A DNA stretch of 41,233 nucleotides from Gemmatimonadota bacterium (GTDB lineage Bacteria > Gemmatimonadota > Gemmatimonadetes > Palauibacterales > Palauibacteraceae): contig CP070670.1 of the NCBI GenBank assembly GCA_020351855.1, forward strand, positions 865,679 to 906,911, written 5' to 3'. Position 1 is the first letter of the stretch. Each line of letters begins with the position of its first letter. The notes under the pieces were generated by a model. It did no database searches and was not told the origin of the DNA. It worked only from the letters and a program-made list of their open reading frames with translations. A program made the translations under genes and the position numbers. This document shows, in pieces, positions 1 through 41,233 of this stretch.

Positions 1-23
1 GGCGTTTTGGAGCCGGTCCCGGA

Positions 24-1100
24 GTGCGCGACCGGTCTCCGACATCCATCTTGATGCGGCGGTCGCCCTTGCAGCTGGACTTCTTTCATAAGGATGGGCG
101 CAGCACGCGTGCGGGCCGGCTATGGCGGCTGCTGAAAGCCGCGTCCTGGAGCTTGCAGCTCGTCCCCTCCGGCGTCGGACGCGTCCGGATGCTGCACGTC
201 CGCCGGCGCGCCGTTCTGGCTGCCGGCGGCGTGATCGCCTTCCTGTGCGTGGCCGGTCTGGCAGGCCTCGCCGGGGCGGGCGGGCAGGCGTCCCGTCAGC
301 TCGAGCTCCTTCGGCTGCGCGCGGAGAACCGGCTGCTCGCGTCCAGCCTCGAAGCCCTCGACGAACGCGCCACGGCTCTCGACGAGGCGCTGGACGATCT
401 CGCCGTGCGGGAGGAGCGCTTCCGCCTCCTCGCCGGTCTCCCACTCCTCGACCCCGACATCCAAGAGGTGGGCATCGGCGGACCGACCCCCATCGACAGC
501 GAGCGGGAGGAGTTCTTCCGGGTCCGGCCGGAGCTGGCGCAGGAGGCCTACGCCACCCGATACGACCTGGATCGGCTGCTCAGACGAGCGGAGCTCCTCG
601 GAGACGGGCTGGCCGAAGCCGTCGACTCGATGGCCGCGAGCCACGAAGCTCTGCTTGCCCGTCCATCCATCTGGCCCGTGGCGGGAGTGGAGGCCTGGCT
701 GAGCTCCGGCTTCGCCCGAAGCCGCCTCCATCCGCTGCTCCTCAAGCGCCGCCCGCACCTCGGTCTCGACGTCTCCGCGCCGCGCGGCGCCCCCGTCGTG
801 GCCACCGCCCGCGGCAGGGTGATCAAGGTGACCAAGGAGGCCGCCGCCGGCCGCGTGGTCGAAATCGATCACGGTTTCGGGCACGTCACGCGCTATGCGC
901 ATCTCTCCGAGTGGAAGGTGCGGCAAGGCCAGACGGTGGAGAGGGGAGAGCTGATCGGATCGGTCGGCAAGACCGGACTGGCTACCGCCCCCCACCTCCA
1001 CTACGAGGTCCACATCGACGGACGACCCGTCAATCCCTACTACTATCTCCTCGAGCGCCACACCATCGGCAGCCCCGAGCCGGCCGACCAGGCTCGCTAA
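24..1100 (+). CDS. M23-family murein endopeptidase (membrane-anchored)
   Basis: Predicted zinc peptidase that cuts peptidoglycan cross-bridges or activates other murein hydrolases in the periplasm. A basic N-terminus is followed by one membrane segment (about residues 64-86, rich in Ala, Val, Gly and Leu), then a Leu/Glu/Arg-rich coiled coil (about 90-140). The C-terminal LytM domain shows the family metal and catalytic motifs HLGLD, HxxxYAHLS-type and APHLHYEV. This order resembles NlpD/EnvC/MepM-type enzymes. The GTG at 24 has a GGAG about 10 nt upstream; an ATG at 54 (MRRSPLQLDFF) is a plausible alternative start. The gene upstream is outside the window. The domain call is firm; whether it is itself catalytic or an activator cannot be told. 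Confidence 0.85.
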   Translation: MRDRSPTSILMRRSPLQLDFFHKDGRSTRAGRLWRLLKAASWSLQLVPSGVGRVRMLHVRRRAVLAAGGVIAFLCVAGLAGLAGAGGQASRQLELLRLRAENRLLASSLEALDERATALDEALDDLAVREERFRLLAGLPLLDPDIQEVGIGGPTPIDSEREEFFRVRPELAQEAYATRYDLDRLLRRAELLGDGLAEAVDSMAASHEALLARPSIWPVAGVEAWLSSGFARSRLHPLLLKRRPHLGLDVSAPRGAPVVATARGRVIKVTKEAAAGRVVEIDHGFGHVTRYAHLSEWKVRQGQTVERGELIGSVGKTGLATAPHLHYEVHIDGRPVNPYYYLLERHTIGSPEPADQAR

Positions 1101-1115
1101 GCCGTTCCCCTTTCG

Positions 1116-1144
1116 TTGATAATGCCCGTCGCCGGGCCTACATT
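1116..1144 (+). promoter_or_regulatory. sigma70-like promoter for the 1199 lipoprotein gene
   Basis: TTGATA at 1116-1121 and TACATT at 1139-1144 are separated by exactly 17 nt. This matches 5 of 6 and 4 of 6 positions of the -35 and -10 consensus, in otherwise GC-rich DNA. The pair sits in the gap between the M23 gene and the lipoprotein ATG at 1199, giving a leader of about 50 nt. Confidence 0.5.
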
Positions 1145-1198
1145 GCGTCGCTGTTACGGCCTGGTCCGACGTGAATCCAATCCGGTGGAGTTGAATCG

Positions 1199-1954
1199 AT
1201 GCTGAGACGATCGGTTCTGGCTGGACTTTACTTCTGCCTTCCCGTGCTGGCGGCCTGCGGCGGCTCCGAGTTGACCGTCATGGTCCTCGCTGGCGAGGAG
1301 GGTTCCGCGCAGCCCGCAGCTGGCCTCGAGATCACCTATCTGCCGTTCAACCGGGACTCCGTGTTCGACATGCTCACCGCGCGGGCGGAGGAGCCCGAGC
1401 CACAGATCCCGGCCGATCTCCAGGCCCAGTTCGACTCGGTGGCGGCCCTGCAGGAGACGTGGCGGGCGGCGGAGGCCGAATGGGGCGAAGCGCGTGAGGC
1501 CTTGCAGAACCTCTCCAACCGCCTGCAGCGACTGGACCGCCGAAGCCGGGAGTACCAGCAGCTCTATCGTCAGTTCGACGGGCTGGAGTCCACGGAGCGC
1601 CGCTTGAACAACGTCAGACAGCAGGCCTTCCAGGCGTTCGACAACTTGCAGGTGCAGACGCTGGGGAGGGCTGACTCCGTCCGTGCCGTCATCGATGCGT
1701 GGGAGGATATCGCCTTCATGGACTACGTGGACATCGAGGCGGAGATCCTCGAAGCGGCCGGCCGGGAGATCGTCTACGACACGACGGACGCCGGGGGCAT
1801 GGCAACCACGAGCCTGAAGAGCGGAAGCTGGTACGTGCACACGCGCCTGTCTCTTCCGTTCTCCGAGCTGTACTGGAACGTCCCCTTCGAGGTGTCCGGA
1901 CCGGACACGCTGCGGCTGACCACAGAGAACGCCGAGGAGCGGATCAAGTTCTGA
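1199..1954 (+). CDS. Predicted lipoprotein with coiled-coil segment, function unknown
   Basis: I do not recognise a named family. The first 20 residues form a lipoprotein signal with lipobox VLAAC (Cys20), so the mature protein is probably membrane-anchored in the periplasm or outer membrane. Residues of about 80-150 are rich in Gln, Arg, Leu and Glu and look like a long coiled coil. The C-terminal 60 residues are beta-rich (YDTTDAGG, SGSWYVHTRLSLPF), resembling small carboxypeptidase-regulatory or transthyretin-like modules, but that is only a resemblance. An in-frame ATG has GGAG 8-11 nt upstream, and a promoter-like pair lies at 1116-1144. It appears monocistronic. Confidence 0.75.
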   Translation: MLRRSVLAGLYFCLPVLAACGGSELTVMVLAGEEGSAQPAAGLEITYLPFNRDSVFDMLTARAEEPEPQIPADLQAQFDSVAALQETWRAAEAEWGEAREALQNLSNRLQRLDRRSREYQQLYRQFDGLESTERRLNNVRQQAFQAFDNLQVQTLGRADSVRAVIDAWEDIAFMDYVDIEAEILEAAGREIVYDTTDAGGMATTSLKSGSWYVHTRLSLPFSELYWNVPFEVSGPDTLRLTTENAEERIKF

Positions 1955-2036
1955 GGTCGCACCTCGCGGAACGAGGCCCGGCCCGCAGGCGAGCGGGAGG
2001 GGCCGGGTCTCACCCGCCGCACCGCCGCTCGCTGCG

Positions 2037-4193
2037 GTGACACGCATGGTTGAAGACCGAGATCCCCTGAACCTGGAAGTCGACCGCGACTACGTCGGCT
2101 GGATCACGCTGGACCAGCCCGGGTCCAAGGTGAATCTGCTCGACGCCTCCACGATGGTCCTGCTGGACCGCCTCGTCAGCGAGCTCGAGTCCCGAATCGC
2201 CACGGGCAAGCTGGTCGCAGTCGTCGTGCGCAGCGCCAAGCCCGCATCGTTCGTGCATGGCGTGGACGTCCGCGAGCTCGCGGCGCTGGGGGACCGCACC
2301 GACGCCTTCGACAAGAGCCGCGAGGGTCAGCGGATCTTCCGTCGCCTCGAGCGTCTCACCGTCCCCACGCTGGCCGCGGTCGACGGGCTCTGCTTGGGAG
2401 GGGGGACGGAACTCATCCTCGCCTGTGACTACCGGATCGCTTCCGATGATCCGGGGACGCGGCTGGGACTGCCGGAGGTCAAACTGGGCATCCTGCCCGG
2501 TTTTGGGGGAAGCGTCCGGTTGCCGGCGCTCGTCGGCATCCAATCTGCCCTGGATCTCATCCTCACGGGGAAGACGGTGAGCGCCGAGCGCGCCCGCCGC
2601 ATCGGCCTGCTCGATCGCGTCGTGCCGAAGCCGCGGTTCGATATGGAGGTCTCGGCATTCCTCAAGGAGATCCTCGGCGGGCAGGTGGCTCGCAAGCCGC
2701 GAACCAAGCCACTCTCCAGGCGGCTGCTCGAGGACACCCGTCCCGGCCGCGCGCTCCTCTTTTCAATGGCGGGTCGAAGGGTGGCCGCTCAGACGAAGGG
2801 CTGGTACCCGGCTCCCGGCCGGGCCCTCCGACTGGTGGCGGACACTTACCAGGTCCAGATCGACCATGCCCTGGAGATGGAGGCGCACGCGCTTGCCGAC
2901 GTCGCCGTCACGCCCGAGTCACGGAGCCTCGTGCGGATCTTTCTGCTCCAGCAGGACGCCCGCAGAAAGCTCGGCGAGAAGACCATGAGCCAGGCGCGAC
3001 CCGTCGAGCGGGCCGCGGTCCTCGGGGCGGGCGTGATGGGCGGCTCCATCGCGGAGCTCATCGCCGCGAACGACGTACCGGTCCTACTCAAGGACATCGA
3101 GCAGGAGGCCCTCGACTCCGGATTGCGCCATGCCAACCAGCTTCTGCAGAAGGCCGCCGCCAAGGGCGTGTTCAGTGCAGGAGAGGCGGGGCTCAAGTTC
3201 GCCCTCATACAGGGTACGCTGACGTACGACAAGTTCAGCGAGATCGACCTCGTGATCGAGGCGGTCGTCGAGCGCATGGCTGTGAAGCAGCAGGTGCTCC
3301 AGGACGTGGAGGATCGCGGCCCGCCGGTCGCGATCTTCGCGACGAACACCTCCTCGCTGTCGGTGACCACGCTTGCCGGGAGCTCGCGCCGGCCGGACCG
3401 GGTCCTCGGCATCCACTTCTTCAATCCCGTCCACCGAATGCCGCTGGTCGAGATTGTGCGGACGCAGATAACGTCCGAAGAAGTCCTCGCCACCGCTTTC
3501 GCGTTCGTTGTCGCGCTGGGCAAGACCCCGGTCCTCGTGGCGGATCGGCCGGGCTTCCTGGTCAACCGGCTCCTCGCGCCCTACCTGAACGAGACGGGCT
3601 ACCTGCTCGAGGCGGGCGCCGATGTCCAGTCCGTCGACGAGGCTCTGGAGGCGTTCGGGATGCCGATGGGGCCCTGCCGGCTGCTTGACGAGGTCGGGCT
3701 GGATGTGGCCGAGCACGTCTCGGCGGAGATGGCGCGGGCGTTCGGCGATCGGATGAAGGCGGCGACCGTCGTGGCCGACCTGGAGCGAGAGGGCCTCCTC
3801 GGCCGCAAGAACGGGCGTGGCTTCTACCGGTACGAGCAAGGCCGACCGAAGGGCGTGGAGCCCGTGGTCGCGAAAAGGTTCGCGGGCGCCGCAGAGCGGC
3901 CCGACGCGGAGGAGATCCGCCAGCGATCGCTCTACCTGATGGTAAACGAAGCCGCGCACGCGCTCGAGGAGAAAGTCGTCGAGACGGCCGGCGAGCTGGA
4001 TCTCGCGATGGTCATGGGCATCGGTTTCCCTCCGTTTCGCGGAGGTCTTTTGAGTTGGGCAGACCATGTGGGCCTGCCGCTCATCGTCGAAAGGCTCTTG
4101 CACTTCGAGGAACGTCTCGGCTCGCGCTTCGCGCCGGCCCCCCTCCTCCGCTCCATGGTGGAGGAGGACCGCACGTTCACGGAAGCTGACTAG
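2037..4193 (+). CDS. fadJ: Bifunctional enoyl-CoA hydratase / 3-hydroxyacyl-CoA dehydrogenase
   Basis: Fatty-acid beta-oxidation multifunctional enzyme (718 aa, matching the FadB/FadJ alpha-subunit length). The N-terminal crotonase domain has the oxyanion-hole and catalytic regions GLCLGGGTELILACDYR and LGLPEVKLGILPGFGG, both keeping the Glu expected of a hydratase. The central NAD-binding domain starts at VLGAGVMGGSIAELIA (GxGxxG). The HFFNPVHRMPLVEIV motif carries the dehydrogenase catalytic His, followed by two C-terminal helical domains. No thiolase partner (fadI/fadA) is in the window. The start is GTG 2037 or ATG 2046; neither has a clear ribosome-binding site. FadB and FadJ cannot be separated from sequence alone, so the symbol is provisional. 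Confidence 0.9.
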   Translation: MTRMVEDRDPLNLEVDRDYVGWITLDQPGSKVNLLDASTMVLLDRLVSELESRIATGKLVAVVVRSAKPASFVHGVDVRELAALGDRTDAFDKSREGQRIFRRLERLTVPTLAAVDGLCLGGGTELILACDYRIASDDPGTRLGLPEVKLGILPGFGGSVRLPALVGIQSALDLILTGKTVSAERARRIGLLDRVVPKPRFDMEVSAFLKEILGGQVARKPRTKPLSRRLLEDTRPGRALLFSMAGRRVAAQTKGWYPAPGRALRLVADTYQVQIDHALEMEAHALADVAVTPESRSLVRIFLLQQDARRKLGEKTMSQARPVERAAVLGAGVMGGSIAELIAANDVPVLLKDIEQEALDSGLRHANQLLQKAAAKGVFSAGEAGLKFALIQGTLTYDKFSEIDLVIEAVVERMAVKQQVLQDVEDRGPPVAIFATNTSSLSVTTLAGSSRRPDRVLGIHFFNPVHRMPLVEIVRTQITSEEVLATAFAFVVALGKTPVLVADRPGFLVNRLLAPYLNETGYLLEAGADVQSVDEALEAFGMPMGPCRLLDEVGLDVAEHVSAEMARAFGDRMKAATVVADLEREGLLGRKNGRGFYRYEQGRPKGVEPVVAKRFAGAAERPDAEEIRQRSLYLMVNEAAHALEEKVVETAGELDLAMVMGIGFPPFRGGLLSWADHVGLPLIVERLLHFEERLGSRFAPAPLLRSMVEEDRTFTEAD

Positions 4194-4263
4194 CCGGCCG
4201 CTCCCCTTCCGCCGTCCGCTCTTCTCGGCGATCGACGTACGGCCGCCCGCGGGCGCGCCACGC

Positions 4264-5250
4264 GTGGAGATCGTGTACCGCCGCTCACCGGGTGACATCA
4301 AGCATTTCCGCCAAGAGCTGTTGCTGGACGGCGAGGACGTGAAGATCACCCTGCAGCACGGCGACGAGCCGGGCCCCGAGCCGCCCCGCGGCGCCGTCCT
4401 CGTCTGGTTCACCTTCCCGGACAGGCCCCACGAGGTCGCGGCCGTGTACGAGGCTGATGGAAGGCTCCGCGGGTACTACGCGAACATCGTGGAACCGCCC
4501 CGATTCGATTCTCCGACCTCCTGGCAAATCACGGACGCGTTTATCGATGTATGGCAGCCGCGGGGCGGAGATCCCGAGATCCTGGACGAGGAAGAGCTGC
4601 GGGAAGCCGAGCAAGCGGGGTGGATCGATCCGGCCGCGGCGGGCCGGGCTCGCGAGGAGGCGGCGCAGATTCTCGAGCGAATCCGCAGGCGGCGCTGGCC
4701 CCCTCGCGTCATGCGGCGCTGGCCCCCTCGCGTCGTGCGGCGCTGGCCACTCGACGGCGTGCCGTCGCTTCGCCTCCGCCGGGACGAGCCAGGCCGCTAC
4801 TTCGCCAATCTGGTCTCGACCCGGGTGATCGCCTACGGGCTGTACCTTTTGGGTGCCGTGTCCATCACCTCGGTTGCGTTCGCCGCGTTCACGGACGCGC
4901 TGGTCGCCCCGGGCGCCGCACAACGCGTCTGGCTGGCGACGTTGGGAGCGGAGGCGGCCGTCCTGCTGCCGTTTGCCTTGGGAGGCTGGCTGCCGGCCAC
5001 CGCCCATGCCCGTCCGAGCGAGGCCATGCAGGAGCGCACGCTTCTGGCCGCGGCGGCCGCGACGGGAATCGCCGTGCTTCTTCTCAATCGCAGTGAGCTC
5101 TGGCGCGATCTGCTCGTCGCCGTGTACGGCTCTCTCGCGTTCTTCCTCGCGGTCTTCGGAATATGCCGTGCCTGGTTCGACCGCGTGGTCCCGCTCGCGG
5201 CGCTCGCCGGGCTCGGCCTGTGCGCGATCGCGTTATGGGTGCTCGTGTGA
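4264..5250 (+). CDS. DUF402 (FomD-like) domain fused to a multi-pass membrane domain
   Basis: The N-terminal ~150 residues match the DUF402/FomD fold, members of which hydrolyse nucleoside di- or triphosphates: VVWFTFP-type core, GRLRGYYANIVEPP, and the acidic ITDAFIDVW segment. After an Arg/Trp/Pro tandem repeat (RRWPPRVM x2.5) come about five hydrophobic segments, ending at ALWVLV. DUF402 proteins are normally short and soluble, so the membrane tail is odd. The start is uncertain: GTG 4264 (VEIVYRRS) is the first plausible codon after the fadJ stop, but recognisable sequence may begin about 15 residues earlier with a rare start. The stop overlaps the next gene. Activity is inferred from the family. 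Confidence 0.7.
   Translation: MEIVYRRSPGDIKHFRQELLLDGEDVKITLQHGDEPGPEPPRGAVLVWFTFPDRPHEVAAVYEADGRLRGYYANIVEPPRFDSPTSWQITDAFIDVWQPRGGDPEILDEEELREAEQAGWIDPAAAGRAREEAAQILERIRRRRWPPRVMRRWPPRVVRRWPLDGVPSLRLRRDEPGRYFANLVSTRVIAYGLYLLGAVSITSVAFAAFTDALVAPGAAQRVWLATLGAEAAVLLPFALGGWLPATAHARPSEAMQERTLLAAAAATGIAVLLLNRSELWRDLLVAVYGSLAFFLAVFGICRAWFDRVVPLAALAGLGLCAIALWVLV
4690..4748 (+). repeat. 24-bp coding tandem repeat, 2.5 copies
   Basis: The unit CGGCGCTGGCCCCCTCGCGT plus CATG or CGTG occurs at 4690-4713 and 4714-4737, then 11 nt of a third copy at 4738-4748. Because 24 is a multiple of three the reading frame is kept, encoding RRWPPRVM, RRWPPRVV and RRWPL. The two full copies differ at one base, suggesting recent duplication. 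It sits exactly at the junction of the soluble DUF402 domain and the membrane segments. Confidence 0.9.
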
Positions 5251-5933
5251 GCGGGAAGAAGCGCCCCGGAGGCGGCCGGCGGCGTCTGCGTTTCTTGGCG
5301 GGCTTCGCCGCGTACTTTCTGGCGCTCTGGCTCCTCTGGGACACGACAGCCATCTATCCCCTCAAGATCTTCGTGGTGCTGCTGCATGAGGTGAGTCACG
5401 GCCTGATGGCGGTCGCAACCGGAGGCAGCATTCAGGAGATCGTGATCACCAGCGATCAGGGAGGCGCCTGCTATTGCCCGAGCGGATCCCCGTTCCTCAC
5501 TCTGTCCGCCGGTTACCTGGGGAGCCTGGCCTGGGGAGCGCTGCTCCTGGTGGTCGCGGGGGCGAGCGAGCGCTGGGCCCGAATCGGCCTGGCGGCCGTC
5601 GGCGCGATGGTGATGGCCGTCGGCATCCTGTTCGTGCGAACCAGCTTTGGGCTCGCGTTCGCCGCGCTGTTCAGCGTCGGGCTGCTGGCCGGCGCCCGCT
5701 ACCTGCCCGGTTACGCAAGCCGCGCTCTTCTTACGACACTCGGGCTCACGAGCTGTCTTTACGCCATCCTGGACATCAAGAGCGATGTTCTGGACCGTCC
5801 CCACCTCGAGTCCGATGCCCGCCTCCTGGCCGAGCTTACGAGGATCCCGACCCTCATTTGGGGCGTGCTGTGGATCGGCATCGCCCTGACGGTGAGTTGG
5901 TGGCTGCTGTCGCGAGCTTACCGGCGCACGTGA
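5235..5933 (+). CDS. M50-like (site-2-protease-type) membrane metallopeptidase
   Basis: Polytopic membrane protein with the zinc motif HEVSH in a hydrophobic helix (FVVLLHEVSHGLMAVATGG), as in the M50B-like family of small site-2-protease relatives. Six or so hydrophobic helices follow the basic N-terminus. A third zinc ligand is not obvious; the Asp in LDIKSDVLD is a candidate, which I infer only from its position in the last third. Two starts are possible: ATG 5235, or GTG 5247 whose GTGA overlaps the upstream stop. The latter would favour translational coupling. It is followed one base later by the GNAT gene. The substrate is unknown; members of this family are often uncharacterised. Confidence 0.75.
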   Translation: MGARVSGKKRPGGGRRRLRFLAGFAAYFLALWLLWDTTAIYPLKIFVVLLHEVSHGLMAVATGGSIQEIVITSDQGGACYCPSGSPFLTLSAGYLGSLAWGALLLVVAGASERWARIGLAAVGAMVMAVGILFVRTSFGLAFAALFSVGLLAGARYLPGYASRALLTTLGLTSCLYAILDIKSDVLDRPHLESDARLLAELTRIPTLIWGVLWIGIALTVSWWLLSRAYRRT

Positions 5934-5934
5934 G

Positions 5935-6432
5935 ATGAACGGAGACTACGGCGTGCGGGCCGCCGGACCCGACGATTGCAGCCTGATCGTCAGTTTCAAC
6001 CGGGCCATGGCGATGGAGACGGAGGGCCATGATCTGGACGAAGGCACGGTCGTCGCGGGCGTCACGGCGGTGCTCGCCGACCCCGCCAAGGGCCGCTACT
6101 TCATCGCGGAGCGGCGGGGCGGCGGCCCGGAGGCCGGGGGACAGCGTGCCGTACGCCCCGAACCCGCCGGGCAGCTGATGCTCACGCTGGAATGGAGCGA
6201 CTGGCGCAACGGCCCGATCTGGTGGATCCAGAGCGTATACGTGGCTCCGGCGCACCGGCGGCGTGGCATCTACCGCATGCTGCACGAGCACGTGCGACGT
6301 GTCGGACGGGCAGAGGGGGCCGTCGGTCTGCGTCTCTACGTCGAACGCGACAACTCGACCGCGCAGTCCGCCTATGGCGCGCTCGGCATGGCGAGATCAC
6401 GCTACGTCATGTACGAGGAGATGTGGGCGTGA
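5935..6432 (+). CDS. GNAT-family N-acetyltransferase
   Basis: 165-residue acyl-CoA-dependent acetyltransferase. The acetyl-CoA-binding motif A is visible as SVYVAPAHRRRGIYRMLHEH, with the Arg/Gly-rich pyrophosphate loop. Motif B follows with LYVERDNSTAQSAYGALGM, containing the Asn and Tyr typical of the fold. It begins 1 nt after the M50-like gene and its stop overlaps the proS start (GTGA), so it belongs to the same transcript. The substrate cannot be predicted; similar enzymes act on small amines or protein N-termini. Between the N-terminal strand and motif A is a Gly/Arg/Glu-rich insertion (residues of about 60-80). Confidence 0.88.
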   Translation: MNGDYGVRAAGPDDCSLIVSFNRAMAMETEGHDLDEGTVVAGVTAVLADPAKGRYFIAERRGGGPEAGGQRAVRPEPAGQLMLTLEWSDWRNGPIWWIQSVYVAPAHRRRGIYRMLHEHVRRVGRAEGAVGLRLYVERDNSTAQSAYGALGMARSRYVMYEEMWA

Positions 6433-8168
6433 GGACATCACGCCTTCTCGGCCTGACGCTGCGCGAGGCGCCCAGCGACGCGGACATCGCCTCGCACCAG
6501 CTGCTGGTGCGCGCCGGATACGTGCGGCAGCTCGCGGCCGGCATCTTCTCCTACTTGCCTCTCGCACAGCGTTCCCTCCGCAAGATCGCCCGCATTCTCC
6601 GCGAGGAGATGGACGCGATCGGCGGGCAGGAGGTGAGCCTCCCCGTGGTGCACCCCGCCGAGCTCTGGCAGGCGACCGGCCGCTGGGACGCCATCGATGA
6701 AACCATGGCGCGGTTCCAGGACCGGCGCGGTCGGGACATGCTCATCGCGATGACGCACGAGGAGGTCGTCGCGCATATCGCGAGCACGGAGGTACGCTCC
6801 TACCGCCAGCTCCCGATGCTCGTCTACCAGATCCAGACGAAGTTCAGGGACGAACTGCGGTCGCGGGGCGGACTGATCCGGGTGCGCGAGTTCTCGATGA
6901 AGGACTCCTACTCGCTGGACCGGGACCTGGAGGGCCTCCGTCTTCAGTACGCGGCCCACCACGGGGCATATATGAGGATCGGCCGACGCACCGGCGTCCC
7001 GTTGGTTCCGGTCTTGAGTGACACCGGGATGATGGGCGGGCAGGTGGCCCACGAGTTCATGTACGTCACGCCGATCGGCGAGGACAGCCTCGTGCTGTGC
7101 TCCGGATGCGAGTACGCCGCGAACCTGGAGGTGGCGCGGTTCGAGCGAGGTGAGCCCGAGGGCGAGGCTCCGGCGCCGCTGGAGAAGGTCCACACGCCCG
7201 GCACGCGGACGATCACGCAGCTGAGCGAGCTTCTCGGCGTCGGGGCCGAGCGGACGGGAAAGATCGTCTTCTTCATCGGCACGTTCCCCGACACGGAAGG
7301 ATCGGAGCGTCTCGTGATCGCGCTGGTGCGCGGCGACATGGAGGCCAACCCGATTCAGGTCCAGCGTAAGCTCGGAGCGATTGCCCTGCGGCCGGCCCAC
7401 GACGAGGAGATCCAGGCAGTCGGCGCGATCCCCGGCTTCGCCTCTCCGATCGGGATCGACCGGGCGGGCTGTCTGGTCGTGGCGGACGAGCTCGTGGCCC
7501 GCTCCCCCAACCTCATCCTGGGAGCCAACGAACCCGACTTTCATCTGCTCAACACGAACTGCGGCCGAGACTACGAACCGGATGTGGTGGCGGAGATCGC
7601 TGCGGCATCCGACGGCGCGACCTGCGGCGAGTGCGGCGGCGCGCTCCGGCTTGCGCGTGGCGTGGAGGTCGGGAACATCTTTCAGCTGGGTACGCGGTAC
7701 TCGGAGAGCGTGGGCGCATTCTTCACCGACGAGAGCGGAGAGGAACGTCCGATCGTCATGGGCTCCTACGGGATCGGACTCGGCCGGTTGCTGGCCTGCG
7801 TCGCAGAGGAGCACCGGGACGATCGCGGGCTGATGCTGCCGATCAGCGTGGCACCCTTCGAGGTCAGCCTCGTCTCGCTTGCTCGAAGCGGCGACACCGC
7901 CGCCGCGGCCGACCGCCTGTACGAGGAGCTGCAGGCCGCCGGGCTCGAGGTCCTGTACGACGATCGGGATGCGAGCCCGGGCGTGAAGCTGAACGATGCG
8001 GACCTGCAGGGAATGCCGCTGCGGCTTCTCGTGTCCGAACGATCCCTGAAGGCGGGCGGCGTCGAGCTCAAGCGGCGGAGCCGGGACGAGGCCCGACTCG
8101 TCCCGCCGGAGGAGGCCGCGGCAGCCGCGCGTGGCGAGGCCGACGCCCTCCGGGAAGCCGTCGGATGA
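6429..8168 (+). CDS. proS: Prolyl-tRNA synthetase, bacterial type with editing insert
   Basis: Class II aminoacyl-tRNA synthetase charging tRNA-Pro. Its 579 aa is close to the E. coli enzyme. Motif 1 region is LAAGIFSYLPLAQRSLRKI; motif 2 is TKFRDELRSRGGLIRVREFS (RxxxGLIRxREF); motif 3 is MGSYGIGLGRLLACV. Between motifs 2 and 3 (about residues 230-390) lies the YbaK-like insertion domain that clears mischarged Ala-tRNA-Pro (KVHTPGTRTI..., ANPIQVQRKLGAIALRPA). An anticodon-binding domain ends the protein. I chose GTG 6429 because it gives the canonical N-terminus TSRLLGLTLREAPSDA and overlaps the GNAT stop by 4 nt. Last gene of the run beginning at 4264. Confidence 0.97.
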   Translation: MRTSRLLGLTLREAPSDADIASHQLLVRAGYVRQLAAGIFSYLPLAQRSLRKIARILREEMDAIGGQEVSLPVVHPAELWQATGRWDAIDETMARFQDRRGRDMLIAMTHEEVVAHIASTEVRSYRQLPMLVYQIQTKFRDELRSRGGLIRVREFSMKDSYSLDRDLEGLRLQYAAHHGAYMRIGRRTGVPLVPVLSDTGMMGGQVAHEFMYVTPIGEDSLVLCSGCEYAANLEVARFERGEPEGEAPAPLEKVHTPGTRTITQLSELLGVGAERTGKIVFFIGTFPDTEGSERLVIALVRGDMEANPIQVQRKLGAIALRPAHDEEIQAVGAIPGFASPIGIDRAGCLVVADELVARSPNLILGANEPDFHLLNTNCGRDYEPDVVAEIAAASDGATCGECGGALRLARGVEVGNIFQLGTRYSESVGAFFTDESGEERPIVMGSYGIGLGRLLACVAEEHRDDRGLMLPISVAPFEVSLVSLARSGDTAAAADRLYEELQAAGLEVLYDDRDASPGVKLNDADLQGMPLRLLVSERSLKAGGVELKRRSRDEARLVPPEEAAAAARGEADALREAVG

Positions 8169-8195
8169 CCGTCGGGCAGAGGGGGACGGAGCGAA

Positions 8196-8672
8196 TCAGC
8201 CCACGCGACGGCGGGATGACATGCGCGGGACGCGTGGCCGGGCGGCCGGCTGATCCTCCTGGACCGTCCTGGCTCGGATCGTCAGGTGGGAATCAACCCC
8301 CAGGGCGCGTGACTCCGCATCGAAGGTGCGGTAGTCACAGGTGAGCTCCTCGTCTGCTTCGATGTCCCGTGCGGCTACCGTTCTCTCTCCGCGATCGTCG
8401 CAGTTCGGCTCGGGCGAATGGTTCATGAATCTGGCATTGTCGCCGCACAGCACGTACAACCCCGAGGACTCCTCCAGATAGCACCAGGCGCGAAAGCGGT
8501 CACGGTAACGCGCTGGTAACTGCTCGAGCTCCTGTGCCGTCAGCTGCCAGTCGACTCCGGGCGTGAAATCCCAGATCACCGTGCCCGCCGGAATGGGAAG
8601 CGTCGTGTACACGCCGATGCCGTGGATGGGGCTCGGCGCCAGAAGGGTGGGAACGCGAAACATGTCACGCAC
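8196..8672 (-). CDS. Small SET-domain protein (predicted lysine methyltransferase)
   Basis: 158-residue stand-alone SET domain. The N-terminal SPIHGIGVYTTLPIPAGTVI is the SET-N signature (S-x-I-x-G-x-G-V/L). The pseudoknot-forming motifs RFMNHSPEPNC and ELTCDY are both present, with Asn-His for S-adenosylmethionine binding and the catalytic Tyr of the CDY motif. No pre- or post-SET cysteine cluster is seen. Bacterial SET proteins of this size are usually of unknown target. The gene ends 27 nt from proS in convergent orientation. The ATG start gives a complete SET-N strand, so the N-terminus is probably right. Confidence 0.88.
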   Translation of the reverse strand: MRDMFRVPTLLAPSPIHGIGVYTTLPIPAGTVIWDFTPGVDWQLTAQELEQLPARYRDRFRAWCYLEESSGLYVLCGDNARFMNHSPEPNCDDRGERTVAARDIEADEELTCDYRTFDAESRALGVDSHLTIRARTVQEDQPAARPRVPRMSSRRRVG

Positions 8673-8795
8673 CTCGATCGGACGGGCGCCGGAGCCGTAA
8701 GGGGCGCCAGGGGACTCGGGCTCCTAAGCCGCAGCAACTATAGCGAGCGGCTCGAAAAGCGCCAGGGGTCGGGCACCGGGAATGGCAGCGCCGCG

Positions 8796-9302
8796 CTAGA
8801 GAGCGGGATACAGCTCGAAGCGGTGCTCGAGAAGGTCGTCGCCCTCGAACAGCATCCACCCCCTGAAGGACCGACCGGCGAGCAGCCAGGGAAGCCAGAT
8901 GCGGTCGTCCGCCCACATCTCCGCGTAGGGGATGCGATCGAGCGGCGTCCACAGGGGAATGGCCTCCTCCGTCTCCTCGGGCGTCCCCTCCCAACCCTCG
9001 GCCCGGAAGACGTAGCCGTGGATGGAGAAACCGTCCACGAACTGGAAGAGGAGCTCCCCGCGCTGGCGAACGTTAGCGGGCGTGATCCGCAGCTCCTCGT
9101 GCACCTCGCGGACGGCTGCCTCCACGGGGCTCTCGCCAGCGTCGATCCGGCCGCCCGGACCGTTGATCTTTCCGGCTCCGAGGCCGCGCTTCTTCCGGAT
9201 CAGGAGGACGTGCCGGTCGCGGACGGCGAAGAGGAGCGTGGCACGCTCCGTGGGCTCCCAGCGCGCCCAGTCGACGTCCTGGAGCGTGCGGAACCTTCTC
9301 AT
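8796..9302 (-). CDS. Nudix hydrolase, MutT/MTH1-like
   Basis: 168 aa. The Nudix box is complete: [20 protein letters not shown] followed by EL (G-x5-E-x7-REV-x-EE). The preceding context ([19 protein letters not shown]) resembles oxidised-purine nucleoside triphosphatases such as MTH1, so sanitation of 8-oxo-dGTP is a reasonable but unproven role. Its ATG overlaps the stop of the thioesterase gene (ATGA), making it the third gene of a glnS-thioesterase-Nudix unit. Confidence 0.9.
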
Positions 9303-9808
9303 TCGGCCGGCGGGGTCGACACCGTGTACGTTCCCGTGCCGACGGCGATCAGACGGCCTTCGTCATCCCGCAGCTCGCTGCGCGTGACCGCGACGCTCTT
9401 TCCGGCCCGCAGAACCCAGCCGGTTGCCTCGAAGTAGCGTCCCACCCCGGGCCGCAGGAAGTCGACGCGCAGATCGATCGTCCCCAGCCGCCCGAAAAGG
9501 GCCAGCTTCTGGTCCGTCGTCCGGTCGGTTCGCTGAAGCGAGCCGAGAAGCGCTGCCATGCCGCACGTCGCATCCAGGGTAGCCGAGATGACGCCGCCGT
9601 GCAGGCTGCGGCGGATGTAGTTGCCGATCAGATCGTCGCGCATCTCGAAGCGAAAGCGCGCCCGATCGGCCGTAAAGGAGTCCAGATGCAGGCCGATCAG
9701 ATGGTTGAACGGAATCCGGTCGGCAAAGATGCGTCGGATCTCCTCGTACAGCTCCGGATCGAGACTCGCACCGCCATCGGGTCCCGAATCGCCGTGGCCG
9801 CCGCTCAC
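9299..9808 (-). CDS. Hotdog-fold thioesterase family protein
   Basis: 169-aa acyl-CoA thioesterase-type protein of the PaaI/YigI kind. The signature segment is [20 protein letters not shown], where the His-Gly-Gly turn and the following carboxylate (Asp) are the usual catalytic elements. [19 protein letters not shown] gives the typical later strands. I place the start at GTG 9808 because the GTGA overlaps the glnS stop and yields a normal-length domain; an upstream extension would run antisense-like into glnS. The acyl substrate is unknown. Confidence 0.85.
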
Positions 9809-12198
9809 TTCAGCCGCTCGCGCAGAAGCCGCCCCACGACTTCGGGATTGGCCTTCCCACCGGTGGCACGCATCACCTGTCCGACGAAGAATCCCAGGAG
9901 CCCGGTCTGCCCTTCGCGGTAGCGGGCCGTCTGATCCGGATGAGCCTCTACGGCCCGATCCACCAGATCGCCGATCTCCTCCGGGTCGTTGATCTGCTCG
10001 AGCCCCCGGCTGCGCACGATCTCCTCCGGGTCGCCACCCTTGTCCACCATGCGCCGGAACACATCTTTGGCCATGCGCCCGGAGATGTCGCCCTCCTCCA
10101 CCAGGCCGACGAGCCGGCCGAGTTCGGGACCGCCGAACCGCAGGTCGTCGATCGAGCGGCCCTTCAGCTCCCGCAGCAGCTCGTTCACCACCCAGTTCGC
10201 GACCGCACGGGGAGATCCCCCCTCGGCCAGGGCGGCATCGAAGAACCCGGCGACGGCAAGATCCCCCGTCAGAAGATCCGCGTCCTCCTCGGGCAGCCCG
10301 AGCTCGCTCACATAGGAGCGGAACCGCTCGTCCAGCTCCGGAACCCGACGACGGATGCCGTCGCGGTCGCGGCGCCCGGTATCCTCGCCCACCACCTGCG
10401 GAGCCCGCTCGCCAGGAGGAGCCGACCCGCCCGGCACCTCCGCAGGCTCTTCCGCGCGGGCCTCCGCCCGCAGCTGGCTGCGGGTCCACGGGTCCTTGAG
10501 CTCGACCGTGCGGTTGAACACGGGCCGGCCGCCCTCCCCCGTATCACGATCCCGTACGAAGTAACCCAGGCGCTCGAACTGGTAGTGTGTCCCGCTGCCG
10601 TCCCCGGCGACGCTCGGCTCGATGCAGGCATCGGGGACGACGACCAGAGCGCCCGGGTTCAGGTGCTCGTGAAAATCGGCATCCTCTTCGGGATTCGGTA
10701 CGGTGAACAGACGGTCGTACAGCCGCGCTTCGCAGGGCAGGCCATGGTCTGCGGACACCCAGTGGATGGTCCCGGACACGGGACGCCCATCGGGAGCCGA
10801 TCCACCCCGGGTCGCCGGGTCGTACGTGCAGCGAAGCCTCCGGATCCGTCCCGTTTCGGGCTCCCGGACAACTTCCCGGCAGGTGACGAGATAGGCGTAC
10901 TTGAGGCGAACCTCCCGGCCCGGAGCGAGGCGGCGGAAATCGGCGGGCGGATCCTCCTCGAAGTCACCCCGTTCGATGAGAATCCGCCGCGAGAAGGGAA
11001 TCTCCCGGGACCCTCGCCGGCCGACGTCGACCGGGAAGTCGGGTGCCGGCAGCCACTCGGTCTTGCCCTCCGGGTAGTTCTCGATCTCGATCTCGAGAGG
11101 GCGAAGCACGCACATGCGGCGCGCGGCCCGGCGGTTGAGATCATCGCGCACGGCGTGCTCGAGCTTCCCGATGTCGACCCGCTTGTCCGCCTTGGCGATG
11201 CCGACGAGATCACAGAAGTGACGGATGGACTCCGGGGTGACGCCGCGCCTCCGGAGCCCCGACAGGGTAGGCATCCGGGGATCATCCCAGCCGTGGATGC
11301 CCTGCTCGCCAGACGCACGGCCTTCGCGCACCAGCTCTGCGAGCTTGCGCTTGCTCATGACCATGTAGTCGACGTTGAGCCGCGCGAACTCGGTCTGCCG
11401 CGGGCGTGGCGACCAGCTTCCGGGCTCGCCCGCCTCGATGCCGGGGCGTGTGTTGTCCACGACCCAGTCGTACAGCTCGCGATTGGGAAGGAACTCGAGG
11501 GTGCACAGCGAGTGCGTGATCCCCTCGATGGCGTCCGAGAGCGGATGCGCCCACTCGTACATCGGGTAGATCGGCCACGCGTCGCCGGTGCGCCAGTGCG
11601 CGGCATGCCGGATCCGGTACAGCAGCGGATCGCGCATCTTCATGTTGGGCGCGGCGAGATCGATTCTGGCCCGCAGCACGTGCGCCCCATCCTCGAACTC
11701 CCCGGCCCGCATGCGCTCGAACAGCTCGACGCTCTCCTCGATCCCCCGTTCGCGGTGCGGACCTGGCGTTCCCGGCTCGGTCACGGTCCCGCGCCCCTCC
11801 CGGATCTCCTCCTCGCTCGAGCTGTCCACGTACGCCTTGCCGTCCCGAATCAGCTGAAGAGCGTGCCGATAGAGCTGCTCGAAGTAGTCGGAGGCGTACC
11901 GCGGAGGACCGTTCCAGCGGAATCCCAGCCACCCGATATCCTCCTCGATCGCCCGTGCGTACCGTTCGTCCTCGGTCGTCGGGTTCGTATCGTCGAATCG
12001 CAGGTTGCAGGTGCCCGCGTACTCCTCGGCGATCCCGAAGTCGAGGCAGATGGCGGTGGAATGGCCGATGTGGAGGAAGCCATTGGGCTCGGGGGGAAAG
12101 CGTGTGGCCACGAAGCCCTCGTTCTTCCCGGCCGCGACGTCGGCCGCAACCATCTCGCGTATGAAATCGGGCGCCCTCTCGGGCTTTCTCGCGCTCAC
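9805..12198 (-). CDS. glnS: Glutaminyl-tRNA synthetase with GatB/YqeY-like C-terminal domain
   Basis: Class I synthetase charging tRNA-Gln directly. FPPEPNGFLHIGHSTAI contains the HIGH motif and VMSKRKLAEL the KMSKS equivalent. LRFDDTNP and the LCTLEFLPNRELYDW segment are typical of GlnRS rather than GluRS. The anticodon-binding beta-barrels end near residue 565. A charged, Pro/Gly-rich linker (about 570-620) leads to a ~170-residue helical tail (from ERFRSYVSELGL) resembling the GatB C-terminal/YqeY domain, including NWVVNELLRELK and GFFVGQVMRATGGKANPE. Deinococcus radiodurans GlnRS is the known precedent for such a tail, which aids tRNA binding. 797 aa versus about 550 for E. coli. First gene of a three-gene overlapping unit. 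Confidence 0.95.
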   Translation of the reverse strand: MSARKPERAPDFIREMVAADVAAGKNEGFVATRFPPEPNGFLHIGHSTAICLDFGIAEEYAGTCNLRFDDTNPTTEDERYARAIEEDIGWLGFRWNGPPRYASDYFEQLYRHALQLIRDGKAYVDSSSEEEIREGRGTVTEPGTPGPHRERGIEESVELFERMRAGEFEDGAHVLRARIDLAAPNMKMRDPLLYRIRHAAHWRTGDAWPIYPMYEWAHPLSDAIEGITHSLCTLEFLPNRELYDWVVDNTRPGIEAGEPGSWSPRPRQTEFARLNVDYMVMSKRKLAELVREGRASGEQGIHGWDDPRMPTLSGLRRRGVTPESIRHFCDLVGIAKADKRVDIGKLEHAVRDDLNRRAARRMCVLRPLEIEIENYPEGKTEWLPAPDFPVDVGRRGSREIPFSRRILIERGDFEEDPPADFRRLAPGREVRLKYAYLVTCREVVREPETGRIRRLRCTYDPATRGGSAPDGRPVSGTIHWVSADHGLPCEARLYDRLFTVPNPEEDADFHEHLNPGALVVVPDACIEPSVAGDGSGTHYQFERLGYFVRDRDTGEGGRPVFNRTVELKDPWTRSQLRAEARAEEPAEVPGGSAPPGERAPQVVGEDTGRRDRDGIRRRVPELDERFRSYVSELGLPEEDADLLTGDLAVAGFFDAALAEGGSPRAVANWVVNELLRELKGRSIDDLRFGGPELGRLVGLVEEGDISGRMAKDVFRRMVDKGGDPEEIVRSRGLEQINDPEEIGDLVDRAVEAHPDQTARYREGQTGLLGFFVGQVMRATGGKANPEVVGRLLRERLK

Positions 12199-12294
12199 GG
12201 CATGCCCTCGACGGATGTGGACTGAAGTGGCTTCACGCGCCGAGAGATAATCGGGCGACGATCGTCCCCGGGCAAACCGGTCGGCTCTCGCGTC

Positions 12295-13929
12295 TCAGGG
12301 ACGGCGCCGGCGGGGTTCCGGCTCCGGCTCGATCCAGGAAAGATCGGCGACAATCGGGCGGTGGTCCGACGCGTGATCCGAGTCGTCGGCCCTGAGCCCG
12401 TGCGCCTGCAGCCACCTGGCGGGCAGGTCGCCCGTGCTCAGCACGAACGCCTGCTCCAGACGCAGCGCAGAGTCGCTGTACAGGAAGCAGTCGAGGCGGC
12501 CCGGAGTGAACGCGCGCACGGCACGAGCGCCCGACCACGTCGCGTCGGTCAGTGCGGCGAGGTCCAGCGGGTGGGCATCGGTCAGGTTCGAGCCGTCCGT
12601 ATCCAGCCCCCGGAGAAGCAGATCGAGCGGCCGACGCGAGCCCACCAGGTTGAAGTCTCCCGTTACGAGAACAGCGTCCACTCCACCCTCTCCCCCGGAC
12701 ATCGCCTTCCGGATCGCCGTGCCGATCGACTCCGCCTCGGCGAGACGGATCAGCTCCTCCGGAGTATCGGACCCGTTCCCGCAGCACTGAAGGTCGCTGG
12801 TGGAGACGAGCAGGCGCCCCTCCGGCAGCTCGACGACCGCCCCCAACGTAGGGATGCCGTCGTCCGTCCCGCCGAACCCCAGGGGCCTCGTCCCCTCGAG
12901 CCGCTCGGTCAGGTCGCGCGGGTACTCCACCCGCTCCAGTCGGGGCAGGGGTGTCAGGCGACCGACCCGGCTGGCGATCACGCCCCGTTGCCGACCGCCT
13001 GCCTGGCCGTAGATGACCTCCCAGCCGCTGCCTTCCTTCGTCGGGAGAGCGGGCAGAAGGGCCCGGATCTCCCCGGGCGACAGGTCCGCCGGAGCCTCGT
13101 CGAGAAGGAGCAGATCCGGCCGGGCCGCCGAGATGAGCCGCCGGAAGACGTCCGTTCGCTCAAGCAAGTTTCGACCCGAGACGTTCCATGACATCACGCG
13201 AAGCGGCGCGTCGGGAGGGCGGGCGAGCGGATCCGACTCCCCTGCCGGCCGCGCCCGCCGCGGGACGTCGGGCCTCAGGTCGTAGACGAACGGTCCCGCC
13301 TCGTCCAGCGGCTCGCCGCGGGGCCCGCGGAACACGACCTTGGCCGTGTACGACTCGGCTCTGAACGGGCCGGTACCGCCGGACGGTGATCGCCGATCCA
13401 GGCGCAGCTCGATCCAGCGCGACCTGTACTTCGGGGCATACACGAAGCCCACATCGTATCCGTCTACCCGCTCGATGAGGGCGGACGAGCCGGCCACGCC
13501 GGTCCTGTCAGGGTGCGCTCCCCTCCGGACGCCGACTCCCAGCCCCGGGGGAGCGCCACCCACACCGTAGGGCGGGGATAGATCGACCACCAGATCGCTG
13601 CCCATCAGGCCCGCTTCGCTCCAGCCCGTCTCGGGCTTCGCGTCCGCATCGAAAAGCAGCGACAGCGTCCCCGCCAGCGCCTCCGCGTTGACCGAGCGGC
13701 CAAGATCGATGAGCAGGAAGATGGCGTCCTCGTCGTGTCCGGCCTTGATGAGGCCCAGATCGACCGCCGAGCCGCGTGCATCGACCGGATCGTCCCATGC
13801 GGCGGGCAGCCCGGCCCAATCCCCGAAGCGTCCGTCGATGACGATCGGGCGCGGCTCGCGGCCCGCCGACGTCGCGGCCAGGACGGTGGCAAAGATCGCG
13901 GGAACTGTCCACAGGGACTTCGAGATCAT
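12295..13929 (-). CDS. Secreted endonuclease/exonuclease/phosphatase-fold protein with N-terminal CBM9/DOMON-like domain
   Basis: 544 aa from ATG 13929 (MISKSLWTVPAIFATVLAAT), a clear signal peptide. Residues of about 25-240 form a beta-rich module beginning IVIDGRFGDWAGLPAAWDDP, the pattern of family 9 carbohydrate-binding or DOMON-like domains. The C-terminal ~290 residues are an EEP domain: RVMSWNVSGRNLL, VTGDFNLVGSRRPLD and DHASDHRPIVADL carry the Asn, Asp-x-Asn and Ser-Asp-His catalytic sets. It may be a secreted nuclease, phosphodiesterase or sugar-phosphatase; the substrate is not visible. The reading frame stays open upstream of 13929, but that part is antisense to the TSUP gene and is not coding. 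Confidence 0.8.
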   Translation of the reverse strand: MISKSLWTVPAIFATVLAATSAGREPRPIVIDGRFGDWAGLPAAWDDPVDARGSAVDLGLIKAGHDEDAIFLLIDLGRSVNAEALAGTLSLLFDADAKPETGWSEAGLMGSDLVVDLSPPYGVGGAPPGLGVGVRRGAHPDRTGVAGSSALIERVDGYDVGFVYAPKYRSRWIELRLDRRSPSGGTGPFRAESYTAKVVFRGPRGEPLDEAGPFVYDLRPDVPRRARPAGESDPLARPPDAPLRVMSWNVSGRNLLERTDVFRRLISAARPDLLLLDEAPADLSPGEIRALLPALPTKEGSGWEVIYGQAGGRQRGVIASRVGRLTPLPRLERVEYPRDLTERLEGTRPLGFGGTDDGIPTLGAVVELPEGRLLVSTSDLQCCGNGSDTPEELIRLAEAESIGTAIRKAMSGGEGGVDAVLVTGDFNLVGSRRPLDLLLRGLDTDGSNLTDAHPLDLAALTDATWSGARAVRAFTPGRLDCFLYSDSALRLEQAFVLSTGDLPARWLQAHGLRADDSDHASDHRPIVADLSWIEPEPEPRRRRP

Positions 13930-14112
13930 CGGGACGCACCGGGGCTGCTCGTACCATCGGCCTGGGCCGCTCGCCGGACGACCGACAACCTCGGGTGACG
14001 GAGGGCGTCGCTCAACCCCCGGGCCTCGGTTGTGCGCCCGCCCGCCGAGGAGGGAGATTGGCGATGGATCGGGCGGCCGCCGGGTCCGGGTCACGAATCG
14101 GTCGGAGTGGGC

Positions 14113-14871
14113 ATGGCGGGAGAGCCTTGGGAGTACCTGAGCCTGTTTGCCGTCGGAGCGGTCGCCGGAACCCTGAACGTGATCGCGGGCGGCGGCTCCT
14201 TCCTCTCCTTGCCGCTGATGATCTTCCTCGGTCTTCCGCCGACCGTCGCGAACGGAACGAACCGCGTGGCAATCCTCGTGCAGAACGTGGGAGCCGTATG
14301 GGGGTTCCAGCGACACCGCGTGGTGGAGTGGAGGTGGATGGCCGTGGCGGCACCGCCCGCCGTTCTGGGGGCGGCCGGGGGAGCCATGGCCTCCCTGTAC
14401 ATCGGCGATGAGTCCTTCCAGCGGCTCCTCGCCGCCTGCATGGTGGCCTTCGCCATCTGGGCGCTCTGGAACCCGCTCGAACGACACCGCGCGCCCCACC
14501 CCGAGGCCCCGAGCAGGCTTCGGAGGGTCGCCGTGGCTGCGGGCTTCTTCCTCGCCGGACTGTATGGCGGCTTCGTCCAGGCCGGCGTCGGCTTCCTGAT
14601 CCTGGCCGTCACGAGCCTGGCCGGCCTGGACCTCGTGCGCGGCAACGCGCTGAAGGTTCTCCTCGTTCTCACCTATGTTCCGATCACCCTCCTCATCTTC
14701 GGCTTGGGCGGCAAGGTGGCCTGGGTGGCGGGGCTGACGCTCGCCTGTGGCCACCTTCTGGGCGGCCTGCTGGGCGTCCGGCTCACGGTCCTGAAGGGCC
14801 AGCTGTGGGTGAGACGCGTCTTCACCCTGGCAATCGTGGCCTTCGCCCTGAAGCTGTGGCTGTCGCCCTGA
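14113..14871 (+). CDS. TSUP/TauE-SafE family membrane transporter
   Basis: 252-aa, about eight-helix inner-membrane protein. The two family repeats are visible as VAGTLNVIAGGGSFLSLPLM and FFLAGLYGGFVQAGVGFLIL, each with the Gly-rich re-entrant signature of the TSUP family, followed by PPTVANGTNR. These proteins export sulfite, sulfoacetate or other organosulfur anions. No sulfur-metabolism gene is adjacent, so the substrate is open. ATG 14113 has GGAG 6 nt upstream and gives the usual N-terminus; longer in-frame starts would add a charged, unlikely leader. Transcribed divergently from the secreted EEP gene. Confidence 0.9.
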   Translation: MAGEPWEYLSLFAVGAVAGTLNVIAGGGSFLSLPLMIFLGLPPTVANGTNRVAILVQNVGAVWGFQRHRVVEWRWMAVAAPPAVLGAAGGAMASLYIGDESFQRLLAACMVAFAIWALWNPLERHRAPHPEAPSRLRRVAVAAGFFLAGLYGGFVQAGVGFLILAVTSLAGLDLVRGNALKVLLVLTYVPITLLIFGLGGKVAWVAGLTLACGHLLGGLLGVRLTVLKGQLWVRRVFTLAIVAFALKLWLSP

Positions 14872-15035
14872 GGAAGAGCGCCACAGCCCCTTCCGGTACC
14901 CTCGCTGCCGGTCGGACGGCAACCTATCTTGGCGGCGAAGTGACCGTTGTGCGACGCGGAAGGATATGGGCTGCGTCGTGCGGGCACCTGTGCGTACATC
15001 GCGATCCGACGGCCCGTTTCATCGCGGAGGAAGTC

Positions 15036-15611
15036 ATGAGAAGAGCGAGGACGCTGACCTTGGCGGCCGTGACCTTCGGGTTGGTGGGCTGCGGAGGAAT
15101 CAGCTACCGGACCGATTACAACCCGAACGCGAACTTCTCCGGCCTTCGGACCTACCGCTGGGTCGAGAAGGTTCCGGCGGAGAATAAGGACCCCCAGATC
15201 TACAACGCCATCGTCGAGGGCAGGGTGAAGACCGCGGTAGACCGAGCGCTTCAGGCGAAGGGCTACCGTGAGGTCACCTCCAACCCTGACTTCGACGTCG
15301 CCTGGCATGCCAGCATCGAACAGAAGCAGAGTCTGCGCACGGTCGTCACAGACTACGGCTGGGGCTACGGCTGTTACGGGCCTGGCTGGGGGGGCATGGG
15401 AATGACCAGCTCGACGACCTACGTGGATGAGTGGGATGAGGGCACCGTCGTCGTCGGAGTGTTCGACCCGCAGACGAACGACATGATCTGGTGGGGCTCC
15501 GCACAGGCCGAACTGGACCAGAAGCGCTCGCCCGAGGAGGCCCAGGAGCGGGCCGACAAGGCGGCCGTCAAGCTGTTCGAGGACTTCCCGCCGGGCTCGA
15601 AGGGAAGCTGA
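15036..15611 (+). CDS. DUF4136-family lipoprotein
   Basis: 191-aa protein with lipoprotein signal (lipobox LVGC, Cys19). The DUF4136 pattern follows: YNPNANFSGLRTYRWV near the N-terminus, an alternating helix-strand body, and a Gly/Tyr/Trp-rich loop (GWGYGCYGPGWGGMGM) before the last strands. The C-terminal EEAQERADKAAVKLFEDFPP is the helix typical of the family. The role is unknown; family members are envelope lipoproteins. ATG 15036 has GGAGG 6-10 nt upstream. The transcript ends at the intrinsic terminator at 15648. Confidence 0.88.
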   Translation: MRRARTLTLAAVTFGLVGCGGISYRTDYNPNANFSGLRTYRWVEKVPAENKDPQIYNAIVEGRVKTAVDRALQAKGYREVTSNPDFDVAWHASIEQKQSLRTVVTDYGWGYGCYGPGWGGMGMTSSTTYVDEWDEGTVVVGVFDPQTNDMIWWGSAQAELDQKRSPEEAQERADKAAVKLFEDFPPGSKGS

Positions 15612-15647
15612 GCCGCCGCAGCCGACAACCGGACACCGTGCATTCTG

Positions 15648-15686
15648 GAGGCGCGCCCGGTCTCCGCGGGGCGCGCCTCTTCTTTT
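15648..15686 (+). terminator. Intrinsic terminator downstream of the DUF4136 gene
   Basis: GAGGCGCGCCC at 15648-15658 pairs perfectly with GGGCGCGCCTC at 15669-15679, an 11-bp GC-rich stem with a 10-nt loop. It is followed directly by TTCTTTT. Read on the minus strand there is no T run after the hairpin, so it serves the + transcript only. It lies between convergent genes ending at 15611 and 15712. Confidence 0.88.
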
Positions 15687-15711
15687 CGCCTCCCCCCACC
15701 ACGGCCGCCCG

Positions 15712-16704
15712 TTAGGGCCGGCGACCCTCCGCCAGCTCCCTGCCGATCGTCAACCCGTAGTCTGCCGCCCCGCCCCGCTCGGCTTCGCCGCGCCCCAGAT
15801 ATACCCGGACCGTGTAGGTTCCGTCGCGCGGCAGCTCGTCGGACCAGGATCGTTCTCCGGACCGTCGCGAGTCGTGCACGCTCTGGCCGGCGAACTGGAC
15901 CATGAACTGCGCGTACCGGCTGTCCGACTCCAGACTCACCGACAGCCGCTGCCCCTTCTCCGCGGCGACGACATAGCTCCGCACCTCTCGGGCGACGACG
16001 CGGCCCGCGTACGAGACGCTGGAGGATCCCTCCGCGAACTCGACGAGAATCGGGGCAGCCGGCTCGGCGGCCTCGACCGGCTGCTCGCCTCCGCCGGCCA
16101 GGGCAGCCTCGCGCAGGGCCCCCGACCTCCGCGTGACGCTCAGCTCTTCGTAGCCCTCCAGCGGCACCGGCCGGCCGTTCACGGTTCGCTCGCCGTAGGC
16201 GAGCCGACCCTCCCCGTCGAAGTGGAGCCGGAGCACGATCGCATCGGAGGCGGGCGGTCCGCCGGGGACGAGCATCCGCGAGATCTGTCCCTGCACGTAA
16301 TAGGTGAGCACTCCGTCCGCGAAGAAGTACTCGTTGTCCGAATGGCCGTAGTCGCCCAGGTCCTGGTGCTCGCGAATCAAGACCAGCTCCCCGTCCTCCA
16401 GGTAGGCGACGTACGAGAAGGCGAGATCGCCCGACTTTCCCCTTCCGCCGATCGAGTCGAAGCCCGGCAGTCGGGACTCGAGATCCGCCTGCAGCTGGCT
16501 CGCGCTCCGCCGGAGCTCCAGGGTATCGACCCCCCGCTCGACCGCCCCGACCGCGCCACCCGAGGCCGCCCCTCCCGCCACTGCTTCCCCGGTCGCACGA
16601 GCCTGCTCCTCACCGGCGTTCCCGCGGCATCCCGCGAGCAGCACCGCTGCGAGAACCGCAGCCGTCGCCGCGCAACCGGCCGCCCCACGTTGCATGGCGC
16701 TCAC
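15712..16704 (-). CDS. Predicted lipoprotein with C-terminal pre-peptidase-like domain
   Basis: 330 aa. The N-terminal signal ends in LLAGC (Cys26 from the GTG at 16704). A Gly/Ala-rich spacer leads to a domain of about 130 residues ([29 protein letters not shown]) that I do not recognise. The C-terminal 90 residues, with [19 protein letters not shown] and [20 protein letters not shown], look like the bacterial pre-peptidase C-terminal beta-sandwich. GTG 16704 overlaps the ferredoxin stop (GTGA); ATG 16695 is the alternative start. It is the last gene of the paa-side minus-strand run; function unknown. Confidence 0.72.
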
Positions 16705-17138
16705 CCTTCCCCGGCCCCGGGCTGCCGGCCCGGAACGGGCTCCCCCTCACCGAGCGGGGCGGCTTCCGAAAGAGGCCGGACGAAGATCAGGTGCTCCTCC
16801 ACGACCCGTCCCCCCATCAGGTGCTCCCGTATGATCCGCTCCAGAACGGAAGGCGTACAGTTCCGGTACCAGGTCCCATCGGGATAGACGAGCGCGATCG
16901 GGCCCTCTTCGCAGATCCTCAGGCAATTCGCCTTGGTTCTTCCCACCCCGCCGGCCTCCGAGAGGCCGAGCTCCCTGAGTCGGCGCTTCAGGTAAGCCCA
17001 AGACTCGAGCGAGAGCTCGCGCCTGCAGCACTTCGGGACGCTCTGATCGCAGCAGAGGAAGACGTGGCGTCGCCCGGCGGTCAGTCCCCTCTGCTCCGCG
17101 ATGCCGATCAGGCGGTCATTCGTGCCATCGGGCTTCAT
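16701..17138 (-). CDS. Thioredoxin-fold [2Fe-2S] ferredoxin
   Basis: 145 aa. The family arrangement of a first cysteine group ([13 protein letters not shown]) and a second group ([13 protein letters not shown]) about 45 residues later matches the thioredoxin-like [2Fe-2S] ferredoxins (NuoE and Clostridium/Azotobacter 'Shethna'-type relatives). [13 protein letters not shown] and [16 protein letters not shown] are typical C-terminal strands and helix. Extra cysteines are present around the first group, so which four bind the cluster cannot be fixed by eye. ATG 17138 lies 10 nt beyond the upstream methyltransferase stop. As a small electron carrier on the same strand as the paa genes it could serve an oxygenase, but that is speculation. 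Confidence 0.85.
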
Positions 17139-17148
17139 CGGTCTGGTC

Positions 17149-17880
17149 TCATGCTGCCGGCCGGAGGCGGGCCAGGTATCCGCGCGCCTCATCGGTAAAC
17201 GCCAGCTCGCACAGCCAGCCGTGCCGTCTGGCCTGCATGGCCAGCGTTTCAGCGTCCAAGTACAGCTCCCGAAACGGTGACCCGAGCGCGCCGTCGTACT
17301 CGAGCCGAATCCAGGCCTCGCCGGCATAGGCCTCCCGCGTCGGGGGCGGCCATTCCCACCGGTCGCCGGCGAGCGGCTCGGCCATCTCCGCTTCCGCGGA
17401 ATCCACCAGAACCTGGCCCCCGGGAGCCAGAAGCCGCCCGGCGCACTCGAAGAACCGGCGGAGGTTCCGCAGCGTGCCGACCGGCCCGATGCCGTTCAGC
17501 AGAAGGAGGACCGTGTCGAACCTTCCGCCCTGCAGTTCGAAGATGTCGCCGCACGAGACGTCATGTACTCCCCGCCGCCTCATGATCTCCGTCGCCTCCG
17601 GGAGGACGTCGATGGCCCGGACCTTCAGTCCGCGCTGCTGCAGGGCCAGCGCATGCACGCCCGTACCGGCCCCCCCATCGAGCACCCTGCCCCGGCAGAG
17701 CTCCAGGGCGGCGACCTCGAAGGGGAAGAAATCCTCCTCGCCACGAAAGAATACGGCGACCGGCAGCTCGTCGTGCTCGCCGAGGCTGCTGTGAACGACG
17801 AGGGTGGCGGCCTCGTCTCCGGCGAAGAAGTCCGACAGAGAGCGAGCGTACGGGGAAAGGGGCTCCAGATCGCGGCTCAA
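17149..17880 (-). CDS. Class I SAM-dependent methyltransferase
   Basis: 243 aa. Motif I is [20 protein letters not shown] (glycine-rich S-adenosylmethionine loop). The acidic end of strand 2 is [10 protein letters not shown], motif II is [13 protein letters not shown], and [13 protein letters not shown] is the post-motif helix and strand. The length fits a small-molecule methyltransferase without extra domains; the substrate is unknown. The only available start is TTG 17880: five codons upstream in the same frame is the TAG that ends the DUF2461 gene. Confidence 0.85.
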
Positions 17881-17895
17881 TGCGGTCCCTGTCGG

Positions 17896-18573
17896 CTAGA
17901 AGGGGATGCCGAGCGCGTCGCACAGCCAGCGCTGCAGCGGCCCAGCCGCGCGGCAGAACGCTGCGAACTCGCCCAGGAAGGCCGGTCCAGTCACGGTCCG
18001 CTGGCTCAGCCTCGCCCAGCCGACGAAGTCCTTCCGCCGGAGGTCTTCGATGAGGGGATGCTGGGCGTCGAAGCCCCGCGGTGCCGTCTTCAGGGACTCT
18101 CCGCCCAGCTCGAACCTGTTCCGGAAGTCCCGGGCTCCCTTCGCCCGCTTCCATTTCGCCGGATCCTCGACGATCGCCTCGCGGATCCTGAGCAGCGACC
18201 TCGAGTCCGGACGCCAGATGCCGCAGCCGATGCCGCACCGTCCGGGCTCCACGTGCAGATAGAAGCCGGGCGCGTGCACGTCCTGCCCCCGGGCCTCGTG
18301 GCGGAACTGGAGCCCGACATGCGTCTTGTAGGGGCTCTTGTCCCCCGAGAACCGGGTGTCGCGATGGATGCGGAAGAGGGACCGCGCGCCGGCGCGGAAA
18401 CGCGGACTGATCGCTGCCAGGTCGCTCTCGAAGTCCTCGATGAACCGGAGGGCGGGCCGCTTCACCTCGCGTTCGTAGCGGTCCTTGTTCGCCTCGAACC
18501 AGGGGCGATCGTTGTTCTCACCCAGTTCGCGCAGGAAGCGGAAGGTGGCGGGCGTGAAGTATCGCGCACTCAT
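17896..18573 (-). CDS. DUF2461 / TIGR02453-family protein
   Basis: 225-aa conserved protein of unknown function. The family signature is clear: FTPATFRFLRELGENNDRPW then FEANKDRYE at the N-terminus; RIHRDTRFSGDKSPYKTHVG in the middle; GFYLHVEPGRCGIGCGIWRP afterwards. Start ATG 18573 (MSARYFTPATF) places the family N-terminus correctly; an ORF extension to 18606 is probably not translated. It lies in the same direction as the paa cluster, 85 nt from the zinc-ribbon gene. Confidence 0.9.
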   Translation of the reverse strand: MSARYFTPATFRFLRELGENNDRPWFEANKDRYEREVKRPALRFIEDFESDLAAISPRFRAGARSLFRIHRDTRFSGDKSPYKTHVGLQFRHEARGQDVHAPGFYLHVEPGRCGIGCGIWRPDSRSLLRIREAIVEDPAKWKRAKGARDFRNRFELGGESLKTAPRGFDAQHPLIEDLRRKDFVGWARLSQRTVTGPAFLGEFAAFCRAAGPLQRWLCDALGIPF

Positions 18574-18658
18574 CGTCCGAACGCCTCCGCTAGATGATCC
18601 TCGCATGCCCCGCCCGGGAACCGCCGCGCCGCCGGCTCAGTACGGCGCGCCGGCCACT

Positions 18659-18916
18659 TCAGCCGCCGAGCCCGGGGTCCGACGGCTTCCAGCCCCTCCA
18701 CTTAAACGCCTCGAAGACGGTACGGCAGCTGTTGCAGTAGTACTGGCTCAGCGAGAGCGAGCTGCCGAAGGTGGAAAACTGCTCGCTGTCCGTACTGCCG
18801 CAGAACGGACAACGGATCGATCGGGGGAGCTCGTCGGTCTGCAGCGGACGTCCCAGATCGGCGTCGCCGCTCCGCCGATTCCCCTTCTCCCGCCTGCCGT
18901 CGTCCTCAGTGCTCAC
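18659..18916 (-). CDS. Stand-alone zinc ribbon equivalent to the PaaD C-terminal domain
   Basis: 85 aa. Four cysteines form two pairs, RCPFCGS (Cys36, Cys39) and YYCNSCRT (Cys61, Cys64), a zinc beta-ribbon. The intervening SEQFSTFGSSLSLSQYY and following FEAFK align with what I recall of the C-terminus of E. coli PaaD (CPxC, S-x-FGS, C-x-x-C-x-x-x-F-x-x-FK). PaaD helps mature the PaaABC oxygenase. Here the ribbon is a separate gene 9 nt after paaC, while the DUF59 half is encoded at 20074-20541. GTG start with only a weak ribosome-binding site, so coupling to paaC translation is likely. Function is inferred from this correspondence. Confidence 0.8.
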   Translation of the reverse strand: MSTEDDGRREKGNRRSGDADLGRPLQTDELPRSIRCPFCGSTDSEQFSTFGSSLSLSQYYCNSCRTVFEAFKWRGWKPSDPGLGG

Positions 18917-18925
18917 GCTGCACCA

Positions 18926-19759
18926 TCAGTCCATCAGCAGGGGCCGGTTCTTGTCACCGCGCACGCGGGCCAGCGTGTCGGGATCGGGGCCGCCTTCGCT
19001 GCCGCGACGCGCTTCGGGATCCCAGCCGTCCCAGTCGGGCTCGACCCGGCTCCTCCAGACGCCGCTCGAATCTGCCTCTGCGAACTCCAGCCCGACGCTC
19101 GCCAACACCGGACCCACCCGCTCCAGCCAACGCGCCCTCAGCCCCGCCGCGTCACGATCCGTGATCGCCTCCTGGCACAGGACGAGGCCCGCCGCGTCGC
19201 CTGGCGGACCGAACCAGCGGAGACAGGCCTCCCACACGGGCACGAACGCGCGTTGCATGGCCTCCCGGCCGGCCGCCGTGCCGCCCAGGCGGGCCACCCA
19301 GCCGCGCCCGTGCTCGAAGTGGAACCGCTCCTCGTCCAGGAGCTTGCTCACCTTGTAGTGCAGGGGCTCGAAGCGGCTCTCGGCCATGGCCTCGAACTGG
19401 ACGGAGAGGGCCGTGTCGAGCAGGAGGTTGAGCGCCAGGAGGTCCGGCCAGCTCCGGGCCGGGGCGTCGAGAGACTCCATGTTGCGGTATTCGGAGGACG
19501 AGCGCTCATGCTCGAGCTGGCCGGGATCCTCGCCGAAATCTCGCAGCATCGCGTACAGAATCCGTCCGTGTCCCCACTCGTCCTGGGCCATCGCCGAGCA
19601 CGCGATCCCCGCCTCCAGGGCCGGCGCCCCGAGGATCCAGTCCGAGTAGCGCATCCCGAGCAGTCGCTTGTTGTCCGCCAGGACGAGAACCAGGGCGCCC
19701 AGCCGATCCCGCAACTCCGCGGGCAGATCGGAGGCCTTTGCGTACTTCTCTCCGGTCAC
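18926..19759 (-). CDS. paaC: Phenylacetyl-CoA epoxidase subunit PaaC
   Basis: 277-aa ferritin-like four-helix protein, the non-catalytic partner of PaaA in the classical complex that epoxidises phenylacetyl-CoA. Family features are LLDEERFHFEHGRGWVARLG and the helix ALVLVLADNKRLLGMRYSDW. Unusually it carries both E-x-x-H motifs: QDEWGHGR (Glu61, His64) and EERFH (Glu144, His147), plus Asp40 and Asp115 at the other two helix positions. As I recall the E. coli sequence, the first motif there reads DLLGQAR, without Glu or His. The mapping is by eye. GTG start; the gene is 28 nt after paaB. Alternative: a divergent second catalytic subunit. Confidence 0.85.
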   Translation of the reverse strand: MTGEKYAKASDLPAELRDRLGALVLVLADNKRLLGMRYSDWILGAPALEAGIACSAMAQDEWGHGRILYAMLRDFGEDPGQLEHERSSSEYRNMESLDAPARSWPDLLALNLLLDTALSVQFEAMAESRFEPLHYKVSKLLDEERFHFEHGRGWVARLGGTAAGREAMQRAFVPVWEACLRWFGPPGDAAGLVLCQEAITDRDAAGLRARWLERVGPVLASVGLEFAEADSSGVWRSRVEPDWDGWDPEARRGSEGGPDPDTLARVRGDKNRPLLMD

Positions 19760-19787
19760 GGTGCCTCTCTGTCGAGCGGGCGGCCGC

Positions 19788-20024
19788 TCAGCTCAGCGCC
19801 TCGGCCGACGGGTGCAGCGTGAACGGCTGCTCGGCTCGGTTGACGCAGTGAAACGCCTCGCGCGGCGCGATGATCATCTCGAACCACTTCGCCTCGTCGT
19901 AGGTCTGCCACGCGTAGACCCGCCCCAGATCCGAGTTTGGGGCCTCCACGCAGCCTATGTGCTCGAAGGCGTCCGCCCTCTTTCGCCGGGCAAACACCTC
20001 CCAGAGGCGATCGCTGTCGGACAT
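19788..20024 (-). CDS. paaB: Phenylacetyl-CoA epoxidase subunit PaaB
   Basis: 78-aa small subunit that bridges PaaAC heterodimers in the epoxidase complex. The family start LWEVFARRKRADAFEHIGCV and the core VYAWQTYDEAKWFEMIIAPR are visible, and the length is close to the usual 85-95. AAGGAGG stands 4 nt before the ATG, an excellent ribosome-binding site. It lies between paaD and paaC on the same strand, giving the order A-D-B-C instead of the E. coli A-B-C-D. Confidence 0.92.
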   Translation of the reverse strand: MSDSDRLWEVFARRKRADAFEHIGCVEAPNSDLGRVYAWQTYDEAKWFEMIIAPREAFHCVNRAEQPFTLHPSAEALS

Positions 20025-20073
20025 CGGTCCTCCTTGTGCGTTCGGGCTTCAGCGGGGCCGGGGTTCTGACCGC

Positions 20074-20541
20074 TCAGGTGACGAGCGCGATCCCGGCATC
20101 CTCCAGGATGCGACGGCCCCGCTCGCTGATCCGCGCCGTGGTCCAGGGCGGATCCCACACGACCTCCACCTGAACCCGTTCGATGCCCGGCTCGCGAAGA
20201 AGCCGCTCCCGGACATCCCACTGGATGAAGTCGGTGCAGGGGCATGCGGTCGCCGTAAACGTGAGGTCCACGCGAACCTCTCCGGACCGCTCGTCGGCGG
20301 CCACACCGCAGATCAGCCCGAGATCCACGAGCGATATCGGAAACTCCGGATCGGACACCTCGTACAACGCCCTCCATGCCCGCTCCACAAGATCGGCCGG
20401 GGGTCCATCCCACTCCGGCGGCGGCGGAAGGGTGCGCCCCCCGCGCGTCTCCGCCAGGACGGCCGCAAAGTTCATCCCCGCCTCCAGGGATCCCGCACCG
20501 GCGGGCTGGGCGGGTGCCCGCCCCAGCTGCACGAGCGTCAT
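20074..20541 (-). CDS. paaD: PaaD DUF59 (MIP18) domain, lacking the zinc ribbon
   Basis: 155 aa. The DUF59 core runs from VERAWRALYEVSDPEFPISL to the end, with the conserved cysteine segment TATACPCTDFI and the PaaD-specific VVWDPPWTTARISERGRRIL. Proteins of this family help assemble Fe-containing enzymes. It stops at DAGIALVT, exactly where the E. coli protein goes on into a zinc ribbon, which here is a separate gene at 18659-18916. The first ~45 residues are an extra Pro/Gly/Ala-rich stretch. ATG 20541 overlaps the paaA stop (ATGA), so translation is probably coupled. Confidence 0.88.
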   Translation of the reverse strand: MTLVQLGRAPAQPAGAGSLEAGMNFAAVLAETRGGRTLPPPPEWDGPPADLVERAWRALYEVSDPEFPISLVDLGLICGVAADERSGEVRVDLTFTATACPCTDFIQWDVRERLLREPGIERVQVEVVWDPPWTTARISERGRRILEDAGIALVT

Positions 20542-21476
20542 GCCTCCAGGACGCCCTGCACGGCCTGCCGGCTCGTTCGCATCCAGTCGACGAACTGCTC
20601 GTTCATCGGACCGCGGTTACGCCAGCGCTCCCAGACCTGGTCCCAGGTGATGGGCTCGTCAAGCAGCCAGCGCTTCGCCTCGGGATCGTACTGGACGGGA
20701 AATTCGAACTCCAGCTCCACCTCCTCCGTGTCCGGATTCACGTGGGCCGGCACGTCGATGCCCAACTCGTCGCACAGCGGAACGACCGCCTTCAGCCAGG
20801 TCTGCCGGAGCTGATCGTTGGTCATCCCCTTGAGCCTGAAGTCGAGCTGCGCATTGTGGTGCTTCTTCTCGTCGGGCATCCCGAACCACTCGACACCCAT
20901 CGGGAACATCCAGTCGACCGCCTTCTGCACCATCTCCCGCGCCTCGCCGCTGGCCTCGCACAGACGCCGCATCCACACCTCACCGTGCCGCAGGTGGAAG
21001 TTCTCCTCCATCCCGACTTTCACCAGTCCACGCTTCAGGGGACCGTAGCTCGTGTGGCGATGCACATCGCCGAGCAGCGTGATGCCCGCCCGGTCGTACA
21101 GACCGTTCGCCGTCACCAGCTCGGCCCAATTCTCCAGCGGTTGGTCGAAACCGTAGGGATTCTTGAACTTCTCGGGGGGACGCTCGTACAGGAGCTCGTC
21201 GCGGCTGACGCCCAGGTCCTCCAGCAGCCTGTAGGCGATGTTGGCGTGGCCCATCTCGTCCTGGATGATGGCCGTTGCCGAAACCATCGTGTTCGTCGAT
21301 GGCGCATCCTTCGCCGCCATGAAGTAAGCGGGCGCGCTCATCAGTTCCGTGTCCCCCTGGACGGTTAGCTGCGTGATCAGGGCCTTCTTGTAACTCTCCG
21401 TCATGTCCGCTTCGGACTCGACGATGAAGCCTTCCTGGACCTTCCGCATCAGCTCGTCGTCGGTGAACCTCGCCAT
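20538..21476 (-). CDS. paaA: Phenylacetyl-CoA epoxidase catalytic subunit PaaA
   Basis: 312-aa diiron monooxygenase subunit. By eye the ligand set is complete: Glu44 (GDTELMSAPAYF), Glu74 and His77 (QDEMGHANIAYR), Asp128 (GLYDRAG), Glu158 and His161 (MEENFHLRHGEVW). The C-terminal region contains the PaaA-typical EFEFPVQYDPEAKRWLLDEP and ITWDQVWERWRNRGPMNEQF. It needs electrons from a reductase (PaaE), which is not in the window. First gene of the paa cluster, about 200 nt after the end of pruA. The ATG start follows a GAGAGGGAGAT purine run. Confidence 0.94.
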   Translation of the reverse strand: MARFTDDELMRKVQEGFIVESEADMTESYKKALITQLTVQGDTELMSAPAYFMAAKDAPSTNTMVSATAIIQDEMGHANIAYRLLEDLGVSRDELLYERPPEKFKNPYGFDQPLENWAELVTANGLYDRAGITLLGDVHRHTSYGPLKRGLVKVGMEENFHLRHGEVWMRRLCEASGEAREMVQKAVDWMFPMGVEWFGMPDEKKHHNAQLDFRLKGMTNDQLRQTWLKAVVPLCDELGIDVPAHVNPDTEEVELEFEFPVQYDPEAKRWLLDEPITWDQVWERWRNRGPMNEQFVDWMRTSRQAVQGVLEA

Positions 21477-21672
21477 CTCCCTCTCCTTTATCGTCCCGAA
21501 TCCCTCTGCTCATCGTCCTCTGCCACCCCGCGGCAGCGCCTGCGGAAGCCAAGGGGCGGGCTAATCTACGGCAGCGCTCCTGACGCTCAAGGCCAACCCG
21601 TGCCCGGCACATCGTCGCACCCTCATCACGCCATCCGGCCGATCAAGCCATCCAAAGAGGGGCGGTTCCGCA

Positions 21673-23307
21673 TCATTCGGCGTCCATGAACGGATACCGG
21701 TACTCCACTGGCGGCACGAAGGTCTCCTTGATCGTCCGCGGGCTCACCCACCGGATCAGGTTGAGCCAGGATCCCGCCTTGTCGTTCGTGCCGCTCGCCC
21801 GACCGCCGCCGAACGGCTGCTGACCGACCACGGCGCCCGTCGGCTTGTCGTTCACGTAGAAGTTCCCGGCGGCGTGGCGCAGGGTGACCAGCGCCTCCTG
21901 GACGGCCGCTCGATCGGTGGCGAACACCGCCCCCGTCAGGGCATAGGGAGAGGTCCCGTCGACCAGTTCCAGCGTCTCCGACCACCGGTTGGCCGGAAAC
22001 ACGTGCACGGTCACGACCGGACCGAAGATCTCCTCGCACATCAGACGGCTGCCGGGGTCCTCGCTCAACACGAGCGTGGGCTGGATGAAGTACCCCAGCT
22101 CATCCGAGTACTCCCCGCCGGCCAGGATCTCCATGTCCCCGGAGGCGGCGGCGTGGTCGATGTAGGCGGTGATGTCGCCGAAGGCGCCGCGGTCGATGAC
22201 CGCGCCCATGAAGTTGCGGAAATCGGTGGGATCGCCGACCCGCACGTCGTCCAGCATCTCGAGGACCCTTCCCCGCACCTCCGGCCAGAGGTCATCCGGC
22301 ACGTAGATCCGCGAGGCGGCGCTGCATTTCTGGCCCTGGTACTCGAATCCGCCCCGCACGATCGCGACGGCCAGGGCATCGACATCGGCACTGGAGTGAG
22401 CGATGATGAAGTCCTTGCCACCCGTCTCTCCCACGACCCTCGGATAGGAGCGGTAACGCTCGAGGTTGGCGCTCGCCTGCCTCCACAGCTGCTGGAACAC
22501 GCCCGTCGAACCGGTGAAGTGGATTCCGGCGAACTCGGGGCTGGCGAGCAGCGTGTCGCTGAACTCCCCGGAGCGCCCGGGCAGGAAGTTCACCACGCCC
22601 GGCGGCAGACCCGCCTCCTCCAGGATCCTGTAGATGTAGTACGCGCTGTAGACGGCGGAGGAGGCCGGCTTCCAGATCGACACGCCCCCCATGATCGCCG
22701 GGGCAGTCGGCAGGTTTCCGGCAATCGACGTGAAGTTGAAGGGCGTGATGGCGAAGACGAACCCCTCGAGAGGACGGTAGTCCAGCTGGTTCCATATCCC
22801 CCGAGCGGAGAAGGGCTGCCGCTCGTAGATCTGCCGGGCGAAGTGCACGTTGAAGCGCCAGAAGTCGGCGAGCTCGCAGGCACTGTCGATCTCGGCCTGG
22901 TGTGCCGTCTTGCTCTGCCCGAGCATGGTCGCGGCGTTCAGCGTCTGTCGCCTGGGACCCGCGAGCAGATCGGCGGCGCGCAGGAATACGGCAGCCCGGT
23001 CCTCGAAGCTCCAGGTGGACCAGTCCTGCCAAGCCGCTCCCGCAGCCCCGATCGCCAGCTCGGCCTCTCGGGCGCCGGCCCGGTGCCAGGTCCCGAGGAC
23101 ATGCGAGTGGTCGTGGGGCATCACGGCCTCGACGGTGTCTCCGGTTTTCACCTCCTGGCCACCGATGATCAGGGGAATCTCGATCCGCTCGGACGCCATC
23201 GCCGCCAGCCTGGCCTTGAGCTCGTCCCGCTCGGCTGAGCCGGGCTCATAGCCCAGCACGGGCTCGTTGATCGGGTCCGGAGGCCGGACCTCGGCAGCTA
23301 TCTTCAT
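21673..23307 (-). CDS. pruA: 1-pyrroline-5-carboxylate (glutamate semialdehyde) dehydrogenase
   Basis: 544-aa aldehyde dehydrogenase completing proline catabolism to glutamate. The catalytic cysteine lies in EYQGQKCSAASRIYVP (Cys328) and the general base Glu in VGETGGKDFI. The N-terminus NEPVLGYEPGSAERDELKAR and the C-terminus VSPRTIKETFVPPVEYRYPF are characteristic of the P5CDH (ALDH4) group. The proline dehydrogenase partner is not in the window. The ATG has AGGAGA just upstream. It lies on the same strand as the paa genes, separated by about 195 nt in which I see no terminator. Confidence 0.95.
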   Translation of the reverse strand: MKIAAEVRPPDPINEPVLGYEPGSAERDELKARLAAMASERIEIPLIIGGQEVKTGDTVEAVMPHDHSHVLGTWHRAGAREAELAIGAAGAAWQDWSTWSFEDRAAVFLRAADLLAGPRRQTLNAATMLGQSKTAHQAEIDSACELADFWRFNVHFARQIYERQPFSARGIWNQLDYRPLEGFVFAITPFNFTSIAGNLPTAPAIMGGVSIWKPASSAVYSAYYIYRILEEAGLPPGVVNFLPGRSGEFSDTLLASPEFAGIHFTGSTGVFQQLWRQASANLERYRSYPRVVGETGGKDFIIAHSSADVDALAVAIVRGGFEYQGQKCSAASRIYVPDDLWPEVRGRVLEMLDDVRVGDPTDFRNFMGAVIDRGAFGDITAYIDHAAASGDMEILAGGEYSDELGYFIQPTLVLSEDPGSRLMCEEIFGPVVTVHVFPANRWSETLELVDGTSPYALTGAVFATDRAAVQEALVTLRHAAGNFYVNDKPTGAVVGQQPFGGGRASGTNDKAGSWLNLIRWVSPRTIKETFVPPVEYRYPFMDAE

Positions 23308-23465
23308 GCTCGTCTCCTAGCGTGGAGTGTTCTATTTTGCAGGTTCTTCGGCCCTTGCTGGCTCCTGGCGGGAACCTCCGACCGTTCAGCCGACGGGGGC
23401 GGACAGCGCCGGGGAGCCAAGGGGCACGATGCTTCGCACGACCGCAACCCGTGACCACTTCGAAG

Positions 23466-24017
23466 ATGACCGCGAAAACCGATTACCGCGACTACTGGGA
23501 GCGCGCGGTTCCGTTCGATCGCTTCCTGAGCCGGGAGGTGGAGAGGAACCACGACCTCTGGGAGGGCATCTACCGGCGCGCCCGGACGCCCGCTTGGGCC
23601 CGGCGGCGGGCGGCGGAACTCGTCGGACACTGGCGGCTGCTCGTCCTGGCGGAGGACTGGTGCGGAGACGCGGTCAACACGGTTCCCGTGCTGGCCCGGC
23701 TCGCGGAAGACGTGCCGCACTTCGAACTCCGCGTTCTCGGGCGGGACGAGAATCCTGAGCTGATGGGCCGACATTTGACGAACGGCACCCGCTCCATACC
23801 GATGGCGATCATCCTCGGTGAGCGATTCGGCGTGGCGGGAGCATGGGGACCGCGGCCGGCGGAGCTCCAGCGCTTCGTGATCAGCGAGAAGGCGAGGGGC
23901 GTGCGCCCGCCAAGAGAGATTTACGCGGAATCGCGCCGCTGGTACGCCCGCGATCGCGGTGAGACCACGCTGTCGGAACTGCTCGACGCCGTCGCGGCAG
24001 CGACCGCAGTCGACTGA
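23466..24017 (+). CDS. Thioredoxin-family protein with a single active-site cysteine
   Basis: 183 aa. The core VLAEDWCGDAVNTVPVLARL matches the Thioredoxin_9 type, with WCGDA in place of WCxxC: only the first cysteine remains, so a simple dithiol-disulfide cycle is unlikely. SIPMAIILGE supplies the cis-proline strand typical of thioredoxin folds. No signal peptide, so cytosolic. ATG 23466 (MTAKTDYRDYWERAV) is chosen because upstream in-frame sequence is Arg/Pro-rich and lies near the divergent pruA start. The role is unknown; relatives are often called bacillithiol- or redox-related without proof. Confidence 0.85.
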   Translation: MTAKTDYRDYWERAVPFDRFLSREVERNHDLWEGIYRRARTPAWARRRAAELVGHWRLLVLAEDWCGDAVNTVPVLARLAEDVPHFELRVLGRDENPELMGRHLTNGTRSIPMAIILGERFGVAGAWGPRPAELQRFVISEKARGVRPPREIYAESRRWYARDRGETTLSELLDAVAAATAVD

Positions 24018-24112
24018 GCCGGGCGGCCGCTGCCCAGCGCCTGTGCGGAGCTTTGCTACCGCCTTAGGTTCCTGGGCAGTCAAGCGGCTTCGGACTTCGC
24101 CGGGGAGGTTCC

Positions 24113-24373
24113 ATGCCCTGTCTGTTCGCTCTCGCTGCGCTCATTGCACCCCGCGCGGTGATCGTCTTCCTGTGGCTTCTGACGACCTGGTTCGAGGGGC
24201 TCTTCGACACTGCACTGTGGCCGATCCTGGGTTTCGTCTTCCTGCCCACGACGTTTCTCTGGTACACGGCGGTGCAGAACTGGAACGGCGGCGAGTGGGG
24301 AGCGCTGCAGATCGTCATCCTGGTGGTCGCGCTCTCGATCGACGTGTCCCCGGCAGGAGGACGCCGGCGTTGA
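24113..24373 (+). CDS. Small membrane protein, function unknown
   Basis: 86 aa with two or three hydrophobic segments: PCLFALAALIAPRAVIVFLW, a Trp/Phe-rich middle (LWPILGFVFLPTTFLWYTAV) and LQIVILVVALSIDV. This pattern resembles small conserved membrane proteins found in many phyla, but I know no function for it. The ATG has GGAGGTT immediately upstream (24103-24109). Its stop overlaps a TTG start of the following OmpA-family gene (TTGA), which suggests the two are translated together. Confidence 0.8.
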   Translation: MPCLFALAALIAPRAVIVFLWLLTTWFEGLFDTALWPILGFVFLPTTFLWYTAVQNWNGGEWGALQIVILVVALSIDVSPAGGRRR

Positions 24374-25899
24374 GCGCCCGGGGAAGAGGACTCTTCCCGA
24401 GTCGTGAAAGAGGCGATCGATTCGCCGGCGGCCGCCGTGCCCCCGGCTTCCGTGGAATCGCACCGACGTGCCTTGTGCTTCTGGGGATGCAGGCGGCGGG
24501 CGCTGCACCGTGCTTGGCCCAGAGTCTGGAAGACGAGCTCCAGGCCACGGCGGCACGCTATGCCCGGGCCCGCGCCGACCAGCTGGACCTCATCTCCCCC
24601 CGAAACATCGAGCGTGCGGCGGATCGGTTGGCCCGGGCTCAGCAGGAAAACCGGCAGGGCGGCCGAATGGAGACGGTCCGGAGGAGACTCCGGGAGTCGA
24701 ATGAGGCGCTGGAGGCGGCAGAGGATCTGCTCGAGATCGGTCGGACGCTGATGGCCGCTGCACTCACGGCGAGAACCGCTGCCCAGAGGGCCGACGCTCC
24801 CGCTCTGGCGCGGCCCGCGTGGGAGGAAGCCGAAAACAGGGCGACGCAGACGGGTCGGAAGGTCGAGGACGGCGACCGGCTCGCCGCCCGGCGCCTGGCG
24901 GACGAAGCCGAGTCGCTCTATCGGAGGGCCGAGCTCGAGGCGGCACGCAGGGGCGTGCTTGGCACCGCCATGAGCCTGCGGGACGCAGCCCTTGCCGCCG
25001 GGGCCGAGTCGGGTGCCCCGCGGACGCTCGCTGAAGGCGACGCCCTGCTCGAGCGGGCCGACGTATCCCTGCAGGCGGATCCTGGACGACCCGCCGAGGC
25101 CCGGGAGCTCGCCTCCGCTGCGGCGGCTGCCTATCTCCGAGCGACGCGAATCGCGGCGCTGGTCGACAGCCTGCGCCGCGGCGACCTCGCGGAGGAGGAG
25201 GTCGTGCGACGCCACGAGCAGGAGCTGGCGCCGATCGCGGAACGGCTCGGCCTGGAGCCCGGCTTTGGCGGCGGCAGTGGCCCGGTGGCGGAGGAGATCC
25301 GGGCGGCGCTCCTCGGCCTTCAGGAAGCCCTGAGCGGGCTCGAAACCACTCTGGCGGACCGGGAACGAACGATCCGGCATCTGCAGGCCTTCTCGGACTC
25401 CCTCCGCGCGGAGTTGGCGCAGCTCGGCCAGCGCGAGGCGGAGATCTCGGCAGCGCTGGCGGCGCGGGAGCGGCGGGAGCGGACGCTGAGGGAGGTCCGT
25501 GCGCTCTTCGACCCCGGCGAGGCGGACCTCATCGTGGAGCTCGGCAGGGTGACGATCCGGCTGGTCGGCATGAAGTTCGACTCGGGATCAGACGAGATTC
25601 GGCCGGCGGATCACTCGCTGCTCACGAAGGTCCAGCAGGCGATCCGGGCGTTTCCGGGAGCGCAGATCACCGTGGAAGGCCACACCGACTCGCAGGGGAA
25701 CGACACCTTCAACCAGGCCCTGAGCGCCCGGCGCGCGATCGCCGTGAGGGAGTACGTCCTCTCCAACATGGCGATCAGCGCCGATCGCATCCGGGCCGTC
25801 GGGTTCGGGGAGAGCCGGCCCGTGGCACCCAACGAAACGGAATCCGGGCGAGCGGCGAACCGGAGGATCGACATCGTCCTGGAGCTGAGCGGCAACTGA
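24370..25899 (+). CDS. OmpA-family outer-membrane/peptidoglycan-associated protein with coiled coil
   Basis: 509 aa from the proposed TTG at 24370. Residues of about 10-45 then make a signal peptide (GIAPTCLVLLGMQAAGAAP) ending near AQS. ATG 24487 would leave too short a signal. The body (about 50-370) is Ala/Arg/Glu-rich with heptad-like repeats, partly DUF4398-like, and predicted coiled coil. The C-terminal OmpA domain shows KFDSGSDEIRPADHSLLTKV, VEGHTDSQGNDTFNQALSAR and RIRAVGFGESRPVAPN, with the peptidoglycan-binding Asp and Arg. Probable role: tethering the envelope to murein. Confidence 0.85.
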   Translation: MSARGRGLFPSRERGDRFAGGRRAPGFRGIAPTCLVLLGMQAAGAAPCLAQSLEDELQATAARYARARADQLDLISPRNIERAADRLARAQQENRQGGRMETVRRRLRESNEALEAAEDLLEIGRTLMAAALTARTAAQRADAPALARPAWEEAENRATQTGRKVEDGDRLAARRLADEAESLYRRAELEAARRGVLGTAMSLRDAALAAGAESGAPRTLAEGDALLERADVSLQADPGRPAEARELASAAAAAYLRATRIAALVDSLRRGDLAEEEVVRRHEQELAPIAERLGLEPGFGGGSGPVAEEIRAALLGLQEALSGLETTLADRERTIRHLQAFSDSLRAELAQLGQREAEISAALAARERRERTLREVRALFDPGEADLIVELGRVTIRLVGMKFDSGSDEIRPADHSLLTKVQQAIRAFPGAQITVEGHTDSQGNDTFNQALSARRAIAVREYVLSNMAISADRIRAVGFGESRPVAPNETESGRAANRRIDIVLELSGN

Positions 25900-25943
25900 G
25901 CGTGGGCGCGCCCGCGGGCTGAGGAAGGCCGACCGCCCCCTCG

Positions 25944-26171
25944 CTAGGAGCGCTTCGACAGGCCGCGAACGGCTGCGGCAACTCCGATCGCCTTCGCTCC
26001 CACGGCAAGCGAGAATCCGACCCATCGTCCTGCCGCCGCGGCCGCGCTGTCGCCCCCCTCCCGCCAGGGACGAGTCAACTCGCGTCTCAGGGAACGCAGA
26101 CGATGGCGGGCATACGCTCTTCCCACGTGGATCAGGACAACGGTCACCGCCCCCTTCGCCAGCGCGCTCAT
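25944..26171 (-). CDS. Small hypothetical protein downstream of the reductase gene
   Basis: 75 aa, not recognised. A hydrophobic stretch near the N-terminus (MSALAKGAVTVVLIHVGRA) and another near the C-terminus (WVGFSLAVGAKAIGVAAAVR) flank a basic, Arg-rich middle, so it may be a small membrane-associated protein. ATG 26171 overlaps the stop of the FabI/FabL-like gene (ATGA), the main support for its being real. Confidence 0.55.
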   Translation of the reverse strand: MSALAKGAVTVVLIHVGRAYARHRLRSLRRELTRPWREGGDSAAAAAGRWVGFSLAVGAKAIGVAAAVRGLSKRS

Positions 26172-27010
26172 GACCCTGTTCCGCTCACGCCGGCCACCGT
26201 GTCCGAGCCCCCCGTCAGGCCAGCTCCGACGACATCCTCCCCGCCGTCCACCCGAATGACGTTGCCCGTGAGCCAGGCGGTCTCCTCTCGCGCCAGCGCC
26301 ACCAGGCACCTTCCCACGTCCTCGGGCGTCGTCAACCGTCCGTGCGGATTGATCTGGCGGGCAATCTCGATCATCCGGTCGTGCCCGGGAATCTTGCGGA
26401 GCGCCGGTGTATCCGTCACGCCCGCCCGGATCGCGTTGACCGTGATGCCAAGCGGAGCAAGCTCGAGCGATAGCTGCCGGCAGTGCGACTCGAGTGCCGC
26501 CTTCGCAGCCGATACGGGACCGTAGAAGGGGCTCACGCGGTCCCCGCCCGAACTCGTCATTGCATAGATCCTTCCCCCCTCGCCGATCAGGTTCCGCGAC
26601 ACCAGGCCCTGAGTCCAGTAGACCAGGGAGTGCGCCATCACGTCGAGCGTCATGTCCATCTGCTTCGGGGTAATCACCGAGGCCGGATTGCGAGCGACCA
26701 GGGGGCGGAGAGTCCCGAAGGCCAGCGAATGCAGGAGAACCCGCACCGAGCCGGAAGCGGCCTCGCCGGCAATCCCGTTCAGCACGTCGGCGCGCTTCTC
26801 CGCGTCTGCGGCGTTCACGTTGAAGAAGGTGGCACGGCGCCCCATACCCTCGATCTCGGAGCGGATCTCCTCAACGTGATCGAGCCCGGCGCGCCGGTCC
26901 AAGTGCACGCCGTAGATGTCGTATCCTGCCTGAGCGAGCGCCAGGGCAGATGCCTCGCCGAAGCCGCTCGATGCCCCCAGGATCAGCGCCGACTGGTTCC
27001 CCTCGGCCAC
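26168..27010 (-). CDS. Enoyl-ACP reductase-like short-chain dehydrogenase (FabI/FabL type)
   Basis: 280-aa Rossmann oxidoreductase. The dinucleotide loop is ALILGASSGFGEASALALAQ. The catalytic Tyr and Lys are spaced Tyr-x6-Lys (YGPVSAAK), the spacing of FabI and FabL enoyl reductases rather than the Tyr-x3-Lys of ordinary SDRs. LLHSLAFGTLRPL and GITVNAIRAGVTDTPALRKIP also resemble that group, which reduces enoyl-ACP in fatty-acid synthesis. GTG 27010 has GGAGGAG 3 nt upstream; ATGs farther upstream lie in Arg-rich, non-coding-looking sequence. No other fab genes are nearby, so another SDR substrate remains possible. Confidence 0.75.
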   Translation of the reverse strand: MAEGNQSALILGASSGFGEASALALAQAGYDIYGVHLDRRAGLDHVEEIRSEIEGMGRRATFFNVNAADAEKRADVLNGIAGEAASGSVRVLLHSLAFGTLRPLVARNPASVITPKQMDMTLDVMAHSLVYWTQGLVSRNLIGEGGRIYAMTSSGGDRVSPFYGPVSAAKAALESHCRQLSLELAPLGITVNAIRAGVTDTPALRKIPGHDRMIEIARQINPHGRLTTPEDVGRCLVALAREETAWLTGNVIRVDGGEDVVGAGLTGGSDTVAGVSGTGS

Positions 27011-27569
27011 GGTCTCCTCCGTGTGAGTCGTGTCTACCGACGCACCGCTTCTCCAATGTGCCGGCTCCCTGCGATCGGCGCACGCAGCCGGTCGTGGGAC
27101 GCCGGACTCGGGACCGCACGCATCGGTACGGCCGACGGTACCGCTTAGCTTGCAGGGCCGCGACGCCAAACGGCAAGACTGCGCCTTGCGACCCTCTCCC
27201 GTGGTCGCGGATTCGTCCTGTGTTTTCTCTTGAGCTTTTCGCAAAACTTGCGCGTTGCACTCCGGTGCGCGAGCCTGGGTCGAGGGGCGGGAAAGCGCGC
27301 CGTACAGTCCTTTCCAGACGATCGACCCGGCTGGCCTGTCCAGCACAGGAAGAGAAATCCACGAGGAGAGGCAAGTTTTCGACATTTTGTCAAAGCGTTG
27401 TCATTTAGTTACTTGCGCGATCAACCGGCCTTCAAGCTCCCGGTAGCACGGCTTGCCTCGGGGAAAGCGCCCGTCTTATAGTTGATCGCCTTCAGAAAAC
27501 ACTGCCCTATCCGGTTCGGCCGGGCGACCCAGAACACGCGACAGAACCGTAATTTTTCACTTTTTACCT
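27011..27569. other. 559-nt intergenic region with AT-richer islands
   Basis: No convincing coding sequence. It separates the divergent reductase gene (-) and the 69-aa gene (+). Local AT-rich islands at about 27225-27250, 27373-27415 and 27545-27570 stand out from the GC-rich surroundings. A TTTT-CGC-AAAA inverted repeat is at 27236-27246, and a promoter-like pair at 27453-27482. I see no known riboswitch consensus. It could hold regulatory sites for both flanking genes or a small RNA, but neither can be shown from sequence alone. Confidence 0.5.
27453..27482 (+). promoter_or_regulatory. Candidate sigma70-like promoter upstream of the 69-aa gene
   Basis: TTGCCT at 27453-27458 and TATAGT at 27477-27482 are 18 nt apart (17 nt if TTATAG at 27476 is taken as -10). 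They match 4 of 6 and 4 of 6 consensus positions. The element would give a leader of about 80 nt before the ATG at 27570. Confidence 0.45.
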
Positions 27570-27779
27570 ATGGAGATGCTGCGCCGCATGAGGGATACCC
27601 GACCCGTTGAACTCGTGGTTAACGTGCCGGAGGGACTGGTGGATGAGGTCGAAGAGGTACGTCAATCGGACCCCGAATTCCTGAGCGATGTGATCGTGTA
27701 CGGGCTCTGTCGCCGTACCATATTCGAAGAACTCCAGAAGATGCGGAGAATCGGCTCCGGATCGATCGGCGTCTACTAG
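27570..27779 (+). CDS. Small acidic-basic protein, function unknown
   Basis: 69 aa, not recognised. A strand-like VELVVNVPEGLVDEVEEV is followed by helical SDPEFLSDVIVYGLCRRTIF and a basic tail. The pattern (one strand then helices, with VPEGL) is loosely reminiscent of ribbon-helix-helix proteins, but I do not assign that fold. Starts at 27570, 27576 or 27588 are possible. No Shine-Dalgarno precedes 27570; the GGAG at 27572-27575 would best serve 27588 (MRDTRPVELVV). Codon use matches the genome, and the gene has its own promoter-like element. Confidence 0.6.
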   Translation: MEMLRRMRDTRPVELVVNVPEGLVDEVEEVRQSDPEFLSDVIVYGLCRRTIFEELQKMRRIGSGSIGVY

Positions 27780-27801
27780 CCATCCCGCACAGCGGGGGAC
27801 A

Positions 27802-27861
27802 GGCGCGCCGAGCGGGCCCGCGGGGGAGCGGATGCTCCCCTCGTGATCCGCGCGGCGCGCC
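27802..27861 (+). terminator. Nested GC-rich hairpin after the 69-aa gene, possible terminator
   Basis: Outer stem GGCGCGCCG (27802-27810) pairs with CGGCGCGCC (27853-27861). An inner stem GGGGAGC (27823-27829) pairs with GCTCCCC (27834-27840) around a GGAT loop. No T tract follows, so this is at best a U-less terminator or an RNA-stabilising structure. It starts 22 nt after the stop codon at 27779. Confidence 0.4.
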
Positions 27862-27978
27862 GACCGGCATCCCCGTGTCCCCGCCGTCCGTTCGCTTGAC
27901 ACCCCGAGGGCAGCCACGCCTATTTCGAGCGATGGCTGCGGCGCTCAGGACCCGCGAACTCCTGGAGGAGCCGTCTTC

Positions 27979-28389
27979 TTGAGCCACGACCCGGCCGGTG
28001 ACATCAAGAGAGCCCCGGGCGCGAGCATCGCTGAAGGAACCGACGAGGTCCTTCGGGCGAAGTACCTTGACTTCTGCTCGGCCCGGCTCACCGAGGTGTT
28101 CCTCTCGCTCTCCGAAGAGCGGATCTACCGCCTCGTCGAAGAGGCGGCCCGGGAAGCCAACCTCCAAGTCGGCACGCTCAACTTCCAGACCATGGTCCGC
28201 CTCGTGACCAAGAAGCTGGAGCAGAGCGTGCCGCTGCCGGACCTGCAGACGTGGGTGCGAGAGTACGAGGCCGAGCCCGACCGATTCGAGGAGCACCTTC
28301 TGGGTCTGTGGAAGGAACTCGTCGGACGGCCCGACACACCCGAGTCGGGGGAAGGCTCCGGCGAGGGAGAGAACGCACCGGAGAGCTGA
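27979..28389 (+). CDS. Hypothetical helical protein
   Basis: 136 aa, no recognised family. The central part (AKYLDFCSARLTEVFLSLSE to DLQTWVREYEAEPDRFEEHL) is amphipathic helix, flanked by Gly/Glu/Pro-rich tails. Cytosolic by composition. The start is TTG 27979, with a strong GGAGGAG at 27964-27970, 8 nt upstream; this decides the start since no ATG lies nearby in frame. It lies about 200 nt after the 69-aa gene on the same strand; whether the two share a transcript is unclear because of the hairpin between them. Confidence 0.65.
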   Translation: MSHDPAGDIKRAPGASIAEGTDEVLRAKYLDFCSARLTEVFLSLSEERIYRLVEEAAREANLQVGTLNFQTMVRLVTKKLEQSVPLPDLQTWVREYEAEPDRFEEHLLGLWKELVGRPDTPESGEGSGEGENAPES

Positions 28390-28393
28390 ACGC

Positions 28394-29113
28394 TCAGGCC
28401 GAGTGCCGCGCCCGCCCCGAGCCTCTCACGATCTCCCTGGACAGCGTAGTCAGGATCTTGGCCCCGGCCCGCACAGAACCGGTGACGGAACCCGATACCT
28501 TCGACCGTCCGGCCTGGCGTGCCCGAAACTCGACGGGAACGCCCATCACGCGGCACCCTGCCCGGAGCGCCCGCGCCTGCATCTGCACGTACCATCCGTA
28601 GTTCTTGTCGTCCAACTCCAGATGCCGCAGGCAGGAGAGCCGAATGGCTCGAAAGGGACCCAGGTCGCGGACGTCACCGCCATAGCAACGCCGCAAGACG
28701 GCTGTCGCGAGGGCGTTCCCCAGCCGGGCATGGATCCGCACGCCGGGTTCGCCGGCCGGGAATCGCCGCTCGCCGATGACGAGATCGGCCCGGCCTTCCA
28801 GGATCGGATCCACGAGCCGCCGTATCTGGCCGGGCGCGCGGAGATCGTCGGCGTCCATGAACACGAGGACAGCGGGGGGAGCGGACCAGCGCCCGATCTC
28901 GCCAATGCCGGCCAGACAGGCCCGACCGTAACCCGGCCGGGGCGCCGTCACGACGACGGCACCGCGCCGGGCCGCGATCGCGGCCGTGCCGTCGGTGGAT
29001 CCGTTGTCGACCACCACCGTCCGATCGATCCCTGCCGCGTCAAGTCGATCGAGCAGGCCGGGGAGGCAGGCAGCCTCGTCTCGTGCCGGAATGAGGACGG
29101 CTACGCGTTCCAC
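28394..29113 (-). CDS. Family 2 glycosyltransferase (soluble, DPM1-like)
   Basis: 239 aa GT-A-fold transferase. VAVLIPARDEAACLPGLLDR opens the nucleotide-binding domain, VVVDNGSTDGTAAIAARRGA follows, and VLVFMDADDLRAPGQIRRL carries the Asp-x-Asp-like metal site. The latter part (GNALATAVLRRCYGGDVRDL, EFRARQAGRSKVSGSVTGSV) resembles dolichyl- or polyprenyl-phosphate sugar transferases. No membrane segment. The GTG at 29113 is the last start before the domain; its start codon is only 17 nt from the divergent neighbour's annotated ATG. Probably acts in cell-surface glycan or glycolipid synthesis with the next two genes. Confidence 0.85.
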   Translation of the reverse strand: MERVAVLIPARDEAACLPGLLDRLDAAGIDRTVVVDNGSTDGTAAIAARRGAVVVTAPRPGYGRACLAGIGEIGRWSAPPAVLVFMDADDLRAPGQIRRLVDPILEGRADLVIGERRFPAGEPGVRIHARLGNALATAVLRRCYGGDVRDLGPFRAIRLSCLRHLELDDKNYGWYVQMQARALRAGCRVMGVPVEFRARQAGRSKVSGSVTGSVRAGAKILTTLSREIVRGSGRARHSA

Positions 29114-29130
29114 CTGTCCCGCGGCCCAAG

Positions 29131-30555
29131 ATGCGTGACCTGGGCGTGAGCGGGCCGGTGCCGCCGGCTGCACGCCGGGTGACGGGCCGCTCGCCCCTCG
29201 CTCCTGGCATTTTGCTGCTTCTGTTCTTGCTGGCCGCGGCCTGGTTCCCCGGAGCCAGCCGGACACCGTGGCCGGTCGTCGCGCTCTGGGCGGGAGCGTT
29301 CCTCTCCTATGCCGCAGCGCTCGTATCGCACGGCCGCCGCCCGGTGGGACGGTGGGCCCTCTGGACGGTAGCGATCCTCGGTCGCCTCGTTCTTCTGCCG
29401 CGGGAGCCTCGCTTCTCCGACGACATCTACCGCTACATGTGGGACGGCTGGATACAGGCCCGCGGCCTCCTTCCGTTCCTCCACGCGCCAGACAGCCCCG
29501 CTCTGTGGCCGCTGCGCACGGAATGGCACTCTCTGCTCAATCACCCGTCGGTCCCGACCATCTATCCGCCGGGAGCCCAGCTCGTGTTCTGGGTCCTGGC
29601 GATGCTCGGGCCTTCGGTGCTCCTGTTCAAGGCCGCCTGGGTGACCGCCGACCTCGGCGTGGGATGGGTGCTCGATCGCCTCACGGCCCGTCGAGGAGAG
29701 CCCCCCTCCCTCGCTCCCGTGGTCTATCTGTGGTCCCCTCTCGCTCTCGTCGAGGTAGCCTGGAGCGGCCACATGGAGCCTCTGGGCATCCTTCCTATGA
29801 TCGCGGCCCTGCTCTTTCTGTCGCGAGGTCGCCGTCAGAGCCCGCACCCCTCTCTCGGTGGCGTGCTGCTCGGGCTTGGCGCCGCCGTCAAGTTCGCGCC
29901 GGCCGTTGCGATCCCGGCAGCCACCCGACAGCGCCTTACGGCCGGAGGGCTGGCGATCGGCGTGCTGGCCCTGTCGTATCTCCCGTACCGCGACGCCGGG
30001 CCGTTGCTTGGCCAGGGCCTCGCCACGTATGCGGAGCACTGGACGTTCAACGCCGGCCTCTTCGGGCCCCTCGCCTTCCTGGTCGGCCCGCAGGCGGCGA
30101 GGATCCTCGCGGGCGGCGCCGTGCTCGCCTGCGCCGCTGTCGCCACATGGAAGCGCTGGAGCGTCGAGCGCACGCTCTACTGGACGATCGGCATCGCACT
30201 CGTGCTATCGCCGACGCTCCACCCGTGGTACGTGCTCTGGATCTTGCCGCTCGCGGCGTTACGCGGCGGCCGCGCCTGGATTCTCCTCAGCGGAACCACC
30301 TTTCTCGCCTACTGGGGCCTGGATGCCTACCAGACGACGGGCATCTGGCCACAACCGCTCCTCGCCCGCCTGGCGATCCACCTTCCCTTCCTTCTGCTCC
30401 TGGCCCGGGACGGCTGGGCGTCTCAAGCTCTCCCGCAGCGTGGCGAGATGCCCCATCGCGAACAGCAGGCTCAGCACGCCCGGCGCCACGGCGCCGCGAG
30501 CGAGGAACGCGAGGGCCGATGCGCCGAGCAGGGCTCCCAGGAGCGCACGAAATAG
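29131..30555 (+). CDS. GT-C-type membrane glycosyltransferase (GT87/mannosyltransferase-like)
   Basis: 474 aa, polytopic with roughly ten hydrophobic helices. The first loop contains RFSDDIYRYMWDGWIQARGL, the Asp-Asp motif plus Tyr/Trp context typical of polyprenyl-phosphate-sugar-dependent GT-C enzymes. LSPTLHPWYVLWILPLAALR near the C-terminus is also characteristic. The last 45 residues (from ASQALPQRG) are charged and low-complexity and run antisense through the membrane helix of the next gene. GTG 29146 or 29179 are possible later starts. The donor sugar is unknown. Confidence 0.82.
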   Translation: MRDLGVSGPVPPAARRVTGRSPLAPGILLLLFLLAAAWFPGASRTPWPVVALWAGAFLSYAAALVSHGRRPVGRWALWTVAILGRLVLLPREPRFSDDIYRYMWDGWIQARGLLPFLHAPDSPALWPLRTEWHSLLNHPSVPTIYPPGAQLVFWVLAMLGPSVLLFKAAWVTADLGVGWVLDRLTARRGEPPSLAPVVYLWSPLALVEVAWSGHMEPLGILPMIAALLFLSRGRRQSPHPSLGGVLLGLGAAVKFAPAVAIPAATRQRLTAGGLAIGVLALSYLPYRDAGPLLGQGLATYAEHWTFNAGLFGPLAFLVGPQAARILAGGAVLACAAVATWKRWSVERTLYWTIGIALVLSPTLHPWYVLWILPLAALRGGRAWILLSGTTFLAYWGLDAYQTTGIWPQPLLARLAIHLPFLLLLARDGWASQALPQRGEMPHREQQAQHARRHGAASEEREGRCAEQGSQERTK

Positions 30556-31869
30556 CGCGGGCCCGCGCCGCAGGCCGATCGCATAGGTCCGCACGACCGC
30601 CAGCCCCCGCTTCGGTGTCCGCCGGAACGGCGTGTCCTTTCGGGCGGTCCCGCGGAAGGCCGCCCAGGTGAGCGGCGCCCCCAGTCCGATGCCCATGACC
30701 AGGGCCTCCAGGACCCGCAGCGGCACCCGGCTCCAGCGAACGCCGCGCCGGAGGGCCGCCGCGGTGGCGAAGCCGAGGAAGGGCAGCGTGGCTGCTGCAA
30801 GCCCGACCGCGTGCCACCAGGCGGGAACCCATCCCGGTGCGGCGCCAGCCAGCGAGGCCGCGCCCAGCGTCAGCGCCAGAAACAGGGTGGCGGGATGGGC
30901 CAGGTGCCCGAGAAGGTGCGCCGTGGCCTCGAGCTTCACCGCCACGCGCCAGGAGCTCCGCCACACGCTCGGAAGCAGCAGCCGGGCCGTCTGGATCCCG
31001 CCCCGCGTCCATCGGTCCTGCTGGAGATCGACCTCCCACATCCCGGGCGGCAACTCGCCCGGCACTTCGACGTCTGGAAGGAGAACGAAGCGCCACCCGG
31101 CCAGCTGGGCACGATAGCTGAGGTCCAGGTCCTCGGTAAGCGTTGCGGCCCGCCAGCCGCCGGCGCTCTCCACGCACCGGCGCCTCCACATGCCGGCCGT
31201 CCCGTTGAAGTTGAAGAACAGGCCGGAGCGGAAGCGCGCCTCGTGCTCGATGCGGAAGTGGGCGTCGAGGAGAAGAGCTTGCGCCCGGGTGAGCCAGCTC
31301 TCTCCCGCGTTCAGGTACCCCCAGGCCGCCTGCACCATTCCGACCCGCGGGTCCGCGAACGGCCCGAGCAGCTGCCGAACGAGGCCGGGCCGGGGAAGAA
31401 AGTCGGCGTCGAGGAGGAGAAGGAACTCGCCGCTCGACCGGCTCGTGCCCCAGGCCAGCGCACCCGCCTTGTAGCCGGACCGGTCGGGTCGGCGAAGGTG
31501 CTCGATGGCGCAGCCGCGCCGCCGCCAGAGGTCGACGCGGCGCGACGCGATCATGCCTGTCTCGTCCGTCGAGTCGTCGAGCAGCTGGATCTCCAGCAGG
31601 GCCTTCGGATAGTCGAGCCGGCAGGCCGCGTCGATGAGCCGCTCGACCACATTGGCCTCGTTGTACACGGGCAGCTGGACGGTCACCCGCGGAAGCGGCC
31701 CGACCCACTCCCGGGTGACCGGACGGGGAGGCAGCCACAGGAGGCGCCACAGCAGCAGAATGCGGTGGGCACCAAACGGCACCAGTAGCGCGAGGGCCAG
31801 GAGGTACGCGACCGAGGGAACGCCCGCGAGCGCCGCACCGGCGTTCAGCGCGATCAGCGCTTCGTGCAT
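30259..31869 (-). CDS. Membrane family 2 glycosyltransferase, cellulose-synthase-like
   Basis: 536 aa. After an N-terminal membrane helix come VQLPVYNEANVVERLIDAAC, LLDDSTDET, LLLLDADFLPRPGL (Asp-x-Asp), TEDLDLSYRAQLAGW (catalytic Glu-Asp) and LQQDRWTRGG (Gln-x-x-Arg-Trp). These are the full D, DxD, TED, QxxRW set of processive beta-glycosyltransferases. Four or more membrane helices follow. Likely makes a surface polysaccharide or glycolipid. The last 54 residues (from RRPAVPGQ) are charged and antisense to the neighbouring GT-C helices; the genes overlap by 297 bp tail to tail. Confidence 0.88.
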   Translation of the reverse strand: MHEALIALNAGAALAGVPSVAYLLALALLVPFGAHRILLLWRLLWLPPRPVTREWVGPLPRVTVQLPVYNEANVVERLIDAACRLDYPKALLEIQLLDDSTDETGMIASRRVDLWRRRGCAIEHLRRPDRSGYKAGALAWGTSRSSGEFLLLLDADFLPRPGLVRQLLGPFADPRVGMVQAAWGYLNAGESWLTRAQALLLDAHFRIEHEARFRSGLFFNFNGTAGMWRRRCVESAGGWRAATLTEDLDLSYRAQLAGWRFVLLPDVEVPGELPPGMWEVDLQQDRWTRGGIQTARLLLPSVWRSSWRVAVKLEATAHLLGHLAHPATLFLALTLGAASLAGAAPGWVPAWWHAVGLAAATLPFLGFATAAALRRGVRWSRVPLRVLEALVMGIGLGAPLTWAAFRGTARKDTPFRRTPKRGLAVVRTYAIGLRRGPALFRALLGALLGASALAFLARGAVAPGVLSLLFAMGHLATLRESLRRPAVPGQEQKEGKVDRQAGEERLWPDARRLVGIQAPVGEKGGSAEENPGAAAA

Positions 31870-31932
31870 GACCCCGGCATCAAAAGGTTGCTGGCCTCCC
31901 GGCCCGGCATATCTTGCGAATCAACTTGCAGT

Positions 31933-31950
31933 CCCGATCACGTGGTCGGG
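31933..31950. promoter_or_regulatory. 18-bp near-palindrome between divergent genes, possible operator
   Basis: CCCGATCACGTGGTCGGG is an inverted repeat centred on CACGTG with one mismatched pair. It lies in the 181-nt gap between the cellulose-synthase-like gene (-) and phoR (+), 17 nt downstream of a TATCTT box (31911-31916). A dimeric regulator site is possible; no partner is identified. Confidence 0.35.
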
Positions 31951-32050
31951 CAGCAAGGTATCGGAAAGCGTTCCGGAACCGCGAATCGGATCTCACGACT
32001 CGCGGGCTGAATCGCGGCCGCGCCGGGGCGAAACCGAAGCGAATGGACAC

Positions 32051-33802
32051 GTGCTCCGGCAAAGAATCCCTCTCCTCCTCGTTGCCGCTTTCGCCGCCGC
32101 CTTCCTGCTGCTCGGCTGGCGCGTGGACACCGTCCTGCGCTCCGACCTGACCGCCCTCACGCGGGCCGAGCTTCGCAACGCGGCCCGCCTGGCCGTCCTC
32201 GGGATTGCACAGCAGCCCTTCTCCGATTCGCTGGCTGCCCGTTTGGCGGCAGACACGGATCTGCGGATCTCCCTCATCGGACCCGATGGGATCGTGCTCG
32301 GTGACTCCGAGGTGCCGGCACGGAGGCTACCCTCCGTGGAGAATCACGCGGACCGGCCGGAGGTCGCGGATGCCCTGGCGGGCCGCGAAGGCTTCGACTC
32401 GAGGGCCAGCGAGACCGTCAACAGACGGCTACACTACCTGGCGCTTCCGCATTTGCAGGGGGTCGTCCGCGTGTCGAGGCCGGCAGACGAGGAACGCTCG
32501 ATCCTCGCCAGCGTGCGGGGCGTTCTGATCCTGGGCTCGGTCGCCACCCTCCTGCTCGCGTTCGGCCTGGGCAGACTCCTCACCCGAGTCCAGGCACGAG
32601 ACCTCGAAGTGCTGCGAGAGACCGCCGAAGCGATCGTCTCCGGCGACCATGCCCGCAGAAGCCGCCCGATCGCGAAGGGGGTGCTCGGGGCCCTGGGCCG
32701 GGCGGTCGACGACATGGCCGACCGGCTCGAGGAGGCCCTGGAGGACGCTCGCCGCGAGAAGGCCGACCTGGATGCGCTGTTCGAGAGCTCGGAGGATGGG
32801 CTCGCCGTCCTGGACGACCGACAGGCCGTGCGTCGAGCCAACCGGGCGTTTCGAGAGATCGCGGGAAGGGAGGAGGTCGAAGGGGAGCGTCTCGTCTCCC
32901 TGTTCCGGTCGGCCGAAGTCCGTCGCGCCGCCGACCTGGCCCTCGCCGGCGAGGCGGTCGACCTGGAGACCCGGGTACGCGAGCGCACCATGCTGATCTC
33001 GGCCTTCCCGCGCCGTGAAGGATCGATTCTCGTCCTCAGGGACCTCACGGCCCTGCGCCGTCTGGAAGGGGTGCGGCGCGATTTCGTGGCCAACGTGTCC
33101 CACGAGCTCAAGACGCCGCTGACCACGGTGATGGGCTTCGCGGAACCGATCGCGGAAGGGACGACCGACCCGGAGGAGGCCCGGGCCTTCGGACGACGGA
33201 TCCTCCACAACGCCCGGCGCATGCGTCGCCTCGTGGACGACCTCCTCGACCTGTCCCGCATCGAAGCCGGCGGCTGGCAGCCAAACCCGGACGAGTTGGA
33301 CCTCGGCGCGATCGCCCGGGATGTGTGGTCGTCTCTGGAGCCGGCCCCGCAGCGCCGGGGCATCGAGCTGGTCGTCCCGGATGAGCCGCTTCGCGGACGG
33401 GCCGACCCCGGGGCGCTCACCCAGATCCTGCGCAACCTGCTCGAGAACGCGGCGCGATACGCCCCCGACGACTCTGAGGTCGTGGTCACCCTCGAGGCCG
33501 TCCCGGGCGGCTTCCGGGTCGCGGTGAGCGACCTGGGAGCGGGAATTCCACCCGTGCACCAGGAGCGCATCTTCGAGCGGTTCTACCGGGTGGACCCGGC
33601 GCGGTCACGTGACGAGGGCGGAACCGGGCTCGGCCTCGCGATCGTGAAGCACCTCGTCGCGGCCCACGGCGGCGAGGTCGGGATCGAGAGCGACATCGGT
33701 ACCGGCACGACTGTTTGGTTCACGATCCCGGCGGAGGGGAGGGGAAGCACGGGGAGAGGCGCCGAGATTGCCGAACAGGATGATTCGGGAGCCGAAGGCT
33801 GA
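32051..33802 (+). CDS. phoR: PhoR-type phosphate sensor histidine kinase
   Basis: 583 aa. Order: TM1 (about 7-24), a ~125-residue periplasmic domain, TM2 (about 156-180), HAMP-like linker, a PAS domain (FESSEDGLAVLDDRQAVRRA), and HisKA with the phosphoacceptor at His351 (FVANVSHELKTPLTTVMGF). The ATPase domain has the N box ILRNLLENAARYAP, the G1 box DLGAGIP and the G2 box GGTGLGLAIVKHLVAAHGG. GTG 32051 starts just before TM1. It precedes the phosphate genes, but its usual partner phoB is not adjacent. Unlike E. coli PhoR, the periplasmic domain is large, so it may sense a ligand directly. Confidence 0.88.
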   Translation: MLRQRIPLLLVAAFAAAFLLLGWRVDTVLRSDLTALTRAELRNAARLAVLGIAQQPFSDSLAARLAADTDLRISLIGPDGIVLGDSEVPARRLPSVENHADRPEVADALAGREGFDSRASETVNRRLHYLALPHLQGVVRVSRPADEERSILASVRGVLILGSVATLLLAFGLGRLLTRVQARDLEVLRETAEAIVSGDHARRSRPIAKGVLGALGRAVDDMADRLEEALEDARREKADLDALFESSEDGLAVLDDRQAVRRANRAFREIAGREEVEGERLVSLFRSAEVRRAADLALAGEAVDLETRVRERTMLISAFPRREGSILVLRDLTALRRLEGVRRDFVANVSHELKTPLTTVMGFAEPIAEGTTDPEEARAFGRRILHNARRMRRLVDDLLDLSRIEAGGWQPNPDELDLGAIARDVWSSLEPAPQRRGIELVVPDEPLRGRADPGALTQILRNLLENAARYAPDDSEVVVTLEAVPGGFRVAVSDLGAGIPPVHQERIFERFYRVDPARSRDEGGTGLGLAIVKHLVAAHGGEVGIESDIGTGTTVWFTIPAEGRGSTGRGAEIAEQDDSGAEG

Positions 33803-33837
33803 CGTCCGCGCACCCGTGCGTGCACGTTTCCCGTACC

Positions 33838-33869
33838 GTGACGTTTGTGTTACCGAACCGTTACGTGAC
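33838..33869 (+). promoter_or_regulatory. Pho-box-like direct repeats upstream of the porin-pst genes
   Basis: GTGAC (33838-33842), GTTAC (33849-33853) and GTTAC (33860-33864) recur exactly 11 bp apart, with a further GTGAC at 33865. PhoB binds tandem 7-bp half-sites with an 11-bp period (E. coli consensus CTGTCAT-N4), so this is the expected geometry though the sequence differs. It lies about 120-150 nt before the porin ATG at 33986; a weak -10 candidate CATCAT is at 33875-33880. Confidence 0.65.
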
Positions 33870-33985
33870 GCCTCCATCATTCGTTCGTGAGCGGTCGGTT
33901 CTGCGCTGCCATTCGCTGGCCGATCGTCCGTAGAGACGCGGGCCTGCATCCCGTGGCGGCCACCCCGAGAACCTGGAGAATCTGG

Positions 33986-35197
33986 ATGCGACGATCGTTC
34001 GTGATGGGTGCATTCTGCCTGTGCGCGCTCGCACCGAGTGTCGCCTGGGGACAGGATCAGCCGAAGATCAGGCTGGAGACCAAGGACCTCGAGCTCACTT
34101 TTTCCGGGCGGGTCCAGCTTCAGGGCTGGTCGAGCAGCTGCTCCGGCTTCATCCCGGGGCTGCCGAGCAACGATCCGGACACGGCGTGCCAAGAGGGCGC
34201 CCCTCCGTTCGACATCTTCCTCCGGAGGGCACGCACGAGCGTCGAGGCCAGCCTGCTGGACTTCCTCGACGTGAAGCTCGAGCTCGACTTCGCAGGCTTC
34301 GAGGATGTCGCGATCAAGGACGGGTTCGCGAGGCTCAACTTTTTACCGGCTTTGAAGGTCCGCTTCGGAAACATGAAACGGCCGTTCGACGGCTTTCAGC
34401 TGACCAGCTCCAGCCAGATCCTCGTGATCGAGCGCGATCTGGACATTCCCGGCGTCTCTTCGCTGAGGGCGCTCTCCCTGGACGAGCTGACGACCCGCTT
34501 CCGCGCCTCCGATCGCGACGTGGGCATCGAGCTGAGCGGGGACATCGCGGGAGGCCGTGTCTCCTACTGGGCTGGCTACTTCGCCGGCCAGCAGATCCAG
34601 GAGGCACTCGACACGCTGCCGAACGCCGACAGCCGGGGACAGTGGATCGCGCGCGCGCAGGCCAACCTTCAGGTCGGAAAGCTGCCGCTGGACATCGCGG
34701 TGGCCGGCGCCGTGACAGACCGTCCCTTTCTCACGGAGGACGGCGTGACGTTCACGGGCAGGTACTTCACGAACTTCGAGCTTTGGCTCCAGCTGGGCGG
34801 TTTCAACGAGGGCCCGATCTTCCAGGGAGAGTACGTCTACGGCCAGAATCCGTTCGAGAACCGGCAGGGGGACATCCTGGACTTCCCCCCGACGGACGAG
34901 TTCGCGCGCGCCCAGACGTGGCAGGCGATCGGCGGGTACCGGTTCCTCACCCGCCCCAGGGACTACCAGGGATCGATCGCGAAGCGCCCCATCGAAGCCA
35001 TCCAGCCGATCTTCCGGGTGACATGGGCCGACCCGAACACGGACATCGCCCGGGACGACAACTGGGGGTTGACGCCCGGCGTACAGATCTTCTTCTACGG
35101 CCGGAACAAGCTGGCCCTGAACTGGGACCTGGCCCTCTTCTCGGACGACACGTCGTCGGCCAGCTCCTTCAAACTGATGGTGCAGGGCTACTTCTGA
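33986..35197 (+). CDS. Phosphate-selective porin-like outer-membrane protein
   Basis: 403 aa with a signal peptide ([20 protein letters not shown], cleaved near WGQ). The remainder alternates amphipathic strands typical of a 16-strand barrel: [45 protein letters not shown], and the C-terminal FKLMVQGYF ending in Phe, the outer-membrane insertion signal. It resembles OprP/OprO-type porins. ATG 33986 has GGAG 8-11 nt upstream; a longer start at 33887 would put the signal peptide internally. First gene after the Pho-box-like repeats, 52 nt before pstS. Phosphate selectivity is inferred from context and family. Confidence 0.85.
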
Positions 35198-35249
35198 TCG
35201 TTTCCCGAGGCGCACGATTCGAAACCGACAGTTTATCCGAGAGGGAAGA

Positions 35250-36185
35250 ATGAACAGGAAACGGGAAGGAATCCACTGGGTGGCCATACCTATGTTGGCG
35301 GCCGCGGCCGCCGGCTGCGGCGGGGAACGAGGCCAGACGACGGGAAGCCTCGAGGGCACCGTAGCGCTGGACGGATCAAGCACCGTCTTTCCGATCTCCG
35401 AAGCGGTGGCGGAGGAGTTCCAGATCGCGAACCCCAGCGTCCGGGTCACGGTCGGCATCTCCGGCACCGGTGGGGGGTTCAAGAAGTTCTGCGCCGGGGA
35501 AACCGACATCAGCGATGCATCGCGGCCGATCAAGGAATCGGAACGCGAGCTGTGCGCGGAAAACGGAATCGAGCCGATTGAAGTCCCGGTGGCCTGGGAC
35601 GGCGTGACCGTCGTCATCCATCCCAAGAATGACTGGGCGTCCTGCATGACGGTCGATGAGCTCAAGCGCATCTGGCAGCCCGGCAGCACGGTCAACCGCT
35701 GGAGCGATGCACGGGACGGCTGGCCCGACATGGAGATCAAGCTGTACGGTCCCGGCACGGACTCGGGAACGTTCGACTACTTCACCGAAGCGATCGTGGG
35801 CGAGGAGGACGCGAGCCGGGCCGACTACACGGCCAGCGAAGACGACAACGTCCTCGTCGTAGGCGTGGAGGGTGACCAGGAATCGCTCGGCTACTTCGGG
35901 TTTGCCTACTACGAGGAGAACCAGGATCGTCTGAAGGCCGTGGCGGTCGATAGCGGGACCGGCTGCGTCGCACCGAACCGTGCAACGATCGAGAGCGGGG
36001 AGTACGCGCCGCTCTCCCGGCCGATGTTCATCTACCTGAACCCGTCGTCGCTGGCTCGGCCCGAGGTGCGGAGCTTCGTCGGGTTCTACCTGGCCAACGC
36101 GACCGCGCTCGTTCCCGAGGTCGGCTACGTTCCGCTCGGCGGCGACCGTTACGAACAGCTCGCCGCCAGCCTGGCGGCGTGGTGA
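35250..36185 (+). CDS. pstS: Phosphate ABC transporter substrate-binding lipoprotein
   Basis: 311 aa. Lipobox AAAGC (Cys23), so the protein is anchored rather than freely periplasmic. Phosphate-binding loops of the PstS family: [38 protein letters not shown] and [16 protein letters not shown]. The latter supplies the Asp/Ser/Thr set that discriminates dihydrogen phosphate. The ATG follows a GAGAGGGAAG ribosome-binding site. The stop overlaps pstC (GTGA). Confidence 0.95.
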
Positions 36186-37147
36186 ACGACGGCGCGGCGC
36201 TCGGCGCCGATTCCGCTCCGGCGCTAGCCGCTGCGCCGGGACGGACGCTCACGCTCAAGTCGAACGCGCGCCGGCGCATGTCCGAAAGCTCGATCGGCGC
36301 CGTCCTCCTTCTGTGCGGGCTTGTCTCCATTCTCACGACGGTCGGTATCGTCGTCGTGCTGATCACCGAGTCGATCGGCTTCTTCCGCGAGGTCGGCCTC
36401 GTCGAGTTCGTCACGGGCACCCGCTGGGCGCCGCTGTTCCGCGACCAGGCGTTCGGAATCCTCCCCCTGCTGAACGGCACGCTCCTCATCGCGGCAGGAT
36501 CATCGCTCGTGGCGCTGCCGGTGGGCCTGCTCTCCGCCATCTACCTCAGCGAGTACGCCACACCGCGCGTCCGACAGATCGTGAAGCCGGTGCTGGAGGT
36601 CCTGGCGGGGATTCCCACCGTGGTGTACGGCTACTTTGCCCTCACCTTCGTGACGCCGATCCTTCGCGTGTTTTTCCCGGGCACGGGCATCTTCAATGCC
36701 GCCAGCGGGGCGATCGTCGTCGGAATCATGATCATCCCGATGGTCTCCTCCCTGTCCGAGGATGCCCTGAGCGCCGTGCCCCGGGCGCTGAGGGAGGCGG
36801 CCTACGGCCTCGGAGCCACGAAGTTCGAGGTCGCGACGCGCGTGGTCGTGCCGGCAGCCCTGTCGGGAATCGTGGCCTCGTTCATCCTGGCCATCTCACG
36901 AGCCGTCGGAGAGACGATGGCCGTGACCCTGGCAGCGGGGGCCACGCCACGAATGACGCTCAGCTTTCTCGAGAGCATTCAGACGATGACCGCGTACATC
37001 GTCCAGGTCAGCCTCGGCGAGACGCCGCACGGGACCCTCGAATACAGCACCATCTTTGCGGTCGGGCTCTCCCTGTTCGTCATCACGCTGTCGATGAACC
37101 TCATCAGCCAGCGGGTCACGCGGCGCTTCCGGGAGGAGTACGAGTGA
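36179..37147 (+). CDS. pstC: Phosphate ABC transporter permease PstC
   Basis: 322-aa inner-membrane permease, six helices. The EAA loop that docks PstB is [20 protein letters not shown] followed by PAALSGI. The PstC-type [20 protein letters not shown] and [13 protein letters not shown] are present. A ~35-residue charged N-terminus precedes the first helix. Two adjacent GTG codons at 36179 and 36182 could start; the second gives the 4-nt GTGA overlap with pstS. Partner of PstA. Confidence 0.94.
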
Positions 37148-38013
37148 GCGAGGCCTTCTTCGACCCGAGGAAGAAGCAGCGGGAGCGGCGCGGCCGCATC
37201 TTCCGCTGGCTCTGCCTCTCTGCCGTCTGGTTCGCCGCAGGCAGCCTCGTCATCCTCCTTGTCAAGGTGACGGCAGACGGCATGCCCTGGCTCTCGTGGG
37301 ACTTCCTGCGCAACGACCCCTCGCGGATCCCGGCCCGGGCCGGGATCCGGTCGGCGATCCTCGGCACGCTCTGGATGATGGCGCTCACTGCGTTCACCAG
37401 CTTCCCGCTAGGCGTCGGTGCCGCGATCTATCTGGAGGAGTACGCTCCGAGGCACTGGTCCACGCGACTGCTGCAGACGAACATCGCGAACTTGGCCGGC
37501 GTCCCATCGATCGTGTATGGCATTCTGGGGCTCACCGTCTTCGTCCGCGCATTCGCTCTCGGGCGCAGCGTGCTGGCGGGCGCCCTCACGCTGTCCCTCC
37601 TCGTTCTCCCGGTGGTGATCATCGCGGCGCAGGAGGCGATACGGGCCGTACCGCGCTCCCTGCGGGAGGCGTCCTACGGCCTGGGCGCGACACGCTGGCA
37701 GACGATCCGGCATCACGTGCTGCCGGTCGCCCTCCCCGGGATCCTGACGGGCACCATCCTTTCACTCTCGAGGGCGATCGGCGAGACCGCACCGCTCATC
37801 ATGATCGGAGCGCTGACCTTCATCGCCTTCCCCCCGCGCAGCCCGATGGACCCGTTCACCGTGCTTCCCATCCAGATCTTCAACTGGGCCGCGAAGCCGC
37901 AGGCCGAGTTCCACGAGCTGGCTGCCGGCGCGATCATCGTCCTTCTCGTCATCTTGCTCTTGATGAACGCGACCGCGATCCTGCTGCGTAACCGGTACCG
38001 GCGGGAGCTCTGA
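37144..38013 (+). CDS. pstA: Phosphate ABC transporter permease PstA
   Basis: 289-aa permease, six helices. Diagnostic segments: [40 protein letters not shown], the EAA loop [20 protein letters not shown], and [23 protein letters not shown] 37144 overlaps the pstC stop by 4 nt and gives a normal N-terminus ([12 protein letters not shown]). The frame stays open far upstream but that portion is antisense-phase pstC sequence. With PstC it forms the channel; pstB follows after 2 nt. Confidence 0.94.
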
Positions 38014-38015
38014 GC

Positions 38016-38852
38016 TTGGACGCATCAATGACGGAAAGAACCTCGGGCCAACAGCCGACGGCGGCTGAGGAGCGGGGGGACTCCATTATCCAGTTCCCGG
38101 CCAGCGAGACAGTCCTCACCACCGAATCGCTGGGCGTCCTGTACGATGGCACGAGTGCCGTCGAGGACATCACGCTCGGCATCCCGCGCAACCGCGTCGT
38201 GGCCTTCATCGGGCCATCGGGCTGCGGGAAGAGCACGCTTCTCAGGGCGTTCAACCGGATGAACGACCTCATCCCGGGGGCTCGGGTGGTGGGACGGGCG
38301 CTCTACCACGGGAAGGATCTGTACGACCCGGATGTGGACCCCGTCGAGGTCCGGCGACGGATCGGAATGGTGTTCCAGAAGCCCAATCCGTTCCCCAAGT
38401 CCATCTACGACAACGTGGCGTTCGGACTGCGCATCAACGGGTACCAGGGCTCGATCGAGGAGCGTGTCGAGCGATCGCTCCGGGCGGCCGCGCTGTGGGA
38501 TGAGGTCAAGCATCGTTTGAGGGAAAGCGCGCTCGGACTCTCCGGCGGCCAGCAGCAGCGACTCTGCATCGCCCGGGCCCTGGCCGTGCAGCCGGAGATC
38601 CTCCTCATGGACGAGCCGGCCAGCGCTCTGGACCCGATCGCCACGAGCCGCATCGAAGACCTGATCGACGAGCTGAAGCGCGACTACACGATCGTCATCG
38701 TCACGCACAACATGCAGCAGGCGGCGCGGGTCAGCGACTACACCGCGTTTCTCTACCTGGGCAAGCTCATCGAGTACGGCGAGACCGACCGTCTGTTTAC
38801 CAACCCGAAGGAGGAGCGGACCGAGCAGTACATCACCGGCCGGTTCGGATAA
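38016..38852 (+). CDS. pstB: Phosphate ABC transporter ATPase PstB
   Basis: 278 aa. Walker [10 protein letters not shown] (about residues 66-74), the PstB-typical [16 protein letters not shown]-loop [20 protein letters not shown], signature [15 protein letters not shown], Walker [14 protein letters not shown], and H-loop [20 protein letters not shown]. The start is TTG 38016 or ATG 38028 (MTERTSGQQ); the N-terminal ~30 residues are an extra low-complexity leader compared with typical PstB. phoU follows after 3 nt. Confidence 0.96.
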
Positions 38853-38855
38853 GCC

Positions 38856-39548
38856 ATGTCACACAGGACCTTCGCGGAGCGGCTCGATGAGCTGACCGAG
38901 CAGCTACACACGATGTCGCACGATGTCGAGACTCTCGTGGGCCGGGCGTTCGCCCTGGGAGAATCCTGCGACGAGGCCGCCGTTCAGGCGATTCGTGACG
39001 GCGACCACGCGATCGACGAGGCGGAGATGCAGATCGAGGAGTCCACGATCGAGCTGCTCGCCCTCCACCAGCCGATGGCCACCGACCTTCGCGTCCTCGT
39101 CACCGTGCTCAAGATCAACAACGACCTCGAGCGAATCGGGGACCACGCGGTCAACATCGCCGAAGCGTTCGGGCGTCTCTCGCGGCGCCACCAGCGACCG
39201 CCCCTTCCGCCCGAGCTGGACGAGATGGCCCGCGTGTCGCGCGGGATGCTTCGCGACTCCCTGGACGCGTTCGTGGCCGGCGACGCGGAGCTGGCGCGGG
39301 AGGTCGGCCGGCGGGACGACCGGGTCGACCGCCTGCACGAGTCGCTCGTTCGCGTGATGCTGACCCACATGCAGGAGTACAACATCTCCGCCTGCCTGCA
39401 GGTCATTCTCATCGGCCGCAACCTGGAGCGCATCGCGGACCTGGCGACCAACATCGGGGAGGACGTCTTCTACATGGTGCAGGGACGCACCATCCGTCAC
39501 GGCTCGAGGGACGCCGGGGAAAGCGAAGTCGTTGAGGAACGATCCTAG
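38856..39548 (+). CDS. phoU: Phosphate signalling regulator PhoU
   Basis: 230 aa, two copies of a three-helix bundle. Each carries the family metal-binding signature: NNDLERIGDHAVNIAEAFGR in the first half and RNLERIADLATNIGEDVFYM in the second. PhoU links PstSCAB activity to PhoR and represses the regulon when phosphate is plentiful. ATG follows the pstB stop by 3 nt with GGATAAGCC as a weak ribosome-binding site. Its stop abuts the convergent porin gene, with no terminator in between. Confidence 0.95.
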   Translation: MSHRTFAERLDELTEQLHTMSHDVETLVGRAFALGESCDEAAVQAIRDGDHAIDEAEMQIEESTIELLALHQPMATDLRVLVTVLKINNDLERIGDHAVNIAEAFGRLSRRHQRPPLPPELDEMARVSRGMLRDSLDAFVAGDAELAREVGRRDDRVDRLHESLVRVMLTHMQEYNISACLQVILIGRNLERIADLATNIGEDVFYMVQGRTIRHGSRDAGESEVVEERS

Positions 39549-40688
39549 CTAGAGACGGAGCTGCAGGAAGAAGAGGAACTGGCCGTCCGCCAGATTGGAG
39601 GTGGGCGCCGCATCGGCAAGCCCGATCGCGTACTGCAGCTCGAAGCGAAAGTGGTACAGGTAGTACAGGTTGGCACCGATGAGCAGGTAGTCCCGGTCCT
39701 CCCCATCGATCGGGTCGAAAGTGTCGTAGCGCAGCAGGCCCTCCAGAAAGCCTCCCAGGAACTGGTAGCCGCCCTGCACGTAGCCGCCCTGCGCGATCAG
39801 CGGGTCCACCCCGCCTTCCGGGCCGACCGGCTCCAGCCGGGCCCGCAGGAACTCGGCATCGAAGAAGAACCCGCGGTAGCTGGAGTGCAGATCGAGCCCC
39901 CAGAGGAACCGATCGCCCCGGAACTCCAGCAGCTCCTCCACCGCGACCGGCGAACCGCCCATCGACGACAGGTCCACGGCGCTGTCCCTGGAGAAGGCCG
40001 CGTTGCCTCCCATCTGAAAGACGAACTCCTCACGAAAGGACCTCGGCCCGACCGTGTTGAACTGCACGCGGCCCGAGTAGAGGAAGGAGCCGTTGTCGTT
40101 TTCCACTGACTTCCCGTTTCCGTTGAACAGACCGACCCCGTACTCGAGCCGCTCCTCCAGGAAGGAGCCCGACAGGCCGGCTCCGATCTGCCGCCCAGGC
40201 GCGATCGCGCTCACCGCCTGGGCCCGACTCTCGAGCTTGATGTCGGGCTTGAGGAGCAGCTCCTCCTGGCTGAACGGCGCCTTGTACAAACCGACATCGA
40301 AGTGCAGCTCGGGCATGAAGGTGACGGCCAATGCGACGTCGAGGAACTCGATCTCCTGTTCACCCTCCCGCGTCTCCAGGCCCCCGTGGACGATGTACTC
40401 CAGGATCGATCCGAAGCCGCCGACGATCCCGAGTCGCGCATCGAACAGGTCGAACCCCGTGGTGCGCGGTGATTCCTCGGGCTCGATCCGGAGACCGGCC
40501 CGCACGAGACCGATCGGCTCGATGCGCAGCCGGGGCGGCTCCCTCTCCTCGTCCTCCTTCCCCACACCCTCCGGAGCCCGACTCCCCTCCTCATCCTGAG
40601 CCCGCAGGTCAGACGCGGCGCCGGCTCCCAAGCAAGCCAGCCCGGCCAGGAGCAGAAGCAGGCGAAGCGGCGCAGGGCAGAGTCTCAC
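39549..40688 (-). CDS. Second porin of the phosphate-selective O/P type
   Basis: 379 aa from GTG 40688, whose GTGA overlaps the CPBP stop. Signal peptide PLRLLLLLAGLACLGAGAAS, cleaved near LRAQ. A short acidic segment (EGSRAPEGVGKEDEEREPP) is followed by barrel-like strands (LRIEPIGLVRAGLRIEPEE, FDARLGIVGGFGSILEYIVH, YLLIGANLYYLYHFRFELQY). The C-terminal LFFLQLRL ends in a hydrophobic residue. It appears related to the first porin (33986) only by family. A role in phosphate uptake is suggested by position next to phoU but is not shown; transcription comes from beyond the window via the CPBP gene. Confidence 0.72.
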   Translation of the reverse strand: MRLCPAPLRLLLLLAGLACLGAGAASDLRAQDEEGSRAPEGVGKEDEEREPPRLRIEPIGLVRAGLRIEPEESPRTTGFDLFDARLGIVGGFGSILEYIVHGGLETREGEQEIEFLDVALAVTFMPELHFDVGLYKAPFSQEELLLKPDIKLESRAQAVSAIAPGRQIGAGLSGSFLEERLEYGVGLFNGNGKSVENDNGSFLYSGRVQFNTVGPRSFREEFVFQMGGNAAFSRDSAVDLSSMGGSPVAVEELLEFRGDRFLWGLDLHSSYRGFFFDAEFLRARLEPVGPEGGVDPLIAQGGYVQGGYQFLGGFLEGLLRYDTFDPIDGEDRDYLLIGANLYYLYHFRFELQYAIGLADAAPTSNLADGQFLFFLQLRL

Positions 40689-41233
40689 CCGTCCTCCTCG
40701 GACCCGGAGCCGGGGTCGTGATCGGCCGGTGGAGGGGGCTCCGCCGCATCGGCGAGAAACCAGCGCGATGCCCTCGAGGACATCGCGGCGTTGATCCAAA
40801 AATGCGCCAGGATCGACGGGAACAGGCTGCCGCTGACGATGACCGGGGCCGCGAGGACCAGGCCGAGGGCGGCGGACCGCAGGATCCCGTTCGTGCGCTG
40901 GTATCCGTGCGCCAGCCCGAAGGAGATCGAGGTCAGCGCCGCGGGGCCCCAGGGCTGGCCCATCCAATCCATCAGCACGTGAAGGGCGAACCCCCGGTAG
41001 GCGTACTCCTCGCAGACGGCACCGATTCCGGCGAGGACCAGAAAAGCACGTCGCTCCGCGCTGTTACCGGGCAGAAGAGCGCGAAGCAGTGGGCTCTCGG
41101 AGAGCCCGGCCAGGCTTCCCAGGCGACCGCCGAGCCAGGCCACGCCCAGGCCCGCGGCCGTCGCGGCAATGCCCCAACCCAGCTCGACCTTCGGCCGCAC
41201 GATCTGCCAGCCGAGCTCCTCGGCGCCGATCCC
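40685..41233 (-). CDS. CPBP-family intramembrane metalloprotease (5' end outside window)
   Basis: At least 172 residues, open at the window edge. The three CPBP (CAAX protease/bacteriocin-processing, Rce1-like) motifs are present: EEYAYRG (Glu-Glu-x3-Arg), FGLAHGYQ (Phe-x3-His) and HFWINA (His-x3-Asn). Helices around each are hydrophobic. The reading frame continues through GAEELGWQI at the end of the window, so the GTG at 41200 is not necessarily the true start. The acidic/Pro-rich tail (EPPPPADHDPGSGSEEDG) is followed by the overlapping porin gene. Confidence 0.82.
   Translation of the reverse strand, partial: GIGAEELGWQIVRPKVELGWGIAATAAGLGVAWLGGRLGSLAGLSESPLLRALLPGNSAERRAFLVLAGIGAVCEEYAYRGFALHVLMDWMGQPWGPAALTSISFGLAHGYQRTNGILRSAALGLVLAAPVIVSGSLFPSILAHFWINAAMSSRASRWFLADAAEPPPPADHDPGSGSEEDG

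Follow-up and report, generated by a model that had tools for sequence, protein, structure and literature searches.

A PaaC-like protein encoded in a genome of the Gemmatimonadota, here called winC, carries the ligand residues of the related subunit PaaA at five of six places and has a lysine, Lys31, instead of the first glutamate. The DNA analysed, referred to below as the window, is the whole stretch of 41,233 nucleotides at positions 865,679 to 906,911 of contig CP070670.1 (assembly GCA_020351855.1). Across the alignments, the Lys-substituted C subunit is a lineage-wide feature. As a tentative explanation, to which slightly less than an even chance is given as a whole, it is proposed that winC serves as C subunit in an oxygenase of the PaaABC type whose lineage split early from canonical phenylacetyl-CoA epoxidase, in which the PaaA-like partner would catalyse and C would keep a constrained, Lys-substituted site binding one metal.

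PaaC has been described as the structural subunit and PaaA as the catalytic one (PMC4498308, in the portion covered). The series of C subunits with six ligands, with five plus Lys, and with one to three allows testing when and why a diiron subunit becomes a scaffold.

Metal-Site Positions in winC

The ruler for the site was the ligand set of E. coli PaaA, namely Glu42, Glu72, His75, Asp126, Glu155 and His158 (PMC4498308). On this ruler the alignments place Lys31, Glu61, His64, Asp115, Glu144 and His147 of winC (KEHDEH in one-letter code), and the six places are occupied in E. coli PaaC by Cys, Leu, Gln, Asp, Ala and His. The positions are collected in Table 1.

A preliminary description of this DNA had claimed that winC keeps an apparent diiron ligand set, and most of its residue assignments were borne out. 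Both motifs that it named, DEWGHGR (Glu61/His64) and EERFH (Glu144/His147), are found in winC and match PaaA ligands, Asp115 aligns with E. coli PaaA Asp126, and DLLGQAR is the first motif of PaaC in E. coli K-12. Likewise, the PaaA-like partner, winA, has all six ligands, with the numbering Glu44, Glu74/His77, Asp128 and Glu158/His161 correct by alignment. Asp40, taken there as the counterpart of winA Glu44, has to be given up, the aligned place being Lys31, nine residues earlier. Asp40 was ruled out as a sixth ligand, since 35 of the 37 degenerate PaaC rows have Glu in its column and the ligand column is that of Lys31; judged by the alignment, the Asp40 column is a C-subunit feature and no ligand. 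Thus, five of the six ligands are kept and conserved, but the exchange of the first Glu for Lys leaves the set incomplete, and therefore the sequence does not show the second diiron site that had been suggested. The set is unlike that of canonical PaaC, as had been said, although inside its own clade KEHDEH is the rule and no exception. As to whether the same motif is common in known inactive PaaC proteins, Glu at 72 or 155 appears in none of the 37 degenerate rows, His75 in nine and Asp126 in 28.

Table 1. Features of the window discussed in the text (numbering from the first letter of the window).
Feature	Positions	Strand	Basis
winC, PaaC-like subunit, 277 aa, GTG start	18926..19759	minus	open reading frame; PF05138; C side of tree
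Lys31 codon, aligned with the first ligand of PaaA (E. coli Glu42)	19667..19669	minus	alignments; invariant in 47/47 rows
Glu61 to His64 (E. coli PaaA Glu72/His75)	19568..19579	minus	alignment
Asp115 (E. coli PaaA Asp126)	19415..19417	minus	alignment
Glu144 to His147 (E. coli PaaA Glu155/His158)	19319..19330	minus	alignment
winA, PaaA-like subunit, 312 aa	20538..21476	minus	PF05138 E 2.9e-60; TIGR02156 139.2 bits
DUF59 protein, like N-terminal half of PaaD, 155 aa	20074..20541	minus	PF01883 E 5.1e-13; NF041868 93 bits, below cut-off 180
PaaB-like protein, 78 aa	19788..20024	minus	PF06243 E 1.4e-4, 22.5 bits, below cut-off 27; match in 86/87 loci
Zinc ribbon, like C-terminal half of PaaD, 85 aa	18659..18916	minus	PF23451 E 2e-16; match in 84/87 loci

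Gene Neighbourhood and Possible Substrate

The gene of winC belongs to a five-gene module that recurs in its relatives: among same-strand neighbours at 7 kb or less from C in 87 loci, the A subunit is present in 87, the DUF59 protein in 86, the PaaB-like protein in 86 and the zinc ribbon in 84. The 78-residue PaaB-like protein also scores 30.7 bits, below the cut-off of 57.2, against TIGR04031 ('Htur_1727 family rSAM-partnered candidate RiPP'), a family that may be PaaB-like.

The score of winA with the PaaA model TIGR02156 lies below the cut-off of 280. Moreover, the lysine bridge of phenylacetyl-CoA epoxidase (Glu49, Lys68) is missing from winA, which has Tyr51 and Ile70 at these places, and the A rows of the lineage share the change, with Tyr for Glu49 in 71 of 73 and Lys68 replaced by Ile or Val in 70 of them. 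Two further residues of E. coli PaaA, Lys103 and Phe108, have been named for substrate entry and orientation (PMC4498308); Leu286 is also named in that source, and the letter counted at 286 here, Trp, was left unused. Position 103 is Lys or Arg in all 73 lineage A rows and position 108 is Phe in 71 of them, whereas 95 of the 97 lineage C rows have Leu at 108, and 103 is variable among them (Arg in 24 of 97, winC itself included). On this pattern, the A subunit is likely the catalyst.

In the window's genome, which is 90% complete, no match to PaaE was obtained at E 0.001, and the matches to PaaK and PaaZ were weak, none of them over the cut-off; in 14 control genomes, the models of PaaK, PaaZ and PaaE gave 1, 2 and 0 matches over the cut-off, respectively. 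Taking into account that winA lacks the lysine bridge and that the genome has none of these three proteins over the cut-off, a role in phenylacetate degradation was set aside, and the substrate is probably other than phenylacetyl-CoA. The neighbours of the Thermus and haloarchaeal relatives (enoyl-CoA hydratases, acyl-CoA synthetase or benzoate-CoA ligase, aldehyde dehydrogenase and a 2Fe-2S protein) suggest that it is a CoA thioester.

Directly upstream of the module lies a gene for L-glutamate gamma-semialdehyde dehydrogenase (P5CDH; TIGR01236, 21673-23307). A link to proline catabolism through this adjoining gene was discarded, since a match stands beside the module in just 18 of the 87 loci. 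In the relatives of the window, the genes around the module are thus of little informative value.

Distribution of the Lysine-Type Subunit and Constraint on Its Site

Matches to the PaaC model, PaaA-like matches counted in, were found in 31 of 41 genomes (the window's own and 40 relatives), and KEHDEH occurs in all 27 aligned C-type rows from these genomes. A scan of named genomes, with patterns that favour the motif, found 150 relatives, and the best 80 of these 150 loci are mostly from Gemmatimonadota, with others from Bipolaricaulota/Acetothermia, a Fraserbacteria record, KSB1 and Caldithrix. The wider alignment has KEHDEH in 89 of 90 C rows, the remaining one being a fragment with X. An alignment of 47 rows, composed of the window and 46 of 63 listed stretches from a two-pattern scan, has 21 of the 277 window positions invariant, all six site positions included (hypergeometric 9e-8), with those around Glu61/His64 and Tyr38/Trp41 favoured because the two patterns cover these stretches.

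For a pattern-free check, 298 Gemmatimonadota genomes were searched with a profile, and 99 of them gave matches. The 94 C copies read from these (30 loci and 64 more) all have KEHDEH, and this agreement led to the rejection of a one-off oddity or an assembly error. Five of the 99 matched genomes fall outside the 94: G036 and G040 have the same set in the earlier alignment (L030 and L026), and each of G008, G210 and G303 gave a single, weaker match (E 4e-42 to 4e-31), which was not read as C. Two C genes contain one in-frame TGA each (G195:C39:354268-355035 and G091:C32:120157-120924). In four genomes of the phylum (G035, G051, G052 and G058), PF05138 is matched just once and weakly (E 3e-10 to 1e-13), which may point to a third kind of protein.

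Relatives are also carried by plasmids. The search of plasmids with the winC protein gave 71 records, 40 of them listed, and together with further searches 26 stretches were taken, which are of three kinds: Lys-type C (12), six-ligand C (9) and degenerate PaaC (5). Lys-type C, accompanied by a PaaA without the lysine bridge, is found in the bacteria Thermus (2) and Agrobacterium (2) and in the archaea Haladaptatus, Haloterrigena, Halalkalicoccus (2), Halostella, Haloarcula JP-L23, Halobaculum and a Natrialbaceae archaeon. The site reads KEHDEH in seven of these 12 stretches, KEHEEH in two, KEQDEH in one and KHHESH in two. The Halobaculum protein (KEQDEH) has lost a further ligand and kept Lys; the two Agrobacterium proteins (KHHESH; L152 4983-5753, L172 5001-5771) have lost further ligands and kept it as well. 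In the annotated Lys-type plasmid loci, the order is A, a DUF59-like gene, one or two small genes, and C, with a gene of about 60 codons often coming next; the Thermus loci have an extra small gene ahead of C.

Six-ligand C stands beside a PaaA with Lys68 in Haloferax (3), Natrinema (2), Natribaculum, Halorubrum, Haloarcula sinaiiensis and Deinococcus (L147, L149, L150, L156, L157, L159, L163, L173 and L174). All six ligand positions are kept in these nine rows, with Asp as the first residue once (Natribaculum), and the two proteins scanned against the PaaC cut-off of 133.35 exceed it, at 175.7 and 280.4 bits. Degenerate PaaC comes from Azospirillum, Saprospira, Rhizobium, Novosphingobium and Streptomyces. 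A further PF05138 protein, with the site EKHGEH and a long branch, lies near the canonical paa operon of Rhizobium grahamii (L160 7438-8217).

The 97 non-redundant Lys-type rows have a mean identity of 40%, and seven of 187 columns are invariant among them. Of the site columns, those of Lys and the last His belong to these seven, and entropy places the remaining four at ranks 8 to 16. In the 37 degenerate PaaC rows (mean identity 57%), by contrast, the last His alone is fixed among the site columns, the other five ranking 66th to 167th of 190. Because entropy ranks and invariance differ in this way despite the lower identity of the Lys-type rows, the site is, at the level of the aligned sequences, held under constraint in the Lys-type lineage and not in degenerate PaaC. 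Since so odd a set is kept in nearly all close relatives examined, the "inert" C partner probably still does something in this lineage.

Family Placement, Fold and Ancestry

The family model PF05138 (PaaA_PaaC) matches winC with E 7.5e-47 and 160.2 bits, against a gathering cut-off of 28.5, and the PaaC equivalog TIGR02158 gives 109.5 bits, under the NCBI cut-off of 133.35. Taken in the wide sense, as the C side of the A/C duplication with the site columns left out, PaaC includes winC (100/99), with the proviso that a rival grouping is not rejected (p-AU 0.062). Canonical PaaC, with its degenerate metal site, does not: five of six ligands remain in winC versus one to three of six in the 37 canonical rows. 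Nor is winC a complete diiron carboxylate protein of the pattern Glu, Glu-x-x-His, Asp/Glu, Glu-x-x-His, from which it departs at Lys31.

The structure of winC, predicted from the 47 rows with a mean pLDDT of 95.9 and a pTM of 0.93, is a helix bundle of the 3PVR type (Z 27.2 over 271 residues to 3pvr_A). The best solved matches of the model are PaaA (Z 27.2) and PaaC (26.4), in a tie, followed by SSO1313 (23.8) and BoxB (20.5); BoxB or an aldehyde-deformylating oxygenase as the nearest fold was dismissed, the fit being weaker than to PaaA and PaaC. The site positions sit in the predicted helices 14-39, 48-75, 104-124 and 131-158.

Trees were built with the site columns removed, as a quick tree and a careful tree of 97 rows, both unrooted. 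A and C rows form two sides, with support of 99 in the quick tree and 100/99 in the careful one. In the latter, Lys-type C is one group with moderate support (94/75), and degenerate PaaC and Deinococcus group together (100/98); six-ligand C is not one clade, and degenerate PaaC lie among its members. When window-type A and C are forced into one group, the fit worsens by 22 log units (p-AU 0.062), so that an A/C duplication of its own inside this lineage is disfavoured, not rejected.

The family tree that had been called for thus places winC on the PaaC side and outside canonical PaaC. The suggestion of a PaaC ancestral in form held in part: winC lies nearer the ancestral form, but the six-ligand PaaC of haloarchaea and Deinococcus fit that description better. 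Taking the A/C split as a duplication, the fact that these proteins keep six ligands indicates that the ancestor of PaaC probably had all six.

Possible Role of the C Site

In the explanation preferred here, in which we infer the metal content, the charge argument, the substrate, the partner roles and the role of the site, the PaaA-like partner would hold the diiron site and do chemistry on a CoA thioester, probably not phenylacetyl-CoA; PaaB would bridge, and the DUF59 and zinc-ribbon proteins may help metal loading. The C subunit would descend from the same old A/C duplication, from a probably six-ligand ancestor; canonical PaaC would have lost the site, and this lineage would have swapped the first Glu for Lys and then kept the rest. 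Most likely, Lys31 would occupy the position once taken by the first iron and its Glu, and a single divalent metal would still be bound by Glu61, Asp115, Glu144 and His147. Counting formal charges, a site of four carboxylates and two M2+ would be neutral, as would one of three carboxylates, one Lys and one M2+. A site of this kind would serve to stabilise the A/C dimer or to modulate the A site and would not itself be catalytic. Counted against this proposal are the rival A/C grouping, which the constraint test leaves unrejected, and the moderate support of the Lys-type clade.

The C site may instead be free of metal, a possible reading to which about one chance in three is assigned: Lys31 with Glu61, Asp115 and Glu144 would form a buried salt-bridge lock that replaces the cluster and firms the bundle and the A/C interface. 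All 97 Lys-type rows have the Lys, versus 93 to 96 rows that keep His75, Asp126 or either Glu; the Lys count is circular for the 12 plasmid rows (before thinning) labelled by the Lys itself and not so for rows labelled by best seed or for the 94-copy profile set. Class Ie R2 has replacements for three metal-binding Glu, Lys being one of them, and a metal-free R2 defined the subclass (PMC11846895, in the portion covered). Furthermore, Arg occupies the Lys31 place in 30 of the 37 degenerate PaaC rows, and Asp at 155 is confined to these Arg rows (16 of 30 versus none of seven), for which kinship may be the explanation, all 30 being from the window's phylum. Three carboxylates with one Lys would, however, leave a buried site with net negative charge, and both His are kept in nearly all rows, beyond the need of a salt bridge. 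The most diverged C subunits lose more ligands and keep Lys, which favours the Lys lock at least there, and KHHESH in particular fits a metal-free site better than one metal. For C subunits in general, one metal is considered slightly more probable than none.

It is improbable that the conserved residues are merely inherited and serve folding alone, in a site without special role: winC does have the same fold as canonical PaaC, yet canonical PaaC keeps that fold without them and has lost both Glu in every row.

Equally improbable is a working second dinuclear site in C, in which Lys31, N-carboxylated or neutral, would be a ligand and C would take part in oxygen chemistry. Five ligands are kept, and the six-ligand PaaC of sister lineages indicate that a complete set of ligand letters can be accommodated by the C fold. 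To our knowledge, however, Lys is no usual diiron ligand, and the Phe of PaaA at 108 is not retained in C. The irons of the E. coli-type complex have, in addition, been assigned to PaaE and PaaA, and none to PaaC, in the portion of PMC4498308 covered.

The particular form in which an N-carboxylated Lys31 supplies the missing carboxylate, giving C a second working dinuclear centre beside that of A, is very improbable. No N-carboxylated Lys ligand is known to us in a ferritin-like protein.

Relation to Known Systems

The nearest known system is 1,2-phenylacetyl-CoA epoxidase, PaaABC(D)E (E. coli PDB 3PVR and 3PW1; Klebsiella 4IIT), with which the module shares the fold, the A/B/C/D gene set and a six-ligand PaaA-like subunit. 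It differs from that enzyme in having Tyr/Ile for Glu49/Lys68 in A, five ligands plus Lys in C, the parts of PaaD as two genes, and no PaaE, PaaK or PaaZ over the cut-off in the genome. The haloarchaeal and Deinococcus proteins annotated as paaC are alike in being C subunits beside PaaA with the site kept; unlike winC, they have six ligand positions (Asp first once), and their PaaA has Lys68 and Glu49 (once Asp49). In the portions covered of the literature consulted, mainly open-access (including PMC4498308, PMC13186573, PMC2653477, PMC9493321 and PMC11846895), there is no mention of metal ligands kept by PaaC or of this lineage.

Class Ie ribonucleotide reductase R2 (QSK and VPK variants) resembles winC in its dimetal-type site, where Lys replaces a metal-binding Glu (PMC11846895); it is an analogy and no close relative, a radical protein in which three Glu are replaced. 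BoxB, the benzoyl-CoA epoxidase, has a related diiron fold with a weak sequence match (E 0.0084), and it is described as needing no structural subunit, unlike the Paa complex (PMC4498308). SSO1313 of Sulfolobus solfataricus (PDB 4MUD) is a relative of winC both by sequence and by fold.
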